Made by a program: the position numbers and the translations under genes
Shown here: positions 1 to 64,000 of the stretch, piece by piece
Layout of the letters: each line of letters starts with the position of its first letter
Numbering within the stretch: the stretch's first letter is position 1
Notes under the pieces: generated by a model
What the model saw: only the letters and a program-made list of their open reading frames with translations
What the model was told of the DNA's origin: nothing
Database searches by the model: none
NCBI GenBank assembly: GCA_012862575.1
Contig: BLSF01000010.1
Coordinates: 1 to 64,000 of the forward strand
From: Parietichytrium sp. I65-24A
Lineage: Eukaryota; Sar; Bigyra; Thraustochytrida; Thraustochytriidae
Reading direction: 5' to 3'
DNA: 64,000 nucleotides

Positions 1-2175
1 CTGCAGTGTTTCGCGCTTGTGTTGGCTTGCTTGGTGTGGAGCAGCACGGGTTGGGAGAGAAGGTTCGTCCATGTGTATAGCGAGGCGCACAACGCATACA
101 TGTACGATTGGAAGACATTGATTGGTTTTTCAGAGCATAGGCAGGAGAGATCAACTTGGTCCATGAGAGACGAAGGAAATGGCTGGTTCACGCTCCAGAG
201 TTTATTTCATGGGTTGTATCTGCAGGCAAAGACAACAGATCTCACAACAACCAGCAATCGCTATGATAATTGGGCACGATTCCGACTTCCAAATGCTAAT
301 TGCATACAAACTTCGGATGGAAAATTTTTAGTACCATATGGGCATGATTGGAAAACTGAATCTGCTTGCGCAGCCCCAGAGAAAAAAGTCACAATTTCCG
401 ATGCAGCACTTGAGATGTCAATCAAGAACGCGTGTACGATTAAGAGCACTCAATTGAAGTCGTATTGCCCGGAAGATTGCACCGCGCTGTATGCCTCCCA
501 ATTCTGGACTATTCGTGGGGACAGGGATGAAGATTGGGAAGAAGGATGTAATTGCCCTTCTGGAAAATACCTTGACAGCTCAAAAGCAGGCTGCACATCC
601 TGTCCAGTTGGCCGATTCATGGATATCGATCACAACACAGAGAAGGTGTGCAAATTCTGTCCAATTGGCCAGTATCAAGATGAGAGTGCCCAAAGCGAGT
701 GCAAAGAATGCCCAATTGGCTCGTACCAAGCCTTGACGGGTGAGTCAGCATGCGAACTCTGTCCAGCTGGCCAGTACCAAGATCAAATGGGCCAAAGCAA
801 GTGCAAAGAATGCCCTACTGGCTCGTTACGAGACTTGACGGGCCAGTCTACATGCTTTTGCGAGAATGGCCTTTATGACGCATCAAGCAACTCGTGCATC
901 CCTTGCCCCGAGAATTCTACTGTAAGCGATGACTTTTCAACGTGCCGCTGCGAGAATGCCTTTTATCATGCATCAAGCAACTCATGCAAGTCGTGCCCCG
1001 ATCATTCAACTCCAAGCACGGACTGGTCTACATGCTATTGCGAGAATGGCTTGTTTGACGCATTCAGCAACTCATGCAAGTCATGCCCCGCGCTTTCCAC
1101 GGTCAGCACTGACTGGTCTACATGCCATTGCGAGAATGGCTTGTATGACGCATTAAGCAACCTGTGCAAGTCATGTCCCGAGCATTCAACAGTAAGCACG
1201 GACTGGTCTACATGCCATTGCGAGAATGGCTTATTTAACGCATCAAAGAACACATGCACCTCTTGTCCCGCGCTTTCCACTGTCAGCAGTGACTGGTCTA
1301 CATGTCATTGTGATAACGGAGAATTTGACAACGTTCAACCGAATGAGCGGTGCGAAGTCGGGCTCAAGCTCTCTTTGAGGGTCCTTGGTCCTCACCTTTC
1401 TGACGAGCAGGCGATGGCAATCATTATCTTTGTGCCATTCATCTTGCTCATCGGAGTTCTTGGTGTTTGTTGCTTGCGCACGTTGAAGTTGAACGAACTT
1501 TTCGACGCTGTCCTTCCGGTACTGGATCTGGCGACTGATATTGCGTACTTTGTAACGGCTCGGTTTTACAATTCTGCACTGTTTTATTCCTGCGCGGTGT
1601 TCTTAGCTGTCCCAAGTCTCCCGTACTTTCTCTGGGTCTCCAAGCAGCCATACGAAAGAAGGGTCAAAAGCGATGTCAAAAAGCACACGGAAAAGACAAT
1701 TAAATTTGCACTACTCATGTGTGTCTGGCTGGTGGTCGGATTTTTCCTCTATTCAACAAAGCTTCTGGCTTTTGGAGCCGTGCAGAGGAAGTTTTTAATG
1801 AGGAACGCAGACGATGGCGTCGCATTTGATCTGGCGACGCTCAATCACATGCGCGTCGCCGAACTGTTTTTGGAGTCTATTCCGCAACTCGCCATTCAGG
1901 TCTTTAACAACACTTGGATTGGGCTTTGGACACCGATTGCTTACCTGTCCACCGCCCTTTCTTTGATCATGATATTTCGAGTTATCCAGCTTATCATTAT
2001 GACAAAATGTGCAGGCGGATCTATCGCCGAAATGCCTGTTGGAGTGCAGTGCTCATGCTCAGTGACGCGTGACCTGTTTGAAGAAAATTACAATGATGCA
2101 AAAGCTCACCCGGCCGAAGAGGAAGAAATAAAGAAAGAGACAGAAGGAGCAAAGCACACTATTTCACAAGTCTAA
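1..2175 (+). CDS. Cysteine-repeat (ephrin-receptor-like) membrane protein with XK-like C-terminus, 5' end cut by window
   Basis: The frame is open from base 1 and the first nominal start is GTG at 19, so the true start lies left of the window. The first ~15 residues are hydrophobic, like a signal peptide. Next comes a ~150-residue region with repeated aromatic/Gly strands that could be a beta-trefoil (inference). It is followed by Cys-rich 'CPxGxYQD...CKECP' modules of the GCC2/GCC3 ephrin-receptor-like type (about nt 540-860), then five tandem 30-residue repeats, each with a CENGLYDA-like start and an SCxxCP core (nt 859-1308, sixth partial). The C-terminal third has several membrane segments (from nt ~1411) with the pieces LDLATDIAYF and ELFLESIPQLAIQ. 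These resemble XK-related proteins, in which an acidic residue in an early helix and ExxPQL are conserved. The tail is acidic and Lys-rich. It is probably a surface membrane protein; the XK assignment is moderate. Confidence 0.8.
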   Translation: MQCFALVLACLVWSSTGWERRFVHVYSEAHNAYMYDWKTLIGFSEHRQERSTWSMRDEGNGWFTLQSLFHGLYLQAKTTDLTTTSNRYDNWARFRLPNANCIQTSDGKFLVPYGHDWKTESACAAPEKKVTISDAALEMSIKNACTIKSTQLKSYCPEDCTALYASQFWTIRGDRDEDWEEGCNCPSGKYLDSSKAGCTSCPVGRFMDIDHNTEKVCKFCPIGQYQDESAQSECKECPIGSYQALTGESACELCPAGQYQDQMGQSKCKECPTGSLRDLTGQSTCFCENGLYDASSNSCIPCPENSTVSDDFSTCRCENAFYHASSNSCKSCPDHSTPSTDWSTCYCENGLFDAFSNSCKSCPALSTVSTDWSTCHCENGLYDALSNLCKSCPEHSTVSTDWSTCHCENGLFNASKNTCTSCPALSTVSSDWSTCHCDNGEFDNVQPNERCEVGLKLSLRVLGPHLSDEQAMAIIIFVPFILLIGVLGVCCLRTLKLNELFDAVLPVLDLATDIAYFVTARFYNSALFYSCAVFLAVPSLPYFLWVSKQPYERRVKSDVKKHTEKTIKFALLMCVWLVVGFFLYSTKLLAFGAVQRKFLMRNADDGVAFDLATLNHMRVAELFLESIPQLAIQVFNNTWIGLWTPIAYLSTALSLIMIFRVIQLIIMTKCAGGSIAEMPVGVQCSCSVTRDLFEENYNDAKAHPAEEEEIKKETEGAKHTISQV
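859..1320 (+). repeat. 90-bp in-frame tandem repeat, five copies plus a partial sixth
   Basis: Copies start at 859, 949, 1039, 1129, 1219 and 1309, exactly 90 bp apart. Each encodes a Cys-rich 30-residue module with an invariant STC-x-CEN junction. The nucleotide sequence is highly similar between copies (for example 'gactggtctacatgc' recurs), suggesting recent duplication or gene conversion. Confidence 0.9.
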
Positions 2176-2300
2176 CATGCAAATCAGATTTTCACAAGTG
2201 CGGAAGCACTGGTCTTCTTTCTTTTTTTTCTCGGTCTCTCGCGTTTACGTTCTGCCTCCGTTGCTGTGCCCGTTGCTGCGTTGATGTTCAAGTTGCCCGA

Positions 2301-2468
2301 TCATTTGGGACCAACCTTCTCCATGTAGCGCATGAGGGTGCTCCGCTGGCGCTTTGACTTGAGCACTGTGCCGATCTCCTCGCGCTGGAGTTCTGAATCG
2401 GACGAGCTCGCGAAGAGGCACATAAATACACTCCGCGAGATAGTACCACTACCAGTAAGACCTAACAT
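2301..2468 (-). CDS. Candidate small protein or terminal exon (55 codons)
   Basis: On the minus strand an ATG at 2468 opens a 55-codon frame ending with TGA at 2301. Its last ~40 codons look like real coding sequence (SSSDSELQREEIGTVLKSKR..., ending LMRYMEKVGPK) with mostly G/C-ending GAG, AAG and CTC codons like the neighbouring genes. A TATATAAA on the same strand at 2795-2802 and a GTAAGT near 2695 suggest it may be the last exon of a short spliced gene whose first exon lies near 2700-2770. The phase works for a join into the A of the TTAG|GT site near 2463, but the acceptor lacks a pyrimidine tract. No family is recognised. Confidence 0.3.
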   Translation of the reverse strand: MLGLTGSGTISRSVFMCLFASSSDSELQREEIGTVLKSKRQRSTLMRYMEKVGPK

Positions 2469-4320
2469 ACAGTACTCTACTCAACTACTCGGAGGTTTCC
2501 TCTGTTCTGAAAAGAGAATGGATTATTGGTAAGTTATTCGAGAGTCGCTCTTTTCGCTCTCGTTTCAAATATTCTTTTGAACTCGTTTCCTTCTCGTCCT
2601 CAAAGATCTTCGAAGAGGAATTGGCGAGCAGGTCCCATTCATGCAAATTTCATGCATTCATGTATGTATGAATTAGTTAACTTTTACTTACTGAGTATAG
2701 CACCATCGCCACTCTTGAGACCAGAGCAGCGGAAGCTAATACGCAGTAAGACGTTTGTAATGTGTTACTAATACCCTGCCGAAGCCCAGTGCTGTTTATA
2801 TAGAGTAATAGGTAGGACGGGGAAGGTAGGATAAAAGATTGGTGCGTCATTTCGAATCGACAAAGCTCGAGTGGGCGGGCACGTGTTTGCTACTTGCGTT
2901 CTCTTTCTTTCGATCAAATTATCTTCCATTCATAAACAAGAGCGCAGGAAAAAAAAAGAAAGTTTGCGGCCCTTCCTCTCGCAGAATCCTCCCAAAGGGA
3001 AACCCTTAAACTCTTAAAGTATTTCACTTGCACCATCACGAGCTTTTCTTGAGCCAATCTCGGACTTGATGCTGTTAGTCCATTCACCACCAACTTCTTC
3101 TCCACAACACACGCCAGTTTTGTACTCGCATAGCTAGCAGTAGTTAGGCTAAAGCATAGACTGTAAACGAGGGCTCATTGTCAGTACTGCTCACTGCGAA
3201 TAAATTCCTTACAGTTGCGAACAAGCTTTTGATTGTGAAGCTTGCGAATCAATGGCTCAAAGAGTTGGATTTGAGGGAGCTTCCGAATCGAACCACGAAC
3301 GGAAGAATGAAAATTGTACAATTTTATACAATTTCAAAAATTACAGTTCAGAATTCGAAAGACTTTTTATCGTTGTCAGAGTGAATAAATAAATAAATGT
3401 GTCGCCCTTTGTTTGGCCACGTGCCATTCACTGACTGATTACTTGAATTGATTGATTGATTGATAGTTGGCTTGTGAAAATACAAAACATCTTATCTATA
3501 CATTCATCAAAGGTCGGCTTCACCAGAGTGTCTCTCTATTTCCACACCAACACACACTTTTTCGAGATTCAGTCTCCGATTTCCGTATGAAGACTTTCCC
3601 ATTGTTAAAGTGACCATTACCATAAAGAGTAGAACCAATGATTCCCGGCACTGAATTTCGTCTCCACACGCTTCCGCGTTCCGGAAATATATAATGCCAC
3701 CTCAGCGTGACCATATCCACTATATAGCTTTCCCGTTAGGAGTCCAGAATTCACGCTCCCCCGTACCAATTCTTACCCATCGATCCTACCATCTACTCTA
3801 TTAAAAAGAATATATAAATGATAGGAGTCCGAACCACTTGGCCCTGCCATACATCACAACGGGAGACAGCAAAAGTGTCCTCGCGCTAAGGTTGTGTACG
3901 TTTTGCGTAGAACGTATTGGTCCTGCTGGGATAACCTTAACGTAACGGTGAAACGGTGTAACGGTATTCGAGGACACTCACGAGCACAAGGTGCAAAGTT
4001 TGCAAGGATCGCGAAATAGCGTCGGAAAACAGCGGAAAGGGTGTATGGTGTGTGGATGATTATTATTATTAGTTGGCGGCGCTGCGTTCACTTTGGAAGC
4101 AATAACTCATACATTGAGCGGAGCAAAGGTTAAGTGTTGCCCGGAAGGAGTGCCAAAGGTTGGCGCGACTCGTCTTCTTGAATCATTTGTGGAAGCAATT
4201 CACGGTCTTAAGAGATTATATATCTCTTGAGAATTTAGAAAAGGAGACGGGCGGCTTTCTCGAGGACGAAAGTTTTGCAGAATTCAGATTTCAAGGGTGC
4301 TGACTCGGCAGAAACGGTCG

Positions 4321-4328
4321 TATAAAGG
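4321..4328 (+). promoter_or_regulatory. TATA box (TATAAAGG) of the tail-anchored protein gene
   Basis: A canonical TATAAAGG lies 103 bp upstream of the ATG at 4431. It would place transcription start near 4350 and give a short 5' leader. It is the clearest TATA box next to a gene in the window. Confidence 0.5.
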
Positions 4329-4430
4329 CGAGGTTCTGTGAGAAGGCGAGGTTGATTGTGTGCTGCTCGCGAAGAGGAGGGCTTGGAAGATCGAAGTGGA
4401 AAGCGGATTTTGAGCGAGCTGGGGACGACG

Positions 4431-5168
4431 ATGGGTGTAAGGACGGTTGATGTTCCGGCCAATTCGCCGAACAGACTGTCCAACATTCGCAAAAGAAAGG
4501 TGCAGGTGGCAAGCAATTCTGTCATCCCGGGCGGCGCTCAACACCAGGGCCGAGGACAACAGCGGAATAGTCATGGTGGTGACAACGAGAGTGGTGGGGT
4601 CATACCCGGGCAGTCGACGATTCTATCATGTTTCTCGCCTCGGCTGAAGACCCGCTATCGTGCCTACTCTAGGGCATTCATGAAGCACTGGCTGCTCCCT
4701 ATGTCTAGACTTGAACCGATCCCGGAAGACAGGGAAGTTTGTTACATTAAGGACACACAGAAGCAACAAGAACGAGGTGTGGTAAGACAGGGTCCTTCCA
4801 CTCAGGCGTCGGTTAGTGCTGCAGATCAGTCAAACCAGTCTTTGAAAGCTGACGTGATGCAGCCTCGGGACGAGAGCATGTTCTCCTCGCCATCTAAAGT
4901 CCTGATGGCTAAATTGGAAAACACAATGTTTAATAGATTAAGTGCCGCGCTCGCCTCTGGAACATCCAAGCAATCAAGATCAGAGAGTCTGCGCGACGCC
5001 ATCCAAACAGCCAAACTTGTGGAGGATGAGTCGGACCACGACGAGCACTTTGGCTTTTTCTCGACGGTTGCGGAAGACCGGTGGACCCATCATCGTAAAG
5101 ATTGGATACTTCTTGCTATATTTGTCATGATCGCGCTCGTTGCCATGCTCTGGATGTTTTTCAGATAA
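4431..5168 (+). CDS. Tail-anchored membrane protein of unknown function
   Basis: From the ATG at 4431 the product is 245 residues; the longer open frame upstream starts only at TTG and would overlap the TATA-proximal leader. The N-terminal ~220 residues are hydrophilic and probably disordered, with a basic patch (NIRKRK) near residue 24 and many Ser/Gln. The C-terminus ends in one hydrophobic segment (WILLAIFVMIALVAMLWMFF) with a single Arg after it, the layout of a tail-anchored protein inserted post-translationally into ER, mitochondrial outer membrane or another organelle with its N-terminus in the cytosol. There is no recognisable domain; a SNARE is possible by topology but I see no clear heptad SNARE motif. 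It faces the methyltransferase gene tail to tail, 145 bp between stops. Confidence 0.7.
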   Translation: MGVRTVDVPANSPNRLSNIRKRKVQVASNSVIPGGAQHQGRGQQRNSHGGDNESGGVIPGQSTILSCFSPRLKTRYRAYSRAFMKHWLLPMSRLEPIPEDREVCYIKDTQKQQERGVVRQGPSTQASVSAADQSNQSLKADVMQPRDESMFSSPSKVLMAKLENTMFNRLSAALASGTSKQSRSESLRDAIQTAKLVEDESDHDEHFGFFSTVAEDRWTHHRKDWILLAIFVMIALVAMLWMFFR

Positions 5169-5313
5169 AAGAAACCCGTCCGTCACCTGTGCTCTGCTCT
5201 ACTTGCCCCTCCTTTTACTCATTTATTTATTTGCACATGTTTCCACAAAAAGTGAAAGTAAATTCGTCACAGTTTTTGGCGTCCAATTCTTTTTTAAAAA
5301 CTAAAGTTCAATT

Positions 5314-6297
5314 TCATGAATCTGAGGCAGTGATCGCCCAACTTCGCTGAAAACAGGTCAACAAGTCCTGCCTTCCAGGGAATGATTTTAGAGGAGTTTG
5401 GCTACAAATCGTCCAATGACCCAGCCTCAGCTCTTTCGAAAGAACGTCCCCGCGCGCGCGCAACTCGTTTCCGTCGTCTATGAGCACCACGAAGTCGCCC
5501 GTGAACCATCGCAGGTAATCCGTAAATGTCGCCGACACCTCGCTCTCCGGAGGCACCCAACACATCAAAAGCACTGTCGCTTTCTCCAAGTGGCTCTTGG
5601 CCTCGTTGGGCTTTTCAATCAACAAAACACGATCCGAAAGTTTTGCGTTTGTGGTCACAAACACATTTGAGGCGGTTTTCACACTCTGGAGTTCTATCCC
5701 GACAGTTTCCACCCCACGCGCAGCCAGTGCTTCTGTCCAGAGCCCTCGGCCGCACCCAATGTCGAGTACACGTGGCGCTTGGCCGTGTCCGTTATCAAGC
5801 GTCGTGATGAGGTCCAACGCGACATTGTCTGGAAATGTCCAGCCCCACCGGTGATTACAAGCTCTGCACATGCTCTCGCTGGCCAGGGCCACAGCTTTGA
5901 ACAAAGCCTCCTGCTGAAGAAGTCCATGTCTCAAGTCTAATGTTCCTCCTATTTCTTCGCAATATGTGCCCATGGTATCCGCCCATTCCGAGCTTGGAAC
6001 AAGGCAAACATTTCGCGCCTGCAAAAGATCGTCAGGCACAGGAATTCCGCTGCAACACTCTGTCAGCAGCGTTACTGCGAGATTTGCATACGACACCAGC
6101 GCTTGAAACCCCATTCGCCACGCCTCCACATCATCGCCGAGCGATTCCATAGTCTCCGAGGCCAGTTCAAGCAGCTCTGCAACTTGGCCTACCCCTGCAT
6201 TTCTGGCAACCTGCGCTGCATTTTGAAGTCGCTGCTGCTCACCAATGGTATGATCGCTCGACTTTAGAACCGCTGAGACCCACTCATCGTCGTCCAT
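5314..6297 (-). CDS. SAM-dependent methyltransferase-like protein
   Basis: The product is 327 residues with an ATG start. Residues 1-150 are mostly helical with no recognised domain. Residues 176-202 (VLDIGCGRG, then an acidic residue at the end of the second strand in GIEL) form a class I Rossmann methyltransferase motif I and motif II. A later segment, LLMCWVPPES (about 243-252), occupies the motif IV position and resembles uncharacterised fungal and oomycete proteins with a CWPPY-like motif (family recollection). The protein should bind S-adenosylmethionine; the substrate cannot be told. No signal peptide or membrane segment is visible, so it is probably cytosolic or nuclear. The next gene upstream is the divergent FKBP gene, 1.1 kb away. 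Confidence 0.8.
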   Translation of the reverse strand: MDDDEWVSAVLKSSDHTIGEQQRLQNAAQVARNAGVGQVAELLELASETMESLGDDVEAWRMGFQALVSYANLAVTLLTECCSGIPVPDDLLQARNVCLVPSSEWADTMGTYCEEIGGTLDLRHGLLQQEALFKAVALASESMCRACNHRWGWTFPDNVALDLITTLDNGHGQAPRVLDIGCGRGLWTEALAARGVETVGIELQSVKTASNVFVTTNAKLSDRVLLIEKPNEAKSHLEKATVLLMCWVPPESEVSATFTDYLRWFTGDFVVLIDDGNELRARGDVLSKELRLGHWTICSQTPLKSFPGRQDLLTCFQRSWAITASDS

Positions 6298-7397
6298 CGC
6301 GCGAATAAACTGGGAGACCGTGCAGTCAGCTCTTCTCGGTCATTATACCATCCGGACAAGCCTTTCCAAATTCGCGCCAAACTCCAATCTCCAATCTCCC
6401 ACGAAGATACACACAGCATGAACTCCGTCGAGCTCCAGAGCGACGCCACCTCCACTTCCCAAACACAAACCGTTTGCTTGTTTGCTCCTTTGCGTTCGCG
6501 CTTGCAGGGACGAGCGAGTCGTTCAGTGCCTTGGCGCGCTCAGGCGCAGTAGCTCGGGACTGTCTTCGTTCAATGCTTCAACGCATGGAGAGAGAGACAC
6601 GCACGGCGACCGCGGCCATGAAGTGCATGATCCATCCAGAGCTAGGGCTATGCTCGAGGTGCCCGAGGGTTAGAGCTTACCGGTACCTGGGTGAGAAAGG
6701 TGGACTCGTGCATACTTGTGCTTAGAAGGAAAGCGTGGCGCTGTTGTCTTTTTCGTGACGAAGATTGACGAAGGTAAAGAAAGGTTCGATGACTGCAGAA
6801 GTGAAGGCGGAGACACGCTTCTTTTGATTGCTTTGTTTTGCTTTGTTTTGCAATTCTGAATTCTCAATCCTGAATTCTCAGGTCTGAAGAGGACTCCTTC
6901 TTTTGATGGCGATGATGATGATGATGATGAGTGTGAATGACTGAAATCTTCTCTCTGATTTTGTAGTTTTGAGAATTTCATAGATTACCGGTACTGTATT
7001 ACGCGTAAATTCCAACCAAAATTCACAGTCACAGCAAATCAACCAAAGAGAAGACAAAGTAAGCGACAAAGTCCTCAGTCACTCGATCCAAAAGTTTCTA
7101 GAACAAATGCAAACAAACCACAATCCCAATAATCCCAATCCCTCCTCCCGTCTGTCTACAAAACCTACCACGCGCTGATAGCAGCCGTCAGAGTAGTCTC
7201 ACCACTGTCTCACCACTGCAAAGCGACACTAACAGAGACACAGAGACAGAGACAGACTAAGTCAAAGACAAAGAGAGAGCAATCTATTATCTATCAAGTA
7301 CGCGCAGAGTACTCAAAAGGACGTACTCGGTCGTCCATTTCCTCGCTGTTTAATACATAGTATCTGTCTGTTTGTTTCTTTGTTTCTTTTGGTGGTC
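6298..7397. other. Divergent intergenic region between methyltransferase and FKBP genes
   Basis: It holds a possible 50-codon ORF at 6573-6725 (separate entry), TTTTG and GAATTCTGA-type short repeats near 6835-6880, a GAT tract at 6910-6930, a C-rich block at ~7090-7220 and a purine tract (CAGAGACAGAGACAGAC) at 7232-7280 followed by GAGTACTC at 7307. The C-rich and purine blocks are in coding orientation for the FKBP gene and probably belong to its promoter or leader. Confidence 0.5.
6573..6725 (+). CDS. Candidate 50-residue Cys/His protein (weak)
   Basis: An ATG at 6573 opens 50 codons ending at TAG 6725. The C-terminal half carries a C-x8-C-x2-C...H-x-C spacing (CMIHPELGLC, SRC, then YLGEKGGLVHTC), which could bind zinc and vaguely recalls half of an EsV-1-7 cysteine-rich repeat known from stramenopiles and their viruses. 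The ORF is short, the upstream frame has only a TTG start, and no splice signals force it. I rate it as possible only. Confidence 0.2.
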   Translation: MLQRMERETRTATAAMKCMIHPELGLCSRCPRVRAYRYLGEKGGLVHTCA

Positions 7398-8366
7398 ATG
7401 ATGCAGTCTGTGCGCGCGTTGGGACGCGTGGCTTCGTGGCGTGTCGCTGGCGGGCTGAGATACGGTGCTGGGGTGGTATTGGCCTCCAGGAGCGTGACTG
7501 CGAACAGGCAGACGGGCTGCATGGCGCAGGCAGGAGTTGGTCGCATGATGTGCAGCGCGGGCGAGCAGCGTGTGAAGGAGATGGACCGCGTGACATGCAC
7601 GATCAAGGTGGAGGATCCTGAGTCTGGCCAGGTTTTCGTGGACTCAGAGGCCGAGAATTCGGGGACCGTGGAGTTCGTGGTGAATATGGGACAAGTGATT
7701 CCCGGGCTGGAGAAGAGAGTGATTGGCATGAAGGTGGGTGAGTCGTGGTCTGAGATTCTCGCGCCGGAGGAGGCGTTCGGGTTCAAGACTCCGGAAAGGG
7801 TGTACAAGATTCCAAAGTCCAACACCGAGGAGAACGTCGACCCCAAGGTGGGCAACATGGTCCAGCTCGGCAACGGCGACGTCGGCGTGGTCGTCAGCGT
7901 CACGGAGGAGCATATCGAGGTGGACACCAACCACATGCTTGCTGAGAAGAGGATCAAGATGAGCGTCACACTGAAGAGCATCGCGGATGGCTCCCAGACT
8001 TTCTCCGGGGTCCAGGTTCAGACCACTTCGCCAGGTGATAGCAAGACTTACCCAAAAGCCGGGGACTCCGTTGCCGTTCATTACGTTGGAATGCTTGCTT
8101 CGGACGGAAAGGTCTTTGACAAATCGCACCCTTCGCAACCAATCAAATTTACCCTTGGCGTCGGTCAGGTCATCCGCGGCTGGGACGAAGGCATTGCCAG
8201 ACTATCTCTCGGGGAGCGAGCAAGACTTTTCATTGCGTCAGACTTTGCTTACGGCAAAGCCGGGGCGGGTGGGGTGATTCCGCCAGATGCCAATCTCGTC
8301 TTTGATGTCGAGCTCGTTGAGATCAACGGCGAGAAGGCGCAAAGCTCTGGAAACTCAAAGCTGTAG
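7398..8366 (+). CDS. Mitochondrial SlyD-like + FKBP12-like double peptidyl-prolyl isomerase
   Basis: Starting at the ATG at 7398 the product is 322 residues. The first ~35 are Arg-rich and lack acidic residues (VRALGRVASWRVAGGLRYGAG), a typical mitochondrial presequence. Residues ~60-196 form a SlyD-type FKBP: GQVIPGLEK, GESW, EAFGF, an inserted flap with VQLGNGD, and the SlyD-like closing segment NHMLAEKRIKMSVTLKSI. Residues ~203-311 are a classical FKBP12 domain: VQTTSPGD, VAVHYVGML, VFDKS, VIRGWDEG, AYGKAGAGGVIPPDANLVFDVEL. FKBP12 pocket residues are conserved (equivalents of Tyr26, Phe36, Asp37, Phe46, Val55, Ile56, Trp59, Tyr82, Phe99), so isomerase activity is expected; the SlyD part probably adds chaperone binding. 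Role: folding of imported mitochondrial proteins (inference). The 3' end faces the WD40 gene, 328 bp away. Confidence 0.93.
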   Translation: MMQSVRALGRVASWRVAGGLRYGAGVVLASRSVTANRQTGCMAQAGVGRMMCSAGEQRVKEMDRVTCTIKVEDPESGQVFVDSEAENSGTVEFVVNMGQVIPGLEKRVIGMKVGESWSEILAPEEAFGFKTPERVYKIPKSNTEENVDPKVGNMVQLGNGDVGVVVSVTEEHIEVDTNHMLAEKRIKMSVTLKSIADGSQTFSGVQVQTTSPGDSKTYPKAGDSVAVHYVGMLASDGKVFDKSHPSQPIKFTLGVGQVIRGWDEGIARLSLGERARLFIASDFAYGKAGAGGVIPPDANLVFDVELVEINGEKAQSSGNSKL

Positions 8367-8694
8367 ACTGTTAGGCTTGAACTTGCTCTCATTTACTCTG
8401 ATTCTTTTTGTTTTTTGCGATCGTTTGGACCGACCACATGGGGGAGACTTATCCTTGGTCAATCACGCTTGCATACCTGATCTCGCTCACCATATTCAAG
8501 GTTTTGTCGCTTGCTAGAAAACTACACACATACAAGTCAAAGAAGTATCACCGTTTTTTTTTTAATTGACTTCATTAGCTTTTCTCTCCAAAAGGTTATA
8601 CCAGCGCAAGAGCACATGAGACAAGGGGGAGATGTCTAATGTCTCTGTGACTAGAACCGTGGCTCTATCGGAAAAAGTAGAGGAAATTCGGTAT
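8367..8694. other. Convergent 3' spacer
   Basis: A 328-bp region between the stops of the FKBP and WD40 genes, containing the 3' ends of both. A T10 run lies near 8552. No gene is seen. Confidence 0.6.
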
Positions 8695-9775
8695 TCACAG
8701 CGAAGCGTTCATGGCGGAGGAGGTCTCGTGACCGCCAGGAAGGCCGGCATTGTCCCTCAATACTTTATCTCTCCCAAGCTTGTCTACCAGGCTTTCAGCG
8801 TTTGCCACACTGACTCCCTCGTCAAAGCCCATCACGATGTGTTTGGATTGTGCCATGGACCCAAGAGCCCAGCACCTTCCAAGGTCTGAGGAGTACGTGA
8901 GCTCAGGAGACATCGTGTCCAAGCTCCAAACGCGAACAGAGTTGTCCTCGGCACCGCTGACCAAGAGACCAAGCTCAGTGGCAAACAAAACCGCGCTCAC
9001 GTTGCCTTCGTGGCCTTGCAAGGATCCCAGGCAAGAACCATTATTGACGTCAAAGACCTTTAGAGTGTAGTCGTCGCCCCCCGAAATCAGCACTGGTGAG
9101 TCATTCTTGCAGCAAGCGAAGGTGACGCAGTTGACACATGAAGTGTGTCCCTCGAAGGTCATAACTGGCTCAAGGTGATCCAACGACCACATTTTGCAGG
9201 TGGTATCCAGAGATGCGCTCACGAGAAGCTTTTCGTTCGTTGGGTGCCACTCCACGTCCATCACGTAGTGACCATGACCCGCGAAAATCTTCTCCAGTTT
9301 CCAACCCTCTTCCCAATTCCAGACCTTGGCAACTTTGTCGTCCCCGCAAGAAACCAGCAATGGCGCGTTGGGGTGAACTTTTACGCAACGAATATAATCT
9401 TTGTGGGCCTCAAACTCGTGCAGCGTACTGAATGTGTCCAGATCGATGATGCGCTGATCCCAATTTTATACACCAGAGCCGGTGGGGTTAGCTTTTCTCT
9501 CCTTGCAATACTTTTTCATGCAAATTGCTCTTTGAACTTACAATTTTTCCGTCATCACCTCCGCAGACGATCCAACCCTTGCAAATGACGAACTTGGCCG
9601 CACGAACAGGAGCTTCCGAGATCTTCGCTTGACGGACAACAGTCTTTGTTTCGTAGTCCCAGAGATACACATCGCCGCTATGCAGAGCGCAGAGTACCCA
9701 TGGCAAGTCCGGATGAAAGTCACAGCTCTTCACTCGTGGGGATGCGTGGGAGACGACGTTGTGAAAAGATGCCAT
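8695..9775 (-). CDS. Beta'-COP-like WD40 propeller protein (two exons)
   Basis: Exon 1 runs 9775-9542 from ATG (MASFHNVVSHASPRVKSCDF) to DDGKI; an 88-nt intron 9541-9454 has GTAAGT...CAG; exon 2 runs 9453-8695 and resumes in phase 0 with RIIDLDTF, giving 330 residues. The sequence follows the N-terminal seven-bladed propeller of beta'-COP (COPB2) closely: RVKSCDFHP, PVRAAKFV, FEAHKDYIRCVKVHP, DDKVAKVWNWEE, FAGHGHYVMDVEWHP, FEGHTSCVNC, LISGGDDYTLKVFD, LQGHEGNVSAV, EDNSVRVW, MGFDEG. In COPI this propeller binds di-lysine cargo tails. The homology stops just after the GFDEG region and the protein ends, without the second propeller and alpha-solenoid of a ~900-residue beta'-COP. It is therefore probably a stand-alone paralogue, unless a further exon was missed. 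Confidence 0.88.
9454..9541 (-). other. Intron of WD40 gene (88 nt, GTAAGT...CAG)
   Basis: The donor is GTAAGT directly after the isoleucine codon of DDGKI and the acceptor is GGGATCAG. Removing it restores the unbroken beta'-COP-like alignment ...DDGKI-RIIDLDTF. It contains in-frame stops if retained. Confidence 0.85.
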
Positions 9776-11637
9776 CTTTATTCTTTCTTTTTGTCTTCTT
9801 GCCTCTAATTTGTTCAATTTTTCGAATTCCAGTCCAGTTTGGGTTTTGCACAACGCATGGGCGCCATTTTCTTCGCGCAGGAATGTGGACCGTCGCAATT
9901 CAAGACCACGTGGACCGCCCTGCAACCCACACGATGTTGTCAACTAGACGCAGCTCATGGCTCGCCTAACGATATTTTGAGCAACGTGCTGTCCCAGGCT
10001 CCCAGATCTCCCAGATCACGGCTAACGTGGACGTTGATTTCGAAGTTGTCACTATTCGAACCAGTAGGTATCTCTGACCACGTCAGTCAGTGTCACCAAC
10101 TTACTGTGAATTACACCAAAACCTAATGCGCTGGTTCGCAGTTCTGACAGTGAATTCTGAATAGAGGCAGTGTGCACTTTCTCCTTTTCATTTTTTAGTT
10201 ATATGAAATCCTGGCGCGAAGACGTCTTCAGAAGATCATGGCAAGCGGCTCGTTTGGACGCGTGGCGTGATGAGTCGGCACGTATGGTGTTCAGCTCTTG
10301 GATTCCGGCAGCAAGACACGCTCGACGGTGTTTCGACACCTGCTATTTCAGAATCCAGCTAAATCCTTAAGAAGCTGGTTTGAGTGTCCTCGCGAGACAG
10401 CATCGCTAAATGCAAGGAAAGTGTTCTTCGAGAACTGAGTCACCCGCTTTGGCCTGTCACACTTGAGGAGTGTCAATAGGACGGCTCCTGAATTCGAGTG
10501 CGGTTGCAATGGTCTCTGGCAGAAGACTTTCAATGCGTCCAGCTTTGCACAGCAGCGAAATACCCAAAGATGAACTTCCAATTGCTCCACTGAGTATGTT
10601 GTGTATGTTGGCGTGACCGCAAGCTCAGTCGAACGCGAGGCGGTATTCTGACTTTCGACTTGTGAACATCTGTTCAACTAACGAATGGGTTTCGTTTCAG
10701 TTCTTCTCGTTTCATCACCAGGTTGTTGGCATGAAAAGAACTTGGACGAAGTTAAGGGCCTCACCTTTCTCACGAGCGTCCCTCTTGAATAGACTGTGAA
10801 TCATCATCACCTGTTATATAAAAGAAATAAAGAAATGAAAAGAGAAAGTGGAGAATGAAGTCTCTCCTTCTCCTGTTTGAAAAACTCATCGATTCGAACG
10901 CTCCACTGGATGCACTCGCAAGCATTTTTTATCGAGTTTAATATGTCATATTATGTTGAAAGTGAGCTAACTTTGCAAAACTGCCATTTTTTAACAGAGA
11001 AAGCGCTAAAACTTTCCCATTCTCAAAAACAAACAGTTCAATTCGACAGTGAAAACCATTTGAATTTTTGAATTTCAAGAAATTTTTTGAATTTTGAATT
11101 TTTACACGAACCCCTTATATAGCTGAGTAGCATATTGCTAGCGATCCCCATTAACCTAGCGAGTCCAACGCACAAAACGACTATGCGTTTCTCTAACTGA
11201 GCCGTAGCGCACGAGTACAGGAGCAGCACTCTCTGCGCACGTGCGCGGCGCCGTTACAGAAAACAGTACAGTCCTCGAGTATGACACTTTGGTGAAGAAA
11301 GGAACTTCCTCTTGTTCCCTTTGACGACGAGCAATTTGAAGTTTGAAGTTTGAAGTTTGACAGGAGGTTTGTGAGAGGCACAGAAACACACAGAAACAGA
11401 GAATCAGAGAGAGAGGGAGGGTATACTCGCAGCGGACGCGGAGTACCCGCGGATTTTCTCGGTAATAAAGGCTTAGTACGCGGGGACACAGGACTAAAGG
11501 TCGCATAACAGTGAGTCTCTTGCGACTTTGCGGAACGGAAGTAAGATAGCGGACGCTTTCAAAGATCGGAACATCGGAACTATCGGAATAGACTTTGTCG
11601 CAATTTTTGAAAAGTGCGTGTTTGTTAAAGTTGAAAG
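9776..11637. other. Divergent intergenic region between WD40 and SAMHD1-like genes
   Basis: No supported gene. It holds GAATTCTGAATAG near 10152, TTATATAAAAG near 10814, AT-rich AATTTTTGAATTTC-like repeats at 11050-11100, a tandem TTTGAAG run at 11335-11360 and a purine tract (CAGAAACACACAGAAACAGAGAATCAGAGAGAGAGGGAGG) at 11373-11421. The last lies ~220 bp before the SAMHD1-like ATG and is in coding orientation. Confidence 0.5.
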
Positions 11638-13629
11638 ATGGACGAGAAGAAGCGGCCGCTCGAAGAGAGCGGTGCATCGGACTCTGATTGCGAAGAGATG
11701 CGCGAGGTGAACATGGCACATTCTTTGAGAATGGCAAATGCCGGCTTCGGATCAAGCGGAGGCACTGCTGCAAGCGGTCATTTCCATCGACATGGCAAAG
11801 TTGTGACGGATGCCGTGCATGAATCCATGGAGCTGCCGGCTTTGCTGCTCACTGTGGTGGACACCGCGCAATTTCAAAGGCTAAAGGGGCTGAGACAACT
11901 GGGCGCCACGCATTATGTGTACCCGTGTGCCACGCACTCAAGGTTTGAACACTCGCTGGGCGTGGCGTACTTGGGCATTACTCTGGCGCGGAGCCTGAAA
12001 GTGCGGCAGCCGGAGCTGGGCATCTCGGAGACAGATGTGCTTTGTGTGGGTCTCGCGGGGCTGTGCCATGATCTTGGGCATGGACCGTTTTCTCACCTGT
12101 TTGACGGGGAGTTTATGCGCGACAAAAAGTGGGCGCATGAACTGGGGTCGGTGCAAATGTTGAGGCATTTGCTGAAAGAGAACAACATTGACCTGTGCAC
12201 GGTGTATGGGCTGTCGCGCAAGGACATGGTGTTTGTGGAGGAGCTGATCTTGGGAAGCAAAATTGAAGGCGGGCTGAAAATGCGCTGCGGGCGGGACGCT
12301 TCGAAGGCGTTCCTGTACGACATTATCAACAACGAGCGCAGCGGGTTGGACGTGGACAAGCTGGATTATATTATGCGGGATGCCCATTTTACTGGTGTCA
12401 GGTACGTTGTAGTGGAATGATTCTCAGAAGGAAGTTTGCCGTGCGTCTGACGAGCTTTTTACTTGATATACACATCAGTGTCACAACGATGAACGTCAAA
12501 CGGATTATCCAAATGGCAAGGGTCTTGCCTGATGAGAACAATGAGTTGACAATCTGCTTTCCAGAAAAGGCCGTGCACAACTTGTTTGGGGTCTTTCAAG
12601 CCAGGGTTTGGCTCCATAGTGTAGGTTTCGCTTTCGTGAAAGTGCGTTGTTCGTGGTGCGCGACTGACGTTTCCAATTGAACTGCCCTCGCAGATTGTAT
12701 ATCAGCACAAGGTGGTGAAAGCTTGCGAGTATATGATTCGCGACATCATGACTGCTTCGGACCCTCACCTAAAGTTCCGCAGTAAGGTGAATGGGAAGCT
12801 GTTGAGCATGTCTGAGGCAATAAAAGACATGTCTGTATTTGCTCAGCTGAAGGACTCGATCTTGGATCTCATTGAGCTCAGCGAGAAGCCTGAACTCAAA
12901 GAGGCCCAGGAGCTACTGGAGAGGCTGAGACGCAGGGATCTTTACCGCTGCTGCGGGATGGTCGAGCACCCCACCCCAATTCCAAAAGCCAAGCAAGGCG
13001 TCATGGAGGAACAGGTCGCCAAAGCCATAGTGGACATCAGCGCAGAGGATGGATACGATCTCAAGAAAAGCGATTTTATCGTAGAGGTGATGCTCGTTCA
13101 TCACGGAAAAGGATGCAGTAACCCAGTGGACGGGCTTCGCTTCTATTCCAAAAGTGCAGCGCTTTCGTTGGATCAGCCTCTTCGTACAGAATTCCCAACC
13201 GGAATTGCCTTGATGGAGTCACCGCCGAACTCGCAGTCTTCGTTCAGCTCGTGCATGACTGCGGGAGGCAGCGCAAGGTGTTTTAAAATCAAACAGGAGA
13301 AATACATTGGCGCCATTGTGCCGCAGAGGATGGGCTACAATGGTGTCCGTGTATTTGCCAAGACTGTGGCAAAACGAGACATCGTCGCACAAAGTTTCCG
13401 AACTTGGACACGCCGTTGCTTGCTTGCTTCGCCCCTTTGCCACAACTCGCAGACCTCGCCAGAAGACGTTGAAGGGGAGGAGGAAGGCGCGACTGACGAG
13501 ACATTGGATGTTTCTCCGATTTTTGACCGCCGAGTGAAGGCTCGCACAGGTGTGAACCAAGTTGACGTGACACGACCAAAGTCCGCCTTGGAGCAGATGC
13601 TAGACGATGACGATGATGAAATGCTTTGA
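11638..13629 (+). CDS. SAMHD1: SAMHD1-like HD-domain dNTP triphosphohydrolase (three exons)
   Basis: Exons are 11638-12401, 12479-12620 and 12694-13629; introns are 77 nt (GTACGT...CATCAG) and 73 nt (GTAGGT...CGCAG). The join gives 613 residues, close to animal SAMHD1 (~626). The HD metal and catalytic set is intact: RFEHSLG (His104), LCHDLGHGPFSH (His144, Asp145, His148, His153), WAHE (His167) and GLDVDKLDYIMRD (Asp240). The stretch after the first intron (KRIIQMARVL, NELTIC, HNLFGVFQARVWLHS-IVYQHKV) and the C-terminal lobe (LRRRDLYRCCG, DFIVEVM, NPVDGLRFYSK) also match the family. It should hydrolyse dNTPs to deoxynucleoside and triphosphate, limiting dNTP pools. The ~60-residue N-terminus has no SAM domain. 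The C-terminus adds ~80 residues including an acidic DDDDDE tail. Confidence 0.93.
12402..12478 (+). other. Intron 1 of SAMHD1-like gene (77 nt)
   Basis: Donor CAG|GTACGTTG after ...HFTGV plus two bases, acceptor ACACATCAG. Reading through meets a TGA stop at 12418-12420 within seven codons; splicing restores the SAMHD1-like sequence beginning with the RIIQMARV region. Confidence 0.85.
12621..12693 (+). other. Intron 2 of SAMHD1-like gene (73 nt)
   Basis: Donor AGT|GTAGGT after WLHS, acceptor CCCTCGCAG before IVYQHKV. The phase is 0 and the spliced spacing between LH and YQHKV equals that of animal SAMHD1. Confidence 0.85.
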
Positions 13630-13904
13630 CGGGCTTGGACTTAGAGTTAGTGTTTATTGATTGATGCATCAATTAAATGCCTCCTGAAGCTTTCTTTCTT
13701 TTATTCACTTGCAGATGCAGTTCATACGATCGATTCTGCAGCCAACCAAGACTGACAAGACTTCCCACGTTCGATTGTTGTTTTGAGTTTCTTTGGAAGC
13801 AAATTCTGGCAAAGAAGGCGTTTCTTTCTATAGACAAGTTCTTTTACACCTAAAATTTAAAAAAAAAAGTTCCATCATGAGCAGCAACCGCGCGGTACGG
13901 CAAT

Positions 13905-16900
13905 CTAATTGGTTTTCTTCGTTTCCTCGGCAGCTGCCACGGCCAGAATCTCCCTTCGATGAATCAAATAAGTGCATCCTAGGAGCACCATGCTGCACAA
14001 CACGACATAGAATACAACGAGAAAGGTGGTCCAGGTATCCATCGGCATGCCATACGGCTCCACAGCAAAGTATGTTTGCAATGTACAAAAACTGTAGTCT
14101 GGGTCTACAACCGACACGAAGAACTGAAACGGCACGTCCAGACTCTCCTTTGAAAATGCAATGTAGTTCGAGGACGATTTGTTCAGCACCTCGTAAGACA
14201 GGGTGGAGAGATCCGAGACGGTCGAATTATCAGCCAAATAGCAAGTTTGGTGATTCTTCGCCGTCCACGCAGTAGAGATGTTGCCGTCTTCGGCGAGGCG
14301 AGCTGACCAAGAGGTCGGATCCCTCAAGCACGCAGCACCTTCGGCAGTAAGCCCGTACGATACTTCCACTCTCCCGTGCACCTCGATGACAGTGAAGTCG
14401 GCTTCAACCTCTTTTACAAACGTGTTCGAATCCCAGATCTCCAGCCTTGGCTTGAAGGATTCTGTATAAGGCACATATGTAGGGCATCCATAACGTTCAA
14501 AGTCAAACTTGTAAGTGACTGACTCCTCGTTCTCATCGCCAAGATTTGTGAGGTAATTGGAGACGCCGATAGAATTGTAGTAAATGTTTGCAAGGCTGGC
14601 GGTGATGCTGCTCTTGTCAATCGTGAGCTCCGTGTCGTGGTAATTCTGGCACGTGCAATTGGAAATCACATACTGCCGCTCAAGGCCAGTCAAATCCCCA
14701 GCCAACTCATCGCATTCACTGGATACGACTGCTGTCGAGGGGAACTCGTAACCTTCTGGTGGCAGGTATCGGAGATGTCTGCCTCGCGGGCAACCAACGC
14801 TTACCTGGATAAGCTTTTGATGCTCGCTGCAATCTGAGTTGAACATGGTTGGTACGGAGCGAATTATCACTTTCCCGGACGCTTTATCCTGCAGACCGAT
14901 TCCAGTGGCAGAACTAATTTTTTCAGGCACGGTAATATTGACAAACCTCGTTCGAGTAATGATTGAGCCATCCTCGTTCATTGCGATCTCCTCGGAACCA
15001 GGCACCATCTCCACCAAGCTCCGATTTGACGACTGAAAGGACACAAAAATCCCACTGTTCTTCGCCGAATGCGTCAACGCCATCGAGGATTCCAAATAGT
15101 CATTCATGTCCAGATAAAAGCAATCATCGTCGGGCGAGAGCTTTGTCCAATCCAGATAGGGGCAAGCCGGCCTTATCCTTTCGTAATCACTGGAAGTCGT
15201 TGACAGATCTTTCAAGTCGGCGACCACCGTGTCTTCATCAAACCCGTCCGTGGTGAGGTTCATGTAACCGGTCGAGTTCACGAGGACCTGGTCGAGCACC
15301 TCAAAAAGCTGCACAGTAGTGGAACCCTCCGATAGCTGCGACGCAACCAATGTGCCGTCTGGGCGAAAGAGGATGAAGATGGCATCTCCTTCGTTCACCC
15401 GAAGTGGAGAGTACACCTCGTAGGCTTCGATGAGACCCAGCTTGCCCTTAAAAATCCGGCCCGTGGAGGTGAGAATCGCTACGTCTCCGCTCCATGACGT
15501 CGATACCTCCAGAATAACATCACCAGTGCTTAGCTCTACCGGCAGATAGGAGCGAGAACTGAGAGAGTAATGTTGCAATTGTACATCCTTCCAGGTGCGG
15601 CCGACGCTTGGGGAGTAGAGGACGGTCTGTTGGTCGAACAGAAACAGCTCACCCGTAGGTACCACTGGGCTGATAATCTTCAAGGAGCTGCTCCCAATCG
15701 ATGTAAAAGCGGTGCCTTCTCCGAAGTTAGCAACAGCATGTGCGTATCCCGAATTCTCTTGAACAAGGTACAACGAGACTGTACCCGTTGAAGTGTCCTC
15801 GGCTAGCACAATGATTTCCGGGAGGCTGACAAGTGGCACCACGGTGTGAATTTTGTGTTCTGCAGAGCTGGAAAATTGAAATTCCTGGAACGTTTCGCCA
15901 GAATCGCTGGTGATATAAAAGGAGCTCTGGTCTGAGCGATCACCGCGCCAAGCAACGATCACGTCATTTCGGGTTTGATTGTAAAAGTCAGGCAAAAAGT
16001 CGCAGGAGCTAGCGCTGTTCAAGTTGGTGACTCCACTTGGAGCAGGCCCCACCAGGGTAGCGGCTACAGCGGCCTCCATGTCGCGGCTGAGCAAGGACGA
16101 GTAAGTGTAAATGTTTTCATCGCTCGCAAGAAGGAATAGTCCCCGCCTTAAATGAACAACGTCTACGATGGTTAACGATCCAGACCCAATCTCGTAAAAC
16201 GGCTGAAAAATCTCGAGATCCTCTAGCTGAGTGACACTCTTTTTCACGGACGCTCCTATAATATCCTGCGTTCCGTACAAGAACCTCTTGTCGTCCGGCG
16301 ACGGAAACACCAAGCTGGACGAGCAGATATCAATCGCGATCTTTGACGAATCGACCGCACTTGACAGCGACGTTGGGGCATCCGATGATGATATAGGCTC
16401 CATTGCATATTTCGTGAGGTCCAGCCACATTTGTCCGGCCTTAGCGCTGCATCCCATCATGTTGACAGATTGTCCTTCTACAACAATCCCGACCGGGCCA
16501 CCTGCAAAGTAAGCGATAGAATTATTCTGAAATCGGGATGCCAGGGGGATATACCAGAAAGACTCATCCTGGTTAAATCGTGCACTTCCGCTATTCCCAA
16601 TGTATGCCAGCGCTTCTGTGTCTAACGTAAACTTGCGCTTGTGCATCTTCAAATTGGGCCGTTCCCCAAGCGCGTACGCTTCGGCAGTCAGCAATTGTTC
16701 AGCCTCAGTGATCTCCTCCATGCTCGACACAGACCAGGCCGTGGTGGTTATTTCCGACAGCCAGAGCCGAAGGTACAGCTCCGACTCGCTGCTAGTGTAG
16801 TTGCTCCATAGAGACAGGCACGACGCTGCGTCGCTCAAGTCGTGGGTGAAGCAGCTGTTCCACTGGTAGCAGAACGAAGACTTTCTCGCTACTTTGATCG

Positions 16901-17219
16901 CTAACAACGGATCCCAGTCGGTGCTCTCATCGTCCAGTGGCGCCCAGATGAACGCGCTTCCGCCTTCTAAAAACTTTATCTGCGCTGAGCTCCCATTGCT
17001 TTCCACCAGAGTGGCTCGCACTCCGAGAGTCCGCCATTCCGTCACCGTTGGGCCAGAATCCGCCAGACACGGCAGACAGGTGAGCTCCAGCACATCGCCA
17101 GCGTGAATTTCGTGGGCCAATCTGCTGCGATTCCGTATCCTGAGCTGTGGTTGCCCTGCATTACACCCCGCAAATAGAAACACCGCAAGTGCCACAAGTG
17201 CCACCGCGCGCCAGCCCAT
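13905..17219 (-). CDS. CatSper auxiliary subunit (beta/delta/epsilon family)-like, single-pass membrane protein
   Basis: The product is 1104 residues, ATG start, with signal peptide 1-21 (AVALVALAVFLFAGC), a long ectodomain and one membrane helix (about 1063-1086) before a short basic tail. The ectodomain includes propeller-like strands with Asp-box-like motifs (TSDSGETFQEF, YSPSVGRTWKDV). The last ~190 residues carry the stem signature of CatSper delta/epsilon/beta subunits: YGCPTYVPY, SFKPRLEIWD, FVKEVEADF, EVHGR, SYGLTAEGAACLRDPTSW, then VSVVDPDYSFCTLQTYFAVEPYG before the helix. In sperm these subunits form a canopy over the CatSper Ca2+ channel in the flagellar membrane. By inference the organism has a motile flagellated stage and a CatSper-type channel. 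Subunit type is uncertain. It is intronless despite its size. Confidence 0.82.
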   Translation of the reverse strand: MGWRAVALVALAVFLFAGCNAGQPQLRIRNRSRLAHEIHAGDVLELTCLPCLADSGPTVTEWRTLGVRATLVESNGSSAQIKFLEGGSAFIWAPLDDESTDWDPLLAIKVARKSSFCYQWNSCFTHDLSDAASCLSLWSNYTSSESELYLRLWLSEITTTAWSVSSMEEITEAEQLLTAEAYALGERPNLKMHKRKFTLDTEALAYIGNSGSARFNQDESFWYIPLASRFQNNSIAYFAGGPVGIVVEGQSVNMMGCSAKAGQMWLDLTKYAMEPISSSDAPTSLSSAVDSSKIAIDICSSSLVFPSPDDKRFLYGTQDIIGASVKKSVTQLEDLEIFQPFYEIGSGSLTIVDVVHLRRGLFLLASDENIYTYSSLLSRDMEAAVAATLVGPAPSGVTNLNSASSCDFLPDFYNQTRNDVIVAWRGDRSDQSSFYITSDSGETFQEFQFSSSAEHKIHTVVPLVSLPEIIVLAEDTSTGTVSLYLVQENSGYAHAVANFGEGTAFTSIGSSSLKIISPVVPTGELFLFDQQTVLYSPSVGRTWKDVQLQHYSLSSRSYLPVELSTGDVILEVSTSWSGDVAILTSTGRIFKGKLGLIEAYEVYSPLRVNEGDAIFILFRPDGTLVASQLSEGSTTVQLFEVLDQVLVNSTGYMNLTTDGFDEDTVVADLKDLSTTSSDYERIRPACPYLDWTKLSPDDDCFYLDMNDYLESSMALTHSAKNSGIFVSFQSSNRSLVEMVPGSEEIAMNEDGSIITRTRFVNITVPEKISSATGIGLQDKASGKVIIRSVPTMFNSDCSEHQKLIQVSVGCPRGRHLRYLPPEGYEFPSTAVVSSECDELAGDLTGLERQYVISNCTCQNYHDTELTIDKSSITASLANIYYNSIGVSNYLTNLGDENEESVTYKFDFERYGCPTYVPYTESFKPRLEIWDSNTFVKEVEADFTVIEVHGRVEVSYGLTAEGAACLRDPTSWSARLAEDGNISTAWTAKNHQTCYLADNSTVSDLSTLSYEVLNKSSSNYIAFSKESLDVPFQFFVSVVDPDYSFCTLQTYFAVEPYGMPMDTWTTFLVVFYVVLCSMVLLGCTYLIHRREILAVAAAEETKKTN

Positions 17220-18030
17220 GTCGCCTGCGACCGAGTGTGAAATATCTCAATCTCAATCTCAATCCCAATCTCAATGTGAACAAAATAAGTCCCCGCGACC
17301 CTGAATCGCCTCTCTCGTGATATGTATTATGTTCCTCCTCCTGCTGCGATTGGGCGGCAATGATGACGAATGAATGAATGAATGAAATGAATGACTGACT
17401 GACTGACTAATTGCTTGCCGACCCAGACGAAGAAACACCGCAACTTCTCCGTGTATATATATTTGTGTATGTATATTCAATCACCGCTTCAAGAGATTTG
17501 CACATGTACTCGCGCCTATGCCAACCGCATAAGGCACTGTACTCCCGTACGATAACACGCTCCTGCCGCCGGTACTCGCTGCACCCACTCACTGTGCGCC
17601 CAACTCAGTGGGGAAGCCGACCGCTAGGAGTCTCATACTCGCCGGATAGCATTAGCACCCAGACTTTTTAACTTACATTTTTTTACCTGTGGGGAAGACC
17701 CAGCCGTTAAGCGAACAAGGGAGCGCTTCTCTGACCACGAACAAAGAGCTGTTCGTTCATTGTTCCGGTACTCTTGTTTAGGCAAAACTCTATGAGACGT
17801 TTGCTACATTTGCTACGAGCTAGGGAAGGGGCGTCGGTAAGGAAGACATAGCGGATCCGGTAATGAAAATTTGAAAAAAGACCTGCACAAAGCCGGTCCT
17901 GCGGTTCTTTGAGCGCGTCCCCCCAACCACCCACACCAACTCATACACACACACACATACACACAAACCACCACTGCGAGTGTCCTCGCTGCTCTTGAAA
18001 GGCGGGAGGCGCGGCCGTGAGCCTTGGGGG
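17220..18030. other. Divergent promoter region between CatSper-like and coiled-coil genes
   Basis: Contains (ATCTCA)n at 17244-17274 just upstream of the CatSper-like ATG, AATG and GACT tetranucleotide tracts at 17370-17408, and a CA-repeat (ACACACACACATACACAC) near 17945-17965. No ORF is supported. Confidence 0.5.
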
Positions 18031-19011
18031 ATGGAGCACGAGATCCGGCTGGGCGGCGCGTGGGCCGCGTTCGCGTCGCGCACGTCCGCGCTGGAGGCCG
18101 AGTGCGCGGATCTGCGGAACGCATTGGCCCGCCTGCGCGAGGAACGCGCCGCCGAGCAAGAGGCGCTGCGCGCGGCGTTCTCGGAACTTTCCGCGGAACG
18201 TTCCCGGGCCGAGCGCGCCGTGTTTCAGCGCGGCGCTTTCGCCGCGGCACTGTACGCCAGCGCGACGGCGCGGGAGCGCGCGGAACGTTCCGCGGAACTC
18301 GCCCGGAGTGTGCGCGCGGCGGCGGAGGAGCGGGCGCAGCGCGCGGCCTTGCGCGCCAGCCAGGCGGAACGTTCCGCGGAACTGGCCGAGGACCGCGCCC
18401 GCAGAGCGGAACGTTCCGCGGAACTTTCCGCTGCTGAGGCGCGCCGCGCGCTCGCCCAGCACGACGACGCCGAGAAACGCGCCGAACAGATGGCCGCCGC
18501 CGCCGCCGCCTGCCGCGCAGCCGTCCGATCCGGAACCCAAAGCGGAACCCAATCCCGCGCGCGACCACCCGCCCGGGTTCCTCAGATTCCGCACAGGCAC
18601 GCGGGTTCTAAAGGCAGCGGATCTGAGGCAACGCGCGCGAAGAGAGGCAGGCTTCCGGGACTTCCTGGCGCGGCGGATGCAGAGGCGGGTTCCGAAGGCG
18701 GCGACTCTGAGGCGGAGAACCAGGAGAACCAGGAGAATGGGGAGAATTGCGGGAACCGGGGCGGCGACGGCGCAGTCCAATGCGCGAAAGAGAGGATCAG
18801 AAAGTCGCGGAAAGACGTGGCGATGGAGAGGCTGGCGCGCGAAGAGAGGGGCAAGCTGGCGGCGTTTACTGCGCCAGGGAGACTGAAGGAGAAGCTGAGC
18901 AAAGAGGCGGCAAGAAGGGCGCTTGCGGAGGCTGAGGTGGTGAGATTGCAGGCGGAAAATGACGCGCTGAAAGTGAGGTATAGGAATCTGCGAGAGATGG
19001 GCAGGGGGTGA
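18031..19011 (+). CDS. GC-rich coiled-coil protein of unknown function
   Basis: From the ATG at 18031 the product is 326 residues; the upstream frame begins only at GTG. Residues ~1-170 form a long Ala/Glu/Arg-rich coiled coil with several copies of AERSAEL. Residues ~170-260 are a low-complexity, probably disordered linker (NQENQENGEN). The last ~65 residues are again helical, with a basic stretch (KERIRKSRK) and a zipper-like end (AEVVRLQAENDALKVRYRNL). No catalytic domain. The DNA is far richer in G+C than its neighbours, leaving open antisense frames of 251 and 446 codons that I take as shadows. The heptad-like pattern and unbroken 5'-3' frame support this strand. Possible scaffold or cytoskeletal protein; function unknown. 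Confidence 0.6.
   Translation: MEHEIRLGGAWAAFASRTSALEAECADLRNALARLREERAAEQEALRAAFSELSAERSRAERAVFQRGAFAAALYASATARERAERSAELARSVRAAAEERAQRAALRASQAERSAELAEDRARRAERSAELSAAEARRALAQHDDAEKRAEQMAAAAAACRAAVRSGTQSGTQSRARPPARVPQIPHRHAGSKGSGSEATRAKRGRLPGLPGAADAEAGSEGGDSEAENQENQENGENCGNRGGDGAVQCAKERIRKSRKDVAMERLAREERGKLAAFTAPGRLKEKLSKEAARRALAEAEVVRLQAENDALKVRYRNLREMGRG
18185..18430 (+). repeat. Interspersed GC-rich palindromes CGGAACGTTCCG / TTCCGCGGAA inside the coiled-coil gene
   Basis: CGGAACGTTCCG occurs at 18281-18292, 18365-18376 and 18407-18418, each followed directly by the overlapping palindrome TTCCGCGGAA; a variant lies at 18189-18206. They encode the AERSAEL protein repeat and are identical at the DNA level beyond what the amino acids require. 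Confidence 0.8.
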
Positions 19012-19661
19012 TGTCGATGATGATGATGATGATGGATGAATGAATGAATGAATGCTCTTCAAATGCAATTGCAATTGCAATGGCTCTCTCTCTTCGGCGT
19101 TCTTGACTGTGTTGGCTTTAATGACGAGTTGGATGAGAACGCGGCAGTGGGAGCGTCGGGGTCTCATTAATTGTTGTTGTTGTTGTTGTTGTTGTTGACC
19201 ATGCTGGTGGAAGGGATTTAAATCTCTTAGTGGGGTTTCGCTCGGCTCTTCTTCCTTTTTCCTGGCAGATTGTTGGTCCATCTGTCAATCGTGTTGAATT
19301 CTGTTCTGAATTCTGAATTAATTCTGAAATGAAGATGCACGTAGGCTACCTTGTGCTACTACTTTCTGTATAGGATGCAGCAGCTGTCAGTGATACGCAC
19401 TGTGAAAGCACCACAGCTGACTACTGTTTGCTATTTGGGCGGTACAGTGCTTGCTAGCACTGGCAGCGAGTGCTATTAGAAAAGTTGCGAGCCAGAAGAG
19501 ACGAAAGAGAGAGGATTTGTGTTAGTGGGGTGTCAGAAGTGTCAGACGAGGCAAAACTTTTGGCAGCTGTGAAAGCACAGCAGTTCCCAAACAGAGCACG
19601 AGGCAAGAGCAACAAATTCAACTTTATACGTCGGTCGCTGACTACAAAGCAAGTGGACGGT
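19012..19661. other. Spacer between coiled-coil and TPR genes
   Basis: Contains GAT and AATG tracts (19015-19055), (TTG)n at 19171-19198 and a GAATTCTGTTCTGAATTCTGAATTAATTCTG block near 19295-19328. The reading frame of the TPR gene is open from 19458, so part of this may be coding if an upstream exon exists. Confidence 0.45.
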
Positions 19662-21356
19662 ATGAGAGAAACGGAAGATTACGCGCTCAGAGTGGCAGAG
19701 TCGCACGGGCCTTCTTTCGAGTTTGGTACGAGCTCGAAATCCTGTCATGTTTGGACGCAACGCGGCCTGCAACATCTTTTTGCGTACAATCATGAGGAGG
19801 CGATATGGTGCTGCCAGCGCGCATTGGAATCTGATCCTGAGGCATCGCTCCCGATGCTGCTGATATCGTATTCGAATGGGGTCAACTACAACAACGGCGC
19901 GTGCGAAGAAAAGTCAGGAGCGTTTCCGTCGAACGCGGACGCAGTAAAGTACGCCGCGCTTGGACATGCCGCTGCGAATAAAGATGGTAGCCGCGCAACA
20001 ACTGTGGAAAAGGGGCTGGCGGCGGCGATCTCTTTGCGATCCAGCTCGCCGGGACCGGAGTCGCTCGAGGACACAGAGGAGCAGGAGGCCGCACGTGCAC
20101 GTCTCAACAGCGCTTTCGCTCGGCATATGCAGGTCGTATTTGAGGAGCATGCGGACAACGCAGATGTTGCTTTTTTCTACGTGGAGGCGATGCTAAACTT
20201 GCATCCGTGGAAGCTTTTCGACAAGGATGGCTCCCCCCGCACCGAGTCTGAAGCTTTTGTTGGAACGCTGCAGCTCATTTCGCAGTTGCAAAACTGCTTG
20301 AAGAGGCATCCTAATCACATTGGTCTCCTTCATCTGTACATTCACGCGATGGAGATGTCCCCTGACTGTGCAATCGCCAAGCGTGAGGCGCTCCATTTAG
20401 GCGAACTTGTCAAAAATAGCTCCCTGGGCCACCTTAAGCACATGCCTTCGCACATTCTGGTTCAAATTGGGGCTTATGATGAATCCGTCGTATGCAATAT
20501 AGACGCCGTCAGCGTGGACAGAGAGTTTCTGGCCATCCGCGGTCTAGCGAATTTTTATACCATGTACAGATGCCATGACGCACACATGCTCGCTTTCTCT
20601 GCGATGATGGCCGGACAGCGCGATCTCGCCTTGCAATACGCCATCGAGTTAAGAGAAAACCTCATGTCCGACGATGGCCTAGCGTTTATGAGCGAAGGTG
20701 GGATGAGTGACTTTTTGGAAAGCTTTACGCCTATTGAGCTCCACGTTTTGGTGCGTTTTGGAGAGTGGGATTCGATCCTGGATATTAAACCAGTTTCGCC
20801 AGGTTCGCTGTATTTGGCATATAACGGGACCCTCCACTTTGCACGAGGGTTGGCGCATGCCGCCTTAGGCCGACCTGATCTCGCAAGGCTTGAGTTGTCC
20901 GAGTTTTCAAACATTTTTGAGCAGGTCCCTGAGTCGCGGACTTTGTTCAACAATAAAGTGAGGGACATTCTTCAAGTCGCGGACCAAGTTCTAAGAGGCG
21001 AAATTTTGTACCGGGAACAGCGATTTGAGGAGGCGTTCCATCACCTGCGTAGAGCAGTTGAGCTGGATGACAACTTGCCTTACGACGAGCCTTGGGGTTG
21101 GCTCATGCCAGCACGCCATCCGCTCGGTGCACTTCTGTTGGAACACGGATCTCTCGGCGAAGCCATTGACGTCTTTCATGAGGACCTAAGGCGATACCCT
21201 CGAAATATCTGGTCGCTTCGAGGCCTGGCACTGTGTTCTGAACAGGGTAAAGAAGTGCTGGAAGACGATATCCAAGCCGACTTGGACACAGCGCAGCGTA
21301 TAGCCACCGTCAAAGTGCACGCACCTTGCTTTTGCGCTCGCTCGTTCGTGAAATAG
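19662..21356 (+). CDS. TPR-repeat protein with GLLHLYIHAME / HMPSHI signature
   Basis: The first in-frame ATG (19662) gives 564 residues; the frame is open back to 19458 but only with GTG, so an upstream exon is possible. The protein is helical throughout with TPR-type repeats (residues ~28-60, HVWTQRGLQHLFAYNHEEAI, and several towards the C-terminus such as LRRAVELDDNLPYDE and LGEAIDVFHEDLRRYPRN). It has two motifs recurring in a family of bacterial and protist TPR proteins: HPNHIGLLHLYIHAME (216-231) and GHLKHMPSHI (ending ~265), whose conserved histidines may bind metal. No signal peptide or membrane segment is visible. The biochemical role of the family is unknown to me. It faces the GH3 gene with only 60 bp between stops. 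Confidence 0.85.
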   Translation: MRETEDYALRVAESHGPSFEFGTSSKSCHVWTQRGLQHLFAYNHEEAIWCCQRALESDPEASLPMLLISYSNGVNYNNGACEEKSGAFPSNADAVKYAALGHAAANKDGSRATTVEKGLAAAISLRSSSPGPESLEDTEEQEAARARLNSAFARHMQVVFEEHADNADVAFFYVEAMLNLHPWKLFDKDGSPRTESEAFVGTLQLISQLQNCLKRHPNHIGLLHLYIHAMEMSPDCAIAKREALHLGELVKNSSLGHLKHMPSHILVQIGAYDESVVCNIDAVSVDREFLAIRGLANFYTMYRCHDAHMLAFSAMMAGQRDLALQYAIELRENLMSDDGLAFMSEGGMSDFLESFTPIELHVLVRFGEWDSILDIKPVSPGSLYLAYNGTLHFARGLAHAALGRPDLARLELSEFSNIFEQVPESRTLFNNKVRDILQVADQVLRGEILYREQRFEEAFHHLRRAVELDDNLPYDEPWGWLMPARHPLGALLLEHGSLGEAIDVFHEDLRRYPRNIWSLRGLALCSEQGKEVLEDDIQADLDTAQRIATVKVHAPCFCARSFVK

Positions 21357-21416
21357 ATGTGCCAGATTTTGGATAAATCACAATTTAACTATTTTTTCTC
21401 TGTTCTTATTTTACTA

Positions 21417-23618
21417 TTAGAAGGAGATTGGATAACTCAAATGAATTTCATCGACTGAAGATCCAATCAAAAGGCGGTACTTGCACGACTGGTCTGGATA
21501 CACCCACTTGTTCTTGGCCGCGCTCCACTCTGCAATAGCATCAAATTCAAAACTTAATCTTACTGTGGCCGCACCGCCTGCCTGAAGCCACTTCTTGCTG
21601 AAGTCAATCAGTTTCTTTGGTGGTCGCAGCGAAGATGTACGGCTTTGGCATTGGGATCTTTCGAGATACAACTGTGCAACCACCGAGTCATCGCGCTCGC
21701 CAGTGTTCTCCACTTCGATCTCAACGTACCAACGATTGGGCTCTTGCAAATGCAGAGGTGTCTCAGGTAACGATTTCCACTTGAAGGTGGTGTACGTGAG
21801 TCCGAAACCAAAGGAGAACATGGGCTTGACACCGTTGTGATTGTACCAGCGGTAGCCCGTCAAAAGTCCCTCAGAGTAGTTTACCTTCAGGTTTACTCCT
21901 GGATATTGATCTGGTGTAAAGTGCATCATTGTCTTCTCGAACGGAATGGTGAATGGTAAACGGCCCTGTGGTGGTATGATTCCAAGGAGGTTATCCGCTA
22001 GCGCGTTGCCGAGTTGCTCCCCTGGCATGAACATTAATTGCACCGCTTCAACGCTGTCGATCCAAGGTAACAGAACTGGGCCAGGACAAATGCCAATAAC
22101 AATAATGGGTGCTGACGAGTCAGCTCGTTGCCGAGCATGAGTGACATTCGAGACAAGATCCTCCTGGTCAAAGTAAAGTGACTGACGGTCGTCCCCCTCT
22201 GCAGACGTCGTCGCCAGGACGATGACTATAGCAGACGCTCCTTGTACCGTGCTTTCGATGGAGGAGGCATCTTTACCATCATTATATACTACCGCTTGCG
22301 CACCGAATGCATCAGTGATACCTTCGAGCGCAGTGACGCCGCGGCCACTGTCATTCACAGTTCCCGAGCCGCCGCCGACAAAGTAGTTCTTCGAGTTGGC
22401 TGCGACCCCAAACACAGCAATGCCGCTCTTTCCGGTCTGGAGAGGCAAGACGGCACCATCATTCTTGAGCAACACGGAGCCCGTCGCAGCCACTCGGCGC
22501 GCCAGAGTCCTATGACTCTCGGTTGAGGCGTCTTTGGCTATTTGGCAGTCCGCGCTTTGAGAGAGGGTGACGTTGGCCTTCTTCATCGAGTTGAGGACGC
22601 GCTTGGCGGAGGCCGCCACCGCCAAGCGCACGGTTTTATCATTTCGAGCAAGTGTCTCCAACTTGGAGCCAAAGTAGTTATCATTCGGCATCTCCTGATC
22701 CAAACCGGCTAGCACTGCATCCCTGGTGGAGTGCGTCGCAAACCAGTCGCTCATAACGAAGCCTTCAAAGCCCCACTCCTCCTTCAGCTTAGTCTTGAGC
22801 AGCGCCTCGTTCTCGCACGCGTATTTACCCCCTACCTTGTTGTATGAGCACATGAACGAAAGCACTCCGGCGTCCACGGCAGCTTTGAACGGCGGGAGGT
22901 ACAGCTCGTTGAGCGCCACCGCGTCCACGGTCACGTCCACCGCGTTTCTGTCCTTCTCCTGGTTGTTGAGCGCAAAGTGCTTGGCGCACGCCATCATCCC
23001 CGGCTTCACTTGCAAGCCTCGCACCACCGCCCGTGTCAGCTTTGCGCCGAGTACCGGGTCTTCTCCGCTCAGATACTCAAACGTTCTGCCATTGGAAGGC
23101 ACTCTGAGCACGTTCAGACCCGGGCCTAGCACCACATTCGCCCCCTTGTCCGCGAACTCTTCCGCAATTGCCATCGCCCAAGCGCCGCCAAGTCCCGCGT
23201 CGAATGTCGCCGCAACGCTTAGCGCGCAGGGGAAGGCAGTGGAAGCATCTTTTGGGCCCCGAAAACCCTGCGGCCCATCGTTCATGCGGATCTCGCCCGA
23301 TTGCAGAGAGGCCACCGCGGGAACGAAGCCAGTGTACCCACATGAGGATTTGCTGCCGTGCATGAGCTGCAAGTTGTCTGATGGAAGGTCATCGTCGCCA
23401 CCGTGCTTGCTTCGGTCCGGGAACAGCCATCGCTTGCCAGCCCACAAAACGCCAAAAACCAGCGCCACTGCGGCCAAGCGAAGGGCCCACGCGCGAGCAT
23501 GCAGAGAGGGGCCGCGAGTGCCGGCTTGCCGACGATGTTCCTGCTCTTGCTCTTGCTCTTGCTGCCGATGATCATTGCTCAAGAGAGCCTCCTCATTTGA
23601 GTCGCTCCGGTCGCCCAT
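21417..23618 (-). CDS. GH3-family beta-glucosidase, type II membrane-anchored
   Basis: The product is 733 residues. After a Gln/Glu-rich cytoplasmic N-terminus (QEQEQEQEHRRQ), residues ~41-61 form a signal anchor (WALRLAAVALVFGVLWAG), so the enzyme should face the lumen or outside. The GH3 TIM-barrel shows NDGPQGFR, GPGLNVLRVP, KHFALNNQE, SYNKVGG and the nucleophile segment EGFVMSDWFATH with Asp291. The second alpha/beta domain follows (SVLLKNDGAVLPL, GSGTVN, MPGEQLGNALADNLLG, GRLPFTIP), then a fibronectin III-like domain (SFGFGLTYTTF ... VENTGERDDSVVAQLYL). The set is that of beta-glucosidase or related exo-glycosidases releasing terminal beta-glucose from oligosaccharides; exact substrate unknown. 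Catalytic residues look intact. Confidence 0.93.
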   Translation of the reverse strand: MGDRSDSNEEALLSNDHRQQEQEQEQEHRRQAGTRGPSLHARAWALRLAAVALVFGVLWAGKRWLFPDRSKHGGDDDLPSDNLQLMHGSKSSCGYTGFVPAVASLQSGEIRMNDGPQGFRGPKDASTAFPCALSVAATFDAGLGGAWAMAIAEEFADKGANVVLGPGLNVLRVPSNGRTFEYLSGEDPVLGAKLTRAVVRGLQVKPGMMACAKHFALNNQEKDRNAVDVTVDAVALNELYLPPFKAAVDAGVLSFMCSYNKVGGKYACENEALLKTKLKEEWGFEGFVMSDWFATHSTRDAVLAGLDQEMPNDNYFGSKLETLARNDKTVRLAVAASAKRVLNSMKKANVTLSQSADCQIAKDASTESHRTLARRVAATGSVLLKNDGAVLPLQTGKSGIAVFGVAANSKNYFVGGGSGTVNDSGRGVTALEGITDAFGAQAVVYNDGKDASSIESTVQGASAIVIVLATTSAEGDDRQSLYFDQEDLVSNVTHARQRADSSAPIIVIGICPGPVLLPWIDSVEAVQLMFMPGEQLGNALADNLLGIIPPQGRLPFTIPFEKTMMHFTPDQYPGVNLKVNYSEGLLTGYRWYNHNGVKPMFSFGFGLTYTTFKWKSLPETPLHLQEPNRWYVEIEVENTGERDDSVVAQLYLERSQCQSRTSSLRPPKKLIDFSKKWLQAGGAATVRLSFEFDAIAEWSAAKNKWVYPDQSCKYRLLIGSSVDEIHLSYPISF

Positions 23619-24420
23619 CTTCTCAACTCCTTAGTGCCAGCCCCAGCTTCCTCGTCGTCACAGCCTTTTCTCCACTCTCACGTACAGCACAGTACACCTT
23701 GGACGCTGAGACGATTTGAAGATACAAGATACAAGATAGATAGGCCACCTCGTCCGCCCTCGGTCTGCTACGGTCGTGCTTCTCTTGCCTTCTCGCGCCG
23801 CTGGCCAACGAAGCGATGCAGTAGCTCCTGTTGTCCGATCCAATCGGTATACGCTCCTTCTCGCGTTGGCAGCAACGATCTGTTGGTGTTGGTGCTCACT
23901 GTCAGTACTCGACAGATGGTCTTCAAAGTTTGGTGATTGATGGCAGTGCATTTCTGACTTGCGAGTCTTCTGAGACTGCCGAGTCAGTGAATCATCACAA
24001 TCATCACAATCATCACGCAGTGTCCTTTGCTTTTCTTCTCTTCTTTTATCTTTTCTTGTATAAATTCTTCGTTCTTCAAATTGAAAGTTCGAACGAGTTC
24101 ACGAGTTCGCTCATGATGATGAACACAGTCAACTTTCGAAACACTGATTCACAGAATTCACAGAGAGAAACTTTCAGAACAGAATTTTACAAAGACTTCC
24201 CACTCGTGCACTGTTCATGAAAAGATACTTACAAGATACGGATAGGGACAGGCTATCTCTCTCTACTAGAGGACACTTACTAGCAACCATGCTATATCCA
24301 TATATATATATTCAGAGAGCTAATCTAGTTAGAATACACTGTGCCGCCTGTTCTTGTGTCAGTTGCACGACTTCCCTTGGGCGGCATTCGCGTACCGGAC
24401 ACTCGAATCGCAGACAGAAA

Positions 24421-24445
24421 GGTACTGAGCACTGTACTCAGTACC
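24421..24445. repeat. Inverted repeat GGTACTGAG-7-CTCAGTACC
   Basis: Perfect 9-bp arms separated by CACTGTA, containing one exact copy of the recurrent 11-mer GTACTCAGTAC (24434-24444), followed by ACTCGAGTACTCGAGTACTT. It lies ~190 bp upstream of the RWD gene. Confidence 0.8.
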
Positions 24446-24564
24446 ACTCGAGTACTCGAGTACTTCACCGAGGACGCGCGCGCTGGGTCTGTTATTATTT
24501 GTGTATTGCTAATTTGCTAGTTAGTTTGAGGCCGACCTGTTTGGCGGCGGAGAATGCAGTGAGA

Positions 24565-24619
24565 TATACAGGACATACGGGACATACAGAACATACAGAA
24601 CATACGGGACATACAGGAC
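24565..24619 (+). repeat. 9-bp tandem repeat (ACATACRGR) before the RWD gene ATG
   Basis: About six copies of ACATACAGG/ACATACGGG/ACATACAGA run up to 10 bp before the ATG at 24629, so they probably form the mRNA leader. Confidence 0.75.
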
Positions 24620-24628
24620 ACGGGCGAT

Positions 24629-26083
24629 ATGGAAGAGGTCGACAAGATGGAGGATCTCAATCTCAATGATGAGGTCGATGGCGAGCAAGCAGCGGAGAAT
24701 GCAGAGAATGCAGAGAATGCAGAGAATGTGAAATGGACGAGAGAGCAGGCGGTGGAATTCGACCGAGAGAGTATCAAACAAGTGGTCTATGCGCATCATG
24801 TGAAGGCGTGGAACAGCGAATTCTGCATATTGGTGTCGCACAAGACGGCGTACCGCAGGGTCGTGCTCAAGCTGCTGTTTCCGCCGGGATACCCGCAGCA
24901 AATCGCGAATGTGGAACTCTCCAGCGAGCTTTTGCCGAACAAGTTGGTGCAAAAGCTGCAGAGCAAGTTGGAAGAGGAGCTCGCGAAACCGGAGAATGCA
25001 GCAAAACCGCAGGTCGCTCGCGCGTATACTTACTTGGATGAGATCGTGCATGAGAATAGGCTGTTGTACGCCACGCCGGAGATACGCAAGAGCATTGCTC
25101 TGAGCAACGCGGCGCCCGCGTTTACGCTGGGGGTGAACGAAAAGCTAGGGTTAGTCAAGATAAAGGCAAGTTGCGGCAAGTATAGCCTCGCAGCCAGCAT
25201 CACAGTCCCAGATGAATATCCCGCGGAGCCAGTGCAGGTAGGCATCTCCAAGTGCAGTTTCCCGGAGAGTGTTTGGAGCGTTTATCTCCTCCAAGCACGC
25301 GAAGTTGCTCGCAAATGTCAGCTCGGAGTGTCAGTAGAAGAGGCCGTGCGGCAGGCCACGACTGCAACTGGTGCTCGGGGAATGCACAGTGTCTCGGTCA
25401 AGCAACCTGAGCACCATATTACTGCATCAAGTCTACACGACATGAAAGGCGACGTCAAGTTCCTCAAGCAAGCTACCGATTTACGAAGCGTCAACAGCAG
25501 TTATAACAAGATGCTACACAAATTCGAGTATAGCACGCAAATCCGCCGAGCAGCTCGCAGGGAACTCAAGAAGCGCTCCAAGGCTGAAGAGGAGAGGGAA
25601 CTTGAGCAACAGCGACAAGAGGCGGAGTCGCTGGAGAAAGAGCAGATGAAGGAGTGGAAGCGGGTGATGGGCATGTCTGAGGACGGTCCCCAGCGATCTA
25701 TTTTTGCAATCGTGGAGTTCCTCACGCATGGGTTTCTATTTCGGCTTCCGGCCGAAACCTCCCCGATCTCTGGCAAAAAGGTGTTTCCCGCCGATCCCAA
25801 TGTACTTGCCGAGCTGATTGCGAAGCAAAAGAAGAATCGCCCAGTGCGAATTCCCACGTGCGGGTGCTTCTTCATTTACAGCGAACTCGGCGACTTTCTC
25901 ACTCAACCACCGTTTGGGAAGCCATGCCCGCGAGAAGCTTGTGGGGGTATCGTCGTTCAGCATCCGGATTGGCCCGATGATATTAAAAAACTTGAAAAGG
26001 CTTGGGCAATGAAGATGGCTCATGAGAGGGAGGTTTCCGAGGTATCCGACATGTTTGGACTCAGCGATGAATTTCAAAAGTGA
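24629..26083 (+). CDS. RWD-domain protein with C-terminal cysteine cluster
   Basis: 484 residues from ATG. After an acidic start with an AENAENAENAEN repeat, residues ~40-148 look like an RWD domain (FPPGYPQQIANVEL, the conserved Y-P core, then a long helix). Residues ~160-235 show a second RWD-like strand pattern (ITVPDEYPAEPVQV). A charged coiled coil spans ~300-345. The C-terminal part has a compact Cys cluster (CGC at 411-413, CPREACGG at 433-440) within TQPPFGKPCP...HPDWPDDIKKLEKAWA, which looks like a degenerate zinc-binding or RING-like fold lacking the full set of ligands. RWD proteins act in ubiquitin ligation, translation control (GCN2/GIR2) or kinetochores; which applies is unknown. 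No membrane segment. It faces the SRPK gene tail to tail. Confidence 0.75.
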   Translation: MEEVDKMEDLNLNDEVDGEQAAENAENAENAENVKWTREQAVEFDRESIKQVVYAHHVKAWNSEFCILVSHKTAYRRVVLKLLFPPGYPQQIANVELSSELLPNKLVQKLQSKLEEELAKPENAAKPQVARAYTYLDEIVHENRLLYATPEIRKSIALSNAAPAFTLGVNEKLGLVKIKASCGKYSLAASITVPDEYPAEPVQVGISKCSFPESVWSVYLLQAREVARKCQLGVSVEEAVRQATTATGARGMHSVSVKQPEHHITASSLHDMKGDVKFLKQATDLRSVNSSYNKMLHKFEYSTQIRRAARRELKKRSKAEEERELEQQRQEAESLEKEQMKEWKRVMGMSEDGPQRSIFAIVEFLTHGFLFRLPAETSPISGKKVFPADPNVLAELIAKQKKNRPVRIPTCGCFFIYSELGDFLTQPPFGKPCPREACGGIVVQHPDWPDDIKKLEKAWAMKMAHEREVSEVSDMFGLSDEFQK

Positions 26084-26570
26084 ATTTGGGGCAAGTGGAG
26101 CCACGAGGCCACGAGTGTAGCGAGAAAAAACAAACCCTATTGGAAGGTAGAGTGAATTTGGGGCTGTGCGCTTTCCCTTTTCATCTTCCAGATACTTTCA
26201 AAAAAGAGACAGCAGTTTCCGGAGCAGGCTGGATTCCACAAAATATTTAATTCGATGCAACGTTCTATTTATGAGAGAAGAAGAAAGACATTTTCCCATC
26301 TGTTCGGAAGATTCTCAGCGGTTCGAACAGATGGAAGATTCTGAGCGAACACGCACTGATTGTCAGCTGACCGGGTCCGTGATCACAGGAACGCAAGCAG
26401 CAAGCCAGTCTAAGGATAAGGACTGAGGGAGGGAGGGAGGACGAGAGGACGAGAGGAAACAGCCAACAACTGATTGACTCTGAAGACAAGATTTGCAAAC
26501 TACTCAATTACCTCGGAAAACGAGTTTTTAAACAAAGTGCACATTGTCCTTTAATACAGAACCAAATTCA
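26084..26570. other. Convergent 3' spacer
   Basis: 487 bp between the RWD and SRPK stop codons. Contains GAGGGAGGGAGGGAGG and GACGAGAGGACGAGAGG near 26425-26455. No gene is seen. Confidence 0.55.
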
Positions 26571-29500
26571 TCAACCACTTGTAGAAGAAACTCTGCTGGA
26601 CGCGCCCCTTGCATTCGCTGAAGAGTCTGCCTTTGCCCTCAAGCTCGTGTCTGCCACAGGATCGTCGGTAGAACGGAGCCAACTGTGCTGTAAGCAGTCC
26701 ATCGCGGTAGCACGATTGTTCGGGTCACACTGCAGCATTCCGGACAGGAAGGAGGCAAATTCTTTTGCAGAGGGTTCCGGAAAACTGTACTTCTCCGTGA
26801 GAACTTCCACAAGCGGCCAATACTTGAGATTGGCAATATGCTTCAGCTTGCCCTTCTTGTTGAAGTACGTTTTGGAGTTTTTACCAGAGAGCGCAAAATT
26901 CTTTGGCATTTCACCGAGGACTTCAATGATCAAGGCAAGGTGGTCTTCATCGCGATCGTAGTTTTGTCCTTCTTTCGGATCAAAGAGAAGATCTCCCGTG
27001 GCAAGCTCAAAGATTACGCAACCCAAGGACCAGATGTCTGCGGGAGTGTCGTAACCGGCGCCAATGATGACCTCAGGACAGCGATACTGACGGGTTTGGA
27101 TGTCCTCAGAAAAGTGTTTATGTGTCCAGCACGCATTTCCCAGATCAACAACCTTACATACTACCTCAGACGGCTTGCTTCCAGTGATGTCCACGGCCTG
27201 GAGGCCAACCTGGCGAATGCCTAGTGCACTTGGTGGCAAAGGCTTTTTCTTTGCTGCCAGCGCAGCAACAGACTTGGAGCCCTTCGGCCCAGTTCGCCTT
27301 TTCGTCGCAACGGCGCTTGCGGCGGGCGTCGATCCAGCATACTCGGTCGTAGCCGTTCCAGATTCGCTTCCAACACTGGGTGGCTCTTCCGCGGTCTTCA
27401 TAGAGGCGGACGATTTGAGACTGTGGCTGCGATTGGCAGGCGTCGGTTTGTACGAGAAACTCCGTTTGGTCGAGGAGGTGTCTACCATGAGACCGTTAAA
27501 TGACGAACGTGAATCACCGGCCTCCTTTGCATGGGATTTCGAAGAGGGATGCTTCGGAGATAAAGTACGCGACATGGCTCGTGCAGACCCATTCGATGCG
27601 GCCTTAGAATCTTGTAGATGGTGCTGAGATCTGGACCAATCTTGGTCCTGCAAACCTAACTCGCGGAACTTGACCCTTTGTTCCTCGATATCATTCGGAA
27701 AGGTGGGCAATATTGAGAACGCAAAAAGACGTTCTTTCAGTGAGCGAAGATGTTCGCTTGCGACCCTTAGACCCCGCAAATGGCCAGAGTACTCGTTCTT
27801 CCGAAGCTGCGTCCCGGTGCGAAACGTTTTGCAAAGTGCGCGCATTAAGGTGGCGTTCGGGACCTCTCTGGGTTTTTGCTTATTGGCGCTCACTGCGGAG
27901 CGATAGAGGGCAGCAAGGCGGTTTGCAGTCATATCCTCTGTGGCATATTCAAGCGGCAAAGGGGTGCAGCCAACAAACGCCACACCAAGCTCACTGGACG
28001 CCTCCAATGCCTCCAAGAGATGGGTTAGACACCTTTCGTCGCACTTTACGATCCACTCGCACACAATCTGATTATCTGCATTTTGGCCTTTCACTGGCAC
28101 CGGCGGGAGACCGACAAGATCAAAGCCGTGTTGGCAAGCTCCGAGGAACACATTGGCAACACCATTGGCTTCAGACTTGCCTCTGCCTCGGATAAGGCAC
28201 GAGCCGTGCTCTAGAACACGCTTGTGCTTGTTGCTATACAAGCACAAATCCCACTGCGCAAAATGCGAATGCGGTTCACTCTTATCAGCACGACTGGACG
28301 CGTCCCCGGAAACACCGCTTGGCTTCCCGAAAGCCTTCTCCATCAAGCTGTATGGCACCTCCATTGCAACTTTGCACGCAAATTTCTCGTTGATCATTTC
28401 TGCCTCCTCTCCGTCTGCCACATCTCGAGCAGGCTTGAGCGCGTATTGTTTAAGCGATTTGACGTGCTGCCGCCCGTTCGGAAAGCTGGTAAAGTTGCCT
28501 TGAAGCAGGTATTCGTACCACTGGTGAGCCGGGTCATCCGAGCACGGAGGGAATGACACGGCAGGCCACAGTTCCACAGCGTCGTCCGAAAGCTTGAGCC
28601 CGGAAAATTTTGCGGCAAGCCCATCCGGAGAGGCCTTCTTCTTCCCTATCAGCGCAGCCACAGACACATTCATGGATTTGCGCTGTTGTTGGGGCTTTCC
28701 TGACGACTTGTTTGCGAGAACGGACGTGTCAGACTCGCTAACAGGCGTGGTCGCGGAAGCAGAAGCAAGTGATGAAGCAGACGACATATTTACGCCGTTG
28801 TCAGTTGCAGTTTCTCCAAGCGTGCTTTGGTCTGCAATCGTTGAGTCATCGTCGTCCACAAGCTCCCCTGCGGCGACTTTTTGCGCTCTTTGCTTCTGCT
28901 TTTGCTTGAGCCTCTTCAAAATTTTCTTAAGACGCTTGCGCTCCTCGCCGTCAATTACTCGCCCTTTCTTCCAGAGAGGGTCTGAAGGGTCAGAGGCGAG
29001 ATCGGCTTCTATCTGCTGGATGCGAGCGTCGATCCCAACCATTTTGGGCGGCAATGGAGCGGGAGCGGGGGCTTTGGATCCAGACGATCCGTGGGCCACA
29101 CTTTGTTTTGACTGGCCGACCACCTTCTGCTCACATGCTCGCGCAAAAGCTTTAAGAGACGGGAGCGAGGGAAGAAGTTCGTCTACTACTTTTCCGTTCA
29201 GCCCCGCAATAAGGATGTTTTCAGGCTTGAGGTCGGTGTGGATAATGTGGCACTCTTCATGCAAAAAATGAAGCGCAGTGCAAATTTGGAACGTGATTTG
29301 TCGTACGAGGCGGAGAGGGATGCCGCGATACTTGAAATGTTTGATAAGTGTGAGCAAATTGTCTCCCAAAACTTCAAAGACCATGCAGATATGTTTGCCA
29401 TGCGGCCCTTTGTGAGCAAAGTGGTCAATGAGCTGCACCACAAACACGTCTTCGCTCTGCTTGCCGGTATCAGGATCTCTTGCTTTATCTGCTATAGTTC

Positions 29501-30440
29501 GAAGCAGCTTGATCTCGTCCTCGGCCGCTTCAGTATAGGACCTCGCACTCTTCTGTACCTTGAGCGCACCGTATTTGCCGCTTTGAGTGTCAAACGCGAG
29601 CCAGACCGTGGAAAAGTGACCCCACCCCAGCTTTTGCTCGACCACGAATCGGCCACTGTTGAACCTGTCCCCGACACGCACTGGATGGTACCCGCCTTTG
29701 CGGTAGCCGTCCGTTCCTTCGTCCTCGTCGTCGGAATAATCTTCGTTGCTATCACCCCCCTGATCATCGTCATCGCCTTCACTCCCGTCCTCGGAGCCAC
29801 TCCCATCATCATCTGCGCCGCTTTCACCTTCCTCGTCGTGGCTTTCTTTCGCATCGTCTTGGTCGCCTTCTACATCGTCATCAGTGCCGCTCGTACCGCC
29901 CATACGAGTTGAAATTCGCGGACGAGCCGCGGCAGAGCCCAACGTGTTGGAAAAAGACTTTTTCTTCGTCAGTGCCGGCGCAGCACTATCATCGTCCGTT
30001 TCCGTCACCTCAAATAGACTCCTCCGCGGAGCTTGAGCGCCCGCGCCCTCGTCATCATCTGTATCCGAGTGAAGCTGCATTTTCAGCGACCGGGATGAGA
30101 CGCTTTTGAGTGACTTGTTTCCTACGCTTTTGGAGGATCTTTTCCCCAAGCTCTTGAGGGAAGCTTCGGACGACGCATCATTTTCTGTCTGTCCCTTCTT
30201 CTTTCTCGCTGCCAAGTTGGAGGCGCTCGCTACAGAGTCGCCTCCTACGCTACCTTTCTTCTTGGCCGAGGTGCTGCCCATCTTCTTCTTCAGCGATGCG
30301 CTTCTGTCCACTGTCTTCCCGGCACCACCGGGGACAGGAGCAAGCTGCGGCGATGCCGGACTTGATACACCTACAACGTCAACCTCTGTCTCCTTCTTCT
30401 TTTTCCTCTTCTCTAGTGACGAGGCTTTCCTGTTCTCCAT
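26571..30440 (-). CDS. SRPK: SRPK-family serine/arginine protein kinase with ~680-residue insert
   Basis: 1289 residues, intronless, ATG start. Residues 1-245 are a basic Ser/Lys-rich then acidic low-complexity tail. The kinase starts at ~255 with the SRPK hallmark ([32 protein letters not shown]), glycine loop 271-279, Lys294 and Glu309; the catalytic loop is HTDLKPEN (401-408). A ~680-residue insert (about 415-1090) separates it from VVDLGNACW (DLG at 1099-1101), then [25 protein letters not shown] and the C-lobe to ~1257. SRPKs phosphorylate RS domains of splicing factors and have a spacer at this position, but usually ~250 residues. Here the insert has basic coiled-coil, Ser-rich tracts and an apparently folded part (~620-935). 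The kinase motifs are intact, so activity is expected. A GC-rich hairpin sits just before the ATG. Confidence 0.92.
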   Translation of the reverse strand: [1289 protein letters not shown]

Positions 30441-32315
30441 TCGCCCGAGGTTGTGCGCCCAGCGGTCTCACTCGCTGGGCCAAAGGGTCCGAGTTCGAAA
30501 AAAGAAAATCGCAACGATTGTCGTTCACGCTTGCCGAATCACACTGAGCACCACCAACCTTGTCAAATGGCAGACCCAGCCGCCAAATCCCGACTTGAAC
30601 GCCTCCAAATCAGCCACCAATCCTTTTCTAGCGCGTTCTTCGAGCCTTCACTTTTTACTACAACAGGAAAGAAAGAAAGAAAGAATTTTCGATAAACACA
30701 ATGGCGATCCGACGCTCCTATTCGCCGTCCTTCACGTTTGCAGTGTCCCTTGTATCAACCGATGCGCATCGAAATGAAACTTCTGTTGCGCCAACGCTGA
30801 TATAGTATTATTCTTTCTCGAGGCACTCTCTCACAAGCCGAGCACAAACAAACAAACACACACACACACAGACAGACACACACAAAGAGGAAGAAGAAGC
30901 TTGTTCCCACGTAAATCGGTCAACGCCGGTGGGTCTCGCGCAGGCGGCAGATGGCAGATGGCAGATGGCGAACGTAGGGCGGGACGTGCAGATCTGAATC
31001 TCGAGGGGTGCGCACCGTCGTGGAAGCCACAAGCCAAATAGGTGGTGGGATAGCAGATCCCCTGCGCAACTTTTCGACTCGCCAACGGCGGATCGCGAGC
31101 GCCAACCGGTCGCGCCGCCACTCTCAAGATGGTACCGCTCTGTCGGGCCCTGGAAGGAAAATGTGCCCGGCGAGGACGGACACTTGGCCTCTTATGTGCT
31201 CGCGTACCAGGCCGTACGAGCGGTTGTGTAAGTTGCTGAGAGAGCGAGAAACGAAAGCAACGAAAGTCTGTTTTTCCATTCCCACATATTCCCACAACCA
31301 CAGCCACTGCTATCCAATATGGTAGCCGCATAGCAAGGCCGACTGGTCGCCCGTAGAGAGGCGGGGCCCTGGTTCCCGGCTTGTTCTTTATTTAAAGGGC
31401 TCGGGCGGTTTTGTAAATGGGTTGGGTGGAAACTGGGCGACGTGACTTAAAATTGTTGCAGCTAGCCCCGGTTCTGCGCGAGTTTTTCTGGTCCCTCGGT
31501 TCTTGGGTTCTTGGGTTCTTTGCTTCTTTGGTTCTTGGTGGGTGCTTCGCGCTAAATTGAGGACCTTTTTTCTTTCTGCGTTTTTCTGAACTGACATTTG
31601 AGACACTTTTTCGCCAGCATTTTGTGAGGATTATTATTCTTATCAACACTACTATAGCTAGTAGCTAGCTTGAGTATAGCCACGCTAGGATAGAGTTAGC
31701 GTGCCTAACCTTGTGACCCTTCCGTCTTACACACTTTCATAGAACAAACACTAAAAGACTGATGGCCGAGAGCGTGGTGAAGCACTCTTACTCCAATCGC
31801 CAATGAAAAGCTTATCTTGGGTGTTCACTATAATACGCTTTACTGACCCGTAGTTCTCTGTGGAGAGTTCTATTGGCCGCTACGCTATACTCTAAAGCTT
31901 TGAAGATGTTGTTTTGCAGGGCTGAGATGGCTGAGAACCGGAGAAATTGATGTTTATAAAGTGTACGCGAGTGTACGCGGGGACAGAATAAGCAGTGTTA
32001 TGCATAATTAACGAATATCAAGTTGGGCTTTGGCAATAGTAATAATTCAATTCTGTCAAATGAGGGCGCGTCACGCATGCTAGCTAATACCATTTGCAGT
32101 TCCTCACCATGGCCTGGCCTCTCTCTCTCCTCCGGTTGCCAAAACGGTCGTCGCAGAAACGCACCCGTGGGAAGATTGTACGTACGTGCACTGTCCTCAG
32201 AAGAAGGGTATTTAGAGAGAAAGGAGGAGTGAATAATTAGAGGCGCCTGAGCTGCCAAAATTGGTTGCAGTTGTGACTTATTTTAAAGGTACATACAACG
32301 AATTGGCGTCACGGG
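30441..32315. other. Divergent intergenic region between SRPK and ABC genes
   Basis: Contains the hairpin at 30457-30480, GAAA tract near 30665, CA/CAGA repeats at 30850-30890, GGCAGAT triplication near 30950, a tandem GGTTCTT run at ~31478-31540, and TAGCTAGTAGCTAGC near 31658. No supported gene; short ORFs near 32000-32260 show no recognisable features. The ABC protein's first NBD begins abruptly, so a short upstream exon in the last 300 bp is conceivable but I cannot place it. Confidence 0.5.
30457..30480 (-). promoter_or_regulatory. GC-rich hairpin in the SRPK mRNA leader
   Basis: A perfect 8-bp stem (GCCCAGCG/CGCTGGGC) with an 8-nt loop ends 16 nt before the SRPK ATG (30440). On the mRNA it could slow scanning ribosomes. 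Its regulatory meaning is inference. Confidence 0.45.
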
Positions 32316-34001
32316 ATGAATGTTCTTCGGAGGTGGGTGGTGCACGAAAGCACCTCGGCAGGGCTGATTGGGGCCAATGCAGTCGGTAAATCCAGGAGCG
32401 CGCTGCAGCTCGCTAGGGAATTAGATGGGCAAAAGGTGGTTGCGCAAGCTGCTTTCAGGGAGAGTGCTCGTAAAGATGCGGAAAAGAAGGCTGCTGAAAT
32501 GGTGTCATTTGAAGCTACAGTCCGGTTCCTACAGCTATACGGGAATCAGTCGGTGCAGTGGGTCTGTGGGGGCCTCCAAGCGGCGAAAACCAGGGCATTG
32601 ATAGTTCGATTCGGGCTGATTGGGTGTTGGTTCAAGAATGTGGAAGTGCTGTCGAGCGGTGAACTTCGCAAACTTATGCTTGCACGCGCAATGGCGGGGG
32701 AGCCTGAGGTGCTCATCCTGGATGGTGCCCACGATGGGTTGGATCCCAAGTCAAGAGAGCAGCTTGGTCGTTTCTTGCAGTCGCTTATTAAAGGTCTGCC
32801 TCCGCTCCTCGTCAATCTGGGCGGTCACGGGCCCGGAGGGAGCCAAAGCCGCGTGTCAGTTCGTCTTTTGCAGATATCTCAGCGGGCAGAAGAGCTTCCA
32901 AAAAACCTCGACAAGGTTTTTCATATGACTGATACAGATCAAATCGCCACTCTGTCCCGCAAAGACATCAAATCAGCCCTGCCCTCGGACCCGAGCAGGT
33001 TCCTCCAGCCCTTAAGAGTCAAGTCGCTCGAGGGGCTGTATCAGAGACCAGACCTCCCGCATCGCAATGTTGTCGCTTCGCTAGATCGCGTCAGCTTGAG
33101 GTTCAGCAAGCTGGAGGAATCGGCGAACAACCTGGCGAAGGAGATTGACTTGGGCGGCCTTCGAAATTTATCCATCTCTATCCGACAAGGTCAGGTGTGG
33201 GCCTTTTGCGGGGCCAATGGCGCAGGAAAGACCCTTCTTGGTCGTATCTTGTCGACGCCGGGGCCAATCGATCAAGACCAATCCATCGCAAACGATATTG
33301 CCAAGGATAGCGGTAGGGATGAATCACGGTCGCAGCTTCGCTTCAGTGCAAACAATGAACTTTCTGCCACGAACGTTTTGGGAAGATTCAAAAGCGAGCC
33401 TGAAAGCGTGGAGGCAATCTCCCGCGGAGTTGGCGTGCTGTCGATAAATTCTCACATGCGCACTCTTCACGCGGCGCAAGATGTGCAAGACAGAGATCTA
33501 TCCTTTCGGGTTTTGACTCGACACATTATTGCGAGCGGGCACTTTGGTGCAGCCTGCTCTGGGAGCGCAAGCTCACGTTTATTTAAGGAGAACTTTGATC
33601 GCTCTGTGGCCGCTTCAAACGACGAGACTGTTTTGCGGAGCGCAGAGGCGATCGGTCTTCCACCATCATTGCTGGATACACCTTTCTTGGAGCTGAGTCT
33701 GGGAGAACAGCGCATTGCCCTTATGGCACGAGCTATCGTTCACTCCCCCCAGCTTTGTGTTTTCGACGAATCGTGCCAAGGTTTGGACCTTCCTTGTAGA
33801 ACACGGTTCACGGACACAATACAAGCACTAGCAAAGGTCCCGCACGGTCCCGCTGTCATCCTGGTAACGCACCACGCCGACGAAGTTCCAGAGTGTATCA
33901 GTCACATGCTAATCCTCGACCAAGGCCAAGCCAAATTTGCCGGTGAGGCCAGCTCTGCGGATGTCCGGCACGCCATTCGCACCAACTACCAATCGTCCTG
34001 A
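32316..34001 (+). CDS. ModF-like tandem ABC ATPase with degenerate first nucleotide-binding domain
   Basis: 561 residues, ATG start, no membrane segments. NBD1: Walker A GANAVGKS (19-26), signature LSSGE (112-116), Walker B LILD followed by Gly137 where the catalytic Glu belongs; no H-loop histidine is evident. NBD2: Walker A GANGAGKT (299-306), signature LSLGE (460-464), Walker B VFDE (482-485, Glu485 present), H-loop in VTHHADEVPECISH. The last motif is like the ModF/PhrA proteins, which in bacteria are linked to molybdate uptake or photorepair (role uncertain), and plant and algal homologues exist. So one composite site should hydrolyse ATP and the other be impaired. The N-terminus is short for an NBD. 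It probably works as a soluble ATPase; partner unknown. The temptin-like gene follows 288 bp downstream. Confidence 0.85.
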   Translation: MNVLRRWVVHESTSAGLIGANAVGKSRSALQLARELDGQKVVAQAAFRESARKDAEKKAAEMVSFEATVRFLQLYGNQSVQWVCGGLQAAKTRALIVRFGLIGCWFKNVEVLSSGELRKLMLARAMAGEPEVLILDGAHDGLDPKSREQLGRFLQSLIKGLPPLLVNLGGHGPGGSQSRVSVRLLQISQRAEELPKNLDKVFHMTDTDQIATLSRKDIKSALPSDPSRFLQPLRVKSLEGLYQRPDLPHRNVVASLDRVSLRFSKLEESANNLAKEIDLGGLRNLSISIRQGQVWAFCGANGAGKTLLGRILSTPGPIDQDQSIANDIAKDSGRDESRSQLRFSANNELSATNVLGRFKSEPESVEAISRGVGVLSINSHMRTLHAAQDVQDRDLSFRVLTRHIIASGHFGAACSGSASSRLFKENFDRSVAASNDETVLRSAEAIGLPPSLLDTPFLELSLGEQRIALMARAIVHSPQLCVFDESCQGLDLPCRTRFTDTIQALAKVPHGPAVILVTHHADEVPECISHMLILDQGQAKFAGEASSADVRHAIRTNYQSS

Positions 34002-34289
34002 AAACGGTCCTCGGAATCACGGCTCGACAATCCACCCCTAGCGCGATGGCTACTCCTTGCGCTAGGCATTCGTGATGCGTGCGGGTGGGCGAGTGTAATG
34101 AACCTGCTACACATTGCAATGTGCGCACCGATTAGTGTGACGAAGAGTTGCGACCATCGGATCGTGGGGAGTCGTTTTGCGCTCGGAGGCTTGAAATTTC
34201 GCGGGGAGGGAACAGGAGGCTGTCGCGGTCCGCGCACACGTTGAAGTGCAGCGCTCCTAGTTTGATTGAAGCAAGTTGCGTCCGTGGGA

Positions 34290-34769
34290 ATGCGTTTAGA
34301 CGCGATTTGTGTTCTCGCGGGGACGGTAGCGGGCTTGTGGGAAGGAGCCTCCGCGCACCCCAATTACCGCAACAACTTTCCTGGAGGACTGCAATTCTTC
34401 AGAGAGCTGGGTCACACGGGGCCGGATTTGAACATGTTTGCCTGGGCCTGGGTGCGCAACGGAAGGGTGTGGGATCAGGCCCTCTGTGAAGCAGATAGCG
34501 ATGGCGATGGGCAGTCAAACGGTATGGAGCTGGGGGACCCAGAGTGTCTTACGGCGAGGGGTCCTCCTGCGGATAGCGACGACGGGGTTGAAAGTTGGCC
34601 AATTTTTGAAGGCGCAGAAAAGCACGGAAAGATCAAAGCGGAGTTGCTCGGACATCCTGGCGACCCGAGCATCCGTGTGGGGGAGAGGCGGCAACCTGGT
34701 GTCCCGAGACCGTCGATGATTCCCAGCCCAAAGTTTGTACAAGACGCTTGCGAAGACAGCAAAGAGTGA
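34290..34769 (+). CDS. Temptin-like secreted protein (Cys/Cys, Ca2+-loop domain)
   Basis: From the ATG at 34290, 159 residues; the computed frame starts at TTG. Signal peptide 1-22 (MRLDAICVLAGTVAGLWEGASA), then HPNYRNNFPGG, GHTGPDLNMFAWAWVRNGRVWDQALCEADSDGDGQ and NGMELGDPEC. This is the temptin Cys/Cys domain: two Cys flanking a DxDGDGxxNGxELGD calcium-type loop. Temptin is an attractin-associated water-borne pheromone component in the mollusc Aplysia, and related small secreted proteins are common in oomycetes and algae. Here it would be extracellular; function unknown. The C-terminal ~70 residues are hydrophilic without domain. Confidence 0.8.
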   Translation: MRLDAICVLAGTVAGLWEGASAHPNYRNNFPGGLQFFRELGHTGPDLNMFAWAWVRNGRVWDQALCEADSDGDGQSNGMELGDPECLTARGPPADSDDGVESWPIFEGAEKHGKIKAELLGHPGDPSIRVGERRQPGVPRPSMIPSPKFVQDACEDSKE

Positions 34770-37636
34770 TGCTGCTACAACATTTTGGGAGTCGGTATAT
34801 TAGTGTTCTTGTGCTGCAACGTGGACCGCCGCTTCGCTGGAAATGAACCGGTGCCACTTTATCATTTCACAGCCCAAAATAATTGATTTAATTGAGCTTT
34901 AGGTTCCTTCCTTCTCTTGTTCTGGCGGTTTTGATGAAAAATTGATGCTCGTGTGGTCTATAATCAGCACGTTTGCATGGGCGCGCAGTCAGTTGTGCAT
35001 TTGTCAGTGTTCCTCGGAGTCCTAGTTCTTCTTACTCACATGTCAAAAAGTGTCCCTTACTTTTTCCTCTCCAACATTCACGCTTTCGTTCAGAGTACAA
35101 TCGCCGTTCATATGCCGGTAATTTTGACTTCTATCAGAATATAATTAAATGGTAATACAGTAGTCAGCGTTGTAGAAGAACTAACTCAGAGCAAAGTTTG
35201 ACCTTTGCACCCGTCCCAGTCGTACCTTTGTCGCGTTGATTGATGTTGATTGTATCGTTTGAGACCCTTGATCACTCACGCGCCGCATCTTGTGGCTCTG
35301 GCTCCTGTAGCAAAGTGAAAACTTGGTTGCCAACAGTGTCAATCAATTCGAAATCCTTTTAACCGTGTCAATCTTTGTACTCGCACAGATGAGCAAGGAC
35401 GTGCTGGCAGTGCACGAATGTGCACGCTGAAGGCAAGCAATGTTTTGATAATGTTTTTGAAGTTTTCGAGCTTTTCGAGCCTCGAGAGACTCCAAGGTCG
35501 AATGAAAAATTGCAACTTGGAGTCTCAACTCGACAGCAAAAAATTCTTCGGCAAGGTACTGAGTACTTATACATCGCCCTACCATTGACTTTTGGCCCGT
35601 CCGCGCTAGGCCAGAAGTGTGCACTATGGATCTTCGGAGGAAACGTTACTCCGGTACGAGTGGCGTCATGATTGTGATACTCCTTCGTAAACATGTAATT
35701 GATGACAGCATCGAGTTGCGGTAGTGGCGATATGTGGCGATGTCCCAGGTGGTCCTATGAGTAAGCAGTGCGATTCGATGGAATATGGATGCAAGTAACA
35801 GGGATTAAAACTCTTCGGGGGGATTGCGTCATGCCCCGATGCGTAATACGGTGACGAAAATCATAAAGGTAAGCAGTCATGAATAATATTGCTGACGACA
35901 GCTGCTGTGGTCATCACCGAGGCTTGGGATAGGTTTGGCCCCGAAATGTGCACCTCTCCATTCCGTGGAATCTGGCACGGTTGATGTTGTTGACCCTCCT
36001 GTCAATGAACCTTCCTGGCGAAGATTTTAACACGAGCAGGACTAGGAAGGGAGCCAAGACGAGTGTTCACTGACTGTGAATGAATGAATGAGTTAGCAGC
36101 ACCACGTGTGTGCTCGACTCGGAAGAGCTTTGGGCTTAGCAATCTTGCTTATCAATTGCCGAAGCGCCAGTAAGCTTGGCAGTCGTTGTTCTGGCTGTCA
36201 GTCCTGCCATTGCAAAGGCCATTGAGCTGCCACCGTTCCACCACAACCTCCGCAAGTGTGCAGCAAGCTTTTACAGTACTAGTACCGGTATCGTTAGACA
36301 AAGATCAAATTTTGGACTTTCAGTCGTGCACAGAGCGCAGGTCAGTCCAGTCAGTGTTGCGACTCCAGAGACTCCAGAGACTCCAGAGGGTGGAAGAAGA
36401 AAAAAACAAACGAAGCTGGGCTGCTGAGCTGCAACTTCTTGGTTGACAGACTGAACAGTTTAACAGTTTAGACTTTTGAAGAACACGTTGACACCGGACC
36501 AAATCCAGACAAAGCCACATCCAACTCAAAAATGGCGCAGCGTACTTTCACTTTTCCATACATTCCATCGCGTCCGTATACAATGTCTATTAGGTAAGTA
36601 ACCCCTTCTACCAGATTCCGGTTTCCCCTCTGTCCCCTCTGTCCCCTCTGCAACCTGCAGTAGTACTTCGTTTAAAGAATCCTCTCTCGCAGAATCAGTT
36701 CTTTTGAGCTCTTCCTCCGCATAAACAGTAAACGTTATTTCCCAATTCTCAATTTTCAATCTCAGAAAAAGAAACAAACAATCAAAAAAATGGAAAAGAA
36801 TCTTCCTTCTAAGTACTGAGTACTTAATTCTAAAAAAGAACCTACAAACCTTCAAAATTCCTCCCTCAAACACTTCGAGGCTCTACTACTACCTCCCTCT
36901 CCTAAGAGCCTTACTCCTCACCCCGCACACTCTACTCACCCTTACCCGCCAGCCAGCACGCGCTTAGGCTAGCACTCTCTATCACTCACTTAGACTTTCC
37001 ATTCAGTTCGCGCTAGTCCCGAAAGGTTCCGACAGCGTGACAGTAACAACAGTAACTATCCAAACTAGCAAACTAGCACTCCACCGCCATACATACTCCC
37101 CCGCTATCCAGTCGCCTAATCTCCGCCCATACCGAGGGCCTACCACTAGCGAGGAGGGTGTGCGCTGGCGGAACTTCACTAATGCAAACGCCTAGCGAGC
37201 GCTAGTGAGTGGAGACTTTCGCAGACGCTGGTCAACAACTTGTGAGTACTGACTGTGAGGACTGACTGTGAGTACTCAGTACAGACAGCGAAAGAGAGAG
37301 AGAGAGAGAACAGAGAGACACAGAGATAGAGAGATAGACAGACAGAAACAGAGACAGAGAGAGAGAGATAGAGAGAGAGAGAGGAGGTACTCGCGGTCGG
37401 TACTTAGAGGGAAGAGGGTAGAGACGTAAAACCGCAGCGGTTCAACAGGTTGTTGTGTTGTTGGTGTCACAGTCAGCAGCGGAGCATACGGAGAGTGGGT
37501 CCTCAGTGGTTGGCCTTTGGTTGCGCAGCGCATTGGGAACGGGCCGTGGGCAGAGGCGCCCGGATTGGCATTTGGCATTTGGCGTTTGGCGTTTGGTTGA
37601 TTGGGGCTGCCGGAGGGCTGGCTGTTGATCGCGAGG
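34770..37636. other. Intergenic region upstream of PqiA-like gene
   Basis: 2.9 kb without a supported gene. Contains exact GTACTGAGTAC at 35556 and 36813 and GTACTCAGTAC at 37272; CCAGAGACT triplicate near 36365; TCCCCTCTG triplicate near 36625; a C-rich, G-poor block at ~36876-37170 with CTAGCACT/TAGGCTAGC words; and a 100-bp purine tract at 37288-37387. The last blocks are in coding orientation for the PqiA-like gene. Confidence 0.5.
37288..37387 (+). repeat. Purine GA/CAGA tract upstream of PqiA-like gene
   Basis: (GA)n with CAGA and TAGA interruptions over ~100 bp, ending 250 bp before the ATG at 37637. Confidence 0.85.
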
Positions 37637-40600
37637 ATGGCGCGACTAAAGATTGCAGCGCGCCTGCTGATGGTGTGCATGGCACTTGTGGCAATTGTGA
37701 GCGGGTGGAACGCAGAGGTTGACCTAGCATTGCAGAACAAGTTTGGGCCAGAGCTGCGCGAATTGGCCATGGAACTTGCACAGACGCCGGGGGAGAGCAG
37801 AAGCCTGGTGGAGTTTGGAGACTATACCCAGCTCAACACATTGCTTGGCAGCTTGGATCTGAACCTGGATACAGGGAGCCTAGCCGAGGGCGAAATAGAG
37901 GTTCTCAATGCCAAGCTAATCTACGGTTACTCGGTCAGCCTCTTTTTCCGATTTGGGAATCAAGCCAGCTGCAAAGGACTCAGCATCGGAGGCATCAGCG
38001 CGGTAGGCGGATTTTTGGGGACGAAGGAGTTCTTCCCTCCGGATTGGGACGAAGATGACATGGACAATTTGTACGGGACGTTCAAGCAGAGGTTCGCCCT
38101 GAACTTGACTGTCCACAAGCTGACTCTCCATTGCGACTTGCCAATGGATGCTCGCAACAGCGTAAACTCCGACAGGGATGATCCCAGGCCCGATTCGATT
38201 GAGGGGAACCTTGGTATCGTTGTAAACGACCTTGATGTACACGTCACGAGTATCGTGTACAGTGGAACGAACTTCACTTGGATGCCTCCAGAGATTGTGG
38301 AAAATGCAAACGAGGAGTTTGACATAAAGTGTAAAGAGCAAGTCGTCTTTAATGAATTGAACTTCACCGTCCTAGGCTTGCAAGGAGTCACGGTTATCGG
38401 TTACGAGGTCTACGACCTGGACCCAGATGTGGAGGAGTCCCTCAATCTGGAGAAAAAGCCAACTGCGCAAGATCCAATCGAGGAGATTTTATGTGACCTG
38501 TTGGTAAATGCTTCAACAAGCATTGGGGAGCTTTTGGTGGACAACGAGTATGCTAACCAAACAAGTACCAAGTACGCGCGTCTTCCGAAGGGAACCGACC
38601 GAATTTCTCAAGTCGACGCGATGGGCCGGGAAAACTCATTCGACCCGCCCGCTAACGTTGACCTTGCCAATGTCGGGGATAATTGGCTAGTTGACGCTCT
38701 CGGAGCCTTCCCCGGCGAGAGCAGATGGATCTCCGGTGATGACCCTAAAGAGAGCATCTTCACCGACTTGTACAGTTGGGTGGTCGACCGGCCGCTGGAT
38801 AATCCCGATGCAGATCCGATCCTCGCTGTCATTGACGAGTACCTCAACACGTCTCTGTACGACAATAACGGATTTGCTTACAATCTAGACGTTTTCGAAA
38901 TCGCCTCTAATCTTTTGGGCAGCGAGACCATCGACTCGGCAGTTGGTGTGATCTACGAACAAGACTTTTCCTTCGTGAAAGACTCCGCCGGAAATAATGT
39001 CACGGCAATTTCACTCAAAGTCACAGTCCCAAAGCTTTACATGGACATCACCCCACGTAGTGATGCTGCCCAATTTGAGCGGAACTGGCTGGATCGTATC
39101 TACCTTTGGGGCAACCAGACGCTGCAGGTGCCGACCGTTGAAGGTTTCGACCTGACTTGGCGAACGACTTTCACCTTTGACCTTACTTTTCATGGCGGCG
39201 AAACACTTTTGGAGCCAGACGCTGACGACAGCGATGCATTGACCTCTATTTTGAAGCAGATCGGCGTCTACGAGGTGCACGAGACGATCACGCTTGATGC
39301 GGTGTGGAATGACTTCTTTTTTGAGACTGCTGCAATCGTTGCCGTGGATGTGAACGCTGTGAAAGATCTTCGCATCGGCCCTTTGTTGGATGAGATATAC
39401 GACTGCTTATTCTCCACCTTTTACATTACTCCGACCATCACAGCAGCTGTGTTCAATGCACAAGGCTTCTCCGCCAACATTGATGGTGCTGAGGATGGTC
39501 TTAGTGTGGTTCTCGAAGACTTGGTTAATCTCATTTTGCCGTTGTTCCCCGGCCTTGTTCCAGGCCTTGTGGAAGAGTTTGTCAATTCAGACTATGTCAA
39601 CTCGGAAATTTTAGAACCCACCTTTTGCAAAATTCCGGAGGACGAAGGAAGGATCTTTAGTTTTGAAGGCAAAGTGATGGACATGATCCATGATTATTTG
39701 GACGCCGACCTGCTCATGACCTTGATCGACATGCTCTTTCCGAAGGGGACTGGGGACTCGGCAGACTGGAACCAAATCATTGAAGAGCCCTTGGAGATCC
39801 TTAATCTGGAGGACATGCCTTCCAAAGGAGGCCTCAACACTACGATCGAAATTCTCCTGTACAAGGCAGAGCTTAAAGGGTTCAGCCCCGGCAATTACAC
39901 CCTCACAGACACCAGCCTCCTTTACGTAGATCCAGCCAGCTCTTATTACCCGCAATTTCTCCACAACGTGCTCGATGTGGGGATTCCTGCGCAGAAGGTG
40001 CGACTCGGTTTGGAGCTCCAGCTAAACTCCAACCCTGACACCAGCTTCGCAAATCGGCGCCGGCGGCTTGCCTCTGCTGTAGAACAAACCATTGACGGTC
40101 CAAGCAAATGGGATTTGGAAGTGGCGGACCTCATAGCGATGGATTCGGATTACCGGTATCTCCAAAACAATCCGATCCCTCAGCCCACCGCTTCTTCTAG
40201 GAGCCCCACGAACGCACCTACAGCATTTCCTACCAAAAGTCCCGTCACCGAGGCGCCAACTCCTTCCCCCACCACATCACGGCCAACAAAATCACCTAGC
40301 ACCGCCCCAACCGCCTCACCGCCTCCGGGATATCAGAGGAATCACGTCCGTATTGAGATGGACTTTGAAAACCTCTACTTTCTTTTGGACCTGTTCCTCA
40401 AATTCTTTGAGTACGATGTGGTCAACACAAGACTGGAAGACTCTCTGGAGTTTTGGTGCTGGCTCGGAAAGCTACAGCCATATAGTGGCCCGACCGAAGT
40501 GATTCTGGCACTAAAGAACGGTAACCTCACCTTCACCTGCATCCACTGTGCGAATGATATCATAGCTGGCCTCGAAGAGGCCTTTGAAAATCCCATCGCA

Positions 40601-42400
40601 GACCAAGAGTTTTTCAAGCTGATGGACGAGGTCATTGGTTACGGGGAACAGATTCTGAAAAACTTTTTCAACGAAGATACCTGGAACACAACCATGACGG
40701 ACATCCAGAGATACTGCATTGGCCTGGACAGCCTGGAAAGCGCGAAAGAATTCAGTATTTACGAGGAAGACCTTTCGAACACGTACGCTTTCTTGGGCTA
40801 CAGTACCATGACGGTGTTAGCTTTTGGCATCATCAACTGCTTCTGTATCAAGGGCACCCACGACAAAGACCATGAGGCTGTCGTACTTGGGGAGGAGGAC
40901 AAAAGAGCAGCTGACCTTGCTTTTCTCGAGGAGGTGGATAACAACGACTATATCGCTGAAGAGCTCGAAAACACGGCTCTGTTTAACCATCCCTCAGTCC
41001 CGATCTTCTGCCGGTTTATGATTCCGTTCCTGCTCATAAGCAACCTAGTGTTGTTCATCATCGGGCACATTGGCGTGGCGGTCACCACCTCTCTCATTGC
41101 AAGTGCTGCAGGCTTTCCGATCGAGCTTGAAGACTTCCAGTCGATCAGTGTGCTCCAGTCCGCAGAGGCTCTTTGGAATAGCGGTGGGTACGCACTCGCG
41201 ATTCTCATCATTGTGCTCTCCATTACTTGGCCTTATGTGAAAATCCTCGGAATGACAATTTCGTGGTTTATACCCACGAGGTACCTCAGTTTCAGCCGCC
41301 GCGGACTTTTGATCAAGCGCTTAGACCAACTTGGCAAGTGGAGTTTGGTGGAGCTGTACCTTTTGCTTTTTGTCCTGGTGACTTTTCGCATCTCTCTCAA
41401 GAGCCCAAGCAACGTGTACCTTTCTGAAGGCTTTTACTCTCTCTCGCTGCTGATCAACCCGCAAGTGTCGATCTACACATTTTGCACCGCCCTGGTGGTT
41501 TCTCTTTTTACCTCCAACGTAATTGAGTGGTACCATGAAAAGGTAGAGAAGCAGGTCGCGACTGTAAATCGCGAGGTGCAAGCGTCTGACTCTCGCAAAT
41601 TTTCCATGGTAGAGTTTATGTTCCCAACAGACGCTGGCTACTCCCTCGGTGTTGCCAAGCTAGGAACCGCAATACTGGTCATCCTCATCATTCTTTCCAT
41701 AATGATGATCATTGTCGCCGCAGCCACGCCAGTCCTCGGAACCGAGGTCATTGGGCTTGCAAAGCTTCTTCTCGAGATTGAAGAGAAGGAGACCGTTCAA
41801 ACCTACTCGCTCTTCCGTTTCTTGTTCATTATCTTTGGCGATGGTAGCGCTGGTGAACTGTATCTGGCTGTGTTTTTCATGCTGAGTGTGGTGATTGTGC
41901 CTGTGCTGCAGCTTTTAGTGTTGCTCATTCTCCTTTTGAATCGTTTCAATCTGGACAAAGCCATCTTATGGTATGACATCAATGTTATGTTGTCGTCGTG
42001 GTGCTGCAGCGAGGTATTCGCGCTCGGCGTTGCATTCACTGTCATGGAGTTGGGGCAAATCTCCGGATCTTTGGTGCGCGAGGAATGCTCGTTTCTGCAG
42101 CCATTTATGAACAATCAGCTCATGGCCGTTGGCCTTGTTGAAGAGCGTGATGTACAAGCCAGTTGCTTTACTCTGCTGGGCACGATCCAGCCAGGGTTGT
42201 ACGTTCTGTTTACTGCCGTTTTGGTGTCCAATATTGCGCACTATTTCATCACCGTTGGGTTTATGATGTTCATTCAAGCTAGACTGGACTTGCGCCAAGA
42301 CAAGCCAAGAAGCGGCCCAGCTGTGACTGCCCTCGAAAAGCTTCTTGTGTCCTGCCGATGCATGTTTCGATCAGAAACGACTGCCCAAGTCTCTGTTTAA
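37637..42400 (+). CDS. Giant PqiA-like membrane protein with large secreted ectodomain and Pro/Thr stalk
   Basis: From the ATG at 37637, 1587 residues; the longer frame starts at TTG. Signal peptide ~1-22 (LKIAARLLMVCMALVAIVSG). Residues ~24-845 are an extracytoplasmic beta-rich region with N-glycosylation sites (NLT, NFT, NAS), no recognised domain. Residues ~850-898 are a Pro/Thr/Ser stalk of the PTxAPT kind. A second ectodomain (~900-1045) precedes about nine membrane helices (from ~1048). The membrane part holds two PqiA-like four-helix units: the first has FSRRGLLIKRLDQLGKWSLVELYLL, matching the RLxxLGRWSMLDV motif of bacterial PqiA; the second (~1340-1560) has the same topology but weaker motif. 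PqiA acts with the MCE protein PqiB in lipid transfer in bacteria. A lipid-handling surface role here is inference. Confidence 0.8.
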   Translation: MARLKIAARLLMVCMALVAIVSGWNAEVDLALQNKFGPELRELAMELAQTPGESRSLVEFGDYTQLNTLLGSLDLNLDTGSLAEGEIEVLNAKLIYGYSVSLFFRFGNQASCKGLSIGGISAVGGFLGTKEFFPPDWDEDDMDNLYGTFKQRFALNLTVHKLTLHCDLPMDARNSVNSDRDDPRPDSIEGNLGIVVNDLDVHVTSIVYSGTNFTWMPPEIVENANEEFDIKCKEQVVFNELNFTVLGLQGVTVIGYEVYDLDPDVEESLNLEKKPTAQDPIEEILCDLLVNASTSIGELLVDNEYANQTSTKYARLPKGTDRISQVDAMGRENSFDPPANVDLANVGDNWLVDALGAFPGESRWISGDDPKESIFTDLYSWVVDRPLDNPDADPILAVIDEYLNTSLYDNNGFAYNLDVFEIASNLLGSETIDSAVGVIYEQDFSFVKDSAGNNVTAISLKVTVPKLYMDITPRSDAAQFERNWLDRIYLWGNQTLQVPTVEGFDLTWRTTFTFDLTFHGGETLLEPDADDSDALTSILKQIGVYEVHETITLDAVWNDFFFETAAIVAVDVNAVKDLRIGPLLDEIYDCLFSTFYITPTITAAVFNAQGFSANIDGAEDGLSVVLEDLVNLILPLFPGLVPGLVEEFVNSDYVNSEILEPTFCKIPEDEGRIFSFEGKVMDMIHDYLDADLLMTLIDMLFPKGTGDSADWNQIIEEPLEILNLEDMPSKGGLNTTIEILLYKAELKGFSPGNYTLTDTSLLYVDPASSYYPQFLHNVLDVGIPAQKVRLGLELQLNSNPDTSFANRRRRLASAVEQTIDGPSKWDLEVADLIAMDSDYRYLQNNPIPQPTASSRSPTNAPTAFPTKSPVTEAPTPSPTTSRPTKSPSTAPTASPPPGYQRNHVRIEMDFENLYFLLDLFLKFFEYDVVNTRLEDSLEFWCWLGKLQPYSGPTEVILALKNGNLTFTCIHCANDIIAGLEEAFENPIADQEFFKLMDEVIGYGEQILKNFFNEDTWNTTMTDIQRYCIGLDSLESAKEFSIYEEDLSNTYAFLGYSTMTVLAFGIINCFCIKGTHDKDHEAVVLGEEDKRAADLAFLEEVDNNDYIAEELENTALFNHPSVPIFCRFMIPFLLISNLVLFIIGHIGVAVTTSLIASAAGFPIELEDFQSISVLQSAEALWNSGGYALAILIIVLSITWPYVKILGMTISWFIPTRYLSFSRRGLLIKRLDQLGKWSLVELYLLLFVLVTFRISLKSPSNVYLSEGFYSLSLLINPQVSIYTFCTALVVSLFTSNVIEWYHEKVEKQVATVNREVQASDSRKFSMVEFMFPTDAGYSLGVAKLGTAILVILIILSIMMIIVAAATPVLGTEVIGLAKLLLEIEEKETVQTYSLFRFLFIIFGDGSAGELYLAVFFMLSVVIVPVLQLLVLLILLLNRFNLDKAILWYDINVMLSSWCCSEVFALGVAFTVMELGQISGSLVREECSFLQPFMNNQLMAVGLVEERDVQASCFTLLGTIQPGLYVLFTAVLVSNIAHYFITVGFMMFIQARLDLRQDKPRSGPAVTALEKLLVSCRCMFRSETTAQVSV
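40186..40335 (+). repeat. Pro/Thr/Ser stalk coding repeat
   Basis: Encodes PTN-APT-AFPT-KSP-type tandem triplets between the two ectodomains of the PqiA-like protein. Such stalks are typical of stramenopile surface proteins and likely O-glycosylated. Confidence 0.8.
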
Positions 42401-42862
42401 ACGTCTTTCTATGTTTCATTCTCTCTTGCCCCGCCAAGAAATAACGACCCAAAACTCAAAAAGTATTTAATGTGTGTTTGCAGTTCTGTTCAAAATCGGC
42501 AAAAGTTCCTCGAATAAACACTCTGTAGACGGAATAAACGACATTGCAGCACTCAAAAAAAAAAAAAAGCGATTTCAGGAGGAAAGACTACAAAATTTTG
42601 GTTCCATTCATGTCATTTTATTTCAATCAGCCAAGTCATCATTGTCATGAGCAAAGGCGCTTCTGCGACCCATCGTACTCTATGTCATGTGCGAGATCTT
42701 CCACTTCGTGCATTTCATGCGCAAACTCGGCCAAGCAAGTACTACACAGATAAACACAATTTGTCTCTCTCTGCCACTCCTGTCGCAATCAAAGACGAAG
42801 TCGTACTAGACAAAGGATATACATACAACCTCGGGTGCAAGTCTTCCAAGGAGGATTTTGTG
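42401..42862. other. Convergent 3' spacer with poly(A) signals and A14 run
   Basis: AATAAA occurs at 42513-42518 and 42533-42538, 113 and 133 nt after the PqiA-like stop, followed by an A14 run at 42555-42568. No gene is seen. Confidence 0.6.
42533..42568 (+). terminator. Probable polyadenylation signal of PqiA-like gene with encoded A14 run
   Basis: AATAAA at 42533 lies 16 nt before a genomically encoded run of 14 A. The signal position is right for 3' end formation of the upstream gene. Confidence 0.5.
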
Positions 42863-45223
42863 TTAAACCAGGGAAAGCAAGCTCTGCACAACGGTCAAGT
42901 GCTCCTGGATTTTTGCCACGAGTTCCTCATCCCGCTCGGTTTCTGTTTTTGACATCTCCAGGTCGAGAGCCTTCTTTATCTGAGAATACACGCTGGAAGC
43001 TTGCTCGTGCCCACTAAAAGTTTCCACACTCAACCCCTCTCCCGATGGCTGTTCAGTGACATCTGAGTGCTCTCGCAGAATCTTTGCGCGAAGGTGCTTG
43101 GCTGCGCCGGCAGCCTGCAGCAGGACGTCAGGGTCCATATTGAGGCGCAGATGGCGATAAATATAGGTAAGTTGGCAATCGAGCTTGAACCGCTGCTGCT
43201 CGAACCAAGGGCGAAAATGAGGACCGTCGATGAATTTCCTGTATAATTGCCGCCAGTCCATTCTAAGAATCTCTTTTGGCGGCAAATCGCGCTCGAGCTC
43301 CTGCAGAAAAAGCTCTTTGTCAAAGGAATCTAGCGAGAAGGAAGACTGGTCATAGGCGCTTAAAGAGACACCTTTGCTGCGCGCTGCACGCGAGCCGACC
43401 GACCCTAACCGTAGATGTTTCTCGAGTGGTTCTAGAAATGCTCTGGTCAGCTGCTGGAAATGGTGTCGCAGCGCAGCGTTGTTCAAAGCAATAACTGGAT
43501 GCTCAGAAACATCACCAGACCCAACCATTGCGCTAGCTTTGGCGGCGTCGTGCTCAGTCAACAGTTGCCGAAGAATATTTTTGTCGGGCGACACAAGGGG
43601 CCGGTCGCGCGTGAGAATGATACTCCTCTCATACTTTTGGTCCGTCAAAAGCGCTCGAAGAGATTCGCCGCGTTTTGCAATTGTGGGGTGGTACCGAGCG
43701 GTGTGGAGATCTCTTCCCTCCACAGAAAGGCTCTCCGTCCTGGCGATTGTCGCACTAGAACCGCCGTTTCCGCCAGATGAGCGGTTTCTCCTAAGCTGCA
43801 TTATACGTTCATATGTAGCCACCCTTTGATCGCGGCTTGCATGGTCCGAGTCGTTACCCTCCAAAGACCCTTTGTCTGAGGAGGCTGCTTCAGAAGATAG
43901 CTTTGGGGGAGGCGTAATCGACCGGCTGAGGACAGTGGTGGACGGGCCAACACCTCCCATGGAAATTACGTTTGGCCAATACTCTAGGGATTTCAGAAAA
44001 TAAGGGTTTGTCACGCCTAGTACGCGACAGGGCAAGCCTTGACCTTTCAGCTCGTCATGCTTCCTACTGATGTCCATAAAGTCACTGTCATAGATGGTAA
44101 AGTACGGCCTAAAGTCCCCGCAGAATTGTATTGGGGCAATAAGGCTCGCAATGGCCAACACAGCCTGCGAGCACCGGTCTGGGGTTGGTGCCAATACAAG
44201 GATTGGGTCGCCAACAAGCGCAAGCTCCCAAATGTGCCAAAGCGAAACAGTGAGTCCGCCAAAAGTCGAGAAGAGAGGTATGTCCTGGAAAAGCCCTGGG
44301 ATCCGCTCCGGGCTAGCCTTCAATACCTGCGCTAAATTAATGATTCCTTCACCGTCTTGCACCAAGCTTCTCGCGAGTTCTGCGCTCAGATCTTCGTCAG
44401 AGGACTCTGCTGTCGTCTGTGAATTATTAATTTGTTTCTCGCTCACGTCCGATTGAGCGCCATTCTTTGAGCCGGAGACCGCTTCGCCCTCCAGCGACTG
44501 CTCGTTGCGGTCCGCGCCTTCGGACTTGCGGTACATGAGCAGTTCCTTCCGCTTCAAGATATGCCCGCCATTGCTAGACTCGTAAATAAACCTTCTGGAC
44601 GGCCTCGGGGAATTCACCTTCGTTTCGTCCACGATGTCACCATCCTTCAGGTCCGCGGCGGCAGAGCGGAGTTGAGTCTCCAGATCTTCCTGAGTTCGGG
44701 GCACGAACACATTCAGCTGGCACCCGGCGATGGGCAGCTGAAACGTACAGCCCGGCACGGGCGACGGCCAGCCTTTGATGTCCTGCAAGATGGCCTCGAG
44801 GACACTGCGTCCAAACTCGAAGAACAGCGGGCCAATGATGTAGGTGCAATCTTGCAGGAACGCCGTGTATGGGTTTTTAGAGATGAGCACGACGGACTTT
44901 TGAAAGTACCCCCTCTTCAGCGATTTGTCCTTAATCTGCCGAAAGAACGCCGATCCAAACAGAAAATCCACCTCGTGCACCGTGCTCGCCTGCAGAGCGC
45001 TCGTCTCGTTTCTGAACCTGAACATAAATTGCACATCCCCATTTTGCCCGCTGTTCGAATCCGGCAGCGAAAGAGAACAAATTTTCCTCTTGGCGTTCTC
45101 CGACAGCGCCGAGTTCACGCTGTACACGTCCTCGATCACCTGCCCATGCTCCACGTGAAACGCCACCACAACGATTGCCTCCAGCCAGTCCGCCACGTCC
45201 CTGCTCTCGCTCGCAAACAGCAT
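42863..45223 (-). CDS. DENND6: DENND6-family DENN-domain protein (Rab GEF)
   Basis: 786 residues, ATG start, intronless. The N-terminus matches the longin/uDENN part of DENND6 (FAM116): WLEAIVVVAFHVEHGQVIEDVY, KRKICSLSLPDSNSG, GDVQFMFRFR, FFRQIKDKSLKRGYFQKSVVLISKNPYTAF, GWPSPVPGCTFQLPIAG. A Ser/Glu-rich insert (~180-290) follows, then the cDENN part: LWHIWELALVGDPILVLAPTPDRCSQAVLAIASLIAPI, DFRPYFTIYDSDF, LGVTNPYFLKSLEYWPNVI. The dDENN region follows with LTRDRPLVSPDKNILRQLL and the C-terminal helices (FLEPLEKHLR, MDWRQLYRKFIDGPHFRPWFEQQR). In animals DENND6A activates Rab14 on recycling endosomes; a similar endocytic Rab exchange role is expected. It is longer than the ~600-residue animal proteins because of disordered inserts. 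Confidence 0.92.
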   Translation of the reverse strand: MLFASESRDVADWLEAIVVVAFHVEHGQVIEDVYSVNSALSENAKRKICSLSLPDSNSGQNGDVQFMFRFRNETSALQASTVHEVDFLFGSAFFRQIKDKSLKRGYFQKSVVLISKNPYTAFLQDCTYIIGPLFFEFGRSVLEAILQDIKGWPSPVPGCTFQLPIAGCQLNVFVPRTQEDLETQLRSAAADLKDGDIVDETKVNSPRPSRRFIYESSNGGHILKRKELLMYRKSEGADRNEQSLEGEAVSGSKNGAQSDVSEKQINNSQTTAESSDEDLSAELARSLVQDGEGIINLAQVLKASPERIPGLFQDIPLFSTFGGLTVSLWHIWELALVGDPILVLAPTPDRCSQAVLAIASLIAPIQFCGDFRPYFTIYDSDFMDISRKHDELKGQGLPCRVLGVTNPYFLKSLEYWPNVISMGGVGPSTTVLSRSITPPPKLSSEAASSDKGSLEGNDSDHASRDQRVATYERIMQLRRNRSSGGNGGSSATIARTESLSVEGRDLHTARYHPTIAKRGESLRALLTDQKYERSIILTRDRPLVSPDKNILRQLLTEHDAAKASAMVGSGDVSEHPVIALNNAALRHHFQQLTRAFLEPLEKHLRLGSVGSRAARSKGVSLSAYDQSSFSLDSFDKELFLQELERDLPPKEILRMDWRQLYRKFIDGPHFRPWFEQQRFKLDCQLTYIYRHLRLNMDPDVLLQAAGAAKHLRAKILREHSDVTEQPSGEGLSVETFSGHEQASSVYSQIKKALDLEMSKTETERDEELVAKIQEHLTVVQSLLSLV

Positions 45224-45315
45224 CTTTGTCTACTCCCACTCCCACTCCCACCAGCTGCCTAGAAATGCGCGTACCCACGCCTGCTGCGTCCTCGCCGTGT
45301 ACGTGTAAATTCTGA

Positions 45316-45549
45316 GTGACTGATTCAATGAATGAATGACTGATTCAATGATTCAATGAATGAATGACTGATTCAATGATTCAATGAATGAATGAATGAC
45401 TGATTCAATGAATGAATGAATGATTCAATGAATGAAAGAATCAATGAATGAATGAATGATTCAATGAATGAAAGAATCAATGAATGAATGAATGATTCAA
45501 TGAATGAAAGAATCAATGAATGAATCAATGACTGATTCAAGGAATATGA
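45316..45549. repeat. AATG-derived satellite with 36-bp higher-order unit
   Basis: Built from TGATTCAATGAATGAATGAC-like words. The 36-bp unit starting TGATTCAATGAATGAAAGAA is repeated three times at 45421-45456, 45457-45492 and 45493-45528. Confidence 0.9.
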
Positions 45550-45704
45550 ATGAAAGAGAGAGTGGTTCACAGTTAAAGCATCAACCAATGCACAGCCGTT
45601 TACGCGCGCACACAGAGTAGCACTTCGCTGTGCTGCGCGCACCCCCACCACCACCCCGTGTCTCTGAAGCGAGGACACCCCACACCTCCTGTGCACTTGC
45701 GGGA

Positions 45705-45767
45705 ACCGCCTTCCTTCCTTCCTTCCTTCCTTCCTTCTTTCCTTCTTTCCCTCCACACAGCACGCCG

Positions 45768-45798
<31 letters not shown>

Positions 45799-45885
45799 CC
45801 CCTTCCCCTTTCCCTACCCCGCAGCTGCCCTGGCTGATGTACGGGCTCTCTCCCTCCTTCTTCTTTCCGTCCGCGTCCTTCCTTC

Positions 45886-45917
<32 letters not shown>

Positions 45918-45935
45918 TTCTCTCTCTTTGTCTCT
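45705..45935 (-). repeat. Pyrimidine tract (TTCC)n/(CT)n upstream of DENND6 gene
   Basis: (TTCC)n at ~45708-45748, (CT)n at ~45768-45796 and further CTCT-rich sequence to ~45935; purine-rich on the DENND6 coding strand. Confidence 0.9.
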
Positions 45936-47759
45936 GGCGTGTTTCTTCCTTCTCCCGAGGCCTGTGGTCGGTCACTTGAGTGACTTGCTCCTTCCGCTGC
46001 ATTAGGCTTTAAGCTTAGGCGCCGCTATCCCAGCGAAGGGCTAGAGAGGTGTGTCTACCCATGGACGTAGGAGTCGCGAGTGCCTCCGGAAGTACTGAAA
46101 TAGGGAGGTAGGTGGTAGCGCGACTAGCGTGTTGTGGTAGGAGTATGCGGGGTTAGTGTTTGAGCTGAGGTGTATGGGAAGAGGCCAGCAATGGGGTGCT
46201 AGACTATTGGGTAGTGAATGGTAGGAGGGAATCATGAAGGTCGTGGAGTAGGAGTGTTGGGAGGTGCTATGGTTGAGGGTAGCAGCAGAGGAGGCTTCTT
46301 AGCAATCACTGCGGGGAGGCGTGCTTAGGGTGATATAAGAGTTTAGACTAGGAAGAAGTGATAACACGAGGTGGCAGTAATTACTAGAAAGCACGTGCGC
46401 CGTTAGAGTATTGCAGTAGTATAGTTTCACCCAGGAGGAGGCTCAGGAGACAGCTACAGCTAGCCAGCTATAAAGTAGGCTAACATAGAGCACAATTACT
46501 GTAACCTAGACACATTTTCCGTCTTGTAACACTTGCAACTTATAACAATAGAGTATATGTCCTTATATGAATCCTAAAACAAATGTTACAAAACCCAGCG
46601 TCCTTGAGACCGTTTCGAGGAAACCACAAGTATAGGAAGCTCTTGCTACTAGTTAGCTGTAGTAGAGAGCTATTGGAAAAAAAATTACATTGAAAAAGCT
46701 TCAAACTCACAGACAGAACGAGCGAATTTGCAAAACGTTGAGACCAGTCAGCGCAACACTCTCCGGCCAAATGCACTCTTGCCAGAATCACTGAATGCCA
46801 CCGGCAAGTAAAGCACGGACACCAGTAAGTCGAACTGAAAGAGCCGATCGACCGGAAGCAATCCTTAATTTGATTGAGCTTTGACGGTGTACCTCGCCGT
46901 CTGTAACGGCGTGAAGTGCAATAACGGACGAAGCCGGAGCTGCCGGTATTGCCATTCAAAGAGATCGATGCAAAGTCGTCACATGGCCGCTTTTTTGGGT
47001 GTGTGAAGTGGGGACCACGTATGATGCGATCTTGACCAACGGAGGTGATGTAAATGCCCATAAGCTATGCGGAGAAGACAGGACCGTAGAAATCATCACG
47101 GCGTTCAAGTGATCGACAGAGAAACATGCAGTGAAAGATGGACAGAACTTTAAACAAAAGATATTCGCCGACCTAACTGCAAAACGGACAAGCTCTGGAG
47201 TAGCTCTTGAATGCTTTCAAGCTCAGTGCCAAGGCCAATAAGTTTAAATCCTCCCCCCACCCGTGCACCCATTCAATTTACAGCCCTTCAATTTCGTTTC
47301 GTTGTATTTGATCTGAGGTACTGTAGTTCCCTGCAGCAGTTTGCGCTCAATTGCAGTAATCTCGAGACGAATTTTACTTTCCTTGCATTGCATCTCTTGA
47401 CGCTCTTCAGACGCACCTTTTCTGTGCATCAAATGGCAATCCTCCTCCGTCTTCTATAGTTTGCTCCGTCACAAAGTAGCGGGCGTGACATTCTACTTTG
47501 GTCAAAACTATTTTGAATCAAACCAATTGTGTCAGAGGCTTTTACAAGACGATTGCAGGCTGGCATAGTGACCTGTCGCGACAGGCAAAAGACGACTGCA
47601 AGAAACAGAGAGGAACAGCTTGATTTTACTTTTACTGGTTCATTTTGCACAATACGCGCGCGGTTCGTGGGGAAAGTAATACGACACAAATATTGCAAGC
47701 TACACTGCTTGCAAAAGACACTTCGAGCACGCGTTTACACATCGGTGACAACAACATTG

Positions 47760-48635
47760 TTATCTCTTGCCAACAATTGCTGATGTTTGCCGCAATAGCT
47801 GTTGAAGACGCTTTTTCTCTTCAGGGGACTGCTCTTCTTCCTTGTCATCAGGATCGTCATCGGAATCATCATCCGAGTCGTCATCGGAATCATCATCGCT
47901 CTGCTGGATAGACTTGATGCTCGCTCGTTTGGACCCCGTTGGCTTTGGGGCGCGGGCCGGGTTTGCCTTCACGCTATCCTCGTCGCTGGACTCTTCCTCT
48001 TCGCTCTCATCGACTTCGTCCAGACCACTGTAACTAACTATCTTGGACGAGGCCTTCTTGTCGAGATTCTGCTTTGTGCCCTCTGCGGGCTCTTGATGCG
48101 AGTAAAATTTATTCGAATCTTTAGTTCCCCGAAACGAGGTACCAGAGGTCAAAACTTTTGAGACATCCGAAGATTTCTTTTCTTCCTTCTCCGAGGTCGC
48201 GTCCGATGGAGCAGAGTTGACTTCTGCCCCCTGAGCATCGAGCGCAGAGGAGACCTCGGCATTGGTCACGGCTGATGATCTGCGGGACGACCAAGGCCGC
48301 AAGTTTCGTGACGAGCGGTCCATGTCCTGTGCTTGCGGAGTGGCTTGTATAATTCGCTGTTTGGCATCTTCAAATTCGTCCTCGTTGAGCACACCTTCCT
48401 TTAGAAACTCTTCCAACCTTTGAATCTGCTCCTCGCTCGAGAGCTGTTTGATACCAGTGTTATGCGAGAAAACCCACTCCGGTAGCTGCAAATCCGCTTC
48501 TTCGGAAGGCTGGCCGCCGCTATACAGCCGCCCAGAGATGCGCACGCCAGGCTCTTTTGACTTGTAAAACTTCATTCTCTCCATGTCCGCCGGCGTCAGC
48601 CGGCTCTGTGCCGGCTCATCACAGCACCATGACAT
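47760..48635 (-). CDS. SHOCT-like protein with acidic Ser/Asp repeat tail
   Basis: From the ATG at 48635 the product is 291 residues; the longer frame begins at TTG. The N-terminus (MSWCCDEPAQ) has a Cys pair and no signal peptide. Residues ~64-96 (EEQIQRLEEFLKEGVLNEDEFEDAKQRII) fit the SHOCT motif, a short helical pair found in many oligomerising proteins. The rest is low complexity: Ser/Ala-rich, then acidic blocks (ESEEEESSDEDS) and a tandem SDDDSDDDSDDD array, ending with a basic helix (EEKKRLQQLLRQTSAIVGKR). Probably nuclear or cytosolic, disordered, and a target of casein kinase 2 (inference). Function unknown. Confidence 0.65.
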   Translation of the reverse strand: MSWCCDEPAQSRLTPADMERMKFYKSKEPGVRISGRLYSGGQPSEEADLQLPEWVFSHNTGIKQLSSEEQIQRLEEFLKEGVLNEDEFEDAKQRIIQATPQAQDMDRSSRNLRPWSSRRSSAVTNAEVSSALDAQGAEVNSAPSDATSEKEEKKSSDVSKVLTSGTSFRGTKDSNKFYSHQEPAEGTKQNLDKKASSKIVSYSGLDEVDESEEEESSDEDSVKANPARAPKPTGSKRASIKSIQQSDDDSDDDSDDDSDDDPDDKEEEQSPEEKKRLQQLLRQTSAIVGKR

Positions 48636-49386
48636 TCTACTCGCCCCGGCCCACGAGCCACACAGGCCTTCCAATCAAAGTCTGCCAACGCGGCTGAGCC
48701 CGAAGCCCAGCTCAGTTGCGCACCAACAGCACGACGCCACCAGCACCCTTTCAAACGCTCTCAAAGCGATGCCGCAAACCGTCCTGTGCAAGTCCCTTCC
48801 ACGCTGCTGCTGATATTCCTGCTGCTGATAATGCTTATTATGCTTATGCTGATGCCCTCTTGCTGCACACGACCGCTCCTTTGACTGAGTACTCAGTGCC
48901 CTACTGCCACACGCCGTCACTCCAGCTCGCACAAGCTCACAAGTTCACCAAATGACCTGCTCTCCGAACGTCGAACGTGTATTTCTTTCCAACTTGGCTC
49001 TGCTCCCTCTCTCTCTGTCTCTGACTCTGTCTGTCTCTCTCTCGTTTGCTCAGCTCTTCCTCTCTCTCTCTGTGTCTCTCGCGTAGCTGGTATACTACAG
49101 GTGGCTTCCGCTCGCGGAGTCTATTGAATTGGGTATATGCGCTGCTAATGCTCATGTTCCAACCACTAATGCTGGTTAGAGGTGTTTATGTCGCATAAGC
49201 TTTTGAGGTACTTGGTGTTGGTGTTAGTAGCGTGTTTGCTTCTTGTTTGCCTCGGATTTCTTCCTGACTTTTGATGTTTGTTCTTTTCTGGACTCGAGAA
49301 TGTGAATGAGGTTGTTTGTCATCACAGTCAATTTGAACTTTGAGAGGACCACAGTATAGTATCTTTGCCTTCTGCTCATGGGAGGC

Positions 49387-49420
<34 letters not shown>

Positions 49421-49421
49421 C
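49387..49421 (+). repeat. (TTG)n microsatellite
   Basis: About eleven uninterrupted TTG units; a second such tract lies at 19171-19198. Confidence 0.9.
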
Positions 49422-52400
49422 CTTTCGAACTTTGCGAACGATTTCGATCTAGAGTCACCTACGCCCACACGATAGCGCTTCGGGTAGTAGCTGTGTACAC
49501 TTTTGTGCTACCGTATCGAGTATACCGCTTGTACTAAACGAGCGATAGGAACAGAACGAAATTGCGGTCGGATACAGCTCACTAGGCTAATCCACTAACC
49601 ACCCTCCAGGGACACACTATTCACTGCCAAACATTAGCCCCTTCTACCATCCACCACATCACCCAGCCGCTAAGACCCACCCACCTTTTGATACCTATTA
49701 CTGTAGAAGCGACGCACGAGCGACGGTACTAAACTATACTGTAACAACACCCTTGTAGTGCACACCCCACCGAAGGCGCTCCTAAGGGGTTTGTAAGTGA
49801 GACTAGGATGCGCATGGAGTGGATGGCATTTCCCTAATCGCTCTCTTTCTGAGCTGTCCTTGCCTGCCAACTTGCGAGGAGAGCTTTGTTTTGACGCGTT
49901 TTGACATTGACATTTGACATTTGACATTGGACAAGAGCAGATTGTGACAGATGTTTTAAAACAAGTAGACATCTGAATTCTGAGATTAAATAGGCTCTTA
50001 TTTATGGAAATGAAAATGTCGGTCGACGCAAAACAGTGGCCGAAGATGCAAGCAAGTTGATGCAGCCAATGCACGCACACACATCCAATGCACAGCCAAT
50101 GCGAAGGCGTGACTGACTGCGAGTCCAAGCCGTCCAAGGTGACGTGGATCGATGCATCTCGAGCACAAAATTTAGGCCAGTACCGGTACTCACTGTCAGT
50201 ACCGCTTGCTTCTCTTGCCTAGCCTTCATGCATTGCTTCTCTTTGCCGAGCTTTCATGCATTCATCGTCGCAGAGTGACGTTCAGCTTCCGAGGGAGGAA
50301 AGGCGCAACAACGCATGGCAGGTTGGAACAGGTCGTTGTAGTACTGTCCGTACGATTTGTGCCACTAGCTAGAAAGCTCGTGGAAGTGGAAGACTGCAGG
50401 CCGGAGAGGCCTTCATTCCTTGTGAGACCAACGCGGCGAAATTGTCCACAATGGACCATTTACACGTTTACAATGTACTGGCATGCACCGTCCGTCCTCT
50501 GTGCACTCTATGCCTCTGTGCACCCTGTCCGTCGAGAGTACTGGCGAGAAAAGAAGTGGACGTTGACTCTGCGCAACTCACGAAAACCTGCCAATTTGCA
50601 GCAGCTTGAAGCGGGTCTCGGAGTCCATGAACGCTAGACCACTCCCCTCAATGGGCACTGCTTTGCCGCTCGATAGAGATTGGAGATTGGAAGCGAGTCG
50701 AGTGGGTCAAAGCGGCAAAGTTAGTGGCTTGTTGCTTTGCATTTGAGATTCTTGCTTTTAAAGCAGGGGCAGAATCTAAGGCAACGGCTGTTTCGGAATC
50801 GTCGCCACACCGGAACTCGCTCATTGCCAGATTGTGATCGCTCAAGTTTGCTCTACCTTGCTTGTGCTTTGACGGGCCTGGCTCTCAGTGTTGAGGAATG
50901 GATCGGAACGAAAACTCAGCTACCAAGGTAGCAGGTGCACACATTCTCTATTAAGTAGCAAACCGGGCGAAACTTGTCTGCTAATGCTTTGGAACAAGTC
51001 AAGCTTATGGCAAGGTTACACGGAGACTGTTTTTGGCGAACTTTTCTGCCTGTGGAAGCAATTCGAACGTTGGGACTACAGATATGGATTGTATTTTGAA
51101 GCAATATTTTTGCTCATATCGTTGGTTCTCGCGTTCTTCAACTTGAACAACCAACGACCAGACAACAAGCAAAACAAGAACAAATTAAAACCATAGGCGG
51201 TCGAAACGATGCTGACAGTCAGTACTCGAGTGCTGTGTATCGGTACCAGCGACATTCACATTGCAAGCGCACTCGTGCGGCTAATTGTTTTCGGAGAAAC
51301 GCCAATTTCGCCACGTGAGACACGATGTATTACATCGGTTGTTTCGCGAAACTTTCCTGCAAAATGGAAGACGGAGGAGCCGCAGTGACGCAGTGCGGGC
51401 TTGGCTTCTTCAAAAAGAGAGTTTGGAAGAATATCTCCAATCTAGGAGCTGTTTCTCAGACTACGATGGGGCCCTCCGCTCTCGCGAGGTGGATGGACTA
51501 CACAATTTTCAACGGTTGAAGTGCCTGCCAGGAGGCAACTTGGCTTCGAGTCAGCTTTGGAGAGAAATTGCACAGCATGTCCCGCGCGTGGAAGCTGTGT
51601 TTGTTTGAGCATTGGTTTGGTGCGAGCTTCGGCATAACCACATTTGCAGTAGTCTCAGCACGAATGTTGTCTCGACTCGCCACGAGCACAGCACTCACAT
51701 TCAGTTTGAGCCGAAATAATTATTGGTGCGGTGACTTGGTATCGAGACCATGAGTGCGCACCACTTGCACATGTGCCAGCCAATCCATTTGCGAAAGCGA
51801 CCGTGGACGTGAAGATTCCCTTCACTTACAGTTCGCAGGAGCTTTCCCGTCGAGAGAGTGCAACCACCCGCACCAAGTGGTCGACCCGTTCCTTAACAGT
51901 AGGCTGAAATCAACAGAGCCTGAAAGGGAAGACAAGCTGGAAGACATCAACTTTCTTACAGCAAGTTGATTCTTTAGTCTAACATTTAAACTTCTTCTAA
52001 ATCCGCGCCTTCAAGCTGATGCTGCCAGTCGGCCACCGCGACGTCCGACTAACATATGTGGAGCACTACTACTCCCCGATTCCAACTCTTCGCATCTGCG
52101 ACCACGACCGTCGTCAGCGTCTTCAGCGTCACCAGGCCCTAGACTGGGAAAGTAAAGAGGTGGAAGATGCTGCAACCATTTTTGCAACGCGCCAAGCGAA
52201 TTGTCACGGGGAGTCTCCAGCATCCAGAAACTCAGAATTTCAGAATTCAGAAAATAGCAGAGCGTCACTGTTTCCTCGTCGAGACAGCGCAAGTGTCGGA
52301 CCAGACGGACAATTGATGCGCTGCATCACATCACTGCGTTGGTCCGAGTGTTCTGTGATGCTTGTCTGTTCCATCTGTTTCAGCTGTTACAACTCGAGAT

Positions 52401-53082
52401 GGGACCTTTGATGGTATGTCGGCCAAGCAAGGATGGGCCTCGGAGCGTAGCACTCTTGACGAACGAAATGACAGCAAACCAGAGTCGTCCAAGCACCAAC
52501 AGGGCCAACTCAACTCTCCCTCCACGAAGGACAGCACGGGGTTATTCACAGTCAATCGAAATAAATCCAAATTTGGCCTGCTAGTAGAGCACGTCTTCAG
52601 GGACGAACTAAGAAAACAAAACAAAACGAGAGAAGAGAGATGAAGAGAGAGAAGAGATGGTTGTTGCGGAGCACCTCCTTCTCCGAGACTTTTCTCCGAG
52701 TCACCATCACCTATCTTTCGGATGCAAAGAAATGCAAAGAAGGCAAATCGTCTAGCTAAGAGGATAGGAAGATGCGTTCCCAACGTTCCGGGAAACACCT
52801 CGTCGCCACGTAGAGGAAAGGCTAGAGGTACCCTGCTCTTCGTAGTGTGAAGTGTCGGGGGAGTGCAATGCGTGTGGACGTCGCACCCCGTCACAGCTTG
52901 AAACTTGCTCAAAAATCTTTTGAAAGATTGACTGACAGGCTGACTGTGAATCTCTACCGGTATTGTCTGTTGTCTCCTGAAATAGATCGGGCCATGTACT
53001 TCTTGCAAGTCCCGATCCAAAAGGAGTGTGTGCAAGCAGACGCGTCAAGCTGCGGGATGGCACTTCTTTCCACGCCGTCTCA

Positions 53083-53118
53083 ATGTTCTTGATGTTCTTG
53101 ATGTTCTCGATGTTCTCG
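53083..53118. repeat. 9-bp tandem repeat (ATGTTCTTG)4
   Basis: Two copies of ATGTTCTTG followed by two of ATGTTCTCG. No supported gene reads through it. Confidence 0.9.
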
Positions 53119-53753
53119 AGATGGCGTGTGTGGCGTGGCAAGAAATAGATGACTGTCAAAATTGAGAAACCGAATCGCCAGGAATCATTCTTCCTGCATC
53201 GCAATTTGCAACCTTCTTCAGCTCAACCCACCAGCTTTTCGAAAGCGGGGCAACGGTGTGCTACACGAATACCTGTTGTGAGCACCCGTCCTCAATCTCT
53301 CCAGGGCCAAGCACTGCGTCTTGGTGTGCGACGGCCTTGGATATCCTTGGATCAATAAGCACATGCCCTCTTCAATTCAGGCCACGAACGCTACAACGCA
53401 CGAGACGTTCGGAAAACGCGTTCAGAGGTCCCACGGATCTTGTTGCGCTGAAAGTCAGACACTGGTTCGCGTGGCTTGCAAGCTTTGCTGATGCGCCGCT
53501 CTCCAGCAAATCAAGTAGAGATAGATAGAACAAAGGATAAAAAGAAAGAAAGATACACAGATAGAAAGATCGATGACTCTAGCGTGACGTAAGTGACACG
53601 GGACAGTTCTGCGTTACACCTGTTACACCACGTTGACAAAGGTGAATCACAGAGAAAAAGGACCTGTTTCATTTGGTTCTTTAATAAACATGCTGCAAAC
53701 CCGAAACTGCGAACGACGAATCGCTGGAAGCAAAGTCATTTCAAACGTCAATA

Positions 53754-54593
53754 ATGGTAGAGATGAGCGCAGTTCTCTATTCCATCCTCGTTTTGGCAGC
53801 AGGGGCGCAAGCTCTGCAACAAGGACTCGCACCTGTGCCGGTTCACGCGCGCTTCCGGATTCGCGTCAACAGTTCCACATTTGAGGGTCAAGGATTGATT
53901 TACCCAGATCAGAACAATTCACACGTCGATGGGGGAGACTTTGTGCAGATCGTGTTTGACGAGGACGACAACGAGCACACGGTCAAAAAACACATGGAGA
54001 CGACAATTGCTGTGGAGAATTGGACCCTGCTGTATACGCCCCCAAAGGCTCTGCGGGAGCCCTCGCCGTCAGCTCTTCATCGCGTCTTTGCCTCGTTGGC
54101 GATAGGTATCATGTTCCCTCTGAGTGTGACCTTTGAGGCCGTGGGCCATCCTTCTTGGATGATCGTGCATCGAATTTTGACGGCGCTCGCGATGTTGCTA
54201 TTGCTGGCTGCATTCGCAGTCAGTGTCGGGCTGAACGAGTTTGGCTCCAGGAGCTTGACCACACTAGACCATTACCTCCTGAGTATAGCTCTGATACTCG
54301 TTGCTTTCAACAAGCCATTTTCCCATGCGGGAACAAAAGTATGCAGGAGTGCCCGCAAATCACAGCTGTTGCGTTTCTGTGACAGTGACGGAGCGCCAGT
54401 AGCGGCCACTGTCTTTGGCTCGCTTGTTACCCACATTGGAGCACAGCTGATTGGACAAGATGAATCTTTAAACGAGCCCCATTACAGTGCGACCGGGTGG
54501 TTGCTAGTTGGGGCCGGAGCCGGTCTTTGCTTGCTTGGCTTGGCGCTTAAAATCATACTGGACGGTTCCGATTTGGACGAACGGACACGGTGA
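53754..54593 (+). CDS. Cytochrome b561-like membrane protein with small N-terminal ectodomain
   Basis: 279 residues, ATG start. Signal peptide ~1-20 (AVLYSILVLAAGAQA). Residues ~22-105 are a short luminal or extracellular domain with two Asn-glycosylation sites (NSS, NNS) and acidic stretches. Then come about five hydrophobic segments (~110-125, 138-158, 172-186, 214-230, 246-268). Histidines at the start or within helices (ALHRVFASLAIG, MIVHRILTALAM, TLDHYLLSIAL, SLVTHIGAQL) and the FPLS turn resemble the b561 core, in which four His bind two haems and move electrons from ascorbate or NADH across a membrane. The match is to pattern, not to a strong motif, so the family call is moderate. It faces the RCC1-like gene, 268 bp between stops. 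Confidence 0.6.
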   Translation: MVEMSAVLYSILVLAAGAQALQQGLAPVPVHARFRIRVNSSTFEGQGLIYPDQNNSHVDGGDFVQIVFDEDDNEHTVKKHMETTIAVENWTLLYTPPKALREPSPSALHRVFASLAIGIMFPLSVTFEAVGHPSWMIVHRILTALAMLLLLAAFAVSVGLNEFGSRSLTTLDHYLLSIALILVAFNKPFSHAGTKVCRSARKSQLLRFCDSDGAPVAATVFGSLVTHIGAQLIGQDESLNEPHYSATGWLLVGAGAGLCLLGLALKIILDGSDLDERTR

Positions 54594-54861
54594 GCAGAAC
54601 TTTCCGTGTAGTGCAAACTGCCGCGCAGCTCTTTCATTGCGCAAAGTCAGCTAGCTCTAGCGCTGTAGAGATTCTGGGCTTGTAAATGTGTTGACAAGAA
54701 GTGTATTTGCTTCAAGGAGTGAGCATTAGACGTTCAAAGTAAAATTGCTTCATGATGGCTGGCAATATAATATAGCATGTATATATACAAGAGGATTTGT
54801 TCTACGTTTTGTCCTGCGAATGCAAACACATTTATTTTTGCGCTGACCGTTCAGGAAGGGC

Positions 54862-56487
54862 TCAAAACAAAGCTAAAACTGCGGCAAGACCCACGCCAAG
54901 CAATGGCGCCAATATCGTACTGGCGCCGGATGTGGTGTTCTCCTCTGCTGTGGTCGACTTCAAGGTTGGAGCTGTCGTAGGTGCCGCGGTCGGAGCGCTT
55001 GTCAGCTCGCGTGCGCAGTCTAAAGAGCCGTCATCTGTATGATAGCCCCAAGTCACCACTGTGCCATCCGTCTTGATGGCAGCAAAGTCAAACGCAGCAG
55101 GAATGATACGCTCCACGCCGCTTGCCAGAAGAGACGACACGGATTCGATGGACCCGCCAGCTTCTGCGCTGCCCCATGCTACCACTGATCCGTCTTCCTT
55201 GAGCGCTGCAAAGGCATATTGGTTGGCAACAATTTCAGAAACTCCGGAAGCTAGAAGAGTTGCGACTGCCGAGGTGTCTGCGCCTTTCGAGGAGTCCCCC
55301 CATGCAACTACGGAACCGTCCTCTTTTAGTGCTGCATAGGCAAGCATCGCCGGCACCACCTTGCTAACGTCCGAAGTGACAGAGGTACTCGACGAACCTA
55401 AACTGCCGCCTGAGGAAGACTCCCCCCACGACACCACTGAGCCATCGTCCTTGAGTGCAGCAAAGGACTTGGTGTTGACGTACAAGGTCTTTACGCCGCT
55501 GCTCAATAGAGTACTGACGGAGGAGTAGTCGCCGCCGTGATTTTCATCGCCCCAAGCGACGACAGAGCCGTCGCTCTTCAGCGCTGCGAATGCTCTCGAA
55601 TTGGAAAAAATCTCCGAAACCCCAGTGGCTAGCAAAGTGCTGACAGAGCTGGAATCTCCGCCGTAAGTTTCATGGCCCCACGTCACAACAGAGTTATCGT
55701 TTTTCAGTGCTGCGAATGCTTCTGGGGTAGCATAAACGGAGCTGACTCCACTTGTGAGCAACGTGCTCACAGAGCTAAGATCGCCACCCTTTTCCGAGTC
55801 TCCCCATGCCACCACTGAGCCATCATTCTTTACAGCAGCAAATGCGTACTTGTTGGGGAACACCTGTGTCACTCCGCTGGACAGCAGCGTGCTAGAGGAG
55901 CCAAGGCTTCCACCTTTGGAGGAATCCCCCCAGACGACGACCGAGCCGTCATCCTTGACTGCAGCGAAAGCGAACTCCGCTGGGACAATGTCAACGACGC
56001 CGCTTGTCAGCGACGCGGCAGAGCTTCCCACAGAGCCTCCATCGCCACCCCATGACACCACAGAGCCATCATCTTTGAGCGCAGCGAAAGCCCACTTGTT
56101 AGTGAAGAGTTTCTTCACCCCGCTCGAGACCAGCGTTGCTTGATCTCCAATGTCGCCGCCATTGAACGGATTTCCCCATGCCACAACGGACCCGTCATCT
56201 TTCAAAGCGGCAAAGGCCAGGTACCCCGGCAGCAGAGACTGTACACCGCTGCGCAGATCTGCTGCTGCATCGTCGAGGTCACCTCCGCTTTTCTCGTCGC
56301 CCCAAGCGACCACTGACCCATCGGGCTTGAGTGCCGCGAACGCCAGGTCGGCAGCCAGCACCTGGGAGTCCGTGCACATCCCGTAGTCCAGTGCGGCATT
56401 CGCCGCGTCCAGCAAGACCAGCTGGCCCATGCACGCTGCAGCCGCAGCCCCTGCCACCGACCTCTTCATGCTGCTCCACGTCGCCAT
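54862..56487 (-). CDS. Secreted or GPI-anchored protein of eleven RCC1-like 42-residue repeats
   Basis: The computed frame starts at GTG 56538; the first ATG is at 56487, and the next at 56469 gives the better signal peptide (MKRSVAGAAAAACMGQLVLLDAANA). After it come eleven near-identical ~42-residue repeats of the form AFAALKDDGSVVAWGDSSKGGSLSSVSTLLSSGVxxVxxNxx, related to RCC1/BNR-like propeller blades and found in tandem in algae and bacteria. After the last repeat there is a short stalk (TSAPTAAPTTAPT) and a hydrophobic C-terminus (APLLGVGLAAVLALF), fitting a GPI-anchor signal or single membrane helix. It is likely a cell-surface propeller or solenoid protein; the ligand is unknown. The repeats have diverged little, suggesting recent expansion or concerted evolution. 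Confidence 0.85.
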   Translation of the reverse strand: MATWSSMKRSVAGAAAAACMGQLVLLDAANAALDYGMCTDSQVLAADLAFAALKPDGSVVAWGDEKSGGDLDDAAADLRSGVQSLLPGYLAFAALKDDGSVVAWGNPFNGGDIGDQATLVSSGVKKLFTNKWAFAALKDDGSVVSWGGDGGSVGSSAASLTSGVVDIVPAEFAFAAVKDDGSVVVWGDSSKGGSLGSSSTLLSSGVTQVFPNKYAFAAVKNDGSVVAWGDSEKGGDLSSVSTLLTSGVSSVYATPEAFAALKNDNSVVTWGHETYGGDSSSVSTLLATGVSEIFSNSRAFAALKSDGSVVAWGDENHGGDYSSVSTLLSSGVKTLYVNTKSFAALKDDGSVVSWGESSSGGSLGSSSTSVTSDVSKVVPAMLAYAALKEDGSVVAWGDSSKGADTSAVATLLASGVSEIVANQYAFAALKEDGSVVAWGSAEAGGSIESVSSLLASGVERIIPAAFDFAAIKTDGTVVTWGYHTDDGSLDCARELTSAPTAAPTTAPTLKSTTAEENTTSGASTILAPLLGVGLAAVLALF

Positions 56488-59400
56488 GCTCCACAAGATT
56501 AACTTAACTTGCGCAAGCACGTACTTTTTAGTTTCCACTCTTGCTTGCTCTATCGCTCGCCACGCGTGTTCAAGCCCTTCGAAAGTCTCAGTCTATTCCT
56601 TACTCGAACTGCCGACAATCACTGTGCTATGTTACGTTTGGTGTTTGTTTGTCGTCCTCCTTGCTTTCCACTTTCCACTTTCCAATTTTCACTCTCTCTC
56701 TTTCTCCATGTCCACGGTCACTAATTAGGTTTAGGATAGTAGCTAGTAGAATGTGTCAAGGTCTGAATGAATGAAACAAACAAACAAAAAAGCCAACTAT
56801 TTCGATGTTAGTTTTTTTTCATTGAACGAATTGATTGAAACAGTGAAAGAGCGTCAAAAAAGGATTTATGATTTATCAAATCCGGAATCTGGAAGGAAGT
56901 CGGAAGTTTGGAAGGAAGGAAGGAAGTTAGGAAGAAAGGAGGCAAAGGACGAAGCCACAGTGTGAGCAAAATTCACTATTTTTGTACTAGTGAAATAAAT
57001 AGTACAAATTTTAATAGTCTACTCTCAACGAGGCAGTTTTGGGCCACTGGGAGGTGATAGTACAGTACCAAGTACTAGAAATTGTACCTTAGAGAGTGCT
57101 AGCTTGCATTATAATAGTGCTCCGTACAGACATTACTGAGTTAGTGCAACGAGAGAGAAACAAGATGGCGTTCTTCTCTCTGTGTGAGTTGAGAGAATTG
57201 AGCTTTTTCCTGAGATTCTTTCTCTCCGTGCCTGTTGTGTGCAGTGTGCAGCCACATCGGCCATCAGCTTGCACCGCCGCGAAGGAGAAGGAAAGGATGA
57301 AGAGACTGTTTGTTTGTTGATTGTCGTTCGTATTGTTGCATTGCAGTCTCGATGTCTTTTGTTTTGCTTGTTTTGCTATTTTCTGCTGGAAGCACTGGAG
57401 AGCGGCTCCTCTCTGCAAGAGTTTCGTGCCTGCAAGTGCAGCCTCGTAGCGGCCATTTGTTAGTTTAGTTTTGATTGATTTAGAAATCATTATGTCAATG
57501 AGTGCAAGAGACTCCACTCCCGGTCATTCGTTGTGCAGTTGTGTGCAATTTCTATTGCCACTCCAGTGACTAGTTTCTTCGTGCTCAATTTAATTCTTTT
57601 GTTCAATGAAAAGATGTGGCGAGACAAGAGAAGCGTTTTCTTTTTTTTCTTTTCTTTTCTTTGCACAGGCTTGTCATCACAGTCAAGTCAATCGGCTGTG
57701 AATGTGAATGTGAAAAATATTCTGGGCAGAAATGGATTCCCACCTCTTATCCTTCTTTTCCACTTATCTATAAAGCCTTAAGCCGGACGTACACACACTA
57801 ACATAACGTGAAGTCCTATCGACATTATGGCAATACTTAACCGAGCTAGTTATTCGGATGCGTAAGATGTGATAGGCCTTGACGACCGGCTCTCACAGAT
57901 GGTGCCAATTTGGTGGTGAGAAATTGTGTGTATAAGACTGGATATTTCGTATTACTGTTTATTTTAAACGATCTTAGGGGCCAGGAATCCATGTTGCGTC
58001 CGATAACCATGCACTATCGGATACTGTAGAGATTGCATTTGGAAGAAAATTTCAGTGCAGTGGATGCAGACGAGAAGAGCTCCGAGTCTTCGAAAACTTC
58101 GAAAGCCGAAACGAACACGAGGGCTGGAAGATGATTGCTCCGTACAAATGAGACGATTTTGCAAGAATGAGAGAGCAGGTCTGATCGATGAAGATCACTT
58201 AATCAACTTACCGATGAAATGAGTGCTGGTTCAGCAAGTGGAAGAATTCGTTCACCGCCGAGTTGTGACATTCGCAGCTGCACACTTGGAAAGGGCTGTG
58301 TCCCACAAACATTTTCTTTTTTATTTATTTCTGATTGGTACTCAGTACTTGTACTGTGCTCACTTTGACCCAGACTTTTTAACGCGCCCTGCGTGCTTTT
58401 GTTTGGAAGTCCACAGCCTTGAACGGTTGTACCCAGGACCAAGACGTGCACGAGTAACCGTGATTGGATGAAAAGCAGCTCAGTCACGCTCAGTCGGACT
58501 CTTTGCGAAGCACAGCCACGGTTTCAAATTGAAGAAGAAACAGACAAGTCAGGCCAAGTGGAGTGATTTTTCCTATTTGTTGCCGATTCATGAGGCGCAG
58601 ACCGGTTAATCAAATAGCAATCACCGTCTTTTCAAGACTCACAACGTCAATCAAAGCAAATGGACGAGCCTCCCAGTCCTCGCGCCAGGTTGGTTGCACG
58701 TGCCGCGTTCTGAACTCTCCCAACTTGTCTGAACTCTGTGAGTAGACTAGCGGCATGTTTAGCGCCACTCAGTTAATGGCATTTTGCAAGCGCTTGACCT
58801 CAATTCGAGGTTATGGTAGTCGCGGACAGCACTGACTTTGGCCTTTTGATCTGTCCCAGCTCTGAGTGGAGTGCTTCTTATCTCCGAGAAAACAACTCGT
58901 GTTCTCCGGCTCTGATTGTCAGGGAGTTCAGGGAGCTGCAAAAGCTCGAGCTTTTTGGTTGATCTGATACTAAAGTGCTCGAGATGATGCAGAAGTTTCT
59001 TTCTTTCCAACCATAACTTAGTTGAGCGGAACGAGATTTTTCTTCAAAAGTTCAGCGAACCACAGAGCCACACTCCGTAGCAGTGTATAGCGATTACTAT
59101 GATGCAAATGCACGATTCCACACGAGCATGTCTTGCTGGTCGTATTTCTTAGAAATGCACAAGTCGTCTCACTAACTCATTGCAAAGAAACCAGCCGCGT
59201 GATGGACCCATCCACACGATGCATCCATCACGCTGAGTAAAGTTCGTGTTTGATCATGGTTGATTGCGAGGAAGGGAGGCTTTGCTTTGCACCAATTTGC
59301 GGTCGCAGGGAAGACTGGAGAAACTTGTCTGCAATTCTGTGAGCCATTCTCTCTTGGGCCTGCTTTGTTGCGGTTGAGTCGAGAGGAAGAAACCTACCTT

Positions 59401-61416
59401 GTGCTCCCTGCTCCCTCGGTCGATCAAGCTTGAAGAAGGCCTGGCGCCTTGCGTGAACTGCTTGGGCGCCACAGGCATGCAGGCTCGCACAGCGGCCAGA
59501 GTCTTTGGCCATAGCTCATCGACTTGCAACCAAATTGGGTTTGGCACGTCCGTGGCACAATCCAACTTGCGATGAATTGGTCGTCCAGAATGGTGGCGGA
59601 ATTCAAGCTGTCAGTGTACCACCGCACGCGAGTCTGCACGGCGCTCGGGAACAGGTCGTACCCAGAGTTCCCTCTTGCCGCGACGAGTGTCTCAACCTCA
59701 ACGCTTCGCCCTCGCATGATTGCAGCTCGCTTGGGACCAGTCTCACAATTTCGGAGCCTCTGGCGTCTTGTTGCTTCATGCCACAGGCGCACTTTTTCCC
59801 CGCTGACCTTGTTCACGTGCTGGGAGGGTATATTCGGACCTTTTCCGTGACGGGGAACTCGCTCGAGGTTGTGATTTGCAAAAGAATTACTCGAGAATTT
59901 CCCGTACCATTTGTCTCCACACGTCCAAGGACCATGGATGAATCGATTGTAAACACTGGTCCCGTTAACGTTTTTTCGATTCTCCTGTGTTTATGTAGAT
60001 GAAGGAACCTATGTTGCTGGTATGCGAGGAGTGGAATCCTCGAGGATGGTGGTCCAAGCCTCTGTGGAGAAAGTGAATTCGCAGTCTGTCGACCACAAAG
60101 ACGCGGAAACTCAGATTACAACAGCAACGCTCGACCAGAGCTAGAAATGGAAACCAATAGACAATACATACTCGCTGATGCTCAAGTGATCCCTCCACTT
60201 ACTATATTGAGAGCGTGCCCATCAGCCATGATGCACGCATCTTGCTGTCTCCATCTTCTCGGCCATGCTGCATGCAACAAATCCACGATCGGAACTCGTT
60301 ATCACCGTGTCCTCGATCCGCTCGCACACAAGCACTTTCATTGTGACGGTGTATTTACGGTACGAGCAACTTTCTTCGACCAACATTGTAAAATTTGTTC
60401 TAATCATCCGTAAGAATTTCGATTGAGACAAAGCCTTTCTTGGAGAGAAGACGCAGTGGACTTTCGATAGAGCGACCTCCAGAGACTTTGGCCGTTCAAA
60501 TTTTTACTCCGCATAGCTGCCGGGCGCAAAAGAGGCACACCAAAATTGATTAATCACAGCATAGATTTTCTGTGAAAATTTTTACGCCACTCGTCTTCTG
60601 TAGTAACTAGGGATGAGGTGTGCGATGAACTTTTTCACTTGGCCAAAATAAGGCGGTGTAAAAGGGACAAAGTGAACTTTACTTTATATCATACACAGTC
60701 AGAATTCACTTGGAAGTTCGAATTCACAGTCAGATGTTTGATTTTTACTCTCGAGGACACCTGCGCCAACAACGGTGCGATTTCATATTACGTCAAGTCA
60801 TCTTAGGTCGACGCCATCAATACCTTTAAGGCATCCCAAGAACCACTAGTACTTCATAATCCCAAGATATTTCTCCAGCTCTCATAAGGCAGAACCTTAT
60901 CTGAGCTTATAACAAGCACCTCCCATTCTTACCATTCTTACCAAACGACTACTGAGCCTTCGTGCGTAAAAACTCTCACATACGCTAAACTGGTATGATG
61001 CTAGTACGCTCTGAGATACTCACAGTTTACTCCACATGTGGTATTAGTAAAAATTGTGAGAACCAGAGCTGAGTACTCCCCGTACCTTAATGAATAGACT
61101 AGCCACCACTATGAGGCGGCCCAAGAACCTGCCCTCTCGTTTGTCTCATTTGTCTCCCAATTCTCTCAGTGAATGTTCAACAATGAAATGACACAAGGAA
61201 GCAAAACAAGGAAGGATCGGGCGAGCCTCTCAGACTGAGAACGACGAGAGTTGCAAGCAAGCAGAACCCGAACTGGAGAAGAGTAGAGCAACTGTTGAAG
61301 CAGGCTGCGGCTGGACTTTGCGAAGAGACCGGAAGGAAGTCCTCGGACTGCACAGAGCGCGGTGCACGTGGGGACATCTGCAACGCTGTAACGCTGTAAC
61401 GCTGCTGCGCGAGAAG
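56488..61416. other. 4.9-kb gene-poor region
   Basis: No ORF is supported (longest 165 codons at 59505-60002 without domain). It contains a pyrimidine tract 56651-56710 upstream of the RCC1-like gene, GAATGAATGAAACAAACAAAC near 56763, GTACAGTACCAAGTACTAG near 57062, exact GTACTCAGTAC at 58338-58348, GAATTCAC...GAATTCACAGTCAG near 60703-60732, and a C-rich block ~60825-61190 before the last gene. Confidence 0.5.
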
Positions 61417-63468
61417 ATGGAGAGCCTGTTCAAGTTGCTGCAGGTCATGGAGCTGCCGCTGGAGCTGAGGAATGGCCTGATGCCGCTCGCCATAGCAGCG
61501 CTGCATACAGCGGCCAAGCAGCCGTGGACGGTGTTTGTGGCGAAAAATTTCTTGCCAGCGGCAGCAGTGATGATGGCGCTTGGAAAAGGGTGCATGGGCG
61601 TGCGGAGTCTGAAGCGTGCGCGAGAAGAAGAAACGATCTCCGTTTCAGGGAATGATGAGAAAGAAGCTGAATTTCGGCAAATGAAAGTTGCGCGTGTAGA
61701 GCCAGGATGGTTCCATGGCCCATATGATTCCAGTGACGAAAATGGTTTGCCCGAAGCACAACCAGTGCAGTCGGGCGATGACGACGACTCGAACTTGGAA
61801 CTGTCGGACTCAGAGGCTGAAACGGAGCATGTGCTCTTTTCCGACGATCAAAACTCACCCTTCGATGACCTCACGTCCGAAGAAGATGCGCGAGAATTGG
61901 ACTCTGGTGCTCAAATAGAGCTGTGGCAAAGGTCTGGTGAAGATCGTCGCACTTTCGAGGGGGAAGATTCGCAAAACGAGACGAGGGCAGTCGCAGATAT
62001 CGATCGGAAAACCGGACTAGTCACAGACACTGACCTGGAGACAAACGCAGTCGCTGACGTCGATCGCGAGACCGAGACAGTCACAGATTTTGATCATGGG
62101 ATCGAAGCAGTTGCAGAGACCGTGGTACTCGCAGGCACCGACCGGGAGACCGAGGCACTCGCAGATACCGACCGTGAGACAGAAGCACTTGCAGAAACCT
62201 GTCCGGAGACTCGGGAAAGGCTGGATGCCAATGACGTCTCTCGCATTCCACACCCCGTCCAAGAAGTAACAATTTCCAAACACCAGAAAGAGGAGACGCG
62301 TGAAGGCGTGCAGCTCTATCAAAAATCGCGGAAAGTATTCTCTACCATGTCTGACGCAAAAGAGAGGCCATCAGAGGAAAGCTTCGGGCAAGCAACAAAG
62401 CCTGATGGCGGCAATTCTATGGAAATTGAAGAACTTCGAGGGAACCCCTCACCGACAGTGCGCAACTCTGGTCCGGCATTGCATACATCGCATAGAAACG
62501 AGGAGGTCGCCAAAGTAAACGCAAAGGGGAGCAGCAGCAGCAGCAGCAGCAGCGGCAGCGGCAGCGGAGGCGGTAGCAACTCTGGAAGTGCCCAGTCGTA
62601 TGGTAAACTCGGTCCCTTCGATCGAAAGACTGGAAGTGTTCAGCCATCTGGTGAACAAGGCCCAAGGCTTAGTAGTTTGGGTCTGGAGACTCCGCCCCGA
62701 GACACCATCCCCCGAAAGTCTGATTCAAGCGATACCGAGAGTGAAGGATATTCTTCCGACTCAGGCAAAGTCGACGGGAATCCAAGTCGCCGGAAGGGTG
62801 TCGTTCAGGCGAAAGACGCGCGCGAAATTGCAGAAATTGCTGAGAAGCTCACACTGCTCACTCGTAAAGGTGCGGACTTGCCAGTCTTGAAGCTGACACC
62901 AGAGGAAATCAAATCTCTCGAATTCGGAGAAGCAAAATCTGAGCAAGATCCTGGCAAAACCGAAAGGCTAATGAATTTAGCGAGACAATGGCTAAACAAC
63001 ATTTTGCCACCAGAAGCATGGGTCAATAGTTGCTGGAAGGATGTCACGAAAATCATAAAAATTGGGGGGTGTCAGACGGAGGAGGACGTGCTATCCTTGT
63101 TTGTGGAGTCCGTCTCACCGCAGAACAAGATCGCGATTGTACAGCGCACATCTCCACAAAATGGCGCCTACGTAAGGTTAAATATTCGAGGTAGGAAATT
63201 TGATCCAAATGTCTGCCTTGTTTGGCGGTGCTTTCAAGCACATGTGAAGAATTCCCCTCCTCGGAGTGTCGAGAAGGGAGCCAAGCATACACCCAAAAGT
63301 CGTATTACAAAGAGGCCATTGCGCGAGGAAAGCGGCATGTCAGTATCTAAGAAGAAGAAGAAGAAGCTGTCAATGACTCTCCCAGAGGAGCCGGAAAGAG
63401 AAAAGAAGAGAGCGGATACCACATTTTTTGATGCCAGAGGCAGCGCGAGTAATCCAATACTCCTCTAG
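61417..63468 (+). CDS. Large acidic/basic, probably nuclear protein of unknown function
   Basis: From the ATG at 61417, 683 residues; the longer frame starts at TTG. Residues 1-60 are hydrophobic-helical (LELRNGLMPLAIAALHTAA), not a clear signal peptide. The middle is a long acidic disordered region with degenerate 10-residue TDRETEALAD repeats (~210-265) and a poly-Ser/Gly stretch from an (AGC)n tract. The C-terminal part (~465-600) seems folded: helices DAREIAEIAEKLTLL and LMNLARQWLNNILPPEAWVNSCW, then strands IVQRT, AYVRLNIRGRKF and CLVWRCFQ. It ends with a run of six Lys (KKKKKK, likely NLS) and further basic clusters. I do not recognise the folded part. A chromatin or RNA-binding role is only a guess. 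Confidence 0.65.
   Translation: MESLFKLLQVMELPLELRNGLMPLAIAALHTAAKQPWTVFVAKNFLPAAAVMMALGKGCMGVRSLKRAREEETISVSGNDEKEAEFRQMKVARVEPGWFHGPYDSSDENGLPEAQPVQSGDDDDSNLELSDSEAETEHVLFSDDQNSPFDDLTSEEDARELDSGAQIELWQRSGEDRRTFEGEDSQNETRAVADIDRKTGLVTDTDLETNAVADVDRETETVTDFDHGIEAVAETVVLAGTDRETEALADTDRETEALAETCPETRERLDANDVSRIPHPVQEVTISKHQKEETREGVQLYQKSRKVFSTMSDAKERPSEESFGQATKPDGGNSMEIEELRGNPSPTVRNSGPALHTSHRNEEVAKVNAKGSSSSSSSSGSGSGGGSNSGSAQSYGKLGPFDRKTGSVQPSGEQGPRLSSLGLETPPRDTIPRKSDSSDTESEGYSSDSGKVDGNPSRRKGVVQAKDAREIAEIAEKLTLLTRKGADLPVLKLTPEEIKSLEFGEAKSEQDPGKTERLMNLARQWLNNILPPEAWVNSCWKDVTKIIKIGGCQTEEDVLSLFVESVSPQNKIAIVQRTSPQNGAYVRLNIRGRKFDPNVCLVWRCFQAHVKNSPPRSVEKGAKHTPKSRITKRPLREESGMSVSKKKKKKLSMTLPEEPEREKKRADTTFFDARGSASNPILL
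62530..62553 (+). repeat. (AGC)n microsatellite encoding poly-Ser
   Basis: Eight AGC units in frame in the probable nuclear protein gene, followed by GGCAGC variants giving Ser/Gly. Confidence 0.9.
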
Positions 63469-64000
63469 GCACTCATGCCACTGGTATACTGCGTTTAAAG
63501 TGTCTCAAAGTCCCCTCCCCCCTTCCCCTTTGTTTTTATATCCTTTTTCAAATTTGAATGACAGGCACAAAAAATATTTTCTCTCTTTGCGAAAGCCCTA
63601 GCTAGCAACACGGTTTTCTTGTTGCATATCTATTGACACTTGGTTTAAAAAGCAAGAAATCTCAAGCAGCTCACTTTTCCGATACTGGTTTCTCTTCCAT
63701 TCCATTACCGAAAAAACTCGGCATCGAACCCCAAGACACCGAGCTCAAAGATTGGTCGACCAGTTCTCTTTGAACTTCAAAGATGACAGTCAGATCAGGA
63801 AAAGCCTTTTCGTTCGCGCATAGTTGGCATCGAGGACCATCAAAGAATCGCTCTATTCAACCGACCTCCCCACATCGCAGCACGCCTGTCAGGCTCGTCC
63901 AGAGCGCACGAAACACAGAAGCGAGTTGTTCATTGTTGATGCAACGCCCCACGCACGCAAGTCTCCCTCTCTCTCTCTCTTTTCCTCTACGACCTGGCGT
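63469..64000. other. Right-hand end, no gene seen
   Basis: AT-rich 3' flank of the last gene, then unremarkable sequence ending in a CTCTCTCTCTCTCT tract at ~63966-63982, which could be the purine-tract element of a minus-strand gene further left or unrelated. Confidence 0.4.

Follow-up and report, generated by a model that had tools for sequence, protein, structure and literature searches.

CatSper is the calcium channel that steers the tails of animal sperm, and CatSper complexes were reportedly described in protists and early-branching lineages by Cai, Wang and Clapham in 2014. In the mouse complex, the subunit ectodomains form a canopy above a heterotetrameric pore, the roof of which is built by propellers, and the whole channel is gone from sperm when a transmembrane subunit is deleted or mutated (PMC9205950). 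The channel is localised to the flagella of mouse and human sperm (PMC9205950). It is essential to mammalian fertility, and its expression in standard cell systems has failed so far (PMC5362262). Distribution of CatSper among eukaryotes is wide yet uneven (PMC6660944), and screens for its auxiliary subunits took in Aurantiochytrium limacinum, Allomyces, Thecamonas and Salpingoeca (PMC5362262). A review dates the complex to the common ancestor of Apusozoa, animals and fungi (PMC7935092).

The window analysed here is a stretch of 64,000 nucleotides from the thraustochytrid Parietichytrium sp. I65-24A. On its minus strand, an open reading frame at 13905..17219 runs unbroken from ATG to stop, in one frame and without intron, and encodes a protein of 1104 amino acids; upstream of the ATG the frame stays open for only 9 more codons until a stop. 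From the frame itself, Pfam and PDB sequence matches, we take it as the whole gene of a CATSPER delta/epsilon-type subunit. Since the genes around it on the same 767-kb contig, within a 42.5-Mb eukaryotic assembly, are ordinary eukaryotic ones (FKBP, protein kinase, RCC1 and WD40 proteins), contamination is unlikely. No relatives were found in viral and prokaryotic contig collections.

The initial annotation had assigned this protein to the CatSper beta, delta or epsilon subunits on the basis of C-terminal stem motifs (YGCP, FKPRLEIWD, EVEADF, EVHGR, AACLRDPTSW, DPDYSFC), all of which are present in the frame. A Pfam search returned the delta/epsilon family, with two matches above the curated cut-offs: CATSPERD-E_C (PF22850) against residues 894-1088 (126 bits, E=1.9e-36, cut-off 27.4 bits), and the CATSPERD beta-propeller PF15020 against residues 395-608 (35.2 bits, E=1.1e-8, cut-off 27), with two thirds of the latter profile covered. 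In a sequence search of all solved structures (PDB), significance was reached by two mouse proteins, CatSper epsilon (4.3e-28) and delta (1.8e-23), and by no other. In the aligned stem, all four cysteines common to mouse delta and epsilon at the Cys positions of this protein were kept. The delta/epsilon part of the assignment was thus upheld and the beta part dropped, as CATSPERB_C (PF15149) had no match in the 1104-aa protein; the CATSPERB of this genome is a separate gene on another contig (C6). Given a stem score of this height relative to the cut-off and the four retained cysteines, the likeness is not due to chance and the protein, on sequence grounds, is a member of the CATSPER delta/epsilon family.

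The hydrophobicity profile contains exactly two segments, one N-terminal (MGWRAVALVALAVFLFAGCNA) and one C-terminal, which is the signature of a type I topology, here with a large ectodomain. Both the signal peptide and the single C-terminal helix proposed earlier were therefore recovered as hydrophobic segments, the signal peptide being a call from hydrophobicity and position only. Going from the N terminus along the minus strand, the signal-peptide-like residues 1-20 (17160..17219) are followed by a region, residues 21-394 (16038..17159), without Pfam match up to E=10, which by length and position could correspond to the two additional domains that CATSPER epsilon has at its N terminus. The propeller match, residues 395-608 (15396..16037), covers positions 94-294 of the 329 in PF15020. 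A middle region, residues 685-816 (14772..15167), possibly Ig-like, aligns weakly and in order with mouse epsilon 616-743, at 4.4 bits only, a score that is suggestive and not significant on its own. Then come the stem domain and transmembrane segment matched by PF22850, residues 894-1088 (13956..14540), within which the transmembrane helix, at about residues 1060-1087 (13959..14042), reaches a Kyte-Doolittle mean of up to 2.4 in a 19-residue window. After it stand RR and a short cytoplasmic tail, residues 1088-1104, with the stop codon (13905..13958). In total, the protein has 22 cysteines and 13 N-glycosylation sequons. A single-sequence AlphaFold2 model, built without alignment, had a mean pLDDT of 34.2, too poor for a fold search.

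The initial annotation had further taken the gene to imply a full CatSper complex on the flagellum, and suggested looking for the pore subunits in the same genome. Scanning the 42.5-Mb assembly for Ion_trans domains gave 102 matches. A Cav-like TxDxW pore was found in exactly four single-domain channels among those examined, some weaker Ion_trans matches being outside this set. Each of the four corresponds to a different CatSper pore subunit, as its best single-domain relative is CatSper1 for L025 on contig C56 (126 bits), CatSper2 for L022 on C33 (214 bits in total, including the C-terminal WPRD...LQ region), CatSper3 for L023 on C115 (159 bits) and CatSper4 for L027 on C23 (115 bits). Four-domain Cav channels have totals exceeding those of CatSper for three of the four genes, by way of summed repeats; the best single Cav domain listed for the top Cav match of the pore genes scores only 63 to 83 bits. 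When a segment of mouse CatSper2 was compared with the examined frames of the genome, L022 came first at 197 bits, followed among single-domain channels by a match of 83, so that CatSper2 is a reciprocal best match. A 745-aa frame at C40:99753-102004 (L024 and L033) contains two Ion_trans domains with the same pore motif, TLEDWTD, in both, and a further short Ion_trans piece adjoins it. This frame is predicted to encode a Cav-like channel of two repeats (or a broken one of four) and is separate from the CatSper pore genes.

As to the canopy partners, CATSPERB is encoded on C6 by a 1340-aa frame (profile E=1.4e-44, mouse beta match 8.3e-25), and a genome search with its C-terminus for further copies returned only itself. 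Towards the N-terminal end of this frame (L034:275-4294) lies a PKD-like domain, at E=0.00045, just under the Pfam cut-off. CATSPERG is a 1147-aa frame on C36 (profile E=1.9e-15, mouse gamma in PDB 8.5e-19). The gamma-propeller model PF15064 had no match in the genome, a negative that is misleading because the gamma C-terminal model did find the gene. The claim of a full complex was thus borne out for CatSper1-4, beta and gamma, which all have relatives in the same genome, and the delta/epsilon type is represented by the one gene found. Taken together, we consider it very probable that the 1104-aa product spans the membrane as a type I protein and belongs to the CATSPER delta/epsilon family, its likeliest type being epsilon. 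It would take part in a CatSper complex that comprises seven or more proteins: CatSper1-4, beta and gamma along with the delta/epsilon subunit.

Whether the label should be delta or epsilon was approached by comparison with the two mouse subunits. The stem is identical to that of mouse epsilon (PDB 7eeb chain H) at 55 of 184 aligned residues (29.9%) and to that of mouse delta (7eeb chain G) at 53 of 190 (27.9%); the two mouse stems agree with each other at 49 of 185, and residues that the protein has in common with epsilon only number 26, with delta only 22. Since these identities are nearly equal, the stem places the protein in the family without separating delta from epsilon. With mouse epsilon it shares the stem domain with its four cysteines, one transmembrane helix at the C terminus, and a similar length ahead of the middle region, which starts at residue 685 here versus 616 there. 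In this spacing and in overall length the protein is in keeping with epsilon; its N-terminal part has no recognisable similarity to it. With mouse delta it shares the stem, and its propeller scores significantly against the CATSPERD profile; it differs from mouse delta in having about 280 extra residues ahead of the propeller, as counted by aligned positions. Against a firm choice of epsilon over delta, the propeller fits the delta-named profile PF15020 and no epsilon-specific Pfam profile matched. Chung et al. 2017 found epsilon to be as old as CatSper1-4, beta and gamma, delta appearing later (PMC5362262). The protein is probably best labelled as a delta/epsilon family member, epsilon-type being favoured by gene length and by this published ancestry. 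It could also be an undivided subunit whose descent predates the duplication; it would then be neither a true delta nor a true epsilon and may occupy both canopy positions. To this we give appreciable credit while holding it for less than probable: a single delta/epsilon gene was found, with none other in genome scans with both profiles (on a gapped assembly, where weak matches may escape), the stem is near-equidistant from the two mouse subunits, and length points to epsilon while the propeller points to delta. However, a divergent second gene could be missed in such an assembly, the published order of appearance makes epsilon the ancient form (PMC5362262), and this reading differs from the epsilon-type one chiefly in name, as long as no rooted tree sets the two apart. 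A sensible label is therefore epsilon-type or undivided delta/epsilon subunit.

A secreted or membrane protein that has a beta-propeller but no kinship with CatSper, for instance a sortilin/Vps10 relative with a chance likeness to it, was suggested by a weak Sortilin-Vps10 match in the propeller. That match is below cut-off (E=0.021), against 1.9e-36 for CATSPERD-E_C, epsilon and delta as the sole significant structures and all the partners in the genome; sortilin/Vps10 identity was ruled out on these grounds, and the idea as a whole has a negligible likelihood. More credible, and still improbable, is a genuine family member acting outside the flagellum, for example at the plasma membrane in a stage that does not swim. 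The main text of a paper on the zoospore proteome of A. limacinum, also a thraustochytrid, names no ion or calcium channel, but proteomes easily miss scarce membrane proteins, and CatSper is flagellar in mouse and human sperm (PMC9205950). The genome also carries two NYD-SP28 genes (DRC1/2, axoneme-type), a family belonging to the nexin-dynein regulatory complex, and these indicate a motile axoneme.

Keeping to the epsilon-type or delta/epsilon subunit of a flagellar CatSper, a role can be proposed by analogy with the mouse complex. The propeller would contribute to the extracellular canopy that covers the heterotetrameric pore, the stem and transmembrane helix would pack against the pore, and the protein would be one pillar of the canopy. 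It would be needed to assemble the channel in the flagellar membrane, an expectation that we hold because loss of a transmembrane subunit removes the whole channel in sperm (PMC9205950). Calcium entry at the flagellum may then alter the waveform of a swimming stage, zoospore or gamete; the flagellar location and the steering of this stage are inferred from the same analogy.

Since protist CatSper is already published (PMC5362262), this is one more case of a known distribution and not the first; kinship with the complexes of protists and of lineages that branched early (Chung et al. 2017) is by reported occurrence, to which one more genome is added. The finding bears on the time of origin of the complex, on which published statements disagree. 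Tentatively, and with slightly more doubt than belief, we suggest that a flagellate which belongs to neither animals, fungi nor apusozoans here has a complete CatSper of seven subunits, in which delta/epsilon is one undivided subunit. If true, the complex in its entirety would go back close to the eukaryotic root, against the dating in PMC7935092. A protist having the CatSper core in compact, intronless genes would be a candidate system for the study of a minimal channel and of its function before sperm.

Some other frames were seen in the course of this analysis. On contig C66 (L036, about 8,500-22,500), a single frame of 5583 aa matches the omega-3 synthase model four times in its ketosynthase region and three more times besides, always far under cut-off, and looks like a giant modular polyketide synthase; no true homologue of the omega-3 PfaA model was found in the genome. 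The labyrinthulomycete LABY-A primer site and a degenerate 18S site had no match either, and neither rRNA nor tRNA was found in the first 5 kb of 16 small contigs, negatives from which no conclusion is drawn; the compact genome, poor in introns, would be compatible with a labyrinthulomycete. In the window, the segment 17813-19284 is GC-rich (0.595) and open on both strands (378 aa on plus, 447 aa on minus), it codes for repeated GTFRGTFR-like words, and its plus frame has no Pfam match. The frame at 1-2175 carries cysteine repeats of the Ephrin_rec_like type and, after them, matches XK-related weakly, and its DNA contains tandem repeats of 90/180 bases at 846-1310. Finally, a stop-to-stop frame of 1599 aa at 37601-42400 matches PqiA in two places (E=6.7e-13), which is familiar chiefly as a bacterial membrane protein family.
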